Shown piece by piece: positions 1 through 64,000 of a DNA stretch of 64,000 bases. This stretch comes from Roseovarius sp. M141 (GTDB lineage: Bacteria > Pseudomonadota > Alphaproteobacteria > Rhodobacterales > Rhodobacteraceae): contig NZ_VCNH01000008.1 in the NCBI RefSeq assembly GCF_024355225.1, positions 1,984,001 to 2,048,000 of the forward strand, in the 5' to 3' direction. Under the pieces are notes generated by a model, which saw only the letters and a program-made list of their open reading frames with translations, searched no databases and was not told where the DNA came from. The stretch's first letter is position 1. The number at the start of each line of letters is the position of its first letter. Both the position numbers and the translations under genes were made by a program.

Positions 1-375
1 GCTGGTCTGGGCAAGATGGCGTCGCCGAACAAGCCGTTCATCGGCAGTGCGCTGCGCCAGCGACCGGATCTGACCCGCGCCGATCGGCCCCAACTGGTCG
101 GTATCTTTCCGAAGGATCGCGGCGAGACGTTCAACGGCGGCGCGCTGCTATGCGCGCCCGGCGAAGACACGGGGTTTGGCGAAGGCTGGATCACGGCTGT
201 CACCCAGTCACCCGCGCTGGGGCATTGGATCGGGCTTGGCTATATCGCAGGCGGGGCGGTGGCGTGGGAGGGCAAGACCGTAACTGCCACTGACCCGGTG
301 CGCCGCGATACCGTCGAGGTCGAGATCGTATCGCCACATATGTTTGACCCCGAAGGAGGACGGATGCATGGCTGA
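1..375 (+). CDS. Sarcosine oxidase alpha-like subunit, C-terminal fragment (5' end outside window)
   Basis: The reading frame is open from base 1 and ends at a TGA at 373-375, so only the last ~124 residues are present. The fragment resembles the C-terminal folate-binding (GCV_T C-terminal type) part of heterotetrameric sarcosine oxidase alpha or related aminomethyltransferases, with the motifs FIGSALRQRPDLTR and GWITAVTQSPALGHWIGLGY. The full enzyme oxidatively demethylates sarcosine and passes the C1 unit to tetrahydrofolate. The stop codon overlaps the start of the gamma-like gene, as in sox/gcv-type operons. An ATG at 16 opens the same frame, but it is internal. The family call rests on the short tail and on the gamma-like neighbour. 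Confidence 0.7.
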   Translation, partial: AGLGKMASPNKPFIGSALRQRPDLTRADRPQLVGIFPKDRGETFNGGALLCAPGEDTGFGEGWITAVTQSPALGHWIGLGYIAGGAVAWEGKTVTATDPVRRDTVEVEIVSPHMFDPEGGRMHG

Positions 376-937
376 ACCGGTTTCTGCACTGCGCGAAACG
401 CTAAGCCCGGGCACGTACGGGCAGGGGGCGGCGGGCGTCTCGATGCGGGAAATCCCGCGATTTTCATTGATCCAGATCGCTGCCTGGCCGGGCACGCTGG
501 AAACAGTGGGCCGGACGGTTGCACAGCATTTGCAGGCTGCTGGGGCTCCGGCGCCGGGGCGCAGCACTTTGGCCGGCTCGACCCTGATGATGCGGATCGA
601 GCCGCTGAAATACTGGCTTCTGTCGCAAGGCGCGGCGCCGGACCTGCCGCATATCGACGCGGATCAGGGCGCCGTTCTGGACCTGTCACATGCACGATGC
701 TGGTTGCGGTTGGGCGGCCCAAAGGCCGAAACCCTGCTGAACCACTATCTGCCGCTCGACCTGAGGGATGCCGCCTTTGCCGAGGCCGTGGTTGCCGCCA
801 GTGCCATGCACCATGTCAGCGTCACGCTGTGGCGCAGCGGCGCGGATTTCAACCTGCTGCTGCCGCGCAGCTTTGCCGCCACGCTGGGCGAACTGCTGTC
901 CGAGAGCGCGCAGCAATACGGGTTGAGCGTCGATTGA
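368..937 (+). CDS. soxG: Sarcosine oxidase gamma-like subunit (SoxG family)
   Basis: This 189-aa protein has the SoxG-type sequence (for example LAGSTLMMRIEPLKYWLL, and VLDLSHARCWLRLGGPKAETLL). The gamma subunit is a small GCV_T-like partner that packs on the alpha subunit of heterotetrameric sarcosine oxidase. The ATG at 368 is chosen because an AAGGAGGA Shine-Dalgarno lies at 353-360. The gene overlaps the end of the alpha-like gene by 8 bp, which suggests co-translation. A Rieske oxygenase follows after 13 bp, so the three probably form one operon for demethylating an N-methylated amine. The beta and delta subunits are not in the window. Confidence 0.75.
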   Translation: MAEPVSALRETLSPGTYGQGAAGVSMREIPRFSLIQIAAWPGTLETVGRTVAQHLQAAGAPAPGRSTLAGSTLMMRIEPLKYWLLSQGAAPDLPHIDADQGAVLDLSHARCWLRLGGPKAETLLNHYLPLDLRDAAFAEAVVAASAMHHVSVTLWRSGADFNLLLPRSFAATLGELLSESAQQYGLSVD

Positions 938-950
938 AGTTTGAAGGATA

Positions 951-2114
951 ATGCCGGAGATGACACCCAACATGCCTCTGGACGATCTGCTGGCTGCGAT
1001 TGCCCGCAATGCCGCCCTGCCGGACGAACTGGCCGAGGCGACGCCGCCGCAGGTCTATACCTCGCCCGAGTTTTATGAACTTGAGCTTGATAATATCTTC
1101 AACCACGAATGGTTTTGTGTCGGGCGGGAGGATGAGTTTGCCAACCCCGGCGACTACCGAACGACGACCATAGGCCGTGATCCAGTGATCGTCCTGCGCG
1201 GCAGGGACGGGCAACTGCGCGCGATGTCCAATATCTGCCGTCACCGCATGACAACGCTGCTGACCGGATCAGGCAACCTGAAGGGGCGGATTACGTGCCC
1301 TTACCACGCCTGGACGTATAATCTTGACGGGCAGCTGATCGGCGCGGCGCATATGCGTGACAACTTCGACAAGAAGGACGTCTGCCTGCCGCAGTTTCAG
1401 GTCGAGATATGGGAGGGCTGGGTCTATGTGTCGCTTGATCCCGAGGCGCCGCCGCTCGCTCCGCGGCTGAAAACGCTGAGCGAGCGCTATGCAAATTACC
1501 GTATGAAGGAATTTGTCACGTTATTCCGGGCCGAGGAAATCTGGGACACCAACTGGAAAATTCTGGTTCAAAATTTCATGGAGGGCTATCACCTGTTCGT
1601 GGCCCACGCCAAGACGATCGAACCGGCGATGCCCACCAGACTGGCCAATGCCATGCACGGAGGAGAGGCGTACAGCCTGTATGAACAGGGGCGTATTGCG
1701 GGACAGAATTACGAGCGTAAATCGAACATGGCACTCGTCAACGATGGACTCACCGAAGAGGAAAAGAACACGGCGGTGCTGTTTTCCGTGTTCCCCTGTC
1801 ATGTCCTTTCGGTCACGGCCGAGCGGACGTTCTGGCTGTCGCTGCAACCCTATGGAACCGACAAGGTCAAGGTATTCTGGGGGGCTGATGTTTTCCCCGG
1901 CTCCGTGCCCGAAGACCCAGAGGCGCGCGCCGCATACGCCGCTGAGTTGAAAGCGGGTTTCGATGTGATCAACGATGAGGACAAGCCGATCATCGGGACG
2001 ATCGTAAAGAATGCCAAGGCACTGGCGGCAGAGCCCGGACGGCTATCGCCAAAAGAGCGGACGATCTGGTATTTCCAGCAATACCTGGCGCGGCAGGTCG
2101 CCAAGGGGCGCTGA
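951..2114 (+). CDS. Rieske non-heme iron oxygenase, alpha subunit
   Basis: A 387-aa ring-hydroxylating-type oxygenase. The N-terminal Rieske [2Fe-2S] ligands are visible as CRHR and CPYHAW (C-x-H ... C-x2-H, around residues 92-117). The catalytic domain has the NFMEGYH...H mononuclear iron site. In operons with sarcosine oxidase, such proteins usually oxidatively demethylate quaternary ammonium compounds (glycine betaine or proline betaine type), with electrons from a separate reductase. No reductase is in view. Starts at 951 and 960 are both possible: GAAGGA at 943-948 is very close to 951 and 11 bp from 960. The substrate is inferred only from context. Confidence 0.8.
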   Translation: MPEMTPNMPLDDLLAAIARNAALPDELAEATPPQVYTSPEFYELELDNIFNHEWFCVGREDEFANPGDYRTTTIGRDPVIVLRGRDGQLRAMSNICRHRMTTLLTGSGNLKGRITCPYHAWTYNLDGQLIGAAHMRDNFDKKDVCLPQFQVEIWEGWVYVSLDPEAPPLAPRLKTLSERYANYRMKEFVTLFRAEEIWDTNWKILVQNFMEGYHLFVAHAKTIEPAMPTRLANAMHGGEAYSLYEQGRIAGQNYERKSNMALVNDGLTEEEKNTAVLFSVFPCHVLSVTAERTFWLSLQPYGTDKVKVFWGADVFPGSVPEDPEARAAYAAELKAGFDVINDEDKPIIGTIVKNAKALAAEPGRLSPKERTIWYFQQYLARQVAKGR

Positions 2115-2127
2115 GAGTGTTCAGGTC

Positions 2128-2153
2128 GGGTCGGCCCGTTTTCGGGCCAACCC
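2128..2153. terminator. Bidirectional hairpin between convergent genes
   Basis: An 11-bp stem with one mismatch (GGGTCGGCCCG at 2128-2138 against CGGGCCAACCC at 2143-2153) has a TTTT loop. It lies between the Rieske gene (+) and the M24 hydrolase gene (-), where a shared terminator is expected. There is no long T-run on either side. Confidence 0.55.
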
Positions 2154-2160
2154 GGTCCTG

Positions 2161-3330
2161 TCAGATCACCGGCAGCTCGGGCGCCGCGCGGGTAGACAGC
2201 AGAACGCCGCCCTTCGGCCCGACGACGATGTTCTCTTCATGGACCATCATCAGCCCGTCGCCATAGTTCAGGCAAGGCTCCAGCGTCAGCACCATGTTCT
2301 CGCTGAGAACGGTGGTATCGCCAAACATATGCGAGGGTTGTTCGGTCAGCTGCATTCCCAGCCCATGACCCATCCGGCCGATATCGCCGCCACTGGTGTC
2401 GATCTCGGATATGACCTTGGACATCGCCTGAAACAGATCGCGGCAGGTATTGCCGGGGCGCGCGGCGGCAAGCCCGGCCTCAGTGGCGCGCCACAGCACG
2501 TCATAGGCGCGCCGCGCTGCGTCGCTGGCCGTACCGATGGCCCAATTGCGGTCGAAATCGCAGAAATACCCATCCCAAGTGCAGCCGGTGTCGATCATCA
2601 GCACGTCACCACGCGTAATCGGGCGGCGGTCCGGCGGCGAGATGCAGTCGGCATAGCCGCCCTGATCGGCCGCGCCGACCACATAGGGAGCGTCGTCCGC
2701 GCCCTGCGTCAGCGCCTCGCGGCGAAAGGTGCGGAACACGTCCTCCAGCGGCATGCCTTCGGAAACCAGATCCGGCACCCGGTTGAAGGTGGCGGACCCG
2801 ATGGCGCAGATATGCGCCAGCTTTTCGATCTCGGCGGGGGATTTGACCATCCGCAGCGACCGGACGAGATCGGTCGCATCCGCGATCTCAAGCCCCGGCA
2901 GGGCCGCGATCAGCCGCTCCCAATCGCCCAGCGGCATGCGCAGCGTCGTTTCATGCCCCTTCTGCACCCCGATCCGGGCCTTGCCAGCTGCCAAGGGCGC
3001 CAGCAAATCGGTTAAAAGGCTGATCCCGTCATCCTCTGGAATCGGCGCCGCCCAGGTGCGGATATCGTCCAGCCAGGATCGCCGCATGAGCGCGGCGCCG
3101 ATCTCGGGGATCACCGCGACAGGCTTGCCCGTTGCCGGGACAAAGACGAACCATGGCCGCGTCGGGCTTTGCCAGAACAAGGTGCGGAACCCGGTGAAAT
3201 AGCGCACTTCGGGTTCTGACATAAGCAACAGACCGGCAAGGCCCTGCTGGGCCATGAGCGTCTGTGCCCGTGCGGTGCGGGCCTCGAATTCGGCGGTCGC
3301 AAAACCGCGCTCGGGTGCGTCAGGCAGCAT
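2161..3330 (-). CDS. M24 family metallo-hydrolase (aminopeptidase P / ectoine hydrolase-like)
   Basis: A 389-aa 'pita-bread' M24 protein with an N-terminal creatinase-like domain (residues ~15-150) and a C-terminal peptidase domain. All five dinuclear-metal ligands are recognisable: Asp in MIDTG, Asp in YFCDFDRNW, His in GHGLGM, Glu in TLEPCL and Glu in HEENIVV. That argues for a true metal hydrolase and against creatinase, which lacks the metal site. The closest functional relatives by context are DoeA/EutD-type ectoine hydrolases and Xaa-Pro dipeptidases. The ATG at 3330 has GGAGG just upstream; a GTG at 3333 is an alternative. It overlaps the PLP-lyase gene by 11 bp and is the last gene of the - strand operon. 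The substrate is unknown. Confidence 0.75.
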   Translation of the reverse strand: MLPDAPERGFATAEFEARTARAQTLMAQQGLAGLLLMSEPEVRYFTGFRTLFWQSPTRPWFVFVPATGKPVAVIPEIGAALMRRSWLDDIRTWAAPIPEDDGISLLTDLLAPLAAGKARIGVQKGHETTLRMPLGDWERLIAALPGLEIADATDLVRSLRMVKSPAEIEKLAHICAIGSATFNRVPDLVSEGMPLEDVFRTFRREALTQGADDAPYVVGAADQGGYADCISPPDRRPITRGDVLMIDTGCTWDGYFCDFDRNWAIGTASDAARRAYDVLWRATEAGLAAARPGNTCRDLFQAMSKVISEIDTSGGDIGRMGHGLGMQLTEQPSHMFGDTTVLSENMVLTLEPCLNYGDGLMMVHEENIVVGPKGGVLLSTRAAPELPVI

Positions 3331-4513
3331 CACGTCCCTCCATGATCGTCTTGAAGATGGCGGGGTCGGTCACGCCTTCGGATCCGATCAACAGCACACG
3401 CGATGTACTGTCCAGCCCCAGCTTGGCCGACAGGTCTGCATCCAGGCGTGCCCCGATCAGTGCGGACAGCCCCGCAATAGCGCTTTCGCCGGCCTCGATG
3501 GCGGTGTCGGTTCCAACGGGGCGGGCCAGCAGCCGCACGCCCGGTGCCACCAGCGCTTCGGGGATGGTCAGGAAGTCGCTGGTCTCTTCGACCAGAATTT
3601 CCCACGCCAGTTCCGACGGCTCGCCACAGGACAGCCCGGCCATCAGCGACTCATGCTCGATGGCAAAGCTGGTGGCGATGCCGGTCTTGCCGCTTTCGAA
3701 CAGGCAGGCAGCCCATTCAGGTTCGACGATGATAACGCGCGGCGCGGCGTCGCCCCAGTACTGGCGCAGACCCGCGACGACACCGGCAGCCAGACCGCCG
3801 ACGCCGCCTTGCAAGAAGACGTGGCTGGGTGCCGTGTCCAGCGCTTCGCAGATCTCTTGGGTCATGACGCCATAGCCCGACATCACATCGCGCGGAGGCA
3901 GGGAATAGCCCGGCCAGGAGGTGTCGGACACGACGAACCAGCCGTTCGCCTCGGCCTCGGATTTGGCGAGGTCGACGGAATCGTCATAATCACCCTTGAT
4001 CCGGATCACCTCGGCGCCCAGATCGCGCATCGCTTCGGCGCGCCCTTCACTGACTTCGGCATGGATGTAGATGCGGCAGGGCGCGCCGAAACGCTGGCAG
4101 CCCCACGCCAGCGAACGGCCATGATTGCCGTCTGTGGCAGAAACCAGCGTAATCTCTGCGCAGTCCTGCTTGTGCTGGCCATTGCGAATGTCGGCCAGCG
4201 GCACGTCGCGGTCCAGCTTGCGCGAAATCTCGCGCTGTAGGACCCGCAGACCGGCATAGGAGCCGCCGAGCGCCTTGAAGCTGCCAAGGCCGAAGCGCGG
4301 GCCTTCATCCTTGTAGAGAATATCGCCGACGCCGATCTGCGCAGCCAGCGCCGACAAATGCACCAGCGGGGTAGGGGCGTAGCCCTCCCACTGAGTGATT
4401 TCAGCGCGGGCGGTCGCGAACTCCTCGGCAGGCAGAACGCGCAGGGCCGCATCGCCATCGCGGCGTTTGGCGGCAACATGGCCGATGCCAGAGGCGGGAA
4501 AGAGATCGATCAT
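3320..4513 (-). CDS. Diaminopropionate ammonia-lyase-like PLP enzyme (YgeX/EutB type)
   Basis: A 397-aa fold-type II PLP enzyme. The PLP lysine lies in GLGSFKALGGSY, an S/T-x-N-like ATDGNHGRSLAWG motif binds substrate, and a glycine-rich phosphate loop is seen in LQGGVGGLAAG. Diaminopropionate ammonia-lyases convert 2,3-diaminopropionate to pyruvate and two ammonia. The EutB relative acts in (hydroxy)ectoine breakdown. The start overlaps the stop of the M20 gene by 4 bp (ATGA), so the two are probably translationally coupled. The pairing of this lyase with an M20 amidohydrolase is also known from E. coli ygeX-ygeY. The exact substrate remains inference. Confidence 0.75.
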   Translation of the reverse strand: MIDLFPASGIGHVAAKRRDGDAALRVLPAEEFATARAEITQWEGYAPTPLVHLSALAAQIGVGDILYKDEGPRFGLGSFKALGGSYAGLRVLQREISRKLDRDVPLADIRNGQHKQDCAEITLVSATDGNHGRSLAWGCQRFGAPCRIYIHAEVSEGRAEAMRDLGAEVIRIKGDYDDSVDLAKSEAEANGWFVVSDTSWPGYSLPPRDVMSGYGVMTQEICEALDTAPSHVFLQGGVGGLAAGVVAGLRQYWGDAAPRVIIVEPEWAACLFESGKTGIATSFAIEHESLMAGLSCGEPSELAWEILVEETSDFLTIPEALVAPGVRLLARPVGTDTAIEAGESAIAGLSALIGARLDADLSAKLGLDSTSRVLLIGSEGVTDPAIFKTIMEGRDAA

Positions 4514-5661
4514 TTCGTGTCCTTTCGGGGCGGAAGGCGGTCCCGCACCAGATCGGCCCAGAAATTGGCACCGATTGGCAGGATCGCGTCGTTGAAATCA
4601 TAATCCGCTGCGTGCAGCGGCTGTCCGTTTGCGCCGGTCTGGCCATTCCCCAGCAGGATAAAGCAGCCGGGAACGGCGGCGCAGAAATGTGCGAAATCCT
4701 CGGAGAAGCTCATCGCCGGTCGATCAGGGATCGTGTCCAGACCGGCGGCGCGCGCCACGTTTGCGACCGCCTCCGTCGGGCCGGGGGCATTGATGGTCTC
4801 GATGAATTCCGTTCTGAAATTCATCCGGGCGGTCACATTATGGGTCGCCGCAACGCCATCGACGATCTGGCGCATGAATCGCTCCACCGCCTGCCTGTCC
4901 TCAGGAATACGCGCGCGCACGTCGCCCTTGAGCGTCGCATGACCCGGCAGGACATTGCGCTGCCCGTCTGTCAGAAACTCGGTGACCGACACGACCGCAC
5001 CGCTGCCGGGGGCCAGTTTGCGCGATACGATGGTTTGCAAGGCCATGACCATTTCGGCGCCGACGGTGATCGCATCCACGCCGACATGGGGCATCGACGC
5101 GTGGCCGCCCTGACCTGAAATCTCGATCTCGAACAGGCTTTCGCTGGTGCAAATCTGCCCTGTGCGGGTCGAAAGCTGCCCGGCCGGCGCGCCCGGCAGG
5201 TTGTGGATGGCATAGACCTCTTCGATCGGAAAACGCTCCAGCAAGCCCTCGTCGATCATGGCGAGCGCGCCCAGACCATGTTCTTCGTTGGGTTGGAAAA
5301 TGAACACCACCGTGCCGTCGAAATCCGGGGATTTCGCCAGTATCTCGGCGGCGCCCAGCAGCATGGTCATATGGCCGTCATGGCCGCAGGCATGCATTTT
5401 TCCGGGGTCTTGCGAGACGTAATCGTGCTGGCTGGCTTCGTTGATCGGCAGGGCGTCCATGTCGGCCCGCAGGCCGATGGCCCGGTTGCCGTCGCCGACC
5501 TTGAGGATGCCGACCACTCCGGCGCCCTCATGCACCTCGATTCCAAGATCGCGCAGGATCGTCGCCACCTTGGCCTTGGTCGCGACTTCCTCGAAACCAA
5601 GTTCCGGGTTGCGGTGGAACTCGTGGCGCAGTTTGGTCAGCTTGTCGTGAAAATCTTTCAT
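4510..5661 (-). CDS. M20 family amidohydrolase (aminoacylase/hippurate hydrolase type)
   Basis: A 383-aa M20D hydrolase. It shows the metal-site motifs LRADMDALPI, KMHACGHDGH and QPNEEHGLGA, plus a lid/dimerisation domain around GQGGHASMPH. Enzymes of this kind remove acyl groups from amino acids. In ectoine catabolism the related DoeB deacetylates N-acetyl-diaminobutyrate. The ATG at 5661 is chosen over a longer frame because GGGGA lies 7 bp upstream and the family N-terminus (LRHEFHRNPELGFEE) starts just after. It probably liberates a diamino acid for the downstream PLP lyase, with which it overlaps by 4 bp. Confidence 0.8.
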   Translation of the reverse strand: MKDFHDKLTKLRHEFHRNPELGFEEVATKAKVATILRDLGIEVHEGAGVVGILKVGDGNRAIGLRADMDALPINEASQHDYVSQDPGKMHACGHDGHMTMLLGAAEILAKSPDFDGTVVFIFQPNEEHGLGALAMIDEGLLERFPIEEVYAIHNLPGAPAGQLSTRTGQICTSESLFEIEISGQGGHASMPHVGVDAITVGAEMVMALQTIVSRKLAPGSGAVVSVTEFLTDGQRNVLPGHATLKGDVRARIPEDRQAVERFMRQIVDGVAATHNVTARMNFRTEFIETINAPGPTEAVANVARAAGLDTIPDRPAMSFSEDFAHFCAAVPGCFILLGNGQTGANGQPLHAADYDFNDAILPIGANFWADLVRDRLPPRKDTK

Positions 5662-5817
5662 AGCGTTTCCCCGGCTATCAAAGGGCACTCTAGTCAACCG
5701 GCAGAGCGGGCAGACGTCAAAGAGCGCCCCGGTGGCGATCATTTCCCATCGTGCTTTTTCCGTTCCGGGACTGTTTTCAGAAATGCAGGCTCCTTCAAGG
5801 CCCGATCCCGCCCCCGA

Positions 5818-6576
5818 TCATCCCTTCCGCCCGACAACCGCCCGCGCCGAAAATTCTGCCAATTCGCCGCGCCAGATCTGGCGGCCAAAACAAAACGCCG
5901 CCCCCGAAGCGTCGCGGATCACCTGCTCCAGCTCGATCCCGGCATGATAGGGCTCAAGCCCCAGCAGATCGGCCTCATCTGGCAGCATGGCGCGCATCCG
6001 GATGACGATATCGCCGGTCTGCGCCCCTGTCGCGTAGTGCTGCTCCAGCAGGTGGGTGGTTGATTGGCACAGATCGCGATCCAGCAGGCCGGGGAAATTG
6101 CGCGCGACCAGATACTCGGTTTCCAGAAATACCGTATGCCCTCCGATCCGAAAGAGACGGGTATAGCAATGCAGCGGCTCACCCGACGTCACCGAAAGGG
6201 CGCGCGCCTGCTGTTCGTTGGCGGGAGCGGTGCATTTCGATACCAGTTCGATCTCCAGTCGCGCGCCGCTGGTCTGCGCATCGGCGGTAAAGCTGATCTT
6301 GTTGGTGATGTCATAGGTCAGTCGCTTGGGCGACACAAAACGGCCTTTGCGTCCCGCGCCATAGCACAGCCCTTCGGCGTCCAGCGCCTCGAGCGCCCGG
6401 CGTGCGGTCATCCGGCTGACGCCATGTTCCTCTGCGAGGCTGCGTTCGGACGGGAGCGCCTGATGCGTTTCGGTGGCGCCGGTCAGGATCGATTGACGCA
6501 AAGCGTCAGCGATCTGGCGAAACCGCGGTGTGTCCGGGGTGGGGCCTGTGACGGATGGGGTGGGGGTCTTTGACAT
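5818..6576 (-). CDS. GntR/HutC family transcriptional regulator with UTRA domain
   Basis: A 252-aa protein. It has an N-terminal winged helix (residues ~18-85, with LPSERSLAEEHGVSRMTARR) and a C-terminal UTRA ligand-binding domain (ending near GRQIWRGELAEFSARAV). The ATG at 6576 is preferred because the longer frame has no family similarity. It is the first gene of the - strand operon and is divergent from the EutA-like gene. The intergenic space holds two TGGTATATACCA palindromes that fit the HutC-family GTMTAKAC operator, so it probably represses both directions until an effector binds. It is not the MocR-type EnuR regulator that normally controls ectoine catabolism. Confidence 0.85.
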   Translation of the reverse strand: MSKTPTPSVTGPTPDTPRFRQIADALRQSILTGATETHQALPSERSLAEEHGVSRMTARRALEALDAEGLCYGAGRKGRFVSPKRLTYDITNKISFTADAQTSGARLEIELVSKCTAPANEQQARALSVTSGEPLHCYTRLFRIGGHTVFLETEYLVARNFPGLLDRDLCQSTTHLLEQHYATGAQTGDIVIRMRAMLPDEADLLGLEPYHAGIELEQVIRDASGAAFCFGRQIWRGELAEFSARAVVGRKG

Positions 6577-6615
6577 TTGCGGCCTCTCGCAGAATTCCTT
6601 TGACGGATGTGTTGT

Positions 6616-6627
6616 TGGTATATACCA
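6616..6627. promoter_or_regulatory. Putative GntR/HutC operator, copy 1
   Basis: A perfect 12-bp palindrome, TGGTATATACCA, containing GTATATAC, which fits the HutC-subfamily consensus GTMTAKAC. Its centre is 22 bp (two helical turns) from an identical second copy. It lies between the divergent regulator and EutA-like genes. Confidence 0.75.
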
Positions 6628-6637
6628 GTGACGCTTA

Positions 6638-6649
6638 TGGTATATACCA
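6638..6649. promoter_or_regulatory. Putative GntR/HutC operator, copy 2
   Basis: A second identical TGGTATATACCA palindrome, 22 bp centre-to-centre from copy 1. The helical phasing suggests cooperative binding of two regulator dimers on the same face of the DNA. It lies 19 bp before the first possible start of the EutA-like gene, so binding would probably block its promoter or transcription start. Confidence 0.75.
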
Positions 6650-6667
6650 ACCTTCACCATAGGCCGG

Positions 6668-7459
6668 ATGTGCGCCATGCGCGATAGACAACATATTGAA
6701 ACTCTGCCGTTCCATACCGATTCAGGCCTTGGCGGCACCGCGCGAATCGGCCTGATCGTCTTGCAGACCGATCAGACCCTCGAGTACGAGACGGGCGCGC
6801 TGATGCGGGGTGACGGCACCGCCGTTTATCACGCGCGCATCCCGAACGAGACAGAGGTGACGCCCGAAACCCTGCGCCAGATGGAGCTGGACCTGCCCGC
6901 TGCCGCATCGCTGCTGCCCGGTAGTTTTGGCTTTGATGCGATCGGCTATGGCTGCACGTCCGGCGCGACGATGATCGGCGAAGACCGCGTGGCGGCGATC
7001 ATCCGACAGGTCCACCCCAACGCGAAGGTCAGCAATCCAATCACCGCCTGCAAGGCGGCGCTGACGGCGCTGGGGCTGAAGCGGGTCGCACTGGTGACGC
7101 CCTATGCCCCGTCGGTGACGATCGAAATGCAAAAGAACCTGCAAGCGGCGGGGTTTGAGATCAACGCCGTCGCATCGTTCGACCAGAGTGACGATTTCAC
7201 CGTCGCCCGCATTTCTTCGGACAGTATTCTCGATGCGGTCCGCACAATCGGCGCTCGGGCGGATTGCGACGGGGTTTTCGTGTCCTGCACCAGTCTGAGG
7301 GCCTTGCCCATAATCGCGACCGCCGAGGCAGAACTGGGCAAGCCGGTTCTGTCCAGCAATCAGGCGCTGGGCTGGCACCTGATGCGGTTGGCCGGTCTGG
7401 ACGGCGACCGCGCAAATGCCGGACGTCTTTTCAAGACGCAACTGACACAGAACCGCTGA
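6668..7459 (+). CDS. Maleate isomerase / Asp-Glu racemase superfamily protein (EutA-like)
   Basis: A 263-aa protein of the Asp/Glu racemase-maleate isomerase superfamily. Two candidate catalytic cysteines sit in GYGCTSGATMIG and FVSCTSLRAL. Relatives include maleate cis-trans isomerase, arylmalonate decarboxylase and EutA of hydroxyectoine catabolism. It is transcribed divergently from the GntR-M20-lyase-M24 operon, from a promoter carrying the palindromic operators. Starts at 6668 and 6677 are both possible and neither has a strong ribosome-binding site. In this context it probably racemises or isomerises a pathway intermediate; the specific reaction is unknown. Confidence 0.75.
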   Translation: MCAMRDRQHIETLPFHTDSGLGGTARIGLIVLQTDQTLEYETGALMRGDGTAVYHARIPNETEVTPETLRQMELDLPAAASLLPGSFGFDAIGYGCTSGATMIGEDRVAAIIRQVHPNAKVSNPITACKAALTALGLKRVALVTPYAPSVTIEMQKNLQAAGFEINAVASFDQSDDFTVARISSDSILDAVRTIGARADCDGVFVSCTSLRALPIIATAEAELGKPVLSSNQALGWHLMRLAGLDGDRANAGRLFKTQLTQNR

Positions 7460-7486
7460 CACAACTTTTACAAAGGTTTGATATTC

Positions 7487-9937
7487 ATGGCAAAACAGCT
7501 TCCTTCCCACGCGCAGGTCGTGATCATCGGCGGCGGTATTCACGGCTGTTCGGTCGCCTATCATCTGGCCAAGGAAGGCTGGAATGACGTTGTTCTGCTG
7601 GAGCGCAAACAACTGACCAGCGGCACCACCTGGCACGCCGCCGGTCTGGTCGGGCAATTGCAGGGCAGTCACAGCACAACCGCCTTTGCCAAATACGGTA
7701 TCGAACTTCTGGAGGAAATCGAGGCCGAGACCGGCCAGAATCCGGGCTATCGCCGCAGCGGCTCGATCTCGATTGCGGTCAATGACGAGCGCTACGCAGA
7801 ACTGAAGCGCAAGGCGGATTTCGCCCGCCTGTTCGGCATCGAGGCGCATGCGATGTCCACAGCAGAGATCAGCGAACGCTGGCCCCTGATGAACCCCGAA
7901 GGCGTGCTGGGCGGGATCTACATGCCCAGCGACGGATCGGCCAACCCCATCGACCTGACCACGGCGCTGGCCAAGGGCGCGCGCAAATACGGCGCCTCGA
8001 TCTTTGAGCATGTCAAGGTCGATGAGGTGCTGGTCGAGGGCGGCAAGGTGCGCGGCGTACGCACCGATCAGGGGACGATCACCGCCGATTTTGTCGTCAA
8101 CTGCGGCGGCATGTGGGCACGCGATCTGGGCCGTCAGAACGATGTCGGTGTGCCGATTCACGCGTGCGAACATTACTATCTGGTGACTGAATCCATCCCC
8201 GACCTGCCCAGCGACCTGCCGGTCCTGCGGTCATATTGCGATGGCACCTATTGGAAGGAAGACGCGGGCAAGCTGCTGTTCGGCTTTGCGCATTTTCAGG
8301 CCAAGCCTTGGGCGACCAAGGGCATATCCGAGGATTTCTGCTTCGACAGTCTGCCGTTCGTCGAGGATGACGTGATGGAAGTGCTGGAACTGGCGATGAA
8401 CCGCGTGCCGCTATTGCAGGAAACGGGGATCCGGACGTTCTTTAACGGGCCGGAAAGCTATTCCTACGATGGGCGCTTCACGCTTGGCCCGGCGCCGGAT
8501 ATCGATGGGTATTTCGTGCTGGCAGGGGTGAACTCTACCGGCATTCAATCCGGTCCCGGCGCAGGCAAGGCGCTGGCGGACTGGATCATGAAAGGCCATG
8601 CGCCAATGGACCTGTCCGAAATGGACCCGGCGCGCTGCGAGGAATTCCAGGCCCGCGATCCCTATTTGCAGGAACGTTGCCCCGAAACGCTGGTGCTGAC
8701 CTATGCCATGCATTGGCCGAACCGGCAGCGCGAAACCCTGCGCAATCTGCGCCGCACGCCCTTCCATCACGCGCTGAAAGCGCGCGGCGCCTGCTTTGCC
8801 GAATTGCAGGGCTGGGAGCGGCCGGGCTGGTTCGCGACCGAAGGCATGACACCGGAATACGAATACAGCTTCGGGCGGCAGAACTGGTTCGACTGCGCCA
8901 TGGCCGAACAGAAGGCGGCCCGCGAGGCGGTCGCGATGATCGACTATTCGATGCTGGGCAAGCTGATGGTCGAAGGCGCGGATGCCGAGGCGTTTCTGCA
9001 ACGGGTTTGCACCAACGACATGGCGATGCCAGTGGGCCGCGTTGCCTACACCCTGATGCTGAACGAGCGCGGCGGAATCGAAAGCGACGTGACCGTCGCC
9101 CGCCACGGTGATAATTCCTACATGGTCATGAGTTCGATCTCGCACACCCGGCGCGACTACCTGCACCTGCGCCGCAATATCGCCGCGGGCGAAGATGTGC
9201 GGCTGCGTGACACCACGTCCGCCTTCGGTGTGCTGGGCCTGATGGGACCAAAGAGCCGCGACGTGCTGGCCGAAGTCTCCGGTATCGACCTGTCGAACGC
9301 TGCGTTCCCGTTCAACAGCTTGCAGAGTTTCCACATCGGCCACGCAAAAGTGACCGCGCAGCGCCTGTCCTATTCGGGCGAGTTGGGCTGGGAAATCTTC
9401 GTGACCCCGGATTTTGCCGAACACGTATTCGAGGTGCTCGAGGCGGCGGGTCAAAAACATGGTCTGCGGCTGATCGGCGGCGAGGCGCTGAATGCGCTGC
9501 GCCTCGAAAAGGGCTTCCTGCATTGGGGTCATGATATGGCCTATACCGAAGCGCCGCACCAGATCGGCCTGGGGTTCGTCTGCAAGCCAAACAAGGCAAT
9601 CCCCTTCATCGGGCGCGACGCGTACCTGGCCCGGAAGGCGGAAAACAAGGGGCCATTCCTGTGCTTCGTCAAGCTCGATGACCCTGCGCCGCTTCTGCAT
9701 CACAACGAACCGCTGCTGCGGGATGGCAACGTGGCGGGCTATGTGACGGCCGGGGCCTATGGCAACACCGTCGGCTCTGCGGTCGGCCTGTGCTTTCTGT
9801 CTTTGCCGGACGGCGCAACATCCAAACAGGATCTGGCGAATGGAACCTACACGGTCCTTGTCGAGGGGCAAGAGAGTCCCGCGACGGTCAGCCTCGCCCC
9901 GTTCTACGATCCCAAGAGCCAGCGCATGCTTGCGTGA
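7487..9937 (+). CDS. Dimethylglycine dehydrogenase-like FAD / GCV_T fusion protein
   Basis: An 816-aa protein. The N-terminal DAO-type FAD domain has the dinucleotide motif VVIIGGGIHGCSVAYHL and the WHAAG segment that carries the covalent-FAD histidine in this family. The C-terminal half is a GCV_T aminomethyltransferase-like folate domain (from about residue 420, with RLEKGFLHWGHDM near the end). Family members oxidatively remove N-methyl groups (dimethylglycine, sarcosine) and transfer formaldehyde to tetrahydrofolate. The ATG at 7487 has AAAGG about 10 bp upstream; a TTG at 7478 is less likely. It follows the EutA-like gene by 27 bp in the same operon. Confidence 0.8.
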   Translation: MAKQLPSHAQVVIIGGGIHGCSVAYHLAKEGWNDVVLLERKQLTSGTTWHAAGLVGQLQGSHSTTAFAKYGIELLEEIEAETGQNPGYRRSGSISIAVNDERYAELKRKADFARLFGIEAHAMSTAEISERWPLMNPEGVLGGIYMPSDGSANPIDLTTALAKGARKYGASIFEHVKVDEVLVEGGKVRGVRTDQGTITADFVVNCGGMWARDLGRQNDVGVPIHACEHYYLVTESIPDLPSDLPVLRSYCDGTYWKEDAGKLLFGFAHFQAKPWATKGISEDFCFDSLPFVEDDVMEVLELAMNRVPLLQETGIRTFFNGPESYSYDGRFTLGPAPDIDGYFVLAGVNSTGIQSGPGAGKALADWIMKGHAPMDLSEMDPARCEEFQARDPYLQERCPETLVLTYAMHWPNRQRETLRNLRRTPFHHALKARGACFAELQGWERPGWFATEGMTPEYEYSFGRQNWFDCAMAEQKAAREAVAMIDYSMLGKLMVEGADAEAFLQRVCTNDMAMPVGRVAYTLMLNERGGIESDVTVARHGDNSYMVMSSISHTRRDYLHLRRNIAAGEDVRLRDTTSAFGVLGLMGPKSRDVLAEVSGIDLSNAAFPFNSLQSFHIGHAKVTAQRLSYSGELGWEIFVTPDFAEHVFEVLEAAGQKHGLRLIGGEALNALRLEKGFLHWGHDMAYTEAPHQIGLGFVCKPNKAIPFIGRDAYLARKAENKGPFLCFVKLDDPAPLLHHNEPLLRDGNVAGYVTAGAYGNTVGSAVGLCFLSLPDGATSKQDLANGTYTVLVEGQESPATVSLAPFYDPKSQRMLA

Positions 9938-9948
9938 CAGAGTTTCAG

Positions 9949-9987
9949 ATGTTCACAGCGCGCGGATTATGCGTGCGCTGTGAACAT
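9949..9987. terminator. Large hairpin after the DMGDH-like gene
   Basis: A 16-bp stem with a single mismatch: ATGTTCACAGCGCGCG at 9949-9964 against CGTGCGCTGTGAACAT at 9972-9987, with a 7-nt loop. It starts 12 bp after the stop codon. There is no T-run, so it may be a 3'-end stabiliser or a weak terminator rather than a classical one. Confidence 0.45.
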
Positions 9988-10167
9988 GAAGGCCCACGTT
10001 CAATCCCCAGCACGCCTGAAATGCATGTCTTTGCGCAAACCGCCGTCAATCGTGTTTGACCCGGGGCCCCAACTCTTACACAGCTTATCGCTACGACCGA
10101 GATCACGGTTATAATCGACACGCTCTCCGAACGCCCTTGTGTTGGGGGCGATTGAAGCAAGGGGATG

Positions 10168-10200
10168 GCTGGGGAGACAAGAGAGCCTCCCCGGCTTTTT
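10168..10200 (+). terminator. Rho-independent terminator
   Basis: A 9-bp stem with one T-G wobble (GCTGGGGAG at 10168-10176 against CTCCCCGGC at 10187-10195) is followed by TTTTT at 10196-10200. The orientation fits termination of + strand transcription before the convergent UPF0173 gene. Confidence 0.55.
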
Positions 10201-10226
10201 CCTGGTTCAAATACCCAATTGCGACG

Positions 10227-10919
10227 TCAGAGATCAATTGCCTCCAGAACCTGTGGTTCGATCACGTTTACGCCGGGCAGGGCAGCCACCAGCGTATCCG
10301 CGGTTTGTTCTAGTACGTCGAAGGTGCGGTAATGGCAGGGAATGACGGTCTTGAAATCAAAGAACGTCTTGGCGGCATAGGCCGCGCGGCGCATGTCCAT
10401 CGTGAAATGACCGCCTGCGCAGAGGATGCCGACCTCGGGCGCGTGCAGTGCCTGAAAGACACCCATGTCGGCCATGACGTCCGTATCGCCGCTGACATAG
10501 ATCTTGCGACCGCCGTGCTCGATCATGTAGCCACATTCGCTGCCGACTGCGACGGGGCCATCCTTGCCCGCAACGCTGCTGGAATGGGTGGCGTGGACCA
10601 TCGTCACGCGCACGCCGCCCAGATCAACGGTGCCGCCCTTGTTGAAGCCAACCGTCTTGATGCCTTCATTCTCAGCCCAATGGTTCATCAGGTCGAACTG
10701 GCCGACAACCGGAATTTTCAGCTTGCGCGACAGATCCAGCGTATCGCTGGCATGATCGAAATGTGCGTGGGTCAGCAGGATATGCGTGGCGCCCGTGGTC
10801 GCCTCGTCGCGGCGCGCCTCGGGCAGCATCGGGTTGCCGCTCAGCCATGGGTCAATAAGTAGCGTTTGCCCGCCCCATTCGATTCGAAACGAACTGTGTC
10901 CAAGCCAGATGATCTTCAT
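10227..10919 (-). CDS. UPF0173 metal-dependent hydrolase (metallo-beta-lactamase fold)
   Basis: A 230-aa protein of the UPF0173/YtkL type. The metallo-beta-lactamase motif HAHFDH is clear, with further likely ligands in MVHATHSSS, YVSGDTDV and IPCHYRTF. The physiological substrate of the family is not known. The ATG at 10919 has a GGAGG about 9 bp upstream. It faces away from gatC, leaving a 137-bp divergent promoter region. Confidence 0.85.
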   Translation of the reverse strand: MKIIWLGHSSFRIEWGGQTLLIDPWLSGNPMLPEARRDEATTGATHILLTHAHFDHASDTLDLSRKLKIPVVGQFDLMNHWAENEGIKTVGFNKGGTVDLGGVRVTMVHATHSSSVAGKDGPVAVGSECGYMIEHGGRKIYVSGDTDVMADMGVFQALHAPEVGILCAGGHFTMDMRRAAYAAKTFFDFKTVIPCHYRTFDVLEQTADTLVAALPGVNVIEPQVLEAIDL

Positions 10920-11056
10920 GTGTTTTGCCTCCAAGGTGTTCGACCGACGCTATCACAGCGCGCGGCGCGCGCCACCGGTTCCCGCCGCGATACTTGCACC
11001 CGAACCGGGGCGGCGCTAAACGCTGACTTGACGCTCACATCCAGAGGACCGCCCCC

Positions 11057-11344
11057 ATGTCCATCGACACAAGCACCGCCGCGCGCGTGGCCAAACTGGC
11101 CCGCATCCGCGTCGAAGCTGACGCGCTGCCGGCACTGGCCGCCGAATTCAACACCATTCTCGGCTTTATCGAACAACTGGGCGAGGTGGATGTAGACGGG
11201 GTCGCGCCGATGACGTCGGTTACGCCCATGCGCCTGCCGCGCCGCGCCGATGAGGTGACGGATGGCGGCCAGCAGGCCAAGGTATTGTCGAACGCGCCCG
11301 ACGCGCGCGAGGGGTTTTTTGCCGTGCCGAAGGTGGTGGAATGA
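11057..11344 (+). CDS. gatC: Asp-tRNA(Asn)/Glu-tRNA(Gln) amidotransferase subunit C
   Basis: A 95-aa protein with the typical GatC start ([13 protein letters not shown]) and the [19 protein letters not shown] linker. GatC is the small chaperone subunit that stabilises GatA and GatB in the enzyme that converts mischarged Glu-tRNA(Gln) and Asp-tRNA(Asn). A GAGGA ribosome-binding site precedes the ATG. The stop overlaps the gatA start by 4 bp (ATGA). No gatB follows, so it must lie elsewhere. Confidence 0.93.
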
Positions 11345-12831
11345 TGTCCGATCTTAATACGCTTACAATCGCCGAGGCCCGCGATCAGCTGCGGAAGGGC
11401 GATATCACCAGCGCCGAGCTGACGGATGCCTGCCTGACAGCCATCAGTGGTGCAGGCGCGCTGAACGCCTTCGTGCACGACACGCCCCAGATGGCGCGCG
11501 ACATGGCCGCCGCTGCGGATGTTCGACTGCGGGCGGGCGATGCGCCGGGCATGTGCGGTATTCCGCTGGGCATCAAGGATCTGTTCTGCACCAAGGGCGT
11601 GCCAAGTCAGGCCGCCAGCGGCATATTGGAAGGCTTTACCCCGGAATACGAATCGACCGTCACGTCCAAGCTGTTCGGTGCGGGCGCCGTCATGCTGGGC
11701 AAGCTGAACATGGACGAATTCGCCATGGGTTCCAGCACCGAAACCAGCGTTTACGGCAATGCTGTCAATCCGTGGCGCCGCACCGGTGACGATACCCCGC
11801 TGACGCCGGGCGGCTCGTCCGGTGGCTCGGCCGCCGCTGTGGCTGCCGATCTGTGCCTGGGCGCGACGGGGACCGATACGGGCGGGTCGATCCGCCAGCC
11901 AGCCGCCTTTAGCGGCATCACCGGGATCAAGCCGACCTATGGACGCTGTTCGCGCTGGGGGGTGGTCGCCTATGCCTCCAGCCTTGATCAGGCGGGACCG
12001 ATGACCAAGACGGTGCGCGATTCCGCGATCATGCTGGGCGCGATGTGCGGCCATGATCCCAAGGACTCCACCAGCGCCGACATGGCGGTGCCGGATTTCG
12101 AGGCGGCGCTGTCCGGTGACATATCCGGCAAGGTCATCGGCATCCCCAAGGAATACCGCATGGACGGGATGAACGCCGAGATCGAAAAGCTCTGGGCAGA
12201 TGGCACCGCGATGCTGAAGGATGCCGGCGCCGAGGTGCGCGACATTTCCCTGCCGCACACCAAATACGCGCTGCCTGCCTATTACGTGATCGCGCCTGCC
12301 GAGGCATCCAGCAACCTCGCGCGCTATGACGGCGTGCGCTATGGCCACCGCGCCACGCTGGCGCCGGGCGACGGCATCACCGAGATGTACGAGAAGACCC
12401 GCGCCGAGGGGTTCGGCCCCGAGGTGCAGCGCCGCGTCATGGTGGGCACTTATGTGCTGTCCGCAGGCTTCTACGACGCCTATTACAACCGCGCGCGCAA
12501 GGTGCGCACGCTGATCAAGCGCGATTTTGAACAGGTGTTCGAGGATGGCGTCGACGCCATCCTGGCGCCCGCCACCCCCAGCGCCGCCTTCGGTCTGGGC
12601 GAAATGGCCAGCACTGATCCGGTGCAGATGTATCTGAACGATGTGTTTACCGTGACGGTCAATCTGGCCGGCCTTCCGGGCATCACGGTGCCTGCCGGGC
12701 AGGACGCGCAGGGGCTGCCCTTGGGGCTGCAACTGATCGGACGGCCATGGGAAGAGGGCGATCTGCTGAATTGCGCCTACGCGCTGGAGCGGTCCGCCGG
12801 ATTTGTAGCCAAGCCTGACAAATGGTGGTAA
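11341..12831 (+). CDS. gatA: Asp-tRNA(Asn)/Glu-tRNA(Gln) amidotransferase subunit A
   Basis: A 496-aa amidase-signature protein. The catalytic Lys-cisSer-Ser triad maps to Lys79 ([10 protein letters not shown]), Ser159 ([11 protein letters not shown]) and Ser183 (TGGSIRQPA), with the same spacing as in characterised GatA. The enzyme hydrolyses glutamine to supply ammonia for tRNA transamidation. It overlaps gatC by 4 bp. Two consecutive ATG codons open the gene; the first overlaps the gatC stop. Confidence 0.95.
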
Positions 12832-12859
12832 TGCGCAGAACGCAGTAAGCGAGGCGAAA

Positions 12860-13594
12860 GTGAACAAGCGATTTCTGATGGCAAGCGCAGCCCTTTTGGC
12901 ATTGGCCGCGTGCGGAACCTCCATTCCCGAAAATGCGCCCGATAGCGGCGCGGGCGTCGGTCTTGGCAGCTATAGCGACTATGAGGCGCGGCAGGCAGCG
13001 CGCGATGCGCAGTTGTCCGGCGCAGCCCTTCCCGCGCCGGACGTGGTCAGCAGCCAGCCGCTGGGCGGTAGCGATGCCGACGATATCGTCGCGCAGACAC
13101 GCGCAGCACTGGGCAGCGACTCCGCAGATCTGGCCGTCAGTTCCGACACGTCCATCGCGCAGACCGACCCCGGCAACCCGGTGCCGCAGACCACCAACAG
13201 TTCCGGCATTTCGGTCGAGAACAACTTTGACGTCGTCAGTTCGCAACGCACGATCGAGGATGACGCTGCGCGCGTCGCCGCTGCGCGCCAGCAATATCAG
13301 GTTGCCTCGGTTCAGTCGCTGACCGGCCGCAGTGGCGACGAGGGCCCCAATATCGTGGCCTATGCGCTGAGCAGCAAGCATGCGCCGGGCACTCAGCTGT
13401 ACAAGCGTATCGGACTGAGCAAGCAGTCCAAATCCGAGCGCAATTGCGCAGGATACTCCGGCCCGGATCTGGCGCAGATCGCGTTTCTGGAGAAGGGCGG
13501 GCCCGAGCGGGATCGTCTGGGGCTGGATCCTGACGGCGACGGGTTTGCCTGTGGCTGGGACCCGCGTCCGTTCCGCAAGGCCGCCGGCGGCTGA
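12860..13594 (+). CDS. Lipoprotein with C-terminal Excalibur-like domain
   Basis: A 244-aa protein with a lipoprotein signal peptide. Hydrophobic residues lead to the lipobox LAAC, with Cys18 the lipidation site. A long low-complexity Ala/Ser/Asp-rich linker follows. The C-terminal ~45 residues (NCAGYSGPDLAQ to DPDGDGFACGWDP) resemble the calcium-binding Excalibur domain, with two cysteines that could form a disulfide. It therefore probably sits in the inner or outer membrane facing the periplasm. It is followed at once by an AmpD-like amidase, which hints at a cell-envelope role. No specific function is known. Confidence 0.8.
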   Translation: MNKRFLMASAALLALAACGTSIPENAPDSGAGVGLGSYSDYEARQAARDAQLSGAALPAPDVVSSQPLGGSDADDIVAQTRAALGSDSADLAVSSDTSIAQTDPGNPVPQTTNSSGISVENNFDVVSSQRTIEDDAARVAAARQQYQVASVQSLTGRSGDEGPNIVAYALSSKHAPGTQLYKRIGLSKQSKSERNCAGYSGPDLAQIAFLEKGGPERDRLGLDPDGDGFACGWDPRPFRKAAGG

Positions 13595-13598
13595 AACC

Positions 13599-14315
13599 GT
13601 GACCGCACACGAGGTTAGTACCCCCGCAGTGCCTGCGGTGCTCTGGCAACCGTCCCCGAATTACGGCGCGCGCAGAGATGGCGCGCGCCCCGACATCCTG
13701 TTGCTGCATTTTACCAACATGGCAACAGCCGAAGCCGCCGTCACGCGCCTGTGCGACCCCGGTGCTGGCGTGTCCTGCCATTACGTCATCGGCGAGAATG
13801 GCCGTCTGTGGCAGCTGGTTGGTGAAGCGCAGCGCGCATGGCATGCCGGGCAGGGCAGTTGGGGCGATGTGGCCGAGGTCAATTCCCGCTCTATCGGGAT
13901 CGAACTGGCCAGTCGCGGCACTCATCCTTTTCCTCAGCCCCAGATGCGTGTATTGGAGATGCTGACGCGCGGTATCATGGCGCGCTGGCATATTCCACCC
14001 GAGCGCGTGATTGGCCACTCGGACGTGGCGCCGGATCGCAAGGATGATCCCGGCCCGCATTTCGACTGGCGGCGTCTGGCATTGCAGGGGCTGGCCGTCT
14101 GGCCAGAGGCGGGTGCATCCGCCGATGCTGCGGCGTTTCGGGAATTGGCCGGACAGGTCGGCTATGGCGCGCAGTTCAGCGACGCCGAGGTGCTGACCGC
14201 CCTGCGCCTGCGCTGGCGTCCATGGGCGTGCGGGCCGCTGGAGGTTGCGGACATGGCGGTGCTGGCCAATATCGCCGCGCGGTTTCCCGTTGACCGGAGC
14301 GGGCGGGGCGCTTAA
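13599..14315 (+). CDS. AmpD-like N-acetylmuramoyl-L-alanine amidase
   Basis: A 238-aa amidase_2 domain protein. Likely zinc ligands are His in LLLHFTNM and His/Asp in IGHSDVAPDRKDDPG, the AmpD pattern. It cleaves the lactyl amide bond between MurNAc and L-Ala in muropeptides. No signal peptide is visible, which fits a cytosolic AmpD role in cell-wall recycling. The start is taken as the GTG at 13599; the longer upstream frame would read back into the lipoprotein gene. It starts 4 bp after that gene ends. Confidence 0.82.
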   Translation: MTAHEVSTPAVPAVLWQPSPNYGARRDGARPDILLLHFTNMATAEAAVTRLCDPGAGVSCHYVIGENGRLWQLVGEAQRAWHAGQGSWGDVAEVNSRSIGIELASRGTHPFPQPQMRVLEMLTRGIMARWHIPPERVIGHSDVAPDRKDDPGPHFDWRRLALQGLAVWPEAGASADAAAFRELAGQVGYGAQFSDAEVLTALRLRWRPWACGPLEVADMAVLANIAARFPVDRSGRGA

Positions 14316-14324
14316 CTGGCACCT

Positions 14325-14749
14325 GCGCGGAGGGCCGGATGGCCGCTTTGGCAGGGGCAACCCTGCCGGGGAGGAAAGTCCGGACTCCACAAGACAACGG
14401 TGCCGGGTAACGCCCGGCCGGGGTAACCCGAGGGAAAGCGCCACAGAAAAGAAACCGCTTTCGCAGATCGCTCGCGATCAGCTTGAGTAAGGGTGAAACG
14501 GTGGGGTAAGAGCCCACCGCGGGTCTGGCAACAGCGCCGGCACGGCAAGCCCCACCGGGAGCAATGCCAAATAGGGACCGCGCGCGGGGCAGGTCGGGTA
14601 CGCCCGATACCGTCCGCAGGCACGTCTTGGCCCGACGGTCCGGGTTGGCAGCCAAAGGGGCGGTGGTAACATCGTCTTTAGATGAATGGTCATCCAGGGG
14701 CAGGTTTCGGCCCGCTCTGGACAGAATCCGGCTTATAGGCCCTCCGCGC
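14325..14749 (+). ncRNA. rnpB: RNase P RNA (class A)
   Basis: The M1-type RNA is recognised by the universally conserved 5' block around 14371 (GAGGAAAGTCCGGACTCC), the internal AGGGTGAAACGGTGGGGTAAGAG-like region around 14490 and the 3' block ACAGAATCCGGCTTAT at 14721-14736. The P1 helix closes exactly: GCGCGGAGGGCC at 14325-14336 pairs with GGCCCTCCGCGC at 14738-14749. The RNA is the catalytic part of RNase P, which matures tRNA 5' ends. It begins directly after the amidase gene. Confidence 0.95.
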
Positions 14750-14974
14750 GTTTTGGCCTTTGTTGCAGATAATTCTGCGAATTTTCCGGCGCCGCCCAGC
14801 CAGAGATGGCAGCGGGGCGTAGAGATGAGCGGATTTGGGTATTTGGGCCAAGAAAAAACCGGGGCGCGGGGCTGCCTATATGGTGTAATGGCGGTTGACT
14901 CGGGGCGTAGCGGGGTTAAAAGGCAGACAAATGTATTCACCGGCAGCGCGGCTGCCCGGCGCAGGAGATGAAAA

Positions 14975-15142
14975 ATGGCGAAGCCGACCACAATCAAGAT
15001 CCGCCTGAACTCGACCGCGGGCACCGGCCACTTCTACGTGACCAAGAAAAACGCGCGCACCATGACCGAGAAGATGGCGATCAAGAAATACGACCCCGTC
15101 GTGCGCAAGCATGTCGAGTACAAGGAAGGCAAGATCAAGTAA
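14975..15142 (+). CDS. rpmG: 50S ribosomal protein L33
   Basis: A 55-aa protein beginning [18 protein letters not shown] and ending VEYKEGKIK, a full-length L33. It belongs to the form without the zinc-binding CxxC pairs, which is usual in alphaproteobacteria. GGAG lies at 14964-14967, 7 bp before the ATG. A strong terminator follows 25 bp after the stop, so it is probably transcribed on its own. Confidence 0.95.
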
Positions 15143-15167
15143 GATCTGCTGAAGCCTTGTGAGTTTG

Positions 15168-15198
15168 AAAAGCCGCGCCGGTTCTGCGCGGCTTTTTT
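15168..15198 (+). terminator. Rho-independent terminator of rpmG
   Basis: AAAAGCCGCGC at 15168-15178 pairs with GCGCGGCTTTT at 15186-15196, and the T-run continues to 15198. This is a classical intrinsic terminator. Confidence 0.9.
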
Positions 15199-15337
15199 GT
15201 TTTTCAGCCGGACTCCTTGCCTGTCCGAATTTCGCTGATCCACGATGGCGCGAAAACAGTGGGAAAGGTGCCTGAAGCGAGGGTTTCTCAAGGCGCCGGG
15301 GCAAGGATAGGCCCGAAGCCGAGTGAGAGGTAAAGCG

Positions 15338-16093
15338 ATGCCTACCGAAAAACCCCAGCCGGCCTTCGTGCTGGTGCGCCCACAGATGGGCGAGAATATC
15401 GGCGCAGCAGCGCGCGCGATGTGGAATTTCGGCCTGGACCGGATGCGCGTCGTCGCGCCGCGCGACGGCTGGCCCAATCCCAGCGCCGTGGCAATGGCCA
15501 GCGGGGCGGGCCGCCTTCTGGACGAGGCGCTGCTGCTGGACGATCTGCCCGGTGCGTTGGGCGATTGCCACTATGTCTATGCGACGACCGCGCGGGGGCG
15601 CGAACTGACCAAGCCGATCCTTAGCCCCGAAGAGGCGATGCGCGATGCCGCCCTGCGCATATCCCAAGGGCAAAAGGTCGCCGTGATGTTTGGGCCCGAG
15701 CGGGCAGGACTGGAAAATGACGATGTAGTGCGCGCCAATGCGATCATCACCGTGCCGGTCAATCCCGATTTTCCCAGCCTCAATCTGGCCCAATGCGTCC
15801 TGCTGACCGCTTATGAGTGGCGCCGTGCGGCGGGCGCGATCCCTGAGGGGCGCGTGCATATGCACAACACTCAATGGGCCGACCAGATCGAGATCGAGGC
15901 GCTGGCGACGCATTACGACGCGCGGATGGGCGAGGCCGGGTTCTTCTTCCCCGATCACAAGGCCGCCAACATGCGCCAGACCTTGCGCAACTTCTGGTCG
16001 CGCATGCCATTGACGCAGGCCGATACGCGTCTGCTGCACGGAATTCTGCGCCAGATGGTCCGCTGGAAGGATCGCGGGGACGGCGGCGCTTGA
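15338..16093 (+). CDS. trmJ: tRNA/rRNA (cytidine/uridine-2'-O-)-methyltransferase TrmJ family
   Basis: A 251-aa SpoU/TrmH-type (SPOUT) methyltransferase. The knot motifs VRPQMGENIGAAARAMWNFG, FGPERAGLENDDV and SLNLAQCVLLTAYE are present. TrmJ methylates the ribose at tRNA position 32 using SAM. The ATG at 15338 follows an AGAGGTAAAG ribosome-binding site; a GTG at 15323 is in frame but less likely. It probably shares transcription with ctaA downstream. Confidence 0.85.
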   Translation: MPTEKPQPAFVLVRPQMGENIGAAARAMWNFGLDRMRVVAPRDGWPNPSAVAMASGAGRLLDEALLLDDLPGALGDCHYVYATTARGRELTKPILSPEEAMRDAALRISQGQKVAVMFGPERAGLENDDVVRANAIITVPVNPDFPSLNLAQCVLLTAYEWRRAAGAIPEGRVHMHNTQWADQIEIEALATHYDARMGEAGFFFPDHKAANMRQTLRNFWSRMPLTQADTRLLHGILRQMVRWKDRGDGGA

Positions 16094-16149
16094 AGGGGCG
16101 GGGCGCGCGCATTAATGTTCCCCAGCGACCGATCTGAGGAGTGTCAGCA

Positions 16150-17292
16150 ATGGCGGAAAAACGCAGCATTTTTCAGGAGGTGGACGCCCAGGGGGCGGCG
16201 CGCGTCCAGCCCAAGGGCGGCATGATCGACGAGGGGCGGCGCGGCGCGCGGCGCGGTATCCGGCTGTGGCTGATGGTGCTGTTCGCGTTGGTCGTGGTGA
16301 TGATTGCCGTTGGGGGGCTGACGCGGCTGACCGATAGTGGCCTGTCGATCACTGAATGGCGCCCGCTGACAGGTGCGTTGCCGCCGCTGAATGCCGCCGA
16401 TTGGCAGGCTGAATTCGAGCGCTATCAGGCGATTCCGCAATTTCAGGCACAGAACAGCTGGATGAGCCTCGAAGATTTCAAATTCATCTATTGGTGGGAA
16501 TGGGGCCACCGGCAACTGGGCCGCGTGATCGGTCTGGTCTGGGCCGTTGGTTTCTTCGGTTTCCTTGCTGCGCGCCAGATCCCGGTGGGCTGGACAAGGC
16601 GGCTGCTGCTGCTGGGCGCGTTGGGCGGGCTTCAGGGCGCGGTGGGCTGGTGGATGGTCCATTCCGGGCTGGGCGGTGACAGGACAGCCGTTGCGTCCTA
16701 CCGCCTTGCCGCGCATCTGGGGCTGGCCTTTGTCATTCTGGGGTTCATCGCGTGGTATATGCTACTGCTGGGTCGACCCGAGCGGGAGGTCATGCAGGCC
16801 CGGCGCGCGCGCGAGGCGCGGCTGTTCGGGCTGGGCACGGGGTGGCTGCATTTCGCCTTTCTTCAAATACTCATTGGCGCGTTGGTCGCGGGCATTGATG
16901 CTGGTCGCAGCTATGCCGAATGGCCGCTGATGGGCGGGGGGCTTTGGCCGCCACAGATGATGGCGTTCGAGCCGTGGTGGCGCAACCTTTTTGAAAATGC
17001 GGGCACGGTGCAATTCATTCACCGCATGACCGGGTATGCGCTGCTGGTGTTCTCGGTTGTGGTGCTGTTGCGTGGGCGGCGTAGCGCAAATGTGGCGACG
17101 CGGAGCGCCTTCATGCTCGCGCTCTACAGTGTCCTTGCGCAGGTCGGAGTTGGGATCGTGACGGTTGTGCTGGCCGCGCCGTGGCAGGTGGCGATTCTGC
17201 ACCAGTTCCTGGCGGTGATCGTCTGGACGCTGATCCTGCGGGCGCGCTTTCATGCCGGGTATCCGCTGGCGCAATCGGTAAGGGGCAAGTGA
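16150..17292 (+). CDS. ctaA: Heme A synthase (CtaA/COX15, type 2)
   Basis: A 380-aa polytopic membrane protein with about eight membrane segments, starting around residue 38 (LWLMVLFALVVVMIAVGGLTR). Heme-ligating histidines are visible in WEWGHRQLGR, LAAHLGLAF, IHRMTGY and LHQFLAV. It oxidises the C8 methyl of heme O to give heme A for cytochrome aa3. The ATG at 16150 has GAGGA 9 bp upstream; the GTG at 16141 is too close to that site. Confidence 0.93.
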   Translation: MAEKRSIFQEVDAQGAARVQPKGGMIDEGRRGARRGIRLWLMVLFALVVVMIAVGGLTRLTDSGLSITEWRPLTGALPPLNAADWQAEFERYQAIPQFQAQNSWMSLEDFKFIYWWEWGHRQLGRVIGLVWAVGFFGFLAARQIPVGWTRRLLLLGALGGLQGAVGWWMVHSGLGGDRTAVASYRLAAHLGLAFVILGFIAWYMLLLGRPEREVMQARRAREARLFGLGTGWLHFAFLQILIGALVAGIDAGRSYAEWPLMGGGLWPPQMMAFEPWWRNLFENAGTVQFIHRMTGYALLVFSVVVLLRGRRSANVATRSAFMLALYSVLAQVGVGIVTVVLAAPWQVAILHQFLAVIVWTLILRARFHAGYPLAQSVRGK

Positions 17293-17293
17293 C

Positions 17294-18772
17294 ATGAGCG
17301 CGTATGACGATCTGATGGCGCACCAGCGCCAGACCGAGGCATTGGCGCAGATCGCCGGACGGCTGTCATGGGACCGCGAGACGGTGATGCCGCGCGGGGC
17401 CGCAGCCCAGCGTTCGGAGGAGACGGGCGCGCTGCATGCGGTGCTGCATGCGCGGCGCACCGATATGCGCATCGGGGACTGGCTGGAGGCGGCAGGCGAT
17501 GAGGCGCTGACGCAGGAAGGTGAAGCGCAGCTGCGCCATATCCGCCGCAGTTTCGAGCGCACGCAACGCGTTCCGGGCGATCTGGCGGCTGCACTGGCGC
17601 GCCAGACAGCTTTGAGCCAAGGCAAATGGGCCGAGGCACGCGAGGCCGACGATTTCGCCGGTTTCGCGCCCGTTCTGGACGAGATCCTCGCGCTGAAACG
17701 CGAGGAGGGCGCGGCGCTGGCCGATGGCGGTGACGTCTATGACGCGATGCTGGATGATTACGAGCCGGGCGCCAAGGCTGCCGATCTTGAGGCGATGTTC
17801 GGCGCGCTGCGCCCCGGGCTGATCATGCTGCGCGAGGCGGCGCTGAACGGCATGCCGGCGTTGCGGGTGACGGGGCAGTTCGACACGCAGGCGCAGATGC
17901 GGTTGGCGCGGCAATTGGCGCGCGTGTGCGGCTATGACATGCAGCGCGGGCGCATCGACAAGGCGGTGCATCCCTTCTCAAGCGGGTCTGGCAGCGACGT
18001 GCGCATCACCACGCGCACGGCCGAGGACGACCCATTCAACTGCCTTTATTCGACGATGCATGAGGCCGGTCACGCGGTCTACGAGCAGTCGATCGATCCA
18101 GCCTATGCGCTGACGCCTCTGGGCGCGGGCGTGTCGATGGGCGTGCATGAAAGCCAGAGCCGGATCGTCGAAAATCAGCTGGGCCGCAGCCGCGCCTTTA
18201 CCGGCTGGCTATACGGCCAGATGCGCGATGCCTTCGGTGATTTCGGGATTGAGAGCGAGGACGCATTTTACGCCGCTGTCAACAGCCTGCATCGCGGTTT
18301 CATCCGCACCGAGGCGGACGAGGTGCAATATAACCTGCACATCCTGATGCGGTTCGATCTGGAACGGGCGCTGATCGCCGGAGATCTGGCGACGGGCGAT
18401 CTGGAGGAGGCCTGGAACGCAAGGTTCAAGGCTGATTTTGGATACGATGTACCGCGCGCATCGCAGGGTTGTTTGCAGGATGTGCATTGGTCGGTTGGTC
18501 TTTTTGGGTATTTCCCGACCTACAGCCTTGGCAATGTCTATGCCGGCTGTCTGGCCGAGGCGCTGCGCCAAGCGGTGCCGGATCTGGATGCCGGGCTGGC
18601 GCAGGGCGACATGGGGCAGGCGATGGGCTGGCTGCGGGAGAACGTCCAGCAGCATGGCGGGCTGTACACTCCGCGCGAATTGATCACGCGCGCCTGCGGG
18701 TTCGAGCCGACAGAGGCGCCGCTGATGGCCTATCTGGAGGAGAAGTTCAGCGCGCTCTATCCGCCTGCCTGA
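17294..18772 (+). CDS. M32 family carboxypeptidase (Taq type)
   Basis: A 492-aa metallocarboxypeptidase. The HEXXH zinc motif is MHEAGHAVYEQ (His256-His260), followed by the M32 hallmark HESQSR (VSMGVHESQSRIVENQLGRS). The family cleaves C-terminal residues, except proline, from peptides in the cytosol. The gene starts 1 bp after the ctaA stop, so it is probably co-transcribed. Confidence 0.92.
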   Translation: MSAYDDLMAHQRQTEALAQIAGRLSWDRETVMPRGAAAQRSEETGALHAVLHARRTDMRIGDWLEAAGDEALTQEGEAQLRHIRRSFERTQRVPGDLAAALARQTALSQGKWAEAREADDFAGFAPVLDEILALKREEGAALADGGDVYDAMLDDYEPGAKAADLEAMFGALRPGLIMLREAALNGMPALRVTGQFDTQAQMRLARQLARVCGYDMQRGRIDKAVHPFSSGSGSDVRITTRTAEDDPFNCLYSTMHEAGHAVYEQSIDPAYALTPLGAGVSMGVHESQSRIVENQLGRSRAFTGWLYGQMRDAFGDFGIESEDAFYAAVNSLHRGFIRTEADEVQYNLHILMRFDLERALIAGDLATGDLEEAWNARFKADFGYDVPRASQGCLQDVHWSVGLFGYFPTYSLGNVYAGCLAEALRQAVPDLDAGLAQGDMGQAMGWLRENVQQHGGLYTPRELITRACGFEPTEAPLMAYLEEKFSALYPPA

Positions 18773-18787
18773 ACGGGCGCGCTACCG

Positions 18788-19372
18788 TCACCCGCCCGAG
18801 CGGTAGGCGGCCTGCGTACGCGCAAGCTGGCCCTCTGCGGCGGCGATGTCAGGTGCGGAATTGCCCAGCGTGTAGTTGATATCGCTGGCAAGTGACGCCA
18901 CCGGCGTATCGTCGGCGCGGGCGTTTTGCAGCAGGTCCTGAATCAGATCGAAATCGTCGCCCTGCATCTCATAGATGCTTAGCAGCGATCCAGCAGAGTC
19001 GAGGAATTCCGCCCGCAGGGGTGAATCGTCCGGGCCGGTAGCGATGTCGAGCGCACTGTAGCCTGCGACGGCCAGACGTCTGGCGATGGCGCCGCAATCC
19101 TTGGTTTCAGCCAGGCGTGCATCCAGATCCCCGCCCTGCGCAGTATTCACGCGCGCAATACTTGAAAGACGGTGACCGCAGGTTTCGGAATGGGCTGCGG
19201 CCGCCCTCACGGCATCCTGCACCGGGCTGATGACGCTGGTACGCGTGGCCGGGTCGTCGCCGCCGCTGCCGCCCAGATAGTTCCACAGGGCAACGACCGC
19301 GATCCCCGCCACGACAAGGCTAGACGCCAGCGCAACAAGTTTGGTCAGGGGGCGCGGGGACGCGTCGCTCAT
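18788..19372 (-). CDS. Hypothetical single-span membrane protein downstream of gyrA
   Basis: A 194-aa protein with one N-terminal membrane segment (residues ~11-33, [20 protein letters not shown]) and an otherwise periplasmic, acidic, helical domain with two cysteines (ETCGHRL and TKDCGAI). I do not recognise a family. Its ATG overlaps the gyrA stop by the ATGA arrangement, so it is probably made by translational coupling. It may be a cell-envelope protein; no function is claimed. Confidence 0.7.
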
Positions 19373-22155
19373 GCGTCCTCCGCTGGTGTCCCGCCAGATG
19401 CTTCGATGGGTGTCTCGCCTTCGATCACATCGTCATCGGTCTGCTCGGCGATCCATGCGACGCTGACGACGGTCTCGTTCTTGCCGGTATTGAACACCTT
19501 GACCCCGCCTGCACTGCGCGAGCGGAAGGAAATGCCCTGCACCGGTACGCGGATCGACTGCCCCTTGGAGGTCGCCAGCATGATCTGATCTTCCTGCGTC
19601 ACCGGGAAGGACGCGACCAGCGCACCGCCGCGCATCGCCCTGTCCATGGCTGCCACGCCCATGCCGCCGCGCCCGCGAATGGGATAGTCGTGAGACGAGC
19701 TGAGCTTGCCGTTGCCCTGCGCCGTGATCGTAAGGATCAACGTCTCGGCATCCTTCATGGCGGCAAACTGCTCCTGGCTCAGCTGAGCGTTGGCGTCGCC
19801 ATCCTCGTCCGCCGCGTCCACCTCTTCTTCGGTGAGGCCGGCCTGCGCGCGGCGCATTTTCAGATATGCCGCGCGGTCGTCCGATGTGGCTTCGAAATGC
19901 GGGATGATCGACATCGATACGACCGCATCTTCGCCGGTCAGGCGGATGCCCCGCACGCCCAGCGACGCGCGGCTGTTGAACACGCGCACGTCCGTCGCAC
20001 GAAAGCGTATGGCCCGGCCCGAGGACGTGACCAGCATGATATCGTCATCGTTCGAAGCAATCCGCGCATTGATCAGCGTGATGCCGGCGTTCTCTTCCTC
20101 GAACCGCATGGCGATCTTGCCGTTGCTGCGCACGTTGGTGAAATCCGACAGCTTGTTGCGGCGCACGGTGCCTGCCGAGGTGGCAAAGACCACTTGCAGA
20201 TCGTCCCATTCGGCCTCGTCCCGGTCGACCGGCATGATGGCGGCGATGGACACGCCGGTGGGGATCGGCAGGATGTTGACGATTGCCTTGCCCTTGGAAG
20301 TGCGGCCCCCCTGGGGCAGGCGCCATGTCTTTAGTTTGTAGACCATGCCGTCGGTGGTGAAGAACAATAGCTGCGTATGGGTGTTGGCGACAAAGAGGGT
20401 GGTGACGACATCCTCATCCTTGGTTGCCATGCCGCTCAGCCCCTTGCCGCCGCGTTTCTGGCTGCGGAAATCGGCCAGAGCGGTGCGCTTGATATAGCCG
20501 CCGGACGTGACTGTCACGACCATGTCCTCGCGCTCGATCAGATCCTCGTCGTCCATGTCGCCGGACCAGTCGACGATCTGGGTGCGGCGCGGTACGGCAA
20601 AGAGTTCGCGCACCTCGGCCAGCTCGTTCGCGATGATCTCCATGATCCGCTCGCGTGATGCCAGAATGGCGAGGTATTCCTTGATCTTGCCGGCCAGTTC
20701 GCGCAGCTCGTCCGTGACTTCCTTGACGCCCAGTTGGGTCAGGCGTTGCAGGCGCAGCTCCAGAATGGCGCGCGCCTGAATTTCGGACAGGTTATAGGTG
20801 CCATCCTCATTGGCGGTATGGGTCGGATCGTCGATCAGCGCGATGTATTCAAGGATCTCACCGGCAGGCCAGCGGCGTTCCATCAGTCTTCGCCGGGCGT
20901 CCGCCGCGTCCATCGACGCGCGGATCGTTGCGACGACCTCGTCCACATTGCTGACCGCGACGGCCAGACCGCACAGGATATGGCTGCGCTCGCGCGCCTT
21001 GCGCAATTCATACGCGGTGCGGCGGGCGACGACATCCTCGCGAAAATCGATGAAGCAGGTCAGGAACCGGCGCAGCGTCAGCTGCTCGGGGCGGCCACCG
21101 TTGAGGGCCAGCATGTTGCAGCCGAAATACGTCTGCATCGGGGTAAAGCGGAACAGCTGGTTCAGCACGACCTCGGCGGTGGCGTCGCGTTTCAGTTCGA
21201 CCACCACGCGCACGCCGTCGCGGTCGGATTCGTCCTGCACATGCGCGATACCGTCGATCCGCTTGTCGCGGGCGGCCTCGGCGATGCGCTCGATCATGGT
21301 GGATTTATTCACCTGATACGGGATCTGGTCGATGATGATCGCCCAGCGATCCTTGCGGATTTCCTCGATCCGGGTCTTGGCGCGCACGATGACGCTGCCG
21401 CGGCCCTCAAGGTACGCTTTGCGCGCGCCGGACCGGCCCAGCATCATGCCGCCCGTAGGGAAATCGGGGCCGGGAATATACTCGATCAGGTCTTCGCTGG
21501 TCAGGTCCGGGTTTTCGATCAGCGCCAGCGTGGCGGTGATCACTTCGCCCAGGTTGTGGGGCGGGATGTTGGTGGCCATGCCGACGGCGATGCCGCCCGC
21601 GCCATTGACCAGCATGTTGGGGAACCGGGCGGGCAGGACCGTCGGCTCGCGGTCCTTGCCGTCGTAATTATCCTGAAAATCGACGGTTTCCTTGTCGATA
21701 TCGGCGAGAAGGTAGGCGGCCGGTTTGTCCATGCGGACCTCGGTATAGCGCATGGCGGCGGGGTTATCGCCGTCCATCGAGCCGAAGTTGCCCTGACCGT
21801 CCAGCAGCGGCAGCGACATCGAGAAATCCTGCGCCATGCGCACCAGCGCGTCATAGATCGCGCTATCGCCGTGCGGGTGGTATTTACCCATGACGTCACC
21901 GACGGCACGGGCGGATTTGCGGTAGGGCTTGTCGTGGGTATTGCCCCCCTCGAACATCGCATAGAGGATGCGGCGATGCACCGGCTTCAACCCGTCACGC
22001 AGATCGGGGATCGCGCGGCTGACGATGACCGACATCGCGTAATCCAGATAGGACGTCTTCATCTCTTCTTCGATGGACACGGTCGGGCCGTCATAGACCG
22101 GCCGCTCGGGTGTCATTTCATCCATGTCTTCGGGGGGTTGCGGCGTATCGGTCAA
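19369..22155 (-). CDS. gyrA: DNA gyrase subunit A
   Basis: A 928-aa type IIA topoisomerase subunit. The catalytic tyrosine is Tyr137 ([10 protein letters not shown]). The GyrA box (QKRGGKG) is present, which separates it from ParC. The quinolone-resistance region reads [10 protein letters not shown], with Ser98 and Asp102, the wild-type pattern. The start codon at 22155 is TTG, preceded by AAGGTAGG. The in-frame ATG at 22125 lacks a ribosome-binding site, and the sequence after the TTG (TDTPQ...) fits the family N-terminus. An Asp/Glu-rich insertion occurs near residue 800 ([14 protein letters not shown]). Confidence 0.96.
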
Positions 22156-22347
22156 AACGGGGCCTACCTTGTCGCTCGTTCCACATCTGGTGCGACAAAG
22201 CTATATCACCGCCATGATATGGGGTGCAATGGTGCATGCGGGCGGGTTTTGGCAGCCACCAGAGGAGTCTGCTAACAGACTGTTTTTATTGAAAAGTAAT
22301 TTCTTTCTGGCATCATGATTATATCGAGCAAGTAAGGAGCATGACAG

Positions 22348-22617
22348 ATGCCGATGAGCGAGACGGAAATGATGCTGAAAGGGTACGGTCTGACCACCGC
22401 CGAATTCTTCTATGGCATGCCCGATTATGTCCATGTGCTGAACAGTTACGTCTGGCAAGATTACGACATCGCGCCGGATCATCCCAACCTGTTCAAATTC
22501 GTCGAATTCTGGCAGCGGGAACTGGATGGCCCGCTGCATTCCGTGCGGTTCAGCCATCGCAAGCTGATTTCGCCGGGCGAATGGCAAAACGTGACGGGGG
22601 AATTCACCCTGCACTGA
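22348..22617 (+). CDS. usg: Usg family protein
   Basis: An 89-aa protein with the Usg pattern GYGLTTAEFFYGMPDY, WQDYDIAPDHPNLFKFVEFW and ELDGPLHSVRFSH. The family was named from genes near trp operons of alphaproteobacteria; its function is not known. AAGGAG lies about 8 bp before the ATG. It runs divergently from gyrA. Confidence 0.85.
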   Translation: MPMSETEMMLKGYGLTTAEFFYGMPDYVHVLNSYVWQDYDIAPDHPNLFKFVEFWQRELDGPLHSVRFSHRKLISPGEWQNVTGEFTLH

Positions 22618-22665
22618 CAGGTCATGCGTCGGCGCCCAGGGATTACCCCCGGCGCTGGCTGCACG

Positions 22666-23229
22666 TCAGGGAATGATGCGGCTGTACTTCATGCCTTCCA
22701 GCGAGGCGCCCGCCATCAGACCGGCCTGGCCAAACACCACAGCGATCACTGGCGACGACGATGTCGTCGTATCGGCACGCAGGTTTTCGGCGGTATCCTT
22801 GAACACATAGCCGATATCGGCGCCAGCAGCCCACCCCGAGGATCGGCGGAAGCCAGCCAGCGCGCTTTCGGTCATGAAGAACAGCACATGCGCAAATTGT
22901 TGCGCGCCGATTTGCAGGCCCACGGTGCCCTTGGCGGCCGAGTAGTAATCGACTGTCTGGTTGTTGATCCGCAGCGCGCCGCGCCCGTAGCCGCCGCCCA
23001 GACCCAGCCCGGCCTCGGTCATCAGGGGCATGATCAGCATGCCTGCCGATTTCTCGTACAGGCTGCGCGTGCCGGGGTAGGTTTCGTAGAGATAGCGCAG
23101 CGTCGTGTCGACGCGCGCGTCGATCTGCTGAGGCGCAACGCTGCCGATGCCATTGCTGCAACCAGCCAGTGCCGTACCGCCCAAACCAAGGGCGCCCAGC
23201 GTGAATCCGCGTCTGGAAATAATGCTCAT
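22666..23229 (-). CDS. SYLF/YSC84-domain lipoprotein with Tat-like signal
   Basis: A 187-aa protein. The N-terminus combines a twin-arginine motif (SRRGFTL) with a lipobox (LAGC, Cys about residue 24). The rest is a SYLF (Ysc84 actin-binding) domain, with EKSAGMLIMPLMTEAGLGLGG and YYSAAKGTVGLQIGAQ. In bacteria such proteins are envelope lipoproteins of unclear role. The ATG at 23229 is chosen because the export signal begins there; an upstream extension to 23322 has no support. Confidence 0.82.
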   Translation of the reverse strand: MSIISRRGFTLGALGLGGTALAGCSNGIGSVAPQQIDARVDTTLRYLYETYPGTRSLYEKSAGMLIMPLMTEAGLGLGGGYGRGALRINNQTVDYYSAAKGTVGLQIGAQQFAHVLFFMTESALAGFRRSSGWAAGADIGYVFKDTAENLRADTTTSSSPVIAVVFGQAGLMAGASLEGMKYSRIIP

Positions 23230-23381
23230 GTCAATATATGCCTGTTCGTTGCCTGAAGCCCCGCCGACCGTTTCACCGGTCGATCTGTGCGCGACTATAG
23301 GCAAGCATTTGCCCATTGTCACGCAAAGGGCACATATATGCGCAAAATATCGCCCGCGGCAGGTGTTGCCGGGCGCCGGTG

Positions 23382-24377
23382 TCAGGTCAGAAGGCGGGCC
23401 ATGGCAGGAGCGAAATAAGTCAGAATTCCGTCACAACCGGCCCGCTTGAACGCCAAAAGGCTTTCGGTCATCGCTTTTTCGCCGTCGATCCAGCCATTCT
23501 GTGCGGCGGCTGCGATCATCGCATATTCGCCGCTGACCTGATAGGCATAGGTCGGCGCGCCAAAGGTGTCCTTGGCGCGGCGGCAGATGTCCAGATAGGG
23601 CAGGCCGGGCTTGACCATGATCGCATCGGCGCCCTCGGCCAGATCGCGCGCGATCATGCGCATCGCCTCGTCCGAATTGGTCGGGTCCATCTGGTAGGTC
23701 CGCTTGTCCCCCTTCAGCGCGCCGGACGCGCCCACCGCATCGCGGAACGGGCCGTAAAACGCACTGGCGTATTTTGCGGCATAGCTCAGCAGTACGATGT
23801 CCTGATGTCCCGCCGCCTCCAGCGCCGTGCGGATTGCGCCGATGCGTCCGTCCATCATGTCCGACGGGCCGATGATGTCCACGCCCGCCTCGGCCTGCGC
23901 GAGGGCCTGTTTGACCAACGCCTCGACCGTTTCATCATTGACGATGACGCCATCTCGCACGAACCCGTCATGGCCGGTATCGGAATAGGGATCCAGCGCG
24001 ACATCGGCCATCACCAACATGTCCGGCACGGCGGCCTTGATGGCGCGTGTCGCACGGTTGCTGAGGTTGTCGGGATTCCACGCCTCGGCGCAGTCAGCCG
24101 TGCGCTTGTCCGCGCCAGTGTAAGGGAAAAGGCAGATTGCGGGGAGACCCAGATCCGCCGCCTCGCGCGCGGCGTGCGCGGCGCGGTCGACGCTCAGCCG
24201 ATTGACACCGGGCATCGAGGCAACGGGTTCCTCGACGTTCTCGCCGTCGCGCACGAAGACGGGCCAGATCAGATCGCCCGCGCTCAGGGTGTTCTCGGCG
24301 GCCAGCGCGCGCAGGCCGGGCGTGCGGCGCAGGCGGCGCGGACGGCTGGCGGGAAAGGGGGACAGGACAGGGTGCAT
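23382..24377 (-). CDS. hemB: Delta-aminolevulinic acid dehydratase (porphobilinogen synthase)
   Basis: A 331-aa enzyme that condenses two 5-aminolevulinate molecules to porphobilinogen. The two Schiff-base lysines lie in LSYAAKYASAFYGPFR and IMVKPGLPYLD. The metal-site region DVALDPYSDTGHDG lacks the three-cysteine zinc cluster, so it is the Mg-dependent type. The start is set at 24377 by the family N-terminus (MHPVLSPFPASRPRRLRRTP). It works with hemA at 40.4 kb in the C4 tetrapyrrole pathway. Confidence 0.95.
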   Translation of the reverse strand: MHPVLSPFPASRPRRLRRTPGLRALAAENTLSAGDLIWPVFVRDGENVEEPVASMPGVNRLSVDRAAHAAREAADLGLPAICLFPYTGADKRTADCAEAWNPDNLSNRATRAIKAAVPDMLVMADVALDPYSDTGHDGFVRDGVIVNDETVEALVKQALAQAEAGVDIIGPSDMMDGRIGAIRTALEAAGHQDIVLLSYAAKYASAFYGPFRDAVGASGALKGDKRTYQMDPTNSDEAMRMIARDLAEGADAIMVKPGLPYLDICRRAKDTFGAPTYAYQVSGEYAMIAAAAQNGWIDGEKAMTESLLAFKRAGCDGILTYFAPAMARLLT

Positions 24378-24607
24378 GAGGCGTCTTTCATGTGCGGCAA
24401 TGCGCCTTAGGTGCCACGGAAATTCCCCCATCTCAAGGGTGGGAATTGTCGCGGCGCGGCGCTAAGAGAGGCGCAGCCATGCGCATGGCGCCCCATCCGA
24501 GGTCGGACAGGGCACTATGTGCGGGGCAACCGAACGGCACAAGACGCGTTCCCGGACCTGCCTGACTCGCAGGCCCCGCAAGACGCATTAGGCAGGCTGG
24601 AGCCATC

Positions 24608-25141
24608 GTGGACTGGTACGCAACCGTATTCGAGATGATCGACATGCGCAGTTTCAGTAACCTGTGGTTCTGGATTGCGCTGGCGGTAATGTGGTCCTCG
24701 ACCAGTCACTATATTCTGGGCGTGCCGTGGGACATGGTGTTGCGCGCCCACAAGGAAACGCAAAACGATGGCGCCATGCAGGATATGAATGTTTTGGTGC
24801 GCATCAATATCCGGCGTATCCTCTATATCGTGCAGGAGAGCGGGCTGGTGCTGACGGGTATCGTGTGCTTTGCGCTGACCACCGCCGCTCTGCTGGGCTG
24901 GGTCTACGGTCGCGAATTTGCGCAGGCGATATTCCTTCTGGCGATGCCCATGTCGGTGGTCTGGCTGCTGTCCCTGCGCACCGCCCGACATATCGATGCC
25001 GCCGGGCTGACCGGCGCGCCGCTGATCAAGCGGCTCTTTCGTCACCGCCTTCATGTGCAGATTATCGGCATGCTGTCGATCTTTGTCACTGCCATGTGGG
25101 GCATGTATCAAAACATGAGCTTCTCAGCCTTGGGCGGATGA
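24608..25141 (+). CDS. Conserved membrane protein upstream of mfd
   Basis: A 177-aa protein with about four membrane segments (residues ~20-38, 75-96, 100-120 and 145-165). It starts with GTG at 24608. Homologues in Rhodobacterales are often labelled 'component of SufBCD complex', but nothing in the sequence supports an Fe-S role and the suf operon here lies 4.5 kb away. It is followed after 22 bp by mfd. Function unknown. Confidence 0.7.
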   Translation: MDWYATVFEMIDMRSFSNLWFWIALAVMWSSTSHYILGVPWDMVLRAHKETQNDGAMQDMNVLVRINIRRILYIVQESGLVLTGIVCFALTTAALLGWVYGREFAQAIFLLAMPMSVVWLLSLRTARHIDAAGLTGAPLIKRLFRHRLHVQIIGMLSIFVTAMWGMYQNMSFSALGG

Positions 25142-25163
25142 CGCCCCCGCGAAAGTACATTAC

Positions 25164-28670
<3,507 letters not shown>

Positions 28671-28812
28671 CCCGGCCCCGGCTTTCTTCTTGCCTATAAA
28701 TATCCCCGCGCGGCGCGCTCCCGAACCATCCACCGGTGCGGCGCTGGTCAGCAGCGATATGCGGGTGGCAGTCAGAGGCCGCTTTAGTGGTTTTCGATGT
28801 CAGGCCATTGGC

Positions 28813-29466
28813 TTAGCGGGTGCCTTCGGTCAGGCGGCGCTTGACGTAGCCGGTGACGGTATCGATCATCGTGTCCATATGTGGTTCTTCAAAGAAGTGT
28901 CCCGCGCCTTCGACTTCGTCATGCTGGATGGTAATTCCTTGCTGATCGTGCAGCTTGTTGACCAGCGCAGTCGTGTCCGCAGGCGGCGCGACGCGGTCGG
29001 ACAGACCGTTGATGATCAGGCCGGATGCGGGGCAGGGTGCGAGGAACGAAAAATCATACATGTTCGCCGGGGGCGAGACACTGATGAACCCGGTGATCTC
29101 GGGGCGCCGCATCAGCAGTTGCATACCGATCCACGCCCCGAACGAGAAGCCCGCGACCCAGCAATGCTTGGAATTGGCATTCATCGACTGCAGGTAGTCC
29201 AGCGCCGATGCCGCGTCGGACAATTCGCCCACGCCCTGATCGTATTCGCCCTGTGATCGGCCCACGCCGCGGAAGTTGAAGCGCAGCACGGTAAAGCCCA
29301 TTTTGTAAAAAGCGTAATGCAGGTTGTAGACGACCTTGTTGTTCATTGTACCGCCGAACTGCGGATGCGGGTGCAGCACGATGGCGATGGGCGCGTCTTT
29401 TTCTTTCTGGGGGTGATAGCGGCCTTCAATTCGGCCCTCGGGGCCGGGAAAGATTACCTCAGGCAT
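28813..29466 (-). CDS. Alpha/beta hydrolase (dienelactone hydrolase-like)
   Basis: A 217-aa hydrolase with the oxyanion motif LHPHPQFGGTMNN, the nucleophile elbow GFSFGAW and a C-terminal His in EGAGHFFEE. The family (YjgR/COG2945-type) has no fixed substrate. The ATG at 29466 is chosen for its family N-terminus (MPEVIFPGPEGRIEG). It faces away from the iscR-suf operon, with a 207-bp divergent region between. Confidence 0.82.
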   Translation of the reverse strand: MPEVIFPGPEGRIEGRYHPQKEKDAPIAIVLHPHPQFGGTMNNKVVYNLHYAFYKMGFTVLRFNFRGVGRSQGEYDQGVGELSDAASALDYLQSMNANSKHCWVAGFSFGAWIGMQLLMRRPEITGFISVSPPANMYDFSFLAPCPASGLIINGLSDRVAPPADTTALVNKLHDQQGITIQHDEVEGAGHFFEEPHMDTMIDTVTGYVKRRLTEGTR

Positions 29467-29524
29467 TCGGCGTTCCTTGCTGTCGGATCTGGGCTGCGGC
29501 AAAGTCCATTTACGGGAATCTCCG

Positions 29525-29562
29525 TTGACTGGGGTGCCGGTGCGCCTTAGAACAATTCTAAA
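29525..29562 (+). promoter_or_regulatory. Candidate iscR-suf promoter with Irr (ICE)-like palindrome
   Basis: TTGACT at 29525-29530 is a good -35 element. Seventeen bases later a weak -10 (TAGAAC) overlaps the palindrome CTTAGAACAATTCTAAA at 29546-29562. That palindrome matches the alphaproteobacterial iron control element TTTAGAA-N3-TTCTAAA bound by Irr at 13 of 14 fixed positions. The site lies about 112 bp before iscR. An overlap with the -10 would suit repression, but the regulator is inferred. Confidence 0.6.
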
Positions 29563-29673
29563 ATTTGGGCTACTCCTGCGGATGCAGGTGGCTGGTTCGG
29601 GTGAGCTTGGGCTGAGATAAGCGTCCGGGCGCGCAAGGTCAATCTATTCACAGGCAGCAGGGGGCAGATCGCC

Positions 29674-30135
29674 ATGAAACTCAGCACCAAGGGGCGTTAT
29701 GCAATGGTTGCGCTGTCAGATATCGCGCTTCAGCCCGAAGGCGGACTTGTCACGCTAGGCGAGGTATCGCGGCGTCAGAGCATATCTTTGCCCTATCTCG
29801 AACAGCTCTTTGTCAAACTGCGGCGCGCCGATCTGGTGATGTCGGTGCGCGGCCCAGGTGGTGGATATCGTCTGGCGCGGCCCACGTCCGAGATTCGGGT
29901 GTCGGAAATCCTGGCCGCCGTCGACGAGACGCTGGATGCCTTGCACAAGGGCGCAGGCGCGTCCGGCGGCGCGTCGGGCACGCGCGCGCAGTCGATGACG
30001 AACCGTCTGTGGGAGGGGCTGAGCGCGCAGGTTTATGTCTACCTGCACCAGACGCGGTTGAGCGATGTCGTGGGCAACACGCTGGCACCATGTCCGGCTG
30101 TTCCGTCGCTTTTTGCGGTGGTGGATGACGAATGA
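29674..30135 (+). CDS. iscR: Rrf2 family regulator, IscR-like
   Basis: A 153-aa Rrf2 protein starting MKLSTKGRYAMVALSDIAL, with a winged helix (RQSISLPYLEQLFVKLR) and wing (VRGPGGGYRLA). It opens the suf operon. It has only one cysteine (APCPAVP) instead of the three cluster ligands of E. coli IscR. A one-cysteine IscR that still binds an Fe-S cluster has been described in Rhodobacter sphaeroides, and this one probably belongs to that type. It would repress suf genes when Fe-S supply is sufficient. Confidence 0.85.
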   Translation: MKLSTKGRYAMVALSDIALQPEGGLVTLGEVSRRQSISLPYLEQLFVKLRRADLVMSVRGPGGGYRLARPTSEIRVSEILAAVDETLDALHKGAGASGGASGTRAQSMTNRLWEGLSAQVYVYLHQTRLSDVVGNTLAPCPAVPSLFAVVDDE

Positions 30136-30179
30136 TGTGGCCTTGTGTAGGAATTGCACTGCTTGGCGCAGCGCGATTT

Positions 30180-30202
30180 GAGTATTTTTGGAACATTGAA
30201 AG
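30180..30202 (+). repeat. 23-bp intergenic repeat, copy 1
   Basis: GAGTATTTTTGGAACATTG followed by AAAG, lying between iscR and iscS just before the iscS ribosome-binding region. Nearly identical copies lie at 50592 and 57554. Confidence 0.7.
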
Positions 30203-30211
30203 CGGGGCGAC

Positions 30212-31264
30212 ATGAAGCCGCGCGTCTATTTGGATTATAATGCGACGGCACCTTTGCGAGGCGAGGCGCGCACGGCGATGATTGCGGCGATGGATATCGT
30301 TGGCAATCCGTCAAGCGTTCATGCCGAGGGTCGCACGGCCAAGGCGATGGTCGAGCGCGCGCGCGCTCAGGTGGCGGCGGCGCTGGGCGCGGATGGGGCG
30401 GATGTGATCTTTACCTCCGGTGCGACCGAGGCGGCGGCGCTGGCGTGCGCCGGGCGCGGCTTGGCCTCGGCGCCGGTTGAGCATGAGGCCGTGGCGGCCT
30501 GGGCTGATGGGGGGCTGGGCGTGTCGCCGGATGGGGCAGTCAACGTGGTCGATGCCGGGCGGACGGCGCTGCAACTGGCCAATTCGGAGACGGGAATTGT
30601 TCAGGACCTGCCAGAGGGCGTCGCCGTTTGTGACATGACGCAGGGCTTTGGCAAACTGCCGGTCGCCTTTAACTGGAGCGGGGCGCAGATGGCGCTGATT
30701 TCGGCGCATAAGCTGGGCGGACCCAAGGGCATCGGCGCGCTAGTGGTGCGGCGCGGTACCGACGTGGCTGCACAAATCAAGGGCGGCGGGCAGGAAATGG
30801 GCCGTCGGTCGGGCACCGAGAACATTATTGGGATCGCCGGATTCGGGGCCGCGGCAGAGGCGGCGGCGCGCGATTTAGGCGCTGGCGTATGGGGTCGGAT
30901 CGAGAAACTTAGAAACATTCTAGAAAAGACCATTGCAGCCGCCGAAAATAAGACTATTTTTGTCGGGAAAGGTGCGGCGCGGCTGCCGAACACCTGTTGC
31001 TTGCTCACGCCGGGTTGGAAAGGCGAGACGCAGGTGATGGCCATGGACCTTGCTGGCTTTGCCGTATCGGCCGGGTCGGCCTGTTCCAGCGGCAAGGTGC
31101 GCGCCAGCGCCGTGTTGCGGGCGATGGGGTACGGCGAGGCGGATTCGGCATCGGCCATTCGGGTATCGTTGGGCCCGCAGACGACGGAAGACGAGATCAT
31201 GCGCTTTGCCGAGACGTGGCTGAAGCATCTGGACAGACATCGCGCGCGAAGCGGCGCAGCTTGA
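30212..31264 (+). CDS. iscS: Cysteine desulfurase (IscS/NifS type)
   Basis: A 350-aa PLP enzyme that takes sulfur from cysteine. The PLP lysine is in [10 protein letters not shown] and the persulfide cysteine is in [11 protein letters not shown]. It is shorter than E. coli IscS (about 404 aa), mainly through compact loops, for instance between [11 protein letters not shown] and EHEAVAAW. It is the first of two desulfurases in the operon; SufS is the last gene. It is followed by sufB after 16 bp. The subtype name is less certain than the enzyme class. Confidence 0.85.
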
Positions 31265-31280
31265 TACGGGAGACTTGGAC

Positions 31281-32819
31281 ATGACGGTATTGGATGAGGC
31301 ACGGACCCACGAGGATGTGGTCAAGGAGGGCGTTGACCAAGACACGGTCGACCGCGTTCGCGAGGTGGGCGGTGCCTACAAACATGGCTGGTCCACCGAC
31401 GTCGAGATGGAATATGCGCCGAAAGGCCTTACGCCCGATATCGTGCGCCTGATCTCGGAAAACAACGAAGAGCCAGCGTGGATGACCGAATGGCGCCTTG
31501 CCGCCTATGAGACATGGCTGACCAAGACCGAGCCTGACTGGGCGATGGTCGACTATCCCGAAATCGACTTTCAGGATCAGTATTACTACGCGCGGCCCAA
31601 GTCGATGATGGTCAAGCCGAAATCGCTGGACGAGGTCGATCCCAAGCTGCTGGCGACCTATAGCAAGCTGGGCATTCCCTTGCAGGAGCAGGCCATTCTG
31701 GCCGGCGTCGAAGGCGCGGGCGAGATGCCTGCCGAGGCGCGGAAGGTCGCCGTCGATGCGGTGTTCGACTCGGTTTCCGTCGGGACGACATTCCAGAAAG
31801 AGCTGCTTGAGGCGGGGGTGATTTTCTGCTCGATCTCCGAGGCGATCCGCGAGCATCCCGAACTGGTCAGAAAGTATCTGGGCAGCGTCGTGCCGGTGAA
31901 TGACAACTTCTACGCAACGCTGAATTCGGCTGTGTTCTCGGACGGCTCATTCGTCTATGTGCCGCCCGGCGTGCGCTGCCCCATGGAACTGTCGACGTAT
32001 TTCCGCATCAATGCGGAAAATACCGGCCAGTTCGAGCGTACCCTGATCATCGCCGACAAGGGCAGCTATGTCAGCTATTTGGAGGGCTGCACGGCGCCCC
32101 AGCGGGACGAGGCGCAGCTGCACGCCGCGGTCGTCGAGATCATCATCGAGGAAGACGCCGAGGTGAAGTACTCCACCGTTCAGAACTGGTATCCCGGTGA
32201 TGAGAACGGCAAGGGCGGCATCTACAACTTTGTCACCAAGCGGGCCGATTGCCGCGGCGACCGGGCCAAGGTGATGTGGACGCAGGTCGAAACCGGGTCC
32301 GCGGTGACGTGGAAATACCCCAGCTGTATCCTGCGCGGCGATGACAGTCAGGGCGAATTCTATTCCATCGCCATCGCCAACAACATGCAGCAGGCCGATA
32401 CCGGCACCAAGATGATCCATCTGGGCAAGCGCACGAAATCGCGCATCGTCAGCAAGGGGATCAGCGCCGGGAAGGCGCAGAATACCTATCGCGGTTTGGT
32501 AAGCATGCACCCCAAGGCCAAGGAATCGCGCAACTATACGCAGTGCGACAGCCTGCTGATCGGTGATAAGTGCGGGGCGCACACGGTGCCTTATATCGAG
32601 GTCAAGAATAACTCGTCCCGCGTGGAGCATGAGGCGACGACGTCGAAAGTGGACGATGACCAGATGTTCTACTGCCGCCAGCGCGGCATGGACGAGGAAG
32701 AGGCGGTGGCGCTGGTCGTCAACGGGTTCTGCCGCGACGTTCTGCAAGCCTTGCCGATGGAATTCGCCATGGAAGCGCAGCAACTGGTCGCGATCTCGCT
32801 GGAAGGCTCTGTCGGGTAA
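31281..32819 (+). CDS. sufB: Fe-S cluster assembly scaffold SufB
   Basis: A 512-aa SufB with the typical segments [40 protein letters not shown] and [20 protein letters not shown]. It forms the SufBC2D scaffold on which [Fe-S] clusters are built. The ATG at 31281 has GGGAG about 8 bp upstream; a TTG at 31275 is in frame. Two non-suf genes separate it from sufC. Confidence 0.95.
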
Positions 32820-32848
32820 ATCAGGTGCCGCTGCGGGGGGATCATATT

Positions 32849-33649
32849 ATGCCGGGGAAGGCAGGGATGGGTGATGTCGTTCTGCCTCTTCCGGAGCTGA
32901 CGGATGAGACGTATTTCAACATCGCGTCCGCGCGCGCGGCGTTGGCCGCTGGTTTGCCGGTGGCGTTCCCTCCGTTCGAAGTGCTGCATGTGCCGCAGAT
33001 GGAGCTGAGCCTGTGCCTGAACATGGCGCGCGATCCGATCCAGAACGCTTGGCGCAATGGTGTGTTCTTTGAGGCGGATGAGTTGGATCTGTTAGAGGAT
33101 CAAATTAAGTGTGGATCGCATATTATTGATATCGGGGCAAATGTTGGTAATCACGCGCTCTACTTTGCTACGCGAATGGCGGCGCGGCGCGTGATCGTGG
33201 TGGAGCCTAATCCGCTTGCCGTGGCGCCGCTGATGGCGAACGTGCTGCTGAACCGCTTGGACAGTGTCATTGATTTAAGTTTGCTTGGCGTTGGTCTGTC
33301 GGATGCCTCGCGGGGTGGGTTCGGTATGAAGCGCCACGACCGCAACCTTGGCGCGACCAAGATGTTTGAGGGCAAGGGCGATTTGCAGGTGCATGCGGGC
33401 GATGATCTGCTGGAGGGCGAAGCGCCGGATCTGATCAAGATCGACGTGGAGGGAATGGAGATAGAAGTTCTTTCCGGGCTGGAACGTATCATCTTGACGC
33501 ACCGTCCAGTGATCCTGATCGAAGTCGATGACCAAAATGCGCAAGCGTTTGAAGAATGGCGGATCGCGCATCGCTACGATGTCGCACACACTGTTCGGCA
33601 TAGCCGCAAGAACTGCAATTACCTGCTGACCGCAGGAGGCGCTGCATGA
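32849..33649 (+). CDS. FkbM family SAM-dependent methyltransferase inside the suf operon
   Basis: A 266-aa protein with a class I SAM-binding motif (IIDIGANVGNHALYFATR), an acidic end-of-strand residue in VIVVEPNPLAV and the FkbM hallmark LIKIDVEGMEIEVLSGLE. FkbM proteins O-methylate sugars or other small molecules. No Fe-S assembly role is known. The gene is more AT-rich than its neighbours around 33090-33170 and uses rarer codons such as TTA and ATA, which may mean recent acquisition. Starts at GTG 32825, ATG 32849 and ATG 32867 are all possible; 32849 has GGGGGG at a good distance. Confidence 0.8.
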   Translation: MPGKAGMGDVVLPLPELTDETYFNIASARAALAAGLPVAFPPFEVLHVPQMELSLCLNMARDPIQNAWRNGVFFEADELDLLEDQIKCGSHIIDIGANVGNHALYFATRMAARRVIVVEPNPLAVAPLMANVLLNRLDSVIDLSLLGVGLSDASRGGFGMKRHDRNLGATKMFEGKGDLQVHAGDDLLEGEAPDLIKIDVEGMEIEVLSGLERIILTHRPVILIEVDDQNAQAFEEWRIAHRYDVAHTVRHSRKNCNYLLTAGGAA

Positions 33650-34245
33650 CCGTGTCCCAAATCGACCGCCCCGAACTGACCATGCCCGAGGCCGAAGCCG
33701 CGCGTGTGGCCCGCGCCTATTCCGAGGCGGAAGTGATCTTGGAATACGGCTCGGGCGGCTCGACCGTTATGGCGTCAGAGATGGCTGGAAAGACGGTCTT
33801 CTCCGTAGAAAGCGATCAGGCTTGGGCCGAGATGATGCGCAGCTGGTTTGTGCAGAACCCACCTGCGATAGGCGCCCGGGTTGACGTGATTTGGGTTGAT
33901 ATCGGCGAGACGGGCGAGTGGGGCAAACCGGTGAACACTAGCGGCTGGCGCCGCTATGCCGAGTATCCGCTGTCAGTCTGGCAGCGCGAGGAGTTCCGCC
34001 AGCCCGATGTCGTGCTGGTCGATGGCCGGTTTCGCCCCGGCTGCGCCATGGCGACGGCGTTCTGCACCCGCAAGCCCGTCACGCTGCTGGTCGATGACTA
34101 CAGGCGGCGCAAGGGCTACCACGCGATCCAAGAGTTTCTCGGCGCCCCCCGTCTGATTGGCCGTATGGCCGAATTTGATGTGGCGCCGATGGCCGTTCCA
34201 CCCGATCGGTTGTTGCCGATCATAAAGATGATGATGCGGCCCTGA
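33646..34245 (+). CDS. Unknown protein with SAM-methyltransferase-like motif
   Basis: A 199-aa protein with a motif-I-like VILEYGSGGSTVMAS, an acidic strand end (VFSVESDQAW) and DVVLVDGRFRPGCAMA. This layout fits a Rossmann-type methyltransferase, but I cannot name the family. It overlaps the FkbM gene by 4 bp (ATGA) and lies directly before sufC, so it is embedded in the suf operon. The two may act together on one substrate (inference). Confidence 0.7.
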   Translation: MTVSQIDRPELTMPEAEAARVARAYSEAEVILEYGSGGSTVMASEMAGKTVFSVESDQAWAEMMRSWFVQNPPAIGARVDVIWVDIGETGEWGKPVNTSGWRRYAEYPLSVWQREEFRQPDVVLVDGRFRPGCAMATAFCTRKPVTLLVDDYRRRKGYHAIQEFLGAPRLIGRMAEFDVAPMAVPPDRLLPIIKMMMRP

Positions 34246-34278
34246 GTGGCCTTGAGAGTTTAGTTGAGAGGAAAAAAG

Positions 34279-35034
34279 ATGCTTGAGATCAAGAACCTGC
34301 ATGTCGACCTTGAAGATGAGGACAAGTCGATCCTCAAAGGTGTGGATCTGACCGTCGAAGCGGGCAAGGTGCATGCGATCATGGGGCCGAACGGGTCTGG
34401 AAAATCGACGCTCAGCTACGTTCTGTCGGGGCGTGACGGCTATAAGGTGACAGACGGGACCGCGACGCTGGAAGGTGTCGACATCCTGGAGATGGAGCCA
34501 GAAGAGCGCGCGGCGGCAGGCCTGTTTCTGGCGTTCCAATACCCGGTTGAGATCCCCGGCGTGGGAAACATGACCTTCATGCGCACGGCGCTGAATTCGC
34601 AGCGCAAGGCGCGCGGCGAGGACGAGATGAGTGCTGCCGATTTCCTCAGGCTGATCCGCGCCAAGGCGAAGGATCTGAAAATCGACGCTGACATGCTGAA
34701 GCGCCCGGTCAACGTCGGCTTTTCGGGCGGTGAGAAGAAGCGCAACGAGATCCTGCAAATGGCGCTTCTAGAGCCGAAGATGTGCATTCTGGACGAGACG
34801 GATTCCGGGCTTGACGTCGACGCGATGAGGCTGGTCAGCGACGGCGTCAACGCGCTGCGCGATGCGGGGCGCGGTTTTCTGGTTATCACGCATTACCAAC
34901 GGCTTCTGGATCATATCAAACCTGATTTCGTACATATCATGTCGGATGGGCGCATCATCAAGACGGGCGGTCCCGAACTGGCCGTCGAGGTCGAGAAGAA
35001 CGGATATGCCGACATTCTGGCGGAGGTGGCATAA
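34279..35034 (+). CDS. sufC: Fe-S cluster assembly ATPase SufC
   Basis: A 251-aa ABC-type ATPase. It has Walker A GPNGSGKST, the signature SGGEKKRNE, and Walker B with MCILDETDSGLD, the form typical of SufC. It drives conformational change of SufBC2D. The ATG at 34279 has GAGAGGA about 8 bp upstream. It overlaps sufD by one base. Confidence 0.96.
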   Translation: MLEIKNLHVDLEDEDKSILKGVDLTVEAGKVHAIMGPNGSGKSTLSYVLSGRDGYKVTDGTATLEGVDILEMEPEERAAAGLFLAFQYPVEIPGVGNMTFMRTALNSQRKARGEDEMSAADFLRLIRAKAKDLKIDADMLKRPVNVGFSGGEKKRNEILQMALLEPKMCILDETDSGLDVDAMRLVSDGVNALRDAGRGFLVITHYQRLLDHIKPDFVHIMSDGRIIKTGGPELAVEVEKNGYADILAEVA

Positions 35035-36320
35035 TGGCTATGGCAAATCTCAGACAGTCCCAGACGGAGGCACGGCTGGATGCCGTGACGTTGCCGGATG
35101 GCGCGGGCTGGTCGCAGGCCGCGCGCAAGGACGCGTTGGCGCGGGTGCGGGCCATGGGCCTGCCGCAGCGGCGAGATGAATATTGGAAATTCACCCGCCC
35201 CGATACGCTGACCCAGGCGGACGCGCCTGAGGCGGCGCTGTTCACCGGGGATGATCGGCCCGTTTTTGACGAAGTGGATCGCCTTAAAATCGTTTTTGTC
35301 GACGGTGTCTTTGACGCTGGCGCCAGCGATGATCTGACCGCCGACGGCGTGACGATCGAACGGCTGGCAGATGCGGTGCAGACTGATATCCACTGGGCCA
35401 AGGATCTGTACGGCGCCCTAGAACAGCGCGGGCAGGACCCGGTCCATCGCCCCTTGGCAACGCTGAATACGGCGGCTGCGACCGACGGGGTGCTTATTCA
35501 CGTCACTGGCCACGCAACGCGCCCGGTGAGCCTGATTTATCGCCATGAATCAACGACATCTGACGCGATCCTGCATCATGTGATCAAGTTGGATCCGGGC
35601 TCGGAAATGACCCTGTTGGAAAATGGTCCGGCGGCGGCCCGACTGAACAACGTGCTGGAGGTCGATATCGGCGATCGCGCGTCGTTCCATCATGTGCGCA
35701 CGCAAGGCCGCGATTATCAGCGGCGCGAGGCGACGCATGTCTTTGCCCGGTTGGGGACTGAAAGCCGGTTCAAATCCTTCACGATGACCGCCAACGGCGC
35801 AATGACGCGCAACGAATGTGTGATCGAACTGACCGGTGACGACGCTATGGCACATGTCGCGGGCACGTCGATGGGCGATGGGGATTTTCATGACGACGAC
35901 ACCGTCTTTGTGACCCACGACGCCCAGCGTTGCGAGAGCCGCCAAGTGTACAAAAAGGTGCTGCGCAACGGTGCGACGGGCGTTTTCCAAGGCAAGATCC
36001 TGGTCAAGGCCGGTGCGCAAAAAACCGACGGCTATCAGATCAGCCAGTCACTGCTGCTGGACGGTGACAGCCAGTTTCTGGCCAAGCCGGAGCTTGAGAT
36101 TTACGCCGATGACGTCATCTGCTCGCACGGATCCACATCGGGCGCGATTGACGAGGATGCGCTGTACTATCTGCGCGCCCGCGGCGTGCCCAAGGGGATT
36201 GCGACGGACCTTTTGACACTGGCGTTTCTGGCCGAGGCAGTGGACGAGATTGAGGATTTCGCCTTGCAGGACGAGATCAAGCTGCTTCTGGAAGGCTGGC
36301 TGGAGCGGCGGCGCGCCTGA
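35034..36320 (+). CDS. sufD: Fe-S cluster assembly protein SufD
   Basis: A 428-aa SufD. Its beta-helix core ends in the conserved C-terminal part VKAGAQKTDGYQISQSLLL, CSHGSTSGAIDEDALYYLR and RGVPKGIA. It pairs with SufB. The ATG shares one base with the sufC stop, and its own stop shares one base with the next gene, so the operon is tightly packed. Confidence 0.95.
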   Translation: MAMANLRQSQTEARLDAVTLPDGAGWSQAARKDALARVRAMGLPQRRDEYWKFTRPDTLTQADAPEAALFTGDDRPVFDEVDRLKIVFVDGVFDAGASDDLTADGVTIERLADAVQTDIHWAKDLYGALEQRGQDPVHRPLATLNTAAATDGVLIHVTGHATRPVSLIYRHESTTSDAILHHVIKLDPGSEMTLLENGPAAARLNNVLEVDIGDRASFHHVRTQGRDYQRREATHVFARLGTESRFKSFTMTANGAMTRNECVIELTGDDAMAHVAGTSMGDGDFHDDDTVFVTHDAQRCESRQVYKKVLRNGATGVFQGKILVKAGAQKTDGYQISQSLLLDGDSQFLAKPELEIYADDVICSHGSTSGAIDEDALYYLRARGVPKGIATDLLTLAFLAEAVDEIEDFALQDEIKLLLEGWLERRRA

Positions 36321-36805
36321 TGCCCGCTGCGCGCGACATCGTGGCGACGTATCGTGGCCCCGGCGCCGTGATGCGCCGCCTGTTGGCCATGGGCCAGCGC
36401 GAGGATCGCGCGCTGGTGATCCTGATGGCGGGCTGCGTGGTGATGTACATCGCGCAGTGGCCTCGTCTGGCACGGCAGGCGTACATGACGGGCGAGGAGC
36501 TTAATCCGTTGCTGGGCGGTGCACTGCTGGCATGGGCGTTTATCGCGCCGTTGATCTTCTATGGTATCGCTCTGATCAGCCACTGGATTGCGCGGCTGGC
36601 GGGCGGAAAGGGCACGAGCTTTGGCGCGCGCATGGCATTGTTCTGGGCGCTGCTTGCAGCCAGTCCTCTGGTGCTGTTACACGGTCTTGTCGCCGGATTT
36701 ATCGGGCCGGGACCGGGGCTGACCGTGGTTGGCGCCGCGTGGCTGGTGGCCTTCGCCCTCTTCTGGGCGCTTGGCCTGCGCGAGGCGGAATGGGGCCGTA
36801 TATGA
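36320..36805 (+). CDS. Yip1-like membrane protein 1 in suf operon
   Basis: A 161-aa protein with about four membrane segments (residues ~33-50, 68-90, 105-127 and 135-152), in the style of bacterial Yip1-domain proteins. It overlaps sufD by one base and the next gene by 4 bp. Function unknown. Its tight coupling suggests a role linked to Fe-S assembly or simple co-expression. Confidence 0.7.
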   Translation: MPAARDIVATYRGPGAVMRRLLAMGQREDRALVILMAGCVVMYIAQWPRLARQAYMTGEELNPLLGGALLAWAFIAPLIFYGIALISHWIARLAGGKGTSFGARMALFWALLAASPLVLLHGLVAGFIGPGPGLTVVGAAWLVAFALFWALGLREAEWGRI

Positions 36806-37398
36806 ACACCAAGCTGGTTTCGGACCTGTTCGTGCAGACGCTGTTTTCCCCGCGCGCTGCGGCGGACCGGATCATGGCGCTGTCGCTGCCGCGCGAATGG
36901 CTGTGGATGGCGTTGGCGTTGATGAGCGTGTTGAACGGCATCGTTTATTCGGTGTCGCTGTCTATGGGTCCACAGAGTGATCCGCAGACGGTGCAGATGA
37001 TCCCGCCTGCGTTTCAATCGCCCGCCTTGTTTACCATGTTCCTCTTTGGCGCTTTGATCGTCACGGTGATGGCGCTGACTTGGGTCGGGCGTAGTTTGGG
37101 TGGCGCGGCGCAGATTCCGCAGGTTCTGGCGTTGATCGTTTGGATGCAGGTGCTGCGCCTGGGCGTGCAACTGGCGCTGTTGGTCCTGATGCTGGCGTTA
37201 CCGCTGGGCGGGCTGGCGCTGGTGATGATCGCATCGGTCTGGGGGCTGATCATTTTGGTCGCCTTCATTGATCGCGCCCATGGATTCGATAATATTTTCA
37301 AATCGATAGTCGTTTTGGTTTTGGCCGTTCTGGCCATGGTCGTCGGCCTGTCGGTAATCCTCAGCGTCCTTGCGGCGGCTGTGATGGGAGGGGCGTGA
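36802..37398 (+). CDS. Yip1-like membrane protein 2 in suf operon
   Basis: A 198-aa protein with five hydrophobic segments (residues ~33-52, 72-92, 102-125, 130-150 and 160-190) and the Yip1-type start LFVQTLFSPRAAADRIMAL. The ATG at 36802 overlaps the previous stop by ATGA; a longer upstream frame lies inside the previous gene and is rejected. It shares one base with sufS. Function unknown. Confidence 0.75.
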   Translation: MNTKLVSDLFVQTLFSPRAAADRIMALSLPREWLWMALALMSVLNGIVYSVSLSMGPQSDPQTVQMIPPAFQSPALFTMFLFGALIVTVMALTWVGRSLGGAAQIPQVLALIVWMQVLRLGVQLALLVLMLALPLGGLALVMIASVWGLIILVAFIDRAHGFDNIFKSIVVLVLAVLAMVVGLSVILSVLAAAVMGGA

Positions 37399-38618
37399 TG
37401 CTGGATATTCAAAAGGTGCGCGGCGATTTTCCGATCCTCACGCGCGAGGTGAACGGCAGGCCGCTGGTTTATCTGGACAATGGCGCCTCGGCGCAGAAAC
37501 CACAGGTGGTGATCGATGCGATCACCAATGCCTATAGTCAGGAATATGCCAATGTTCACCGGGGCTTGCACTATCTCAGCAACCTTGCGACCGAGAAATA
37601 CGAAGGCGTGCGCGCCATCATCGCGCGGTTTCTGGGCGTGCGGAACGAGGCACAGATCGTGCTGAATTCGGGCACGACCGAGGGGATCAACATGGTCGCC
37701 TATAGTTGGGCCATGCCCCGGTTTCAGCCCGGCGACGAGGTGGTACTGAGCGTGATGGAGCATCACGCGAATATCGTGCCATGGCATTTCCTGCGCGAAC
37801 GGCAGGGGGCGGTCCTGAAATGGGTCGATACCGACATGAATGGCGCACTGGACACGCAAAAGGTGATCGACGCCATCGGGCCGCGTACCAAGCTGGTGGC
37901 AATTACACATGCCTCCAACGTCTTGGGGACAAAAGTTGATGTAAAGGCGATCTGCACCGCCGCGCGTGCCAAGGGCGTGGCCGTACTGGTGGATGGCAGT
38001 CAGGCGGCGGTCCATATGCCGGTCGATGTCGAGGATATCGGCTGCGATTTCTATGCCATCACGGGGCACAAGCTGTACGGCCCTACCGGCTCGGGCGCGA
38101 TTTATGTGCGCCACGAACGGATGGCCGAGATGCGCCCATTCCTGGGCGGCGGCGACATGATCCGCGAAGTGACAAAGGAAAATGTGACATATAACGATCC
38201 GCCGATGAAGTTCGAGGCCGGCACGCCCGGCATCGTGCAGACCATCGGGCTGGGCGTTGCGCTGGAATACATGATGGGGCTGGGGATGCAGAATATCGCC
38301 GCCTACGAGAACAGCCTGCGCGACTATGCGGCGACGCGGCTGGGCGGATTGAACTGGCTTCAGGTGCAGGGGCAGGCGCCCGACAAGGCGGCGATCTTCA
38401 GCTTTACCATGGACGGGGCGGGCCATGCGCATGACATTTCGACCATACTCGACAAGAAAGGCGTCGCCGTGCGCGCAGGCCATCACTGCGCCGGGCCGCT
38501 GATGGACCATCTGGGCGTTACCGCCACATGCCGCGCGTCGTTTGGCCTCTACAACACCGAGGCCGAGGTCGACGCGCTGATCGACGCGCTGGAGCTGTGT
38601 CACGATCTCTTCGCGTAA
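37398..38618 (+). CDS. sufS: Cysteine desulfurase SufS
   Basis: A 406-aa group II desulfurase. The PLP lysine lies in FYAITGHKLYGPTGSGA and the sulfur-carrying cysteine in RAGHHCAGPLM, inside the short loop typical of SufS. It normally passes sulfur to SufE or SufU; neither is in the window. GGAGG at 37387-37391 supports the ATG at 37398, which shares one base with the preceding stop. Confidence 0.95.
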   Translation: MLDIQKVRGDFPILTREVNGRPLVYLDNGASAQKPQVVIDAITNAYSQEYANVHRGLHYLSNLATEKYEGVRAIIARFLGVRNEAQIVLNSGTTEGINMVAYSWAMPRFQPGDEVVLSVMEHHANIVPWHFLRERQGAVLKWVDTDMNGALDTQKVIDAIGPRTKLVAITHASNVLGTKVDVKAICTAARAKGVAVLVDGSQAAVHMPVDVEDIGCDFYAITGHKLYGPTGSGAIYVRHERMAEMRPFLGGGDMIREVTKENVTYNDPPMKFEAGTPGIVQTIGLGVALEYMMGLGMQNIAAYENSLRDYAATRLGGLNWLQVQGQAPDKAAIFSFTMDGAGHAHDISTILDKKGVAVRAGHHCAGPLMDHLGVTATCRASFGLYNTEAEVDALIDALELCHDLFA

Positions 38619-38672
38619 GGGCTGGATTTATACGTTGCGGGCCGGGCGGCGCGCAGGTATATCGCGCCGCAG

Positions 38673-38749
38673 GCACCCATAGCTCAGCTGGATAGAGCGC
38701 TGCCCTCCGAAGGCAGAGGCCATAGGTTCGAATCCTATTGGGTGCACCA
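38673..38749 (+). tRNA. tRNA-Arg (anticodon CCG)
   Basis: A full cloverleaf. The acceptor GCACCCA (38673-38679) pairs with TGGGTGC (38739-38745). The D-stem is GCTC/GAGC, and the anticodon stem CTGCC/GGCAG encloses the loop CTCCGAA, giving anticodon CCG (reads CGG). The T-loop is GTTCGAATC. The discriminator A and CCA end are encoded (38746-38749). Confidence 0.95.
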
Positions 38750-38799
38750 CATCTTTTTTGAACCTATGGCCGCCGCACCGCCGATGGGCGCGCGGTTTC

Positions 38800-40197
38800 T
38801 CAGGCGCCCTTGGTGGATGTCAGCGCATCCAGGATGCGCGCCCAGCTGCGCGTGCCTTTGTGAAAGCTTTCCATGTCGTATTTCTCGTTCGGAGAGTGGA
38901 TGGCGTCGTCGTCCTTGCCAAAACCGATCAGCATCGCGGTCATGTCCAGAATTTCGCCAAAATGTCCGGCGATGGGGATCGATCCGCCGCAGCCGACATA
39001 GGCGGCCTCTTCGGGCCATTCCTGGGAAAGGGCAGTGCGCGCGGCCTCGAACGCGGGATCGGAGATTTCCATCACGCTCGCGCCGCTGTTGCCGTGGCCG
39101 ACAAATTGCGCGGTGCAATCCACCGGCAGCGCGGCCTTGACGTAGGCGCGGAACGCGTCGCGGATGGCATCCGGATCCTGCCCCGCAACCAGGCGAAAGC
39201 TGATCTTGGCGCTGGCCTGGCTGGGCAGCACGGTCTTGAACCCGTCGCCGGTGTAGCCACCCCAGATCCCGTTGACCTCGGCTGTGGGTCGCGACCAGAT
39301 CATCTCGAGCGGCAGGCGCCCATCCTCGCCCGCAGGCTGGCTGAGGCCGACATCGCCGAGGAACCGCGCGTGATCGAATCCCAGCCCCTCCCATTGTGCG
39401 CGCACATCGGGCGTGAGGTCCGGGATGCCATCGTAAAAGCCGGGCAGGGTCACGCGTCCGGTGTCGTCATGCAGCCCGGCCAGAACCTTGCTCAGCACAC
39501 GGATCGGATTGGCGGCGATACCGCCGAAAAAACCCGAGTGCAGATCCTTGTCGGGGCCGGTGATGGTGACCTCGTCGCTGACCATTCCGCGCAGCATGGT
39601 GACGATGGCGGGGGTTTTCGACTGGAAAAGCCCGGTGTCGCAGATCAGCGCGATATCGGCGCGCAGTTCCTCGGCGTTCTCTTGCATGAACGGGATGAGG
39701 GACGGCGAGCCTGATTCCTCTTCGCCCTCAAAGAAAAACGTTATGCGGCAGGGCAGGGTGCCGTGGACCTCGCGCCACGCGCGGCAGGCTTCGACGAAGG
39801 TCATCAGCTGGCCCTTGTCGTCGCTGGTGCCGCGCCCGCGAATAACCTCGCCGTTGGGTGTCTGCTCGACCGCGGGATCGAACGGATCGCGCGTCCAGAG
39901 CGGCAGCGGATCGACCGGTTGCACGTCGTAATGGCCGTAAAACAGAAGGTGTGGCGCCCCCTCGGGCGCATCCTGCCCGGCGTGGGCGACAACCATGGGG
40001 TGCTTGGGCGTCTTGCGCTTTTGGGCAGCAATGCCAATACTTTGCAGATCGGCTACCAGCCAGTCGGCGGCGTCCTGACAGGCCTGTGCATAGGCGGGGT
40101 CGGTCGAAATCGAAGGGATGCGCAGGAAGTCCAGCAGGCGCGCGGTGGCGTCCGGCATTTGCGCGTCGATACGGGCCAGAACATCGGTCAGGGACAT
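38800..40197 (-). CDS. M20 family dipeptidase
   Basis: A 465-aa metallopeptidase of the M20 (carnosinase/CNDP-like) type. It has the metal motifs [25 protein letters not shown] and [12 protein letters not shown], and the C-terminal [12 protein letters not shown]. Such enzymes hydrolyse dipeptides. The ATG at 40197 is chosen because the family N-terminus ([20 protein letters not shown]) follows. It is convergent with the tRNA-Arg gene and divergent from hemA. Confidence 0.88.
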
Positions 40198-40293
40198 GGT
40201 GCACCTCAATGTGGAATTTGGCGGCAAACCTATCAGCCCCCGCCGCGCTGTCCAGACGCAGGCTCTTTGCCATGCGGAAAATCATCACCTCCC

Positions 40294-40307
40294 TTGATGC
40301 AGGTCAA
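40294..40307. promoter_or_regulatory. FNR/FnrL-type box upstream of hemA
   Basis: TTGATGCAGGTCAA matches TTGAT-N4-ATCAA at 9 of 10 fixed positions. In Rhodobacter species, FnrL controls hemA through such sites. It lies about 136 bp before the hemA start, in the divergent region with the dipeptidase gene. Confidence 0.65.
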
Positions 40308-40442
40308 TGCGCGGCGCGGCAATTTGTACCCTGTTGCAAGGAAAAGCTGCTGGCTATATCAAATGATATGAACCAAGGAGCGGCGCAACGATGCCGCCCG
40401 GCCCGCGTTTCCTGCCGGCCGCGACCAAGGAAAGGAAGCCCG

Positions 40443-41678
40443 TTGAATCAGCCCATTGATTACACGGCAAAGTTGGACGAGGCGTTGGATCGCCTGCACG
40501 GCGAAGGCCGCTATCGCACCTTCATTGACATCGAACGGCGCCGCGGCCATTTCCCCCACGCAATCTGGAAGCGCCCCGACGGGACCGATAAACCCATCAC
40601 CGTGTGGTGTGGCAACGACTATCTGGGCATGGGTCAGAACGCCGAAGTGCTGGCCGCAATGCACGAGGCGATCGACGCCACCGGCGCGGGATCGGGCGGC
40701 ACCCGCAATATTTCAGGCACCACCGTCTATCACAAGCGGCTGGAGGCCGAGCTGGCCGATCTGCATGGCAAGGAGGCGGCGCTGCTGTTCACCAGCGCCT
40801 ACATCGCCAATGATGCCACGCTGTCGACCCTGCCAAAGCTGTTTCCGGGCCTGATCATCTATTCTGACGCGTTGAACCACGCCAGCATGATCGAGGGCGT
40901 GCGCCGCAATGGCGGGTCCAAGCGTATTTTCCGCCACAATGACGTGGCGCATCTGCGTGAACTGATGGCCGCCGACGACCCTGACGCGCCCAAGCTGGTG
41001 GCCTTCGAATCGGTCTATTCCATGGACGGCGATTTCGGCCCGATCGAGGCGCTGTGCGACGCCGCCGACGAATTCGGCGCATTGACCTATATCGACGAGG
41101 TCCACGCCGTCGGTATCTACGGCCCGCGCGGCGGTGGCGTGACCGAAAGGGACCGCCTTGCGCATCGGATTGACATTATCAACGGCACATTGGCCAAGGC
41201 TTACGGCGTCATGGGCGGTTATATCGCGGCCTCCGCACGCATGTGCGACGCGGTGCGCAGCTATGCGCCGGGGTTTATCTTTACCACGTCGCTGGCGCCT
41301 ACCATCGCGGCAGGAGCGGCCGCAAGCGTGGCATTTTTGAAACGCGACCAGTCTCTGCGCGCTCAGCATCAAACGCAGGCGAAGATCCTGAAGCTCAGAC
41401 TGAAAGGGCTTGGATTGCCGCTGATCGACCATGGCAGCCACATCGTGCCCGTTATGGTTGGTGACCCCAAACATACCAAGAAACTCAGTGACATGCTGTT
41501 GGAACGCCATGGAATCTATGTGCAGCCGATCAACTTCCCCACGGTGCCCCGCGGGACAGAGCGGCTGCGCTTTACACCGTCGCCGGTGCATGGCCCGGGC
41601 GAGATAGATCACCTGGTAAATGCCATGGATGAGCTATGGAGCCATTGTGCGCTGAATCGTGCCGAGATGAGTGCCTAG
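40443..41678 (+). CDS. hemA: 5-aminolevulinate synthase
   Basis: A 411-aa C4-pathway ALA synthase condensing glycine and succinyl-CoA. It has [34 protein letters not shown] and the PLP lysine in [13 protein letters not shown]. The start is a TTG at 40443 with AAAGGA six bases upstream. The longer frame to 39858 runs antisense through the dipeptidase gene and is not credible. Sequence after the TTG aligns with known HemA from a few residues in ([15 protein letters not shown]). The upstream FNR-like box suggests oxygen control. Confidence 0.95.
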
Positions 41679-41788
41679 ATCCGCAAAAGGTGCAAATCGG
41701 CTTGCGATATGCTAGTATGCCTGAAAACAAAGGGCACGGTCGAATCGAAGGTTTGGCCTAGGCTTATCGACATTGAGGGGCAGCTTGC

Positions 41789-43069
41789 ATGATATTGCGT
41801 CGGTTTTCGCGAGGCACATCAACCACGGAGGCAGAATCACGCGGTTTTGACTCGTTTGATCTGCGCCTCGGTGATCTGATGCGCGGCGAGCGGGCGACGA
41901 TGGGCAAATCACTGCTGGATGTTGAACGCGAGCTGCGAATCAAGGCCAGCTATGTCGCCGCCATCGAGAATGCCAATCCCGACGCTTTTGATACCCCCGG
42001 TTTTATCCCTGGCTACGTGCGGTCCTATGCCCGTTATCTGGGTATGGACCCCGACCGCGCCTTTGTCGCCTTCTGCAAGGAAAGCGGGTTTTACACCGCG
42101 CATGGCATGTCGGCTGCCGCATCGTCGGTGCGCCGCAGCGATGCGTCTGCGCCGCGTGCAGCAGGGCGCGGCGATGCCCGCCTGACAGCGCCCGGTACGC
42201 CGTTCATTCCCGCCAGCGAAAGCATCCTGTCCCGGATCGAGCCGGGGGCAATCGGTTCCGTTGCCGTGCTGATCGCGCTTATTACGGCCATCGGTTATGG
42301 TGGCTGGAGCGTCCTGAACGAGGTGCAGCGCGTGCAGGTGTCGCCGGTGGAAAACACGCCCGACGTGCTGGCGGATCTTGATCCTCTGGCCGATGCGCGC
42401 GGCAGCAACCGGACGGCCACCAGCGATGGCACAGGCGATGATGTGATCGCCGCCGGGGCCGGGTTCGGCTCGCCCGAGGGGGACACGCTGGACCGGCTCT
42501 ACCGACCCGAGGCGCTGGACGTGCCGGTTCTGGTCGCGCGCGACGGCCCGATTTCCACGCTGGATCCGATGCAAGGCGGCACGCTGCCCGGCGCCACCCA
42601 GCCAACTGCCCCTCGCGCCATCGCCGAGGCGCCCAATCCTCAGCCGAATGCGATCGATGCCGTCATCGCTTCGGTCGTCAGCCCGCAGGTCGTGGCCGAT
42701 CCGATGGCCGGCGTGCAGATGGTCGCTGTGCGCCCGGCATGGGTGCGTGTGCGCTCTGCCGATGGCAGCGTCATTTACGAGGGCATCATGAACGCCGGCG
42801 ACACCTATGATGTGCCGCTGACCGAAGTGCCGCCGACGCTGCGCGTGGGCGAATCTGGTGCGATCTATTTCAAGGTGGCCGGTCAGCATTACGGCCCGGC
42901 GGGCCCGAAGGGTGCCATCACTGCCAATCTCGCGCTGGCGCCCGAGGGGCTGACAGGTCTGCTGACAGTGGCCGATCTGACGCAGGATTCCGATCTGGAG
43001 CGCTATGTTGCCCAGCTGGACACCGCGGCCGAACGCCTTCCCGGCACGCAGCAGACTCTCAGCGATTGA
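41789..43069 (+). CDS. RodZ-like membrane protein (HTH_25 and DUF4115)
   Basis: A 426-aa protein with a cytoplasmic Cro/RodZ-type helix-turn-helix (residues ~25-95, GKSLLDVERELRIKASYVAAIE), one membrane span (~154-174), a long Pro/Ala/Asp-rich periplasmic linker, and a C-terminal DUF4115 domain (~325-400, AWVRVRSADGSVIYEGIM). The architecture is that of RodZ, which links MreB to the cell-wall machinery. It is followed after 78 bp by ispG, a common alphaproteobacterial order. Confidence 0.82.
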   Translation: MILRRFSRGTSTTEAESRGFDSFDLRLGDLMRGERATMGKSLLDVERELRIKASYVAAIENANPDAFDTPGFIPGYVRSYARYLGMDPDRAFVAFCKESGFYTAHGMSAAASSVRRSDASAPRAAGRGDARLTAPGTPFIPASESILSRIEPGAIGSVAVLIALITAIGYGGWSVLNEVQRVQVSPVENTPDVLADLDPLADARGSNRTATSDGTGDDVIAAGAGFGSPEGDTLDRLYRPEALDVPVLVARDGPISTLDPMQGGTLPGATQPTAPRAIAEAPNPQPNAIDAVIASVVSPQVVADPMAGVQMVAVRPAWVRVRSADGSVIYEGIMNAGDTYDVPLTEVPPTLRVGESGAIYFKVAGQHYGPAGPKGAITANLALAPEGLTGLLTVADLTQDSDLERYVAQLDTAAERLPGTQQTLSD

Positions 43070-43147
43070 AGCGGGCGCCGGATCGTCCTATCTGACATGT
43101 GACAATGAAACCGGCAGGCCACACCCGCCGGAGGAAGGACCGCCGCA

Positions 43148-44275
43148 ATGTCGCTGAACCCCATTCGCCCTTGGCGCAACATCGAACGTCGGCAAAGCCG
43201 CCAGATCCATGTCGGCAACGTGCCGGTTGGTGGTGGTGCGCCGATTTCAGTGCAGACGATGACGAATACCCCCACGACGGATGTCGCCGCGACGGTTGCC
43301 CAGATTCAGGCGGCGGCGGATGTCGGCGTCGACATCGTGCGCGTCTCTGTCCCGGACGAGGCGTCAGCCAGGGCGCTGAAGGATATCGTGCGCGAAAGCC
43401 CGGTGCCGATCGTCGCCGACATCCATTTCCACTACAAACGCGGCATCGAGGCCGCCGAGGCGGGTGCCGCCTGTCTGCGGATCAATCCGGGCAATATCGG
43501 CAGCCCCGAGCGCGTGCGCGACGTGATCGCCGCCGCGCGTGACCATGGTTGTTCGATCCGCATCGGCGTCAATGCCGGCAGTCTCGAACGTCACCTGCTG
43601 GAAAAATACGGCGAGCCGTGCCCCGACGCGATGGTCGAGTCCGGGCTGGAGCATATCCGCATTCTGCAAGACAACGATTTTCACGAATTCAAGATCAGCG
43701 TTAAGGCGTCCGACGTTTTTATGGCCGCTGCTGCCTATCATCAGTTGGCCGAGGCGACGGACGCACCGATCCATCTGGGCATCACCGAGGCCGGCGGGCT
43801 GATCAGCGGCACGGTCAAATCGGCCATCGGAATGGGCAATCTGCTGTGGGCGGGAATCGGCGATACGATCCGCGTCAGCCTGTCCGCCGACCCGGTCGAA
43901 GAGGTCAAGATGGGGTTCGAGATCCTGAAATCTCTCGGCTTGCGGCACCGCGGCGTCAACATCATCAGCTGCCCCAGTTGCGCGCGTCAGGGCTTTGACG
44001 TGATCAAGACGGTCGAGGCGCTGGAGCAGCGGCTGGAACATATCAAGACGCCGATGAGCTTGAGCATCATCGGCTGCGTCGTGAACGGGCCGGGCGAGGC
44101 GCTGATGACCGATGTCGGGTTTACCGGCGGCGGGGCAGGGTCTGGCATGGTCTATCTGGCGGGCAAGCAGAGCCACAAGCTGAGCAACGATCAGATGATT
44201 GACCACATCGTTGAGCAGGTTGAAAAGCGTGCTGCCCAGATCGATGCGGAAACCGCGCAGGAAGCGGCTGAATAG
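43148..44275 (+). CDS. ispG: 4-hydroxy-3-methylbut-2-enyl diphosphate synthase (flavodoxin)
   Basis: A 375-aa IspG (GcpE) of the MEP isoprenoid pathway. The [4Fe-4S] cysteines lie in [11 protein letters not shown] and [11 protein letters not shown]. The N-terminal barrel has [12 protein letters not shown] and [17 protein letters not shown] lies 7-10 bp before the ATG. As an Fe-S enzyme it depends on the suf system encoded 5 kb upstream. Confidence 0.95.
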
Positions 44276-44290
44276 CGCCGCCACAAATCA

Positions 44291-44315
44291 GCGCCGACCC
44301 TGTACGGGACGGCGC
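44291..44315. terminator. Hairpin between convergent ispG and dsbA-like genes
   Basis: GCGCCG (44291-44296) pairs with CGGCGC (44310-44315), extended inward by CCC/GGG after an A-A mismatch. There is no strong T-run. Its position between two convergent genes supports a shared terminator. Confidence 0.4.
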
Positions 44316-44324
44316 CAAAGCGTT

Positions 44325-45125
44325 TTAGCCGCGCAAATCTGCGACAATCTCGCGCATGCCGTCCAGCGGGACGTATCCACGCAGCAGCTGGTCCTGCATG
44401 ACAAAGGACGGCGTGCCGGAAATCTGCAGCTGCTCGCCCAGTGCGCGGTTTGCCGCGATCACGGCGCTGACGTCATCGCTGTCCATATGTCCGGTGATCT
44501 TTTCGGCGTCCAGTTCCAGCGTTTCGGCCAGACTTGTCAGGCCGTCGACCGACAAATCCCCCTTGTAGGACATCATCGCGTCATGCAGCGATTTGTAGGC
44601 GTCCGCACCCAGCACCTGCTGCGCCGCGATGGCAAAGCGCGAAGCCACGACTGACTCGGGACCCAGAATCGGGAATTCCTTGATGATGACGCGGATATTT
44701 CCGTCGCTCGCGATCAGTTCTTCGACCTCGGGAAAGGCACGGCGGCAGTAGCCGCAACGGTAATCCATAAACTCGACAATGGTGATGTCGCCGTCCGGAT
44801 TGCCGCCGACCCAAGAATGCCCGTCATCAAAGATTGCATCGAAATTGGCTGAAATCAGATCTCCGTCATTGGCGCTTTGCAGGTCCTGTTGACGCTGCTC
44901 CATGACGGCGGCGGCCTCAAAGATGACCTCGGGATTCTCCAGCAGATAGCTGCGCACCCGCGCGCCGAATTCCTCGTCGCTCATCTGGGCGATCTCGGTG
45001 GTGTCGGCCTGGGCTGTCTGGGCGGTGGCCGAGTATGCGGGCGGGGCGCTTGGGGTGACCAGCGCGGTCAGTGCGGCGCCGGCGACGATTATGCCGACCC
45101 CGGTCAGAATGGCGGTGCGGTTCAT
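44325..45125 (-). CDS. DsbA-like thiol:disulfide oxidoreductase
   Basis: A 266-aa periplasmic protein with an N-terminal signal or anchor segment (residues ~7-26), a helical ScsC-type N-terminal region (EEFGARVRSYLLENPEVIF) and a thioredoxin fold. The active site is CGYC (Cys124, Cys127) and the cis-Pro is in SGTPSFVM. It belongs to the DsbA/DsbG/Com1 group and may oxidise or isomerise disulfides in exported proteins. Confidence 0.85.
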   Translation of the reverse strand: MNRTAILTGVGIIVAGAALTALVTPSAPPAYSATAQTAQADTTEIAQMSDEEFGARVRSYLLENPEVIFEAAAVMEQRQQDLQSANDGDLISANFDAIFDDGHSWVGGNPDGDITIVEFMDYRCGYCRRAFPEVEELIASDGNIRVIIKEFPILGPESVVASRFAIAAQQVLGADAYKSLHDAMMSYKGDLSVDGLTSLAETLELDAEKITGHMDSDDVSAVIAANRALGEQLQISGTPSFVMQDQLLRGYVPLDGMREIVADLRG

Positions 45126-45497
45126 TTCGATAACTCCGTTATGTCATGGCCGGTCTATTTCCGGGCGGCTTTGACGGCAGAAAGCATATCCTGCGACGGT
45201 TGCCAACCACCCGGCCCGCCGAGCAACCAGCCCAAGGCGCGGCGTGCGTGGGTTTTGGCATCCTCCTGACGATCAACTACCGTATGTGGCGGCGGCAGGC
45301 CTCCCGGCAAAGTGTGGGGCCTCGCGCGGGGCAATTCAACCCGGCGGGCTGCCGCCCCGCGCTATTGTGATCGCCGCGCCGTCGTTGTGATGAAAATTGG
45401 CGCCGATGGGGGCGGGACAGTCGCAATGCTGCCTGATAGGGTGCGCCGCAAAACCGCGGGCACATCGCCCGGCACAGCCTCTTGGACACTACACCAC
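45126..45497. other. 372-bp gap upstream of dsbA-like and amiC
   Basis: A divergent region without a firmly supported gene. It must hold the promoters of both neighbours. One short - strand frame (listed separately at 45155-45310) has protein-like composition. No hairpin with a T-run was seen. Confidence 0.5.
45155..45310 (-). CDS. Possible small protein (51 aa) upstream of dsbA-like gene
   Basis: A - strand frame from TTG 45310 to TAG 45155. Its C-terminal half reads like a real protein (THARRALGWLLGGPGG, then MLSAVKAARK). It ends 29 bp before the DsbA-like start. The start codon is uncertain and no family is recognised. The frame is open further upstream without an ATG. It could also be the remnant of a longer gene. 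Confidence 0.3.
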   Translation of the reverse strand: MPGGLPPPHTVVDRQEDAKTHARRALGWLLGGPGGWQPSQDMLSAVKAARK

Positions 45498-46724
45498 ATG
45501 ATCAGATTTTGCATTGCTCTTGCTGCCCTTTTTATCGGCGGCGCGGCCCCGGTTATCGCGCAGCAGGGCTTTGGCGGGCTGGCGCGGCTGAACGCCGAGG
45601 CCAGCGCCATCACTGCTGCGCGCGGTGAATTGCGGATCAAGCTGGCGCTCAGCCAGGGGGTGCCGTTCCGCATCTTCACCCTTGACGCGCCCGAGCGGCT
45701 GGTGGTCGACTTTCGCGAGGTGGACTGGGCCGGGACGTTGGGCCCAGAACTGGTGCAGACCGATCTGGTGCGTGCTGCGCGTGTTGGCGGATTTCGGCCC
45801 GGCTGGTCGCGTATGGCGCTGGAACTGGCCGGCCCCTTTGCGTTGGTCCATGCGGTGTTGAACACCGGCGCCGATGATGGCAGCGCCGATCTGGTGCTGA
45901 CGCTGGTGCACACCTCGCCCGAGGCGTTCGCGGACGGCGCCGGCGTGCCGCAGCCGCAGCCCGGCTGGGACCTCCCACCGCCCGCCGATATGGGCGCCGC
46001 CCAGCCGCGCGCGCCGGGCGCGGCGATGGTCGTGGTGCTGGACCCGGGCCATGGCGGTATCGATCCGGGCGCCGACTCGGGCAGTATGTTGGAGAAGGAT
46101 CTTATGCTGGGCTTTGCGCGGCAGTTAAAAGAGACGCTGCTGCGCGCGGGCGATATCGAGGTGGTACTGACGCGCGAGGATGACAGCTTTGTCTCGCTGG
46201 AGCGGCGGGTCAGTATCGCCCACGCGGCGCGCGCTGATCTGTTCCTGTCGCTGCACGCGGATTCGCTGGGCGAGGGGACGGCGCGCGGCGCCACCATCTA
46301 TAAGCTGGGCGCCGATGCCTCCGACGCCGCCAGCGCCGCGCTGGCCGAGCGCCACAACCGCGCCGATTTGCTGGCGGGGCTGGATCTGTCCGGCACCGAT
46401 GACGTGGTCGCGGACGTTCTGATGGATCTGGCCCGGATGGAGACGCAGCCGCGCGCCGATCTGATGGCGCGCGCGCTGGTTGTTGCGCTGAAGGAGGCGG
46501 ATCTGCCGCTCAATTCGCGCCCTATGCGTAGCGCCAGCTTTTCGGTGCTGAAATCGCCCGCTATTCCGTCCGTCCTGCTGGAACTGGGTTTTTTGTCCAA
46601 CGGGCGGGACATGGACAACCTGAACGATCCAGAATGGCGTGCGGACATGGCGCAGGCCATTGCCGATGCGATCGGCGCCTGGACCATCGCGGATGCCGCA
46701 AATTCCCGCTTGATGCGTCAGTGA
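45498..46724 (+). CDS. amiC: N-acetylmuramoyl-L-alanine amidase (AmiC type)
   Basis: A 408-aa periplasmic amidase. It has a signal peptide (residues 1-21, ending IAQQ), an AMIN domain (~25-125, with RLVVDFREVDW) and a zinc amidase_3 domain: VVLDPGHGGIDPGA, Glu in MLEKDLML, His in FLSLHADS, and Glu in LLELGFLSN. It splits daughter-cell peptidoglycan at division. The ATG at 45498 is chosen because it opens directly onto a signal peptide. The order amiC-ponA is conserved in alphaproteobacteria. Confidence 0.88.
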   Translation: MIRFCIALAALFIGGAAPVIAQQGFGGLARLNAEASAITAARGELRIKLALSQGVPFRIFTLDAPERLVVDFREVDWAGTLGPELVQTDLVRAARVGGFRPGWSRMALELAGPFALVHAVLNTGADDGSADLVLTLVHTSPEAFADGAGVPQPQPGWDLPPPADMGAAQPRAPGAAMVVVLDPGHGGIDPGADSGSMLEKDLMLGFARQLKETLLRAGDIEVVLTREDDSFVSLERRVSIAHAARADLFLSLHADSLGEGTARGATIYKLGADASDAASAALAERHNRADLLAGLDLSGTDDVVADVLMDLARMETQPRADLMARALVVALKEADLPLNSRPMRSASFSVLKSPAIPSVLLELGFLSNGRDMDNLNDPEWRADMAQAIADAIGAWTIADAANSRLMRQ

Positions 46725-46831
46725 TCTGCAAGCTGCGTGGGCGGATACCGGCGCAGTCCTGTCGCGCTTGTGTTTTGACGGCGGCGGCGCGGGTGCATAT
46801 ATGATCGACGGGACCAATAAGGTGGGTGTGC

Positions 46832-49348
46832 GTGCTTAGATTTATATTGACGTTTTTCGGGTCTATTTTCAGTGTGATCACCATGGGGGTCATGGTGATC
46901 GCGATCACCATAGGCGCGATTTTCTACATCTACGGACGCGACCTGCCCAGTCACCAGAGCCTTGCCAACTACACGCCGCCCACGATCAGCCGCATTTTTT
47001 CCGGCGAGGGGCGCATCATCGATGAATTCAGCCGCGAGCGGCGTCTTTATACCCCGGCCGAGGATATTCCCCAGCTGGTGAAGGAGGCGTTCATTTCCGC
47101 CGAGGACAAGAATTTCTACTCCCACGGTGGGTATGATGCGCGCGGTATCGCCGCCGCTGCCATCGAAGCGGTCCAGACGCGCGGGCGCACCGTGCGCGGC
47201 GCCTCGACCATTCCGCAACAGGTGGTCAAGAACTTCCTGCTCTCGGGCGACCGCAAGATCGAACGCAAGATCAAGGAAATCATCCTGGCCACCCGCATCG
47301 AAGAGGCGCTGACCAAGGAAAAGATCCTGGAACTTTACCTGAACGAAATCTTTCTGGGGCAGAACAGCTATGGCGTGGCCGCCGCCGCGCAGACCTATTT
47401 CAACAAGTCGTTGCGCGAACTGGCCCCGCACGAGGCCGCGTTCCTGGCGTCAATGCCCAAGGCGCCCAGCAGTTTCCACCCTGTGCGCGCCAGCGACAAG
47501 CTGCGCACGCGGCGCGACTTCGTGCTGCGCGAAATGCAGCAGAACGGCTACATCACCAAGGCCGTCTATGAGGAGGAGGTCGCACAGCCCCTGCGCAGCG
47601 TGCAAAATGGCGATTTCGAGCCGTTCTCCGCCTCGCTGCCTCCGCGCGACTATTTCACGGATGAGATCCGCCGCCAGCTGAGCCGGGATTTTGGCGAGGG
47701 CGAGTTTTTCTCGGGCGGCTTTACCGTGCGCGCCACCATCGACCCCGAAATGCAGGTCGAGGCGGCAGTGGCGCTGCAGGGCAAGCTGGAGCAGTACGAC
47801 CGCAATCTGGGCCGCTGGCGCGGCACGGGCAAATCGCTGCCCCCCGAGGCGCTGGAAAGCGAAGAGGCATGGCGCGCCGCGCTGGCCGAGATCAGCGTTG
47901 CGCGCGATATCGATCTGGAAAGCCATTGGTATCCGGCGGTCATCCTTGAGGTCGCCGATCAGAAGATGCGCATCGGCATCGAGGATGTGCCGCAATCCGA
48001 AACCGAACCGCAGGTGATTCCGCGCGACGATATCGGATGGCTGCGCGGGAATTTTCAGGACACTTTCAAGGTCGGACAGGTGGTGCATGTGCGCCGCATG
48101 ACCAAGGATGGCGCATTCATCCGCTGGACGCTGCGGCAGGTGCCGCAGGTGCAGGGCGGTTTCATGGCGATGGACGTGAATACCGGCCGCGTGCTGGCGA
48201 TGCAGGGCGGATTTTCCTATCAGAATTCGGTGTTTAACCGCGCCACGCAAGCCAAGCGCCAGCCCGGCTCCAGCTTTAAGCCGTTCGTTTATGCAGCGGC
48301 GCTCGACAGCGGCTATAGCCCTGCGACCATCGTGGTCGACGCCCCGATCGAGGTGAACACCCCGCAGGGCCTGTGGCGGCCGCGCAACTCGTCGAACCGC
48401 TATTATGGTCCAACGCCCCTGCGCACCGGGATCGAGCAGTCGCGCAACCTGATGACCATCCGCCTGGCGCAGGAGGTGGGCATGGAGACCGTCGCCTCCT
48501 ATGCCGAACGCTTTGGCGTCTATGAAAATATGGGGCCGTATCTGGCCAACGCATTGGGATCAGAGGAATCGACCGTCTACAAGATGGTTGCGGCCTACGC
48601 CATGTTCGCCAATGGCGGCGAACGGGTGGAGCCGACGCTGGTCGACCGCGTGCAGGACCGCTATGGGCGCACCGTGTACCGCCATGACGAGCGGACCTGC
48701 ACCGATTGCAACGATCCTTCCATCGCACCCGGCCGCGCGCCGCGCATCGTGTCCAACCGCGAGCGGGTGATCGACGCGATCACCGCCTATCAGCTGACGT
48801 CGATGCTGCAAGGTGTCGTGCAGCGCGGCACGGCGGCGGGCAACGTCAAGCTGTCGGTGCCCGTCGCGGGCAAGACCGGCACCACGAACGATGCGCGCGA
48901 TGTGTGGTTCATCGGGTTTACCAGCAATATCGTTGCGGGCTGCTATATCGGCTATGACCAGCCGCGCAGCCTGGGTCGCAGCGCCTATGGCGCGGGCATG
49001 TGCGGGCCGGTCTTTACCCAGTTCATGCGCAAGGCGACGGCCAAATATGGCGGCGGCGAATTCACCATCCCACCGGGTGGCCACTTCATCAAGATCGACC
49101 GCCGCACCGGCGCGCGTCTGTCCGACGACGCTTCGGGCCCCACTGTCGTGGCGGAGTATTTCCGCGATGGCCAGGATCCGATGTTCGGCCTGATGTTCGA
49201 TGGCGGCTTTGCCATGGGCAACGATCTGGAGCTGTTCCGCGAGGGTGAGGGCGAGCAGGTGCGCGACGTAACCACCTCCAGCGGTCGGACCGGGCGGGTC
49301 GGTAAAAAGGCGACGTTCGGCTCGATGAGTTCGGGCGGGCTGTATTGA
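46832..49348 (+). CDS. mrcA: Penicillin-binding protein 1A (class A PBP)
   Basis: An 838-aa bifunctional peptidoglycan synthase. It has an N-terminal membrane anchor (residues ~5-33), a GT51 glycosyltransferase domain (SAEDKNFYSHGG, GASTIPQQVVKN), an OB-like insert, and a transpeptidase domain. The nucleophile is Ser480 in GSSFKPF (SxxK), with SRNLM and KTGTTND following. The GTG at 46832 fits AAGG at 46819-46822; a GTG at 46826 is too close. It follows amiC by 107 bp. Confidence 0.93.
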   Translation: MLRFILTFFGSIFSVITMGVMVIAITIGAIFYIYGRDLPSHQSLANYTPPTISRIFSGEGRIIDEFSRERRLYTPAEDIPQLVKEAFISAEDKNFYSHGGYDARGIAAAAIEAVQTRGRTVRGASTIPQQVVKNFLLSGDRKIERKIKEIILATRIEEALTKEKILELYLNEIFLGQNSYGVAAAAQTYFNKSLRELAPHEAAFLASMPKAPSSFHPVRASDKLRTRRDFVLREMQQNGYITKAVYEEEVAQPLRSVQNGDFEPFSASLPPRDYFTDEIRRQLSRDFGEGEFFSGGFTVRATIDPEMQVEAAVALQGKLEQYDRNLGRWRGTGKSLPPEALESEEAWRAALAEISVARDIDLESHWYPAVILEVADQKMRIGIEDVPQSETEPQVIPRDDIGWLRGNFQDTFKVGQVVHVRRMTKDGAFIRWTLRQVPQVQGGFMAMDVNTGRVLAMQGGFSYQNSVFNRATQAKRQPGSSFKPFVYAAALDSGYSPATIVVDAPIEVNTPQGLWRPRNSSNRYYGPTPLRTGIEQSRNLMTIRLAQEVGMETVASYAERFGVYENMGPYLANALGSEESTVYKMVAAYAMFANGGERVEPTLVDRVQDRYGRTVYRHDERTCTDCNDPSIAPGRAPRIVSNRERVIDAITAYQLTSMLQGVVQRGTAAGNVKLSVPVAGKTGTTNDARDVWFIGFTSNIVAGCYIGYDQPRSLGRSAYGAGMCGPVFTQFMRKATAKYGGGEFTIPPGGHFIKIDRRTGARLSDDASGPTVVAEYFRDGQDPMFGLMFDGGFAMGNDLELFREGEGEQVRDVTTSSGRTGRVGKKATFGSMSSGGLY

Positions 49349-49356
49349 CGGGGAAC

Positions 49357-49385
49357 GCGGCGGGCAGGGCGCGCTTGCCCGCCGC
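49357..49385 (+). terminator. GC-rich hairpin after mrcA
   Basis: A perfect 10-bp stem: GCGGCGGGCA at 49357-49366 and TGCCCGCCGC at 49376-49385, with a 9-nt loop. It lies 9 bp after the mrcA stop. There is no T-run, so it may attenuate rather than fully end transcription into prfB. Confidence 0.45.
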
Positions 49386-49429
49386 CGCGTGCTGCGGTAT
49401 CAGGCGCACAACCCACCAGGAAAGCATAT

Positions 49430-50554
49430 ATGCGCGCTGAAATTCAGACCATCACCACCGAAATCCAGACATCGCTGGAACTGCTGCGCCAGCGCCTGGG
49501 ATGGGAGACGGCCCAGCACCGGCTGGAGGAGATTAACGCGCGCGTCGAGGATCCGAAGCTATGGGATGATCCGGCCACGGCGCAGAAACTGATGCAGGAT
49601 CGTCAGGCGCTGGTCGACGCGTTGGAAACGCATGACGCGATCCAGGCCGAGCTGTCGGACAACGTCGAGCTGATCGAAATGGGCGAGGCCGAAGGCGACG
49701 AAGATGTCGTCACCGAGGCCGAAGCCGCCCTGAAGGTGCTGAAACGACGCGCCGCCAAGAAGGAACTGGAAGCGCTCCTGAACGGTGAGGCGGACGCCAA
49801 CGACACGTTTTTGGAAATCAACGCCGGCGCTGGCGGCACTGAATCCTGCGATTGGGCCAACATGCTGGCGCGGATGTATGTCCGCTGGGCTGAAAAGCGC
49901 GGCTATACGGTCGAGCTGCAGTCGGAGCAATCGGGTGATGAGGCTGGTATCAAATCGGCCGCCTACAAGATCAGTGGGCGCAACGCTTATGGCTGGCTGA
50001 AATCCGAGAGCGGCGTGCATCGCTTGGTGCGCATCAGCCCTTTCGATTCAGCGGCCAAGCGGCACACCTCGTTCAGCTCGGTCTGGGTCTATCCGGTGGT
50101 CGACGACGATATTGATATCGAGGTGAACCCGTCCGATATCCGCATTGATACCTATCGCAGCTCGGGCGCCGGTGGACAGCACGTTAACACCACCGATTCC
50201 GCTGTTCGTATCACGCACCATCCTACCGGGATTGTTGTAACCTCGTCTGAGAAGTCGCAGCACCAAAACCGTGACATCGCCATGAAGGCGCTGAAATCGC
50301 GGCTGTATCAGCAGGAACTGGACCGCCGCAACGCCGCCATCAACGAGGCACATGATGCCAAGGGTGATGCAGGTTGGGGCAACCAGATCCGTAGCTATGT
50401 TTTGCAACCCTACCAGATGGTCAAGGACTTGCGCACGCTGGTCGAGACGTCCGACACCAAGGGCGTGCTGGATGGTGATCTGGATCAGTTCATGGCGGCT
50501 ACGCTGGCGATGAATGTCAGCGGCAAGAGCCGGGCAGAGGCGCAGGGCGAGTGA
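49430..50554 (+). CDS. prfB: Peptide chain release factor 2
   Basis: A 374-aa RF2 with the GGQ catalytic motif ([16 protein letters not shown]) and the SPF anticodon-like tripeptide ([12 protein letters not shown]), which marks UGA/UAA specificity. The frame is continuous from the first codon, so there is no programmed frameshift of the E. coli type. It was probably transcribed with mrcA unless the intervening hairpin ends transcription. Confidence 0.96.
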
Positions 50555-50913
50555 TATTTGCCGCTGGCGCCTGTGGCGGAGTGCGGGATTCGAGTATTTT
50601 GGGAACATTGAAAGACGGCGTCGCGCGTTGTTCACGCGGGTCGAGGTCCCGGTTCATTAGGGAGTAGCGCCAGTCGGCGCGCTACTGATCTTGGGCGGTC
50701 GCCTTCGTCACCCACGCACCGGGATACGTCCGTATCCAGCCAGTCCTATGGTGCTTGCGGCGCCGGTTCGATCAATTTGCGTTATTCGCGCCAGAAGTCG
50801 TCACGGGATTTCGGCGATGACATGGCCGGGATCCTTTCGCTATGCTTCATGTCTGAGGATAATTGCGCAAGGTGGCACAAGTATTGCCACAGGTGCATGG
50901 CAGGAGGGCAAAG
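50555..50913. other. 359-bp gap between prfB and the DUF2189-type gene
   Basis: No gene was seen. It holds copy 2 of the 23-bp repeat (50592-50614) and a perfect 8-bp hairpin, AGTAGCGC at 50663-50670 with GCGCTACT at 50679-50686. Promoter elements of the next gene should lie in the last 100 bp, but none is clear. Confidence 0.5.
50592..50614 (+). repeat. 23-bp intergenic repeat, copy 2
   Basis: GAGTATTTTGGGAACATTG followed by AAAG, 37 bp after prfB. It differs from copy 1 at one base and from copy 3 at one base. Confidence 0.7.
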
Positions 50914-51723
50914 ATGCAGAAAACAAGATCGGACGAACCCAGGACGAGCGCGCCGATGATGGCCGAGTTGGGAGTGCCGGATCTGGGCGCGCCGACGTTA
51001 CCCATGCTGGGCGAGGCGCTGCGCCGGGGCTGGCGCGACATGCAGCGCGCGCCGGGATATGCGGTGGTCTTTGCCGGGGTCTATGTGGCGATCGGGTGGC
51101 TCATGGTCTGGGTGACCGTGGCGACGGGCCACACGTATTGGCTGACGTTCGCGGCTGTCAGTTTTCCGCTTATCGGGCCCTTCGCGGCGGTCGGCCTTTA
51201 TGAGGTGAGCCACCGGCTGGAACGCGGGCTGCCGTTGAACCCGGGGGCCGTGTTCGGTGTCATCCGTCGTCAGGGCCAGCGGCAATTGCCGTCGATCTGC
51301 GTTATTATCGTGATGATATTCCTGTTCTGGTTTTTCCTCGCGCACATGATCTTTGCGCTGTTTCTGGGATTCTCGACGATGACGAATGTATCGACCTCCT
51401 TCGCCATTTACCTCACGCCCGAGGGAATGGGGATGCTGATTGTCGGCAGCATCATCGGCGGGCTGTTTGCGCTGCTGATCTACATGATCACCGTCATCGC
51501 GCTGCCTTTGCTGCTGGATCGGGAGATCGACTTCGTCACGGCGATGATCACCAGCTTCGGCGTGGTCGCGGCCCATCCGGTGCCGATGCTGGGCTGGGCG
51601 CTGTTCATCGCGGTGGCAACTTTCGTCGCGTTGCTGCCGGGTTTTCTGGGGCTGTTCATCGTGCTGCCACTGTTGGGCCACGCGACATGGCATCTTTACC
51701 GTCTGCTGTACGAGGCTGGCTGA
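50914..51723 (+). CDS. DUF2189-type integral membrane protein
   Basis: A 269-aa protein with about six membrane segments (from residue ~45, [18 protein letters not shown]). It carries the DUF2189 pattern of a [19 protein letters not shown] start and [20 protein letters not shown]. Function is unknown; some relatives are called cytochrome c oxidase-associated, without proof. The ATG at 50914 has GGAGGG upstream and replaces a longer GTG start. Confidence 0.8.
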
Positions 51724-51727
51724 GGCG

Positions 51728-51943
51728 TCATTCCTCGCGCCCGTGGCGCAGGAGGCGGCGGCGCAGCTGGCCGGCTTGGGGGGCGCCGGCCTCAAGCGCG
51801 AAGACATAAGCATGGGTCAGGAAAAAGCAGGACGCGTCCAGATCATTGGCGCAGTCCGCCGCTTCGGTGTAGAGTTCAACCAGCGCCGCGGGGTCTGGCC
51901 GCGCATGGGCGGCCAGCATGCGGGAATGCAGATCGCCGCTCAT
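51728..51943 (-). CDS. Small helical protein coupled to Rieske oxygenase
   Basis: A 71-aa, probably all-helical protein (DPAALVELYTEAADCAND, then FFLTHAYVFALEAGAP). Its ATG overlaps the stop of the Rieske gene by ATGA, which is strong evidence that it is translated. I do not recognise a family. It may be a small partner or a maturation factor of the oxygenase (inference). Confidence 0.7.
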   Translation of the reverse strand: MSGDLHSRMLAAHARPDPAALVELYTEAADCANDLDASCFFLTHAYVFALEAGAPQAGQLRRRLLRHGREE

Positions 51944-53094
51944 TCGGCGGCGCTTTGCAGGGCGCGATATGCCTCGACCTTGCCTGCGACCCAAGAGTGA
52001 AAGCAGTGGGTCGGGCTGTCCATCACGGGTGAGAAACGGCCGCCGTCGAACTGGGTCACATGACGGCCCTTCTGCATGCCTTCGACGACGAAGATGTCCT
52101 CTTCGAACACGGTTTTCCACAGCTGGGTGTTGCGCGCCTTCAGCCCCTCGTCGGTGGCGGGACCGGAGTAATAGAGGTGAATATGCTCCACCGTGCGTTC
52201 GCAGCCCTTGGGCTCAAGGATGATGGCAAAGGCATGATCGCGGTGAACGCCCAGCAGGACGTTGGGATAGACGGCGATGTATTCGGCCTGTTCGTTCCAC
52301 TTGGCGCCGACCCCCTCGAAATCGGGGAATTTGTCGCCGTTTTCGTTGGTTAGCTGGCGATAGACCATTGTGCCCTGGCCGGAATAGTCACCCGGCGCTT
52401 CGATATGATAATGGTCCTCCAGCCGCGAATAGCTGTTGAGGCCGGGATGCACCCACGGCAAATGATAGCTTTCGCAATAATTCTCGACCGCGAGTTTCCA
52501 GTTGGTTTGAATTTCAAGAGTGAATCGGCTGTCATGGCCGCCGTGATAAAGCGGCAGATCGAATTCGCGCCAGCGGTTGATGATATGCGCCATCGCATCC
52601 TCGAACGCGGGCGCATCGCCGGACAGGTTGATCCAGACGACGTCGCGCCAGATATGGCTGCGCACTTCGTTCAGGCCCAGTTCGCTGCGCTGGATCGCGG
52701 GGTGGGTGTTTTGGCCGGGACCACCCACATGGGGTGTGCTGACCAGCGCGCCCTTGGTGGAATAGCACCAGGAGTGATAGGGGCAGCGGATCGCGCCCTC
52801 GATCTTGCGCGGGGTGTCGACCAGGATCATGCCGCGATGGCGGCAGATGTTCTGAAACACGCGCACGCTGCCCTCCTTGTCGCGGATCAGCAGTAAGGGC
52901 ATGCCGAGGAACGTCATCGGCACTGCATCGCCCGGCTCTGGTACGTCGGCGGCAACGGCAAGGCCGGCCCATTGCGAAAACAGAAGGGCGTTTTTTTCCT
53001 CATCGAACACGGCCGGATCGATGTAGTGGGCGTTTGGCAGGCCGTTGGCGTTCTCTACCGTGTTGCGAACGCGCGATAGGTCGGTGAGGCTCAT
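51940..53094 (-). CDS. Rieske oxygenase alpha subunit (glycine betaine/choline monooxygenase-like)
   Basis: A 384-aa oxygenase. The Rieske ligands are ICRHRGMIL and IRCPYHSWCYS, and the iron site is NWKLAVENYCESYHLPWVH, the form seen in GbcA and choline/carnitine monooxygenase-like enzymes. The ATG at 53094 is set by the family N-terminus; a longer frame to 53136 is less likely. No reductase gene is adjacent. It lies behind an XRE regulator on the same strand, 105 bp downstream. Only the class, not the substrate, is secure. Confidence 0.85.
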   Translation of the reverse strand: MSLTDLSRVRNTVENANGLPNAHYIDPAVFDEEKNALLFSQWAGLAVAADVPEPGDAVPMTFLGMPLLLIRDKEGSVRVFQNICRHRGMILVDTPRKIEGAIRCPYHSWCYSTKGALVSTPHVGGPGQNTHPAIQRSELGLNEVRSHIWRDVVWINLSGDAPAFEDAMAHIINRWREFDLPLYHGGHDSRFTLEIQTNWKLAVENYCESYHLPWVHPGLNSYSRLEDHYHIEAPGDYSGQGTMVYRQLTNENGDKFPDFEGVGAKWNEQAEYIAVYPNVLLGVHRDHAFAIILEPKGCERTVEHIHLYYSGPATDEGLKARNTQLWKTVFEEDIFVVEGMQKGRHVTQFDGGRFSPVMDSPTHCFHSWVAGKVEAYRALQSAAE

Positions 53095-53199
53095 GGCTGG
53101 CTCCCTTGGCATGTGGCTATGAGGGCAGGATGCCATGATTGCAGTGCGGAAAACCGAACGGACGCGACGTGACTTTGCTCACCGCGACATCGCAAGGCG

Positions 53200-54021
53200 T
53201 CAGCGGAACGGCTGATCCAATCGCAAGAGGCGCGTGTGAAAGGGGGGGACGTCCTGGATTCCGATCAATCCCGCCGTGCGCGCCGCTGACAGGATGGCGC
53301 CGGTATTCCTGCCCAGATGTTCGTACACCATGCGGGCGGCGCGGATGCCGCTGATCTTTTCGCGCACGGTCCGGGTGACGTAGCCTTCCCAGAGGTTGCG
53401 CTGAAACGAGGTTTCGGGCGTGAGGAAGTTGAACGAGCAGGCCATTGAATTACGATGGGTGACGATGATCATGATCCCCTCTTCCTGGCGCATGACGATG
53501 CCGCGAAATTCGCGGTCGCGCGGGGCGGTGGACAGGCCTTGGCTGCGCATCGCCTCGCGCGGTTCGTATCCGCGCAGGAAAGTATAGCCGTCTTCGCGGT
53601 GGATCAGCACCAGCCCCATGACGAATTGCGCCTCGTCGATGAAACTGCGCCGCACAAAGCGATAGATACCGTTTGGAAACAAATCCGTCGGCACGGCAAT
53701 CGGCGCGGCCCCAAAGAATCCGGCGACGGCGGGATGGCTGAGTAGATCGAACGATGCGTTGCCCATTAGTTCGACCCGTTCCAGCAGGATTCGGGCGTCT
53801 GTGTCGAAGAATTGGCAGATTCGGTGCAGGACGTCGGGCCGCGGAAAGCTATCGCCGCTAAGATAGCGATTAAACTGGGTGCGGTTGATCCCCAAATCGC
53901 GGCAAAGCCCTGCAATCGATGGGTAATCGGCGCTGAGCGAGCGCAGGTTTTCGCCGAAAATTGCACGCAGTTGCGCGGGGTCTTTGGCGCGCTCGGCAGG
54001 GTGGGTGACTGTCGCAGTCAT
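53200..54021 (-). CDS. XRE-type helix-turn-helix regulator
   Basis: A 273-aa protein with an N-terminal helix-turn-helix (residues ~35-70, IAGLCRDLGINRTQFNRYLS) and a ~190-residue C-terminal part of unknown fold that probably senses a ligand. It is a likely regulator of the Rieske oxygenase gene directly downstream. A perfect palindrome at 54185-54204 in its upstream region may be its operator. The ATG at 54021 is preferred over a GTG at 54027. Confidence 0.8.
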   Translation of the reverse strand: MTATVTHPAERAKDPAQLRAIFGENLRSLSADYPSIAGLCRDLGINRTQFNRYLSGDSFPRPDVLHRICQFFDTDARILLERVELMGNASFDLLSHPAVAGFFGAAPIAVPTDLFPNGIYRFVRRSFIDEAQFVMGLVLIHREDGYTFLRGYEPREAMRSQGLSTAPRDREFRGIVMRQEEGIMIIVTHRNSMACSFNFLTPETSFQRNLWEGYVTRTVREKISGIRAARMVYEHLGRNTGAILSAARTAGLIGIQDVPPFHTRLLRLDQPFR

Positions 54022-54400
54022 GGACACATTCCGTCATTCAGCGTGGCGAGGGGCGCCCGGGTGGGCAGCGGGGTGTGAAGGCTATGCTATGTGTTGAACC
54101 ATCGCATGACGGTCTCTCACTAACCGGTTGCTTTCAACGTGTTGAAGAACATTTGAACATGTCTATGGCAGCTTGTCACGGCATCTGACGCTAACTAGCG
54201 TCAGTAATTGCGCATTATGACACAAATACCCCATATCAAATGCGCATTCAGACATGGCCGACCGCACGGGAACACGACATTTTGAATACACGGAAGGGCC
54301 CTGTTCAAGATGGCGATAACGCGCTGCGAACTTCAGGGCAAGCAATCAGTCGGCAAGAATGATGAATGCCGCAAGACTTGAGTTTTTGGGGGGAATATAC
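54022..54400. other. 379-bp divergent gap
   Basis: This stretch between the XRE regulator and the small cold-shock-like gene holds no convincing gene. It is more AT-rich than the average of the window. It contains the palindrome at 54185-54204, and two TGCGCA hexamers near 54210 and 54241. It probably carries two promoters. Confidence 0.5.
54185..54204. promoter_or_regulatory. Perfect 9-bp inverted repeat, possible operator
   Basis: CTGACGCTA (54185-54193) and TAGCGTCAG (54196-54204) are separated by AC. The site lies 164 bp before the XRE regulator start and 197 bp before the small gene on the other side. Its position suits an operator, but the short 2-base spacer does not suit an RNA hairpin. 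Confidence 0.45.
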
Positions 54401-54745
54401 ATGTACGGAGTAGTTCTTTGGACAGATCAACGCGAAAATCGGGCCGTTATCTGGTGTGAGGATCATGGCGATCTGGCGTTCTATAGGGGCGCTGATGGCG
54501 GTGATGCGGCTATGACGGCCGGCGATCTGGTAGAGTTTAATTTGCGCGACACCGGCGACGTGCGCCTTGCGGATATGCCGCGTCTGGTCACCCGCCGGAG
54601 CCATCCCGCCCTGACCGCCGAACTGAAAAAGGCCGGTACGCGCATGGGTGTGATCCGGGGCGACTCGCCGATTCCGGCCAATAGCGGCAGGCCGGCGGCT
54701 CAGATCCTCCCGTTCAATCAGATCAAGCGGGTGGCCTACGCCTGA
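54401..54745 (+). CDS. Small protein with cold-shock-like N-terminal half
   Basis: A 114-aa protein. Residues 1-65 (MYGVVLWTDQRENRAVIWCE, DLAFYRG, AGDLVEFNLRD) follow the strand order of a cold-shock/OB domain, although the RNP motifs are not exact. The C-terminal half is basic. GGGGGGAA precedes the ATG at 54401. It ends before a strong terminator. The assignment is tentative; it may bind RNA or DNA. Confidence 0.65.
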   Translation: MYGVVLWTDQRENRAVIWCEDHGDLAFYRGADGGDAAMTAGDLVEFNLRDTGDVRLADMPRLVTRRSHPALTAELKKAGTRMGVIRGDSPIPANSGRPAAQILPFNQIKRVAYA

Positions 54746-54783
54746 GCCAGATCAAGCAGCAAGGTTGACATCCAGAAACAGTG

Positions 54784-54808
54784 GCGGACCCGGGCGGGTC
54801 CGCTTTTT
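54784..54808 (+). terminator. Rho-independent terminator
   Basis: GCGGACCC (54784-54791) pairs with GGGTCCGC (54796-54803), followed by TTTTT. It ends + strand transcription from the small cold-shock-like gene. Confidence 0.88.
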
Positions 54809-54814
54809 CGTATC

Positions 54815-54843
54815 CAGAAATTGCTTTGCCGCAGCAATTTCTG
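54815..54843. terminator. Hairpin after ilvH
   Basis: A perfect 10-bp stem of CAGAAATTGC (54815-54824) and GCAATTTCTG (54834-54843). It lies 13 bp past the ilvH stop on the - strand. Without a T-run it may act as a 3'-end stabiliser or an inefficient terminator. Confidence 0.4.
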
Positions 54844-54855
54844 CCAACGTCCCGG

Positions 54856-55416
54856 TTAGACGCCGCGCGGCAATGCGGCGATGCCGGTGCGGGCCAGAGC
54901 CGCCAGGCCGAGCGGGCGCATCAGGTCAGCGAAAGCGCCGATTTTTTCCGATGTGCCGGTAATCTCGAACGTGAAGCTGTCAAGCGTGCTGTCCACAACA
55001 TTGGCGCGGAAAATGTCCGCAAGGCGCAGCGCCTCAACCCGTTTGTCGCCGTCGCCAACCACCTTCAGCAGGGCCAGCTCGCGTTCGACCGCTGGGCCCT
55101 CGACGGTGAGGTCGTGAACCTCGTGGACCGGCACGATGCGGCCCAGCTGCGCCTTGATCTGCTCGATCACCTGCGGCGTGCCGGTGGTGACGATGGTGAT
55201 GCGGCTGGTATGCCCCTCGGCGTCGATTTCGGCCACGGTCAGGCTGTCGATGTTGTAGCCCCGGCCCGAAAACAGACCGATGACGCGGGCCAGAACGCCC
55301 GCCTCGTTGTCGACAAGAACGGCGAGAGTGTGGCGCTCTTCCACATCCGAAAATGTGGGGCGCAGGTTATAGGCCGAATGCTTGTTCGAGCCTTTCTTGA
55401 TATTCAGTGCGGACAT
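54856..55416 (-). CDS. ilvH: Acetolactate synthase small (regulatory) subunit
   Basis: A 186-aa protein with an N-terminal ACT domain (HTLAVLVDNEAGVLARVIGLFSGRGYNI) and the C-terminal domain typical of IlvH/IlvN. It activates the catalytic subunit and gives valine feedback inhibition. The ATG at 55416 is chosen by the family start and an AAAGGAG about 6 bp upstream. It follows ilvI by 81 bp in the same operon. Confidence 0.93.
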   Translation of the reverse strand: MSALNIKKGSNKHSAYNLRPTFSDVEERHTLAVLVDNEAGVLARVIGLFSGRGYNIDSLTVAEIDAEGHTSRITIVTTGTPQVIEQIKAQLGRIVPVHEVHDLTVEGPAVERELALLKVVGDGDKRVEALRLADIFRANVVDSTLDSFTFEITGTSEKIGAFADLMRPLGLAALARTGIAALPRGV

Positions 55417-55497
55417 GTCAGCTCCTTTGCAGCAGCACCACGGGGGCGCGATTTTTCTGCGAAAAATCAATTGGATGGCGAATGTTGCGCGCCACTC

Positions 55498-57252
<1,755 letters not shown>

Positions 57253-57292
57253 TGTTTTGCTCCGTTCATGACATCATTCCGCTTGCGCGCAT

Positions 57293-57317
57293 AAAAAAAC
57301 CCCCGGTTTGGCGGGGG
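57293..57317 (-). terminator. ilv attenuator terminator
   Basis: A 6-bp G/C stem with a GTTTGG loop (plus-strand reading), then seven U residues in the transcript (plus-strand A-run 57293-57299). It lies 41 bp before ilvI. Confidence 0.85.
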
Positions 57318-57344
57318 CGCATGGGGTACCTTCTGGGTGTCCGG

Positions 57345-57392
57345 TTACCGGCCCATGCGCTTTTTCGGGGTTACTACAACTAGCAGCTCCAT
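57345..57392 (-). CDS. ilv operon leader peptide
   Basis: A 15-codon frame reading MELLVVVTPKKRMGR, with two Leu and three Val codons in a row at positions 3-7. AAAGGAG lies upstream of the ATG at 57392. When Leu- or Val-tRNA is short the ribosome would stall there and release the attenuator. Composition, position and the following terminator make this a confident call. Confidence 0.85.
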   Translation of the reverse strand: MELLVVVTPKKRMGR

Positions 57393-57533
57393 GGGACCAC
57401 TCCTTTGTACGTGCGAGGCGCACATTATGACCGGGCGGCGGGGGCGTCAAGCAGGCGAGGCGAAAAAAGTGTCTCTGGGGCACGTATTTCTTTGCACTTG
57501 TTGCGCTATAGGTCGAGGTTTCGACGATTTGAC

Positions 57534-57576
57534 CCGCCGGACGCCTCCGGCGGGAGTATTTTGGGAACGATGAAAG
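57534..57576 (+). repeat. 23-bp intergenic repeat, copy 3, with preceding hairpin
   Basis: GAGTATTTTGGGAACGATG followed by AAAG at 57554-57576, directly after an 8-bp perfect hairpin (CCGCCGGA 57534-57541, TCCGGCGG 57546-57553). In this copy the hairpin plus TTTT looks like an intrinsic terminator on the + strand. It sits 7 bp from the end of the ureohydrolase gene. Confidence 0.7.
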
Positions 57577-57583
57577 GTGCGGC

Positions 57584-58534
57584 TCACCCCTTGCGCGCGT
57601 GCATGATGAAGCCGAGCAGGTTCAGCAGCACCTGTGCGGCCAGGATGGACGTGCCGTCAGTGGGGTCATAGGCCGGGGCCACCTCGACCAGATCTATGCC
57701 GACGATCTCGTGCGCTTGCGCGACATTTTGCAGCAACTCCAGCATTTCGTAATAGAGAAAGCCGCCATGGCTGGGCGTGCCGGTGCCGGGCGCGATGGAG
57801 GGGCAGAAGCCGTCGATATCGATCGTGACATAGACGCGCGCGCCCTTGGGAATACGCTTGGCCAGCGCTTCGGCGCCCAGATCGCGGGCTTGGCGGACTG
57901 ACAGGATGTCCGAGCCCATGGCGCGGGCGGCGTCATAGCCGTCCTTGGCGGTGGAGCTGACATTACGGATGCCGACCTGCGTCAGGCCGGTGACATATGA
58001 CTTCTCCGCGGCGCGGCGCATCGGGTTGCCATGGCCGTTGCGCACACCGTGGCGCACGTCGACGAAATCCAGATGGGCGTCGATCTGCAGGATATGGATG
58101 TCGCCATGTCCCTCGAACGCGTCGATGCAGGGAATGTTGATCGAGTGATCGCCGCCGATGATGACGGGCAGGGCGCCGGCATCCAAAATGGCGCGCACAC
58201 CGGTCGCGATGTTTGCGTGGCTCTGCACTGTGTTGGTGTGGACGATGTCGGCGTCACCGATATCGACGATGCGCACGTCTTCGCCCAGATAAGTGACGTC
58301 GTCCTCGTGATCATACGCGCCGCCAAGGCCAAAGCTGAACAGCGTCGATGCCTCGCGCACCGACCGCGGGCCAAACCGCGCGCCGGGCCGGAACTGCGTG
58401 CCGCCATCGAAGGGCGCGCCGAGGATGGCGATATCGGCGTCGATCGCGGCCCAGTCCGCTACATAGGGCCGTTTGCCGAAGGTCGAGATGCCGACGAAGG
58501 GCAGATCCAGCCGCCCGGTGCCTTGTGCGCTCAT
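57584..58534 (-). CDS. speB: Agmatinase-family ureohydrolase
   Basis: A 316-aa Mn-dependent ureohydrolase with ligand motifs IGGDHSINIP, IDAHLDFVD and TIDIDGFCPSIAPGTGTP. Agmatinase cleaves agmatine to putrescine and urea. Relatives act on guanidinobutyrate, guanidinopropionate or guanidine, and the sequence alone does not exclude these. The DGFCP variant of the usual DALDP motif is unusual. It is monocistronic. Confidence 0.8.
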   Translation of the reverse strand: MSAQGTGRLDLPFVGISTFGKRPYVADWAAIDADIAILGAPFDGGTQFRPGARFGPRSVREASTLFSFGLGGAYDHEDDVTYLGEDVRIVDIGDADIVHTNTVQSHANIATGVRAILDAGALPVIIGGDHSINIPCIDAFEGHGDIHILQIDAHLDFVDVRHGVRNGHGNPMRRAAEKSYVTGLTQVGIRNVSSTAKDGYDAARAMGSDILSVRQARDLGAEALAKRIPKGARVYVTIDIDGFCPSIAPGTGTPSHGGFLYYEMLELLQNVAQAHEIVGIDLVEVAPAYDPTDGTSILAAQVLLNLLGFIMHARKG

Positions 58535-58573
58535 GATGAAATGCTCCGATTTGAAATAGACCGGTTCAGTTAG

Positions 58574-60142
<1,569 letters not shown>

Positions 60143-60193
60143 TATTAGTATGTTGTTCTCCGCGCCTCATCTAACCGTTGAAGTAACTCCCGC

Positions 60194-61360
60194 GTGACCC
60201 CTGGCGCGCGCATTCAGGCTGCGATCGAAATACTCGATCACATCGCGGGCGGCGTGCCCGCTGAGAAGGCACTGATCGGATGGGCGCGGCAGTCCCGCTT
60301 TGCCGGATCGGGTGATCGGGCGGCGGTGCGCGACCATGTGTTTCAGGCACTGCGTTGCTGGCGATCCTATGCTTGCCTTGGGGGCGGCGAAACGGGGCGC
60401 GCGCGCATGTTGGGCGCGTTACGTGCGGGTGAGATTGATCCCGATACGCTGTTCACCGGGGTGGGTCATGCCCCGGAGCCCCTAAGCGCAGCCGAGCGAG
60501 AGGCGGGGGGTGTCCCGACAGGGGCTGATGCCTGCGACATGCCGGAATGGCTATTGCAGAAGTTTCGCGCCTCGTTAGGCGACAAGGCCGAAGCGACAGC
60601 GCAGGCCTTGCGCCAGCGCGCGCCTGTCATGCTGCGCGTCAACCGGCGCAAGGGGGATCGCGACACCGCAATAGCGGCCTTGGCCGGTGAGGATATTATC
60701 TGCGGCGCGCATCCCATTGCAGACATGGCATTGATCGTGACGCATGGCGCCCGCCGATTGGCGCGCAGTCGCGCCTATCTGGACGGGCTGGTCGAGCTTC
60801 AGGACGGCTCCAGCCAGGCGGTAATGGATGACATAGACCTGCCCCCGGCGCCCCGCATTCTGGACTATTGTGCCGGTGGCGGAGGTAAATCACTGGCCCT
60901 TGCCGCGCGGAGCGACGCGCAGATTTCTGCGCATGACGTGGACCCCGCGCGCATGCAGGATTTGCCAAATCGCGCGGCGCGCGCAGGCGTGGATATCACG
61001 GTGCTGGACAAGCTGCCTGCACCGGGCAAGGCATTGTTCGATATGGTTTTATGCGACGTGCCCTGTTCCGGTTCGGGGTCTTGGCGTCGCGCGCCAGAGG
61101 CCAAGTGGCGGCTGACGCCCGAGCGGCTGACCGATCTGACGCGCCTTCAGTCACAGATCATGGCTGCGGCTGCGGAGTATGTCGCCCCCGGTGGGCAGTT
61201 GATATACGCAACCTGTTCTGTCCTCAGTGCCGAAAACGAGGACCAGATCGACGCCTTTCTTGCCGCGTCGCCCGGCTGGGTGCGGCGCGAAACCCACAGG
61301 TTTGATGTAACGGACGGTGGTGACGGTTTCTTCGTGGCGCACCTTTGCCGCGATGGATAG
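60194..61360 (+). CDS. RsmB/NOP family rRNA m5C methyltransferase
   Basis: A 388-aa protein with an N-terminal NusB-like region (~1-80) and a C-terminal m5C methyltransferase. SAM motif I is LDYCAGGGGKSLALA. The two catalytic cysteines are in DVPCSGSGSWRR and YATCSVLSAEN. RsmB methylates 16S rRNA C967. The start is GTG at 60194, 51 bp after guaB. Confidence 0.85.
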   Translation: MTPGARIQAAIEILDHIAGGVPAEKALIGWARQSRFAGSGDRAAVRDHVFQALRCWRSYACLGGGETGRARMLGALRAGEIDPDTLFTGVGHAPEPLSAAEREAGGVPTGADACDMPEWLLQKFRASLGDKAEATAQALRQRAPVMLRVNRRKGDRDTAIAALAGEDIICGAHPIADMALIVTHGARRLARSRAYLDGLVELQDGSSQAVMDDIDLPPAPRILDYCAGGGGKSLALAARSDAQISAHDVDPARMQDLPNRAARAGVDITVLDKLPAPGKALFDMVLCDVPCSGSGSWRRAPEAKWRLTPERLTDLTRLQSQIMAAAAEYVAPGGQLIYATCSVLSAENEDQIDAFLAASPGWVRRETHRFDVTDGGDGFFVAHLCRDG

Positions 61361-61397
61361 CCTGACCAACAACCCTGACATGTAAATCTGGCCGACG

Positions 61398-61412
61398 TTA
61401 AGCTGGACTTAA
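61398..61412. promoter_or_regulatory. CtrA-like box upstream of cckA
   Basis: TTAAGCTGGACTTAA is an exact TTAA-N7-TTAA, the core consensus for the response regulator CtrA in Caulobacter. It lies 52 bp before the cckA start, where a promoter is expected. Confidence 0.55.
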
Positions 61413-61463
61413 ATGGTTTAGCCAAAGGTCGGGGCAGCGAGTCGCAATGCAGGGCCTTCAAGT

Positions 61464-63329
61464 TTGACCATATCCTCACTCTCTCTCAACCCGATCAAGC
61501 GGGCGGCGACGCAGTTGCGTCCGCATGCAGCCTTGGTATTGTTCTTTGCGGTGCTGTTTGCGGTGACCGCATTCTTGATACCTCCGGGACTGGAACAACA
61601 GGCCATGATCCTGGTGGCGCTGGTGCTGGGGGGGTGTGCAGGATGGATCCTGCGTATGTCGTGGCGCGACACTGTATCGGAAACCCGCGCGGCTGATTCC
61701 TTGCGTATCTTGATCGAACATGACGCAGCGGCCAGCGTGGTGACCGGGCCTGACGGCGCGATCATTTGCTGCAACAACGCGGCACAGCGCGCCTACGAGG
61801 CCCAGCGATTCGATGCTTTGTCCGAGGTGCTGCAGCCGTTGATCGCGAACCCGGGTGCGATCCTGTATCGTCTTCAGACGCGCGCAGGTGTGCGCGGCGC
61901 GGCGCACGAGGATGTTGTAACGGGCGAGGGGCACGTGCGTCTGTCGGTCCACAGGGCCGGGGCGGACACGCTGCTGTGGAGGATTGAGAAATCCGCAGAC
62001 CTGGTGGCCCGGCGCAGTGATACGCTGCCACTGCCGATGCTGACGATCGGACGCAACAATGCGGTTCTTTACATGAATGACGCAGCGCGTCTGCTGTTTG
62101 GCGAGCGGGTTCGCACGCTTGATCTTATCTGTCCCGCGCTGCCGCTTCGTTCGGGGCAAATGAACGACGTCAGTACGCAGTCCGGCGTAGAATCGTGCCT
62201 CGTCGTCGAGTTGGAGGGTATCGCCGGGCGGCGCGAGGTCTTCCTGATGCCGGGCGTCACCGTAAATGCGACCGAAGGCCCGGCGGTGGAGTGGACCTTT
62301 TTCGATGAGTTGCCGGTGCCTTTACTAAAACTGGCGCGCGGCGGTACGATCGAACTGTGCAACCGCCCGGCAGCTGATCTTTTGGGGGCCGATGTGGCGA
62401 AAGGGCGGCAAATCACTGACCTGCTCGAAGGTTTGGGCCGCTCCATTCCTGATTGGCTGGAGGATTCCGCGCTTGCGCGGGGCGCGCTGCATTCGGAATT
62501 TCTGCGCGTGCGCCGGTCGGATCGCGAAGTGTTTGTACAGGTCACGCTGAACCGTACGATGGAAAACGGCGAGGTGATCCTGATCGCGGTTTTGAACGAC
62601 GCGACCGAGCTGAAATCGCTTGAAGCTCAGTTCGTCCAATCGCAAAAGATGCAGGCCATCGGCCAGTTGGCCGGGGGCGTCGCGCATGATTTCAATAACC
62701 TTCTTACCGCGATTTCAGGACATTGCGACCTTTTGCTACTCCGCCATGATCAGGGCGATTCGGACTATGGAGATTTGCTACAGATCAATCAGAACGCCAA
62801 TCGCGCTGCGTCGCTGGTGAACCAGCTTCTGGCGTATTCGCGCAAGCAGACCTTGCGCCCCGAAATCATGGACCTGCGCGACGCGATGTCGGACCTGACG
62901 CATCTGCTGAACAGGCTGGTCGGGGAAAAGGTGGTCTTGTCACTGAATCACGATCCGGCCCTATGGTCTATCCGCGCCGATAAACGCCAGTTCGAGCAGG
63001 TTGTGATGAACCTGGTCGTGAATGCGCGCGATGCCATGCCCGAGGGGGGCGAGATCCGGGTCGAGACGCAGAACGTCACACTGGACGCGCCCCTGCACCG
63101 TGACAGGGCAGTGGTGGCGCCGGGTGATTGGGTCCGGATCAGCGTCAGGGATGAGGGGATCGGCATTCCGCAGGATCGCTTGTCAAAGGTGTTTGAGCCG
63201 TTCTTTACGACCAAGCGCACTGGCGAGGGAACGGGATTGGGCCTTTCGACGGCCTACGGCATTGTCAAACAGACTGGCGGCTTTATCTTTGTCGACAGCG
63301 AGGAGGGGGGGGCACTACGTTTTTCCTGA
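61464..63329 (+). pseudogene. cckA: Cell-cycle histidine kinase CckA, kinase part (frame ends early at a G tract)
   Basis: 621 codons from a TTG start (AGGG about 9 bp upstream). It has two membrane segments (residues ~20-66), PAS-type regions (~85-380), the dimerisation box with phospho-accepting His408 (AGGVAHDFNNLLTAISGH), and a HATPase with N box (VVMNLVVNARDAMP), DEGIGIP, FEPFFTT and GTGLGLS. This is CckA, which feeds phosphate through ChpT to CtrA. The frame breaks at eight Gs (63305-63312). With nine Gs it would read SEEGGGTTFFLMF straight into the receiver. Here it ends ALRFS-stop at 63327-63329. This may be a sequencing error, a real split or a phase-variable tract. Confidence 0.85.
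63305..63312 (+). other. Eight-G homopolymer where cckA changes frame
   Basis: The run of eight Gs follows GAGGA. A -1 shift, or one extra G, joins the kinase and receiver frames exactly, with the expected GxGTTF motif restored. The kinase stop TGA (63327-63329) overlaps the receiver ATG (63329-63331) as TGATG. Confidence 0.85.
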
Positions 63330-63772
63330 TGTTCCCCGCACACGAAGCGGTGACGCTGCGCCCCACCCCAATCCAGAAGCCACAGATCGAGGTAACGCCG
63401 ACAGAGGGGCTTGTCCTGCTGGTCGAAGATGAGGCGCCGGTGCGCGCTTTTGCATCGCGCGCCCTCCAGATGCGTGGTTTTACCGTGCTAGAGGCAGAAT
63501 CAGCAGAAGAGGCGCTGAAAATCGTTGAGGATCCGACGATCACGATAGACGTCTTTGTCACGGATGTGGTGATGCCGGGCATGGATGGACCCAGCTGGGT
63601 GCAAAAGGCACTAAAGGTACGGCCCGACGTGCGTGTCGTCTTTGTGTCCGGCTACGCAGAAGAGGATTTTGGTGACACACAGGCGCGTATTCCCAACTCG
63701 GTCTTTTTGCCAAAACCGTTTTCCTTGACCGAACTGACAGAAGTCGTGCAGCAGCAAATGAGTGGCACATGA
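63329..63772 (+). pseudogene. cckA: CckA receiver domain, separated from kinase by frame change
   Basis: A 147-aa fragment from ATG 63329. It contains a complete receiver: acidic pocket LVEDEAPVRA, phospho-acceptor Asp79 (FVTDVVMPGMDG), Thr/Ser-like FVSGYA and Lys in FLPKPFS. It belongs to the C-terminus of hybrid CckA. If the frame break is real, the TGATG overlap could let ribosomes reinitiate and make it as a separate protein. Confidence 0.85.
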
Positions 63773-63885
63773 CAGGGGTGCCCCGTGGCGGGAGACTCAA
63801 GCACGGTGTGCGAGCAAACTTGACCTGGATGATGGCGCAGTGCACAGCGCGCAAATTCATGAACTGACAGTCAGGCGGGCATGCG

Positions 63886-63999
63886 TTATTCCAGTTCGGG
63901 GGCCATCAGGCCGGTCTCAATCGGCAGGTCGCGCATGTGTGGTGTGCCAGTGCTGACGTTGGATTGCTTGGCGGTCGCTGTGCGTGGCGGATCTGAAAT
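63886..63999 (-). CDS. Possible C-terminal end of a gene entering from the right edge
   Basis: An open - strand frame of 37 codons ends at a TAA (63886-63888). Its last residues read MRDLPIETGLMAPELE, a natural-looking protein tail. It would be convergent with cckA, and its 5' part lies outside the window. Too short to identify; it could be chance. Confidence 0.4.
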   Translation of the reverse strand: MSDPPRTATAKQSNVSTGTPHMRDLPIETGLMAPELE

Positions 64000-64000
64000 G

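Follow-up and report, generated by a model that had tools for sequence, protein, structure and literature searches.

A probable recent single-base frameshift splits the hybrid kinase gene cckA of Roseovarius sp. M141

The hybrid kinase gene cckA of Roseovarius sp. M141 is divided between two reading frames that change over at a run of eight Gs. The split is best explained by a real and recent single-base frameshift, to which we assign a probability of roughly 0.6; an artefact of the record ranks second. It looks like a private mutation of a rather unexceptional kind, in a gene dispensable in related bacteria. The locus was analysed within a stretch of 64,000 nucleotides (the window), which lies on contig C8 (3,674,460 bases) of a genome of 4,515,828 bases in nine contigs.

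The kinase frame (61464–63329, forward strand) encodes 621 residues, comprising PAS domains, HisKA and most of HATPase_c, and ends in DSEEGGALRFS. The receiver frame (63329–63772, forward strand) encodes 147 residues with a Response_reg domain, in which VTDVVMPGMDG and LPKPFS match the relatives. The frame changes at a run of exactly eight Gs (63305–63312, forward strand) in the last glycine box of the HATPase domain, where the kinase-frame codons read GAG GAG GGG GGG GCA CTA CGT TTT TCC TGA. The receiver frame is exactly offset from the kinase frame, and the two overlap in TGATG (63327–63331, forward strand), with the kinase stop codon (63327–63329) sharing one base with the receiver ATG (63329–63331). 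A preliminary description of this DNA had reported a cckA gene split into kinase and receiver frames at the G tract, the offset and the TGATG overlap; the sequence, open reading frames and Pfam matches bear it out on each of these points, coordinates and headline included. Upstream lies a gene for an RsmB/NOP family methyltransferase (60194–61360, forward strand), which served as calibrator and control.

Pfam places HisKA at residues 400–462 and HATPase_c at residues 506–619 of the kinase product, next to its PAS domains, and Response_reg at residues 29–140 of the receiver product. The HATPase match of the kinase product reaches profile position 102 of 111, compared with 109 in the intact relative P0004. 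For both halves the NCBIfam CckA models NF046020 and NF046026 rank first, at scores under the cut-off of 1000; the intact P0004 likewise falls under it (520.7 versus 1000). The CckA domain set (PAS, HisKA, HATPase_c and receiver) is complete but spread over two frames, so that, as judged by homology, the locus is a CckA gene and not a whole CckA protein. The kinase start is listed at TTG 61464, and TTG 61515 aligns better with the starts of P0002, P0003, P0004 and P0006; the listed start is probably 17 codons too early (61464–61517).

The junction was compared with those of relatives from two overlapping sets, comprising the best 80 of 590 matches, confirmed from genome contigs, and 29 loci from a genus search of 60 genomes (M141 included). 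A motif script read 108 of the 109 loci (L011, in which the motif was not found, was left out), representing 104 distinct proteins. From the motif GTGLGL the stop-free run extends for at least 176 residues in these 108 relatives, versus 33 in M141. The full junction was obtained for 107; L036 was left out by a script cut-off, yet its frame continues for 423 residues. The receiver is in frame with the kinase in all 107 readable junctions, in keeping with the preliminary statement that hybrid CckA is normally a single protein. That description had also proposed aligning tract length in relatives. At the junction, the maximum G-run length is two, three, four or five in 23, 53, 25 and 6 of the 107 relatives, respectively, and in none of them does it exceed five. 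Among readable relatives the G8 tract is, on this alignment, private to the M141 genome. Orthologues are intact elsewhere and, among the readable relatives, the break at this site occurs in the M141 genome only, which is the pattern of a frameshifted gene.

Of the 59 relatives in the genus search, 56 have frames of 767 to 809 residues. The frame of G033 is short (510 residues), with a contig end nearby and a fused junction. G017, a genus member that is 93% complete, has no match of CckA grade (best E 1.5e-18), G037 (65% complete) gives a weak match only, and one TAG lies within the matched cckA stretch of L110 (G021:C5:275462-277294), G021 being among the 56.

A wider family search covered 140 genomes (M141 included), 131 of which matched, and the short frames of G206, G158 and G193 were fetched. 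The contig of G206 ends within the receiver, still in frame, and G158 has a short match frame in a gene that is fused at the junction. For G193, in which the match starts at base 5 of its contig, the motif script gave nothing. G073 and G162 are fused, kinase and receiver searches returning equal frame lengths; the short frames of G107 and G176 were left out of this check. A receiver survey with the stand-alone P0163 as query matched 163 of 199 genomes (M141 included). Among the matches listed, receiver frames below 380 residues occur only in M141 (191 residues) and G222 (163 residues). In G222 the receiver (frame 3492–3983 of L210, G222:C10:30500-36000) directly follows the RsmB-type gene, with no kinase between; provided that its assembly is correct, a cckA locus devoid of its kinase therefore exists in another member of the family. 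P0163 (181 residues) and P0199 (220 residues) are stand-alone CckA-type receivers in the protein index; P0163 is named CckA in Aliiroseovarius, where its contig is up to 3.18 Mb long. Either could be another split CckA gene or the result of a misplaced start.

The sequence of the box in relatives suggests how the tract could have arisen. In the nearest proteins this sequence is SKEGAGTTFF (P0002), SKEDVGTTFF (P0003), SEEGAGTTFF (P0004 and P0005) and SEENVGTTFF (P0006), and the ancestor presumably read S-E-E-G-x-G-T-T-F like them, with a codon that we infer from the proteins of P0004 and P0005. Following GAG GAG, any GGG-GNG-GGC in which N is not G has a single non-G base between runs of five and three Gs, so that loss of the interrupting base would join the two runs into exactly eight. 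In a less simple route, a base change would first lengthen the G run, which would then contract. The preliminary description had instead envisaged a pre-existing tract of nine Gs, an idea that finds little support, since the residue between the two glycines of the box is glycine in 1 of 107 relatives; common codons there are GAG (19) and GCG (9). Loss of the interrupting base, a route absent from that description, appears to fit the relatives best, and the G8 tract may have resulted from the mutation instead of causing it. Against a recent frameshift of this kind, long G runs generally slip more often than single bases are lost outside repeats, and changes in homopolymers may be commoner in the M141 genome, the G8 count of which equals that of the richest relative.

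The conservation of the two halves bears on the age of the break. The catalytic part of the kinase has no deviations at 146 conserved columns, and the receiver has one (L to V) at 59. The dN/dS ratio relative to G059, a sister species, is 0.056 for the kinase and 0.113 for the receiver, with synonymous sites near saturation. It follows that the break is recent or not real, and the data fit either case; gene decay was ruled out, the conserved columns being intact. Lineage-only changes were counted for M141 against G059 and three further relatives, in that order (M141 to relative). They number 15 to 6, 14 to 7, 14 to 9 and 14 to 11 in the N-terminal and PAS part; 1 to 2, 3 to 6, 1 to 4 and 1 to 3 in HisKA and HATPase; 6 to 2, 3 to 1, 4 to 2 and 4 to 1 in the receiver; and 12 to 11, 8 to 17, 7 to 13 and 12 to 12 in the neighbouring gene. 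In a codon-based count against G059 with other outgroups, the kinase half has 25 to 10 and the receiver 5 to 5. The relative rates are mixed, with the N-terminal part possibly faster, and the receiver counts are too few for a claim of relaxed selection.

The strongest alternative, which we regard as unlikely, is an indel in sequencing or assembly at the G run, in which case the true gene is fused and the split is a single annotation mistake. Homopolymers are a usual place for sequencing indels, every readable relative is fused (107 of 107), and well-conserved halves are expected of an artefact as of a recent mutation. There is also a precedent, in that a split of cckA in the Wolbachia wMel record was suspected of being a one-base addition; according to the part of the source available, the re-examiners sequenced the gene again and their table gives 826 residues (PMC4426382).

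Against an artefact, the exact 621-residue and 147-residue proteins are each indexed on three contigs, which do not include that of the window because the longest is only 41,275 bases versus 3,674,460 bases. The RsmB-type neighbour is also indexed on three contigs, the longest of which (3,674,460 bases) is the window's own. Most simply, the genome's own record presumably treats cckA as a pseudogene, and the halves are hence listed only from shorter contigs. The three contigs would belong to other assemblies that share the split, and these may have read data in common with the assembly of the window. No fused protein with more than 89% identity was found among the best 120 of 5757 matches, the split form alone exceeding that value.

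The quality of the assembly at large also argues against an artefact. In a comparison with 200 kb of G059, 89 non-overlapping open reading frames of G059 had a match in M141, and six frame pairs were flagged. Of these six, only cckA exceeds 80% identity on both sides (86 and 84). In the remaining five, one side has 42 to 72% identity, which we attribute to weak alignment or to shadow frames lying beyond gene starts. The reciprocal comparison (87 frames of M141 against G059) flagged five pairs, and in every one of them one side has 53 to 75% identity. cckA is thus the only convincing mid-gene frame break in the 89 frames.

G/C tracts of at least eight were also surveyed, with 63 distinct tracts, cckA included, drawn from 100 listed of the 108 G8 matches in the genome. 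By score, 25 are in frame in genes, 26 are in low-scoring or non-coding sequence, 4 are at strand changes and 8 are at same-strand frame changes. The last group includes cckA, as well as L140, L172, L195, L198 and L199, in which the stop of the upstream frame precedes the tract. Nine tracts were inspected by eye: L121, L163, L166, L184, L187 and L190 are in frame with a gene, and L135, L142 and L176 were kept out of the in-frame count. In total, 31 of the 62 other tracts are in frame in genes (25 by score and 6 by eye), and one or no further convincing frame break was found among the listed tracts. Generally poor assembly quality was ruled out by these two comparisons. The sequencing error raised in the preliminary description is weakened by the split halves on other contigs and by the clean comparisons, and it retains the modest weight given above. 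One of the inspected tracts (L184 1501–1508; G000:C8:1932691-1932698) is a G8 in the last ATPase glycine box of another sensor kinase, in frame; a response regulator gene follows, and we take the pair to be DctB/DctD-like.

A second alternative holds that replication changes the length of the G run and toggles CckA between fused and split forms. Eight Gs in a row are enough for slippage, and bvgS is a hybrid-type sensor kinase gene. In the available part of PMC1891110, the frame of the sensor kinase BvgS of Bordetella pertussis is set by a G/C homopolymer (C6/C7), as in cckA of M141, and both tract lengths are found across strains and in mixed culture. In M141 cckA, unlike bvgS, a single tract length has been seen and conservation of the tract is lacking: a phase-variable gene would keep its tract across relatives, and 0 of 107 have a G run above five. 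Both the tract in relatives and fused near-identical proteins were sought and were absent, the near-identical proteins among the matches listed being all of the split form, on three contigs. Moreover, many other tracts of at least eight in the M141 genome sit in ordinary genes. Titles and beginnings of abstracts in the literature listed told of no homopolymer switch in cckA. Tract length alone is unremarkable: the window holds one G8 on both strands versus 4.3 expected from dinucleotide shuffles, and the 108 matches genome-wide stand at the top of the range in 12 relatives of the same genus (14 to 108). The unusual part is the frame change at the tract. Such a switch seems improbable.

The kinase and receiver might also function in trans, as separate proteins whose translation is coupled. 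This functional split is a sub-case of the recent frameshift, with overlapping odds, and we consider it more doubtful still. It is consistent with the TGATG overlap, the intact receiver, the receiver-only gene retained at the same locus in G222 and the further stand-alone CckA-type receivers in the protein index. However, the kinase frame loses the end of the ATPase domain, and the break seems too recent to show selection on the split form.

Least probable of all is that some fused CckA arises at G GGG GGG through transcriptional slippage or a programmed −1 ribosomal frameshift: in the kinase frame the slippery heptamer has X XXY YYZ spacing, the required shift is −1 and GAGGAGG overlaps the start of the G run, but a purine-rich stretch overlapping the slippery site is off the usual stimulatory spacing, the 107 relatives show no conservation, and the reading was rejected as no downstream structure was found in the 88 bases past the tract (63313–63400), which fold worse than most shuffles (z-score of +1.29; 187 of 200 shuffles fold at least equally well). 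Adding the odds of the slippage switch and of programmed frameshifting, it remains distinctly unlikely that G8 is a live switch or leaky site, with split CckA as the default and some fused. The tract itself is the only positive evidence for switching or recoding. Slippage as a biological switch, as the preliminary description had suggested, is unsupported given relatives' G runs of at most five, the split form alone above 89% identity and the z-score of +1.29. If G8 did act in this way, a subpopulation would have active CtrA signalling (motility and gene transfer).

A recent frameshift has a parallel in Wolbachia wAlbB, in which, in the available part of the report, cckA lies in two open reading frames attributable to a single-base deletion, as confirmed by re-sequencing of two samples (PMC4426382). 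In both bacteria the split of cckA can be put down to a one-base change. However, wAlbB is an obligate endosymbiont and its break, within the receiver, removes the Asp (PMC4426382), whereas the M141 break precedes the receiver, which stays whole.

With a recent frameshift, the kinase polypeptide would lack the end of the ATPase domain and its own receiver, and the receiver would at best be made separately, via coupled re-initiation at TGATG. The relay to ChpT and CtrA would probably be reduced or lost. M141 retains a ChpT-family gene and a flagellin gene, and CckA–ChpT–CtrA signalling is probably weakened by the split. The CckA proteins of Ruegeria KLH11 (PMC3692519) and Dinoroseobacter shibae (PMC4046655) share their domains with M141 and are placed in this relay; as described in the available parts of these sources they are hybrid kinases with the receiver attached, unlike M141. 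In the same portions, cckA is non-essential in Ruegeria KLH11 (PMC3692519) and can be deleted in D. shibae, giving a viable knockout (PMC4046655); a partly available source gives the CckA system as not essential in R. sphaeroides. Loss of cckA is therefore tolerable in the roseobacters studied, as the preliminary description had proposed, at least to the extent that these sources cover it.

A G run at a frame break need not be a slippage element and may instead have been produced by a deletion. If the split is real, M141 would be a free-living roseobacter in which the kinase at the head of the CtrA pathway has been knocked down naturally, and would provide a natural test of whether the CckA receiver must be attached to its kinase.
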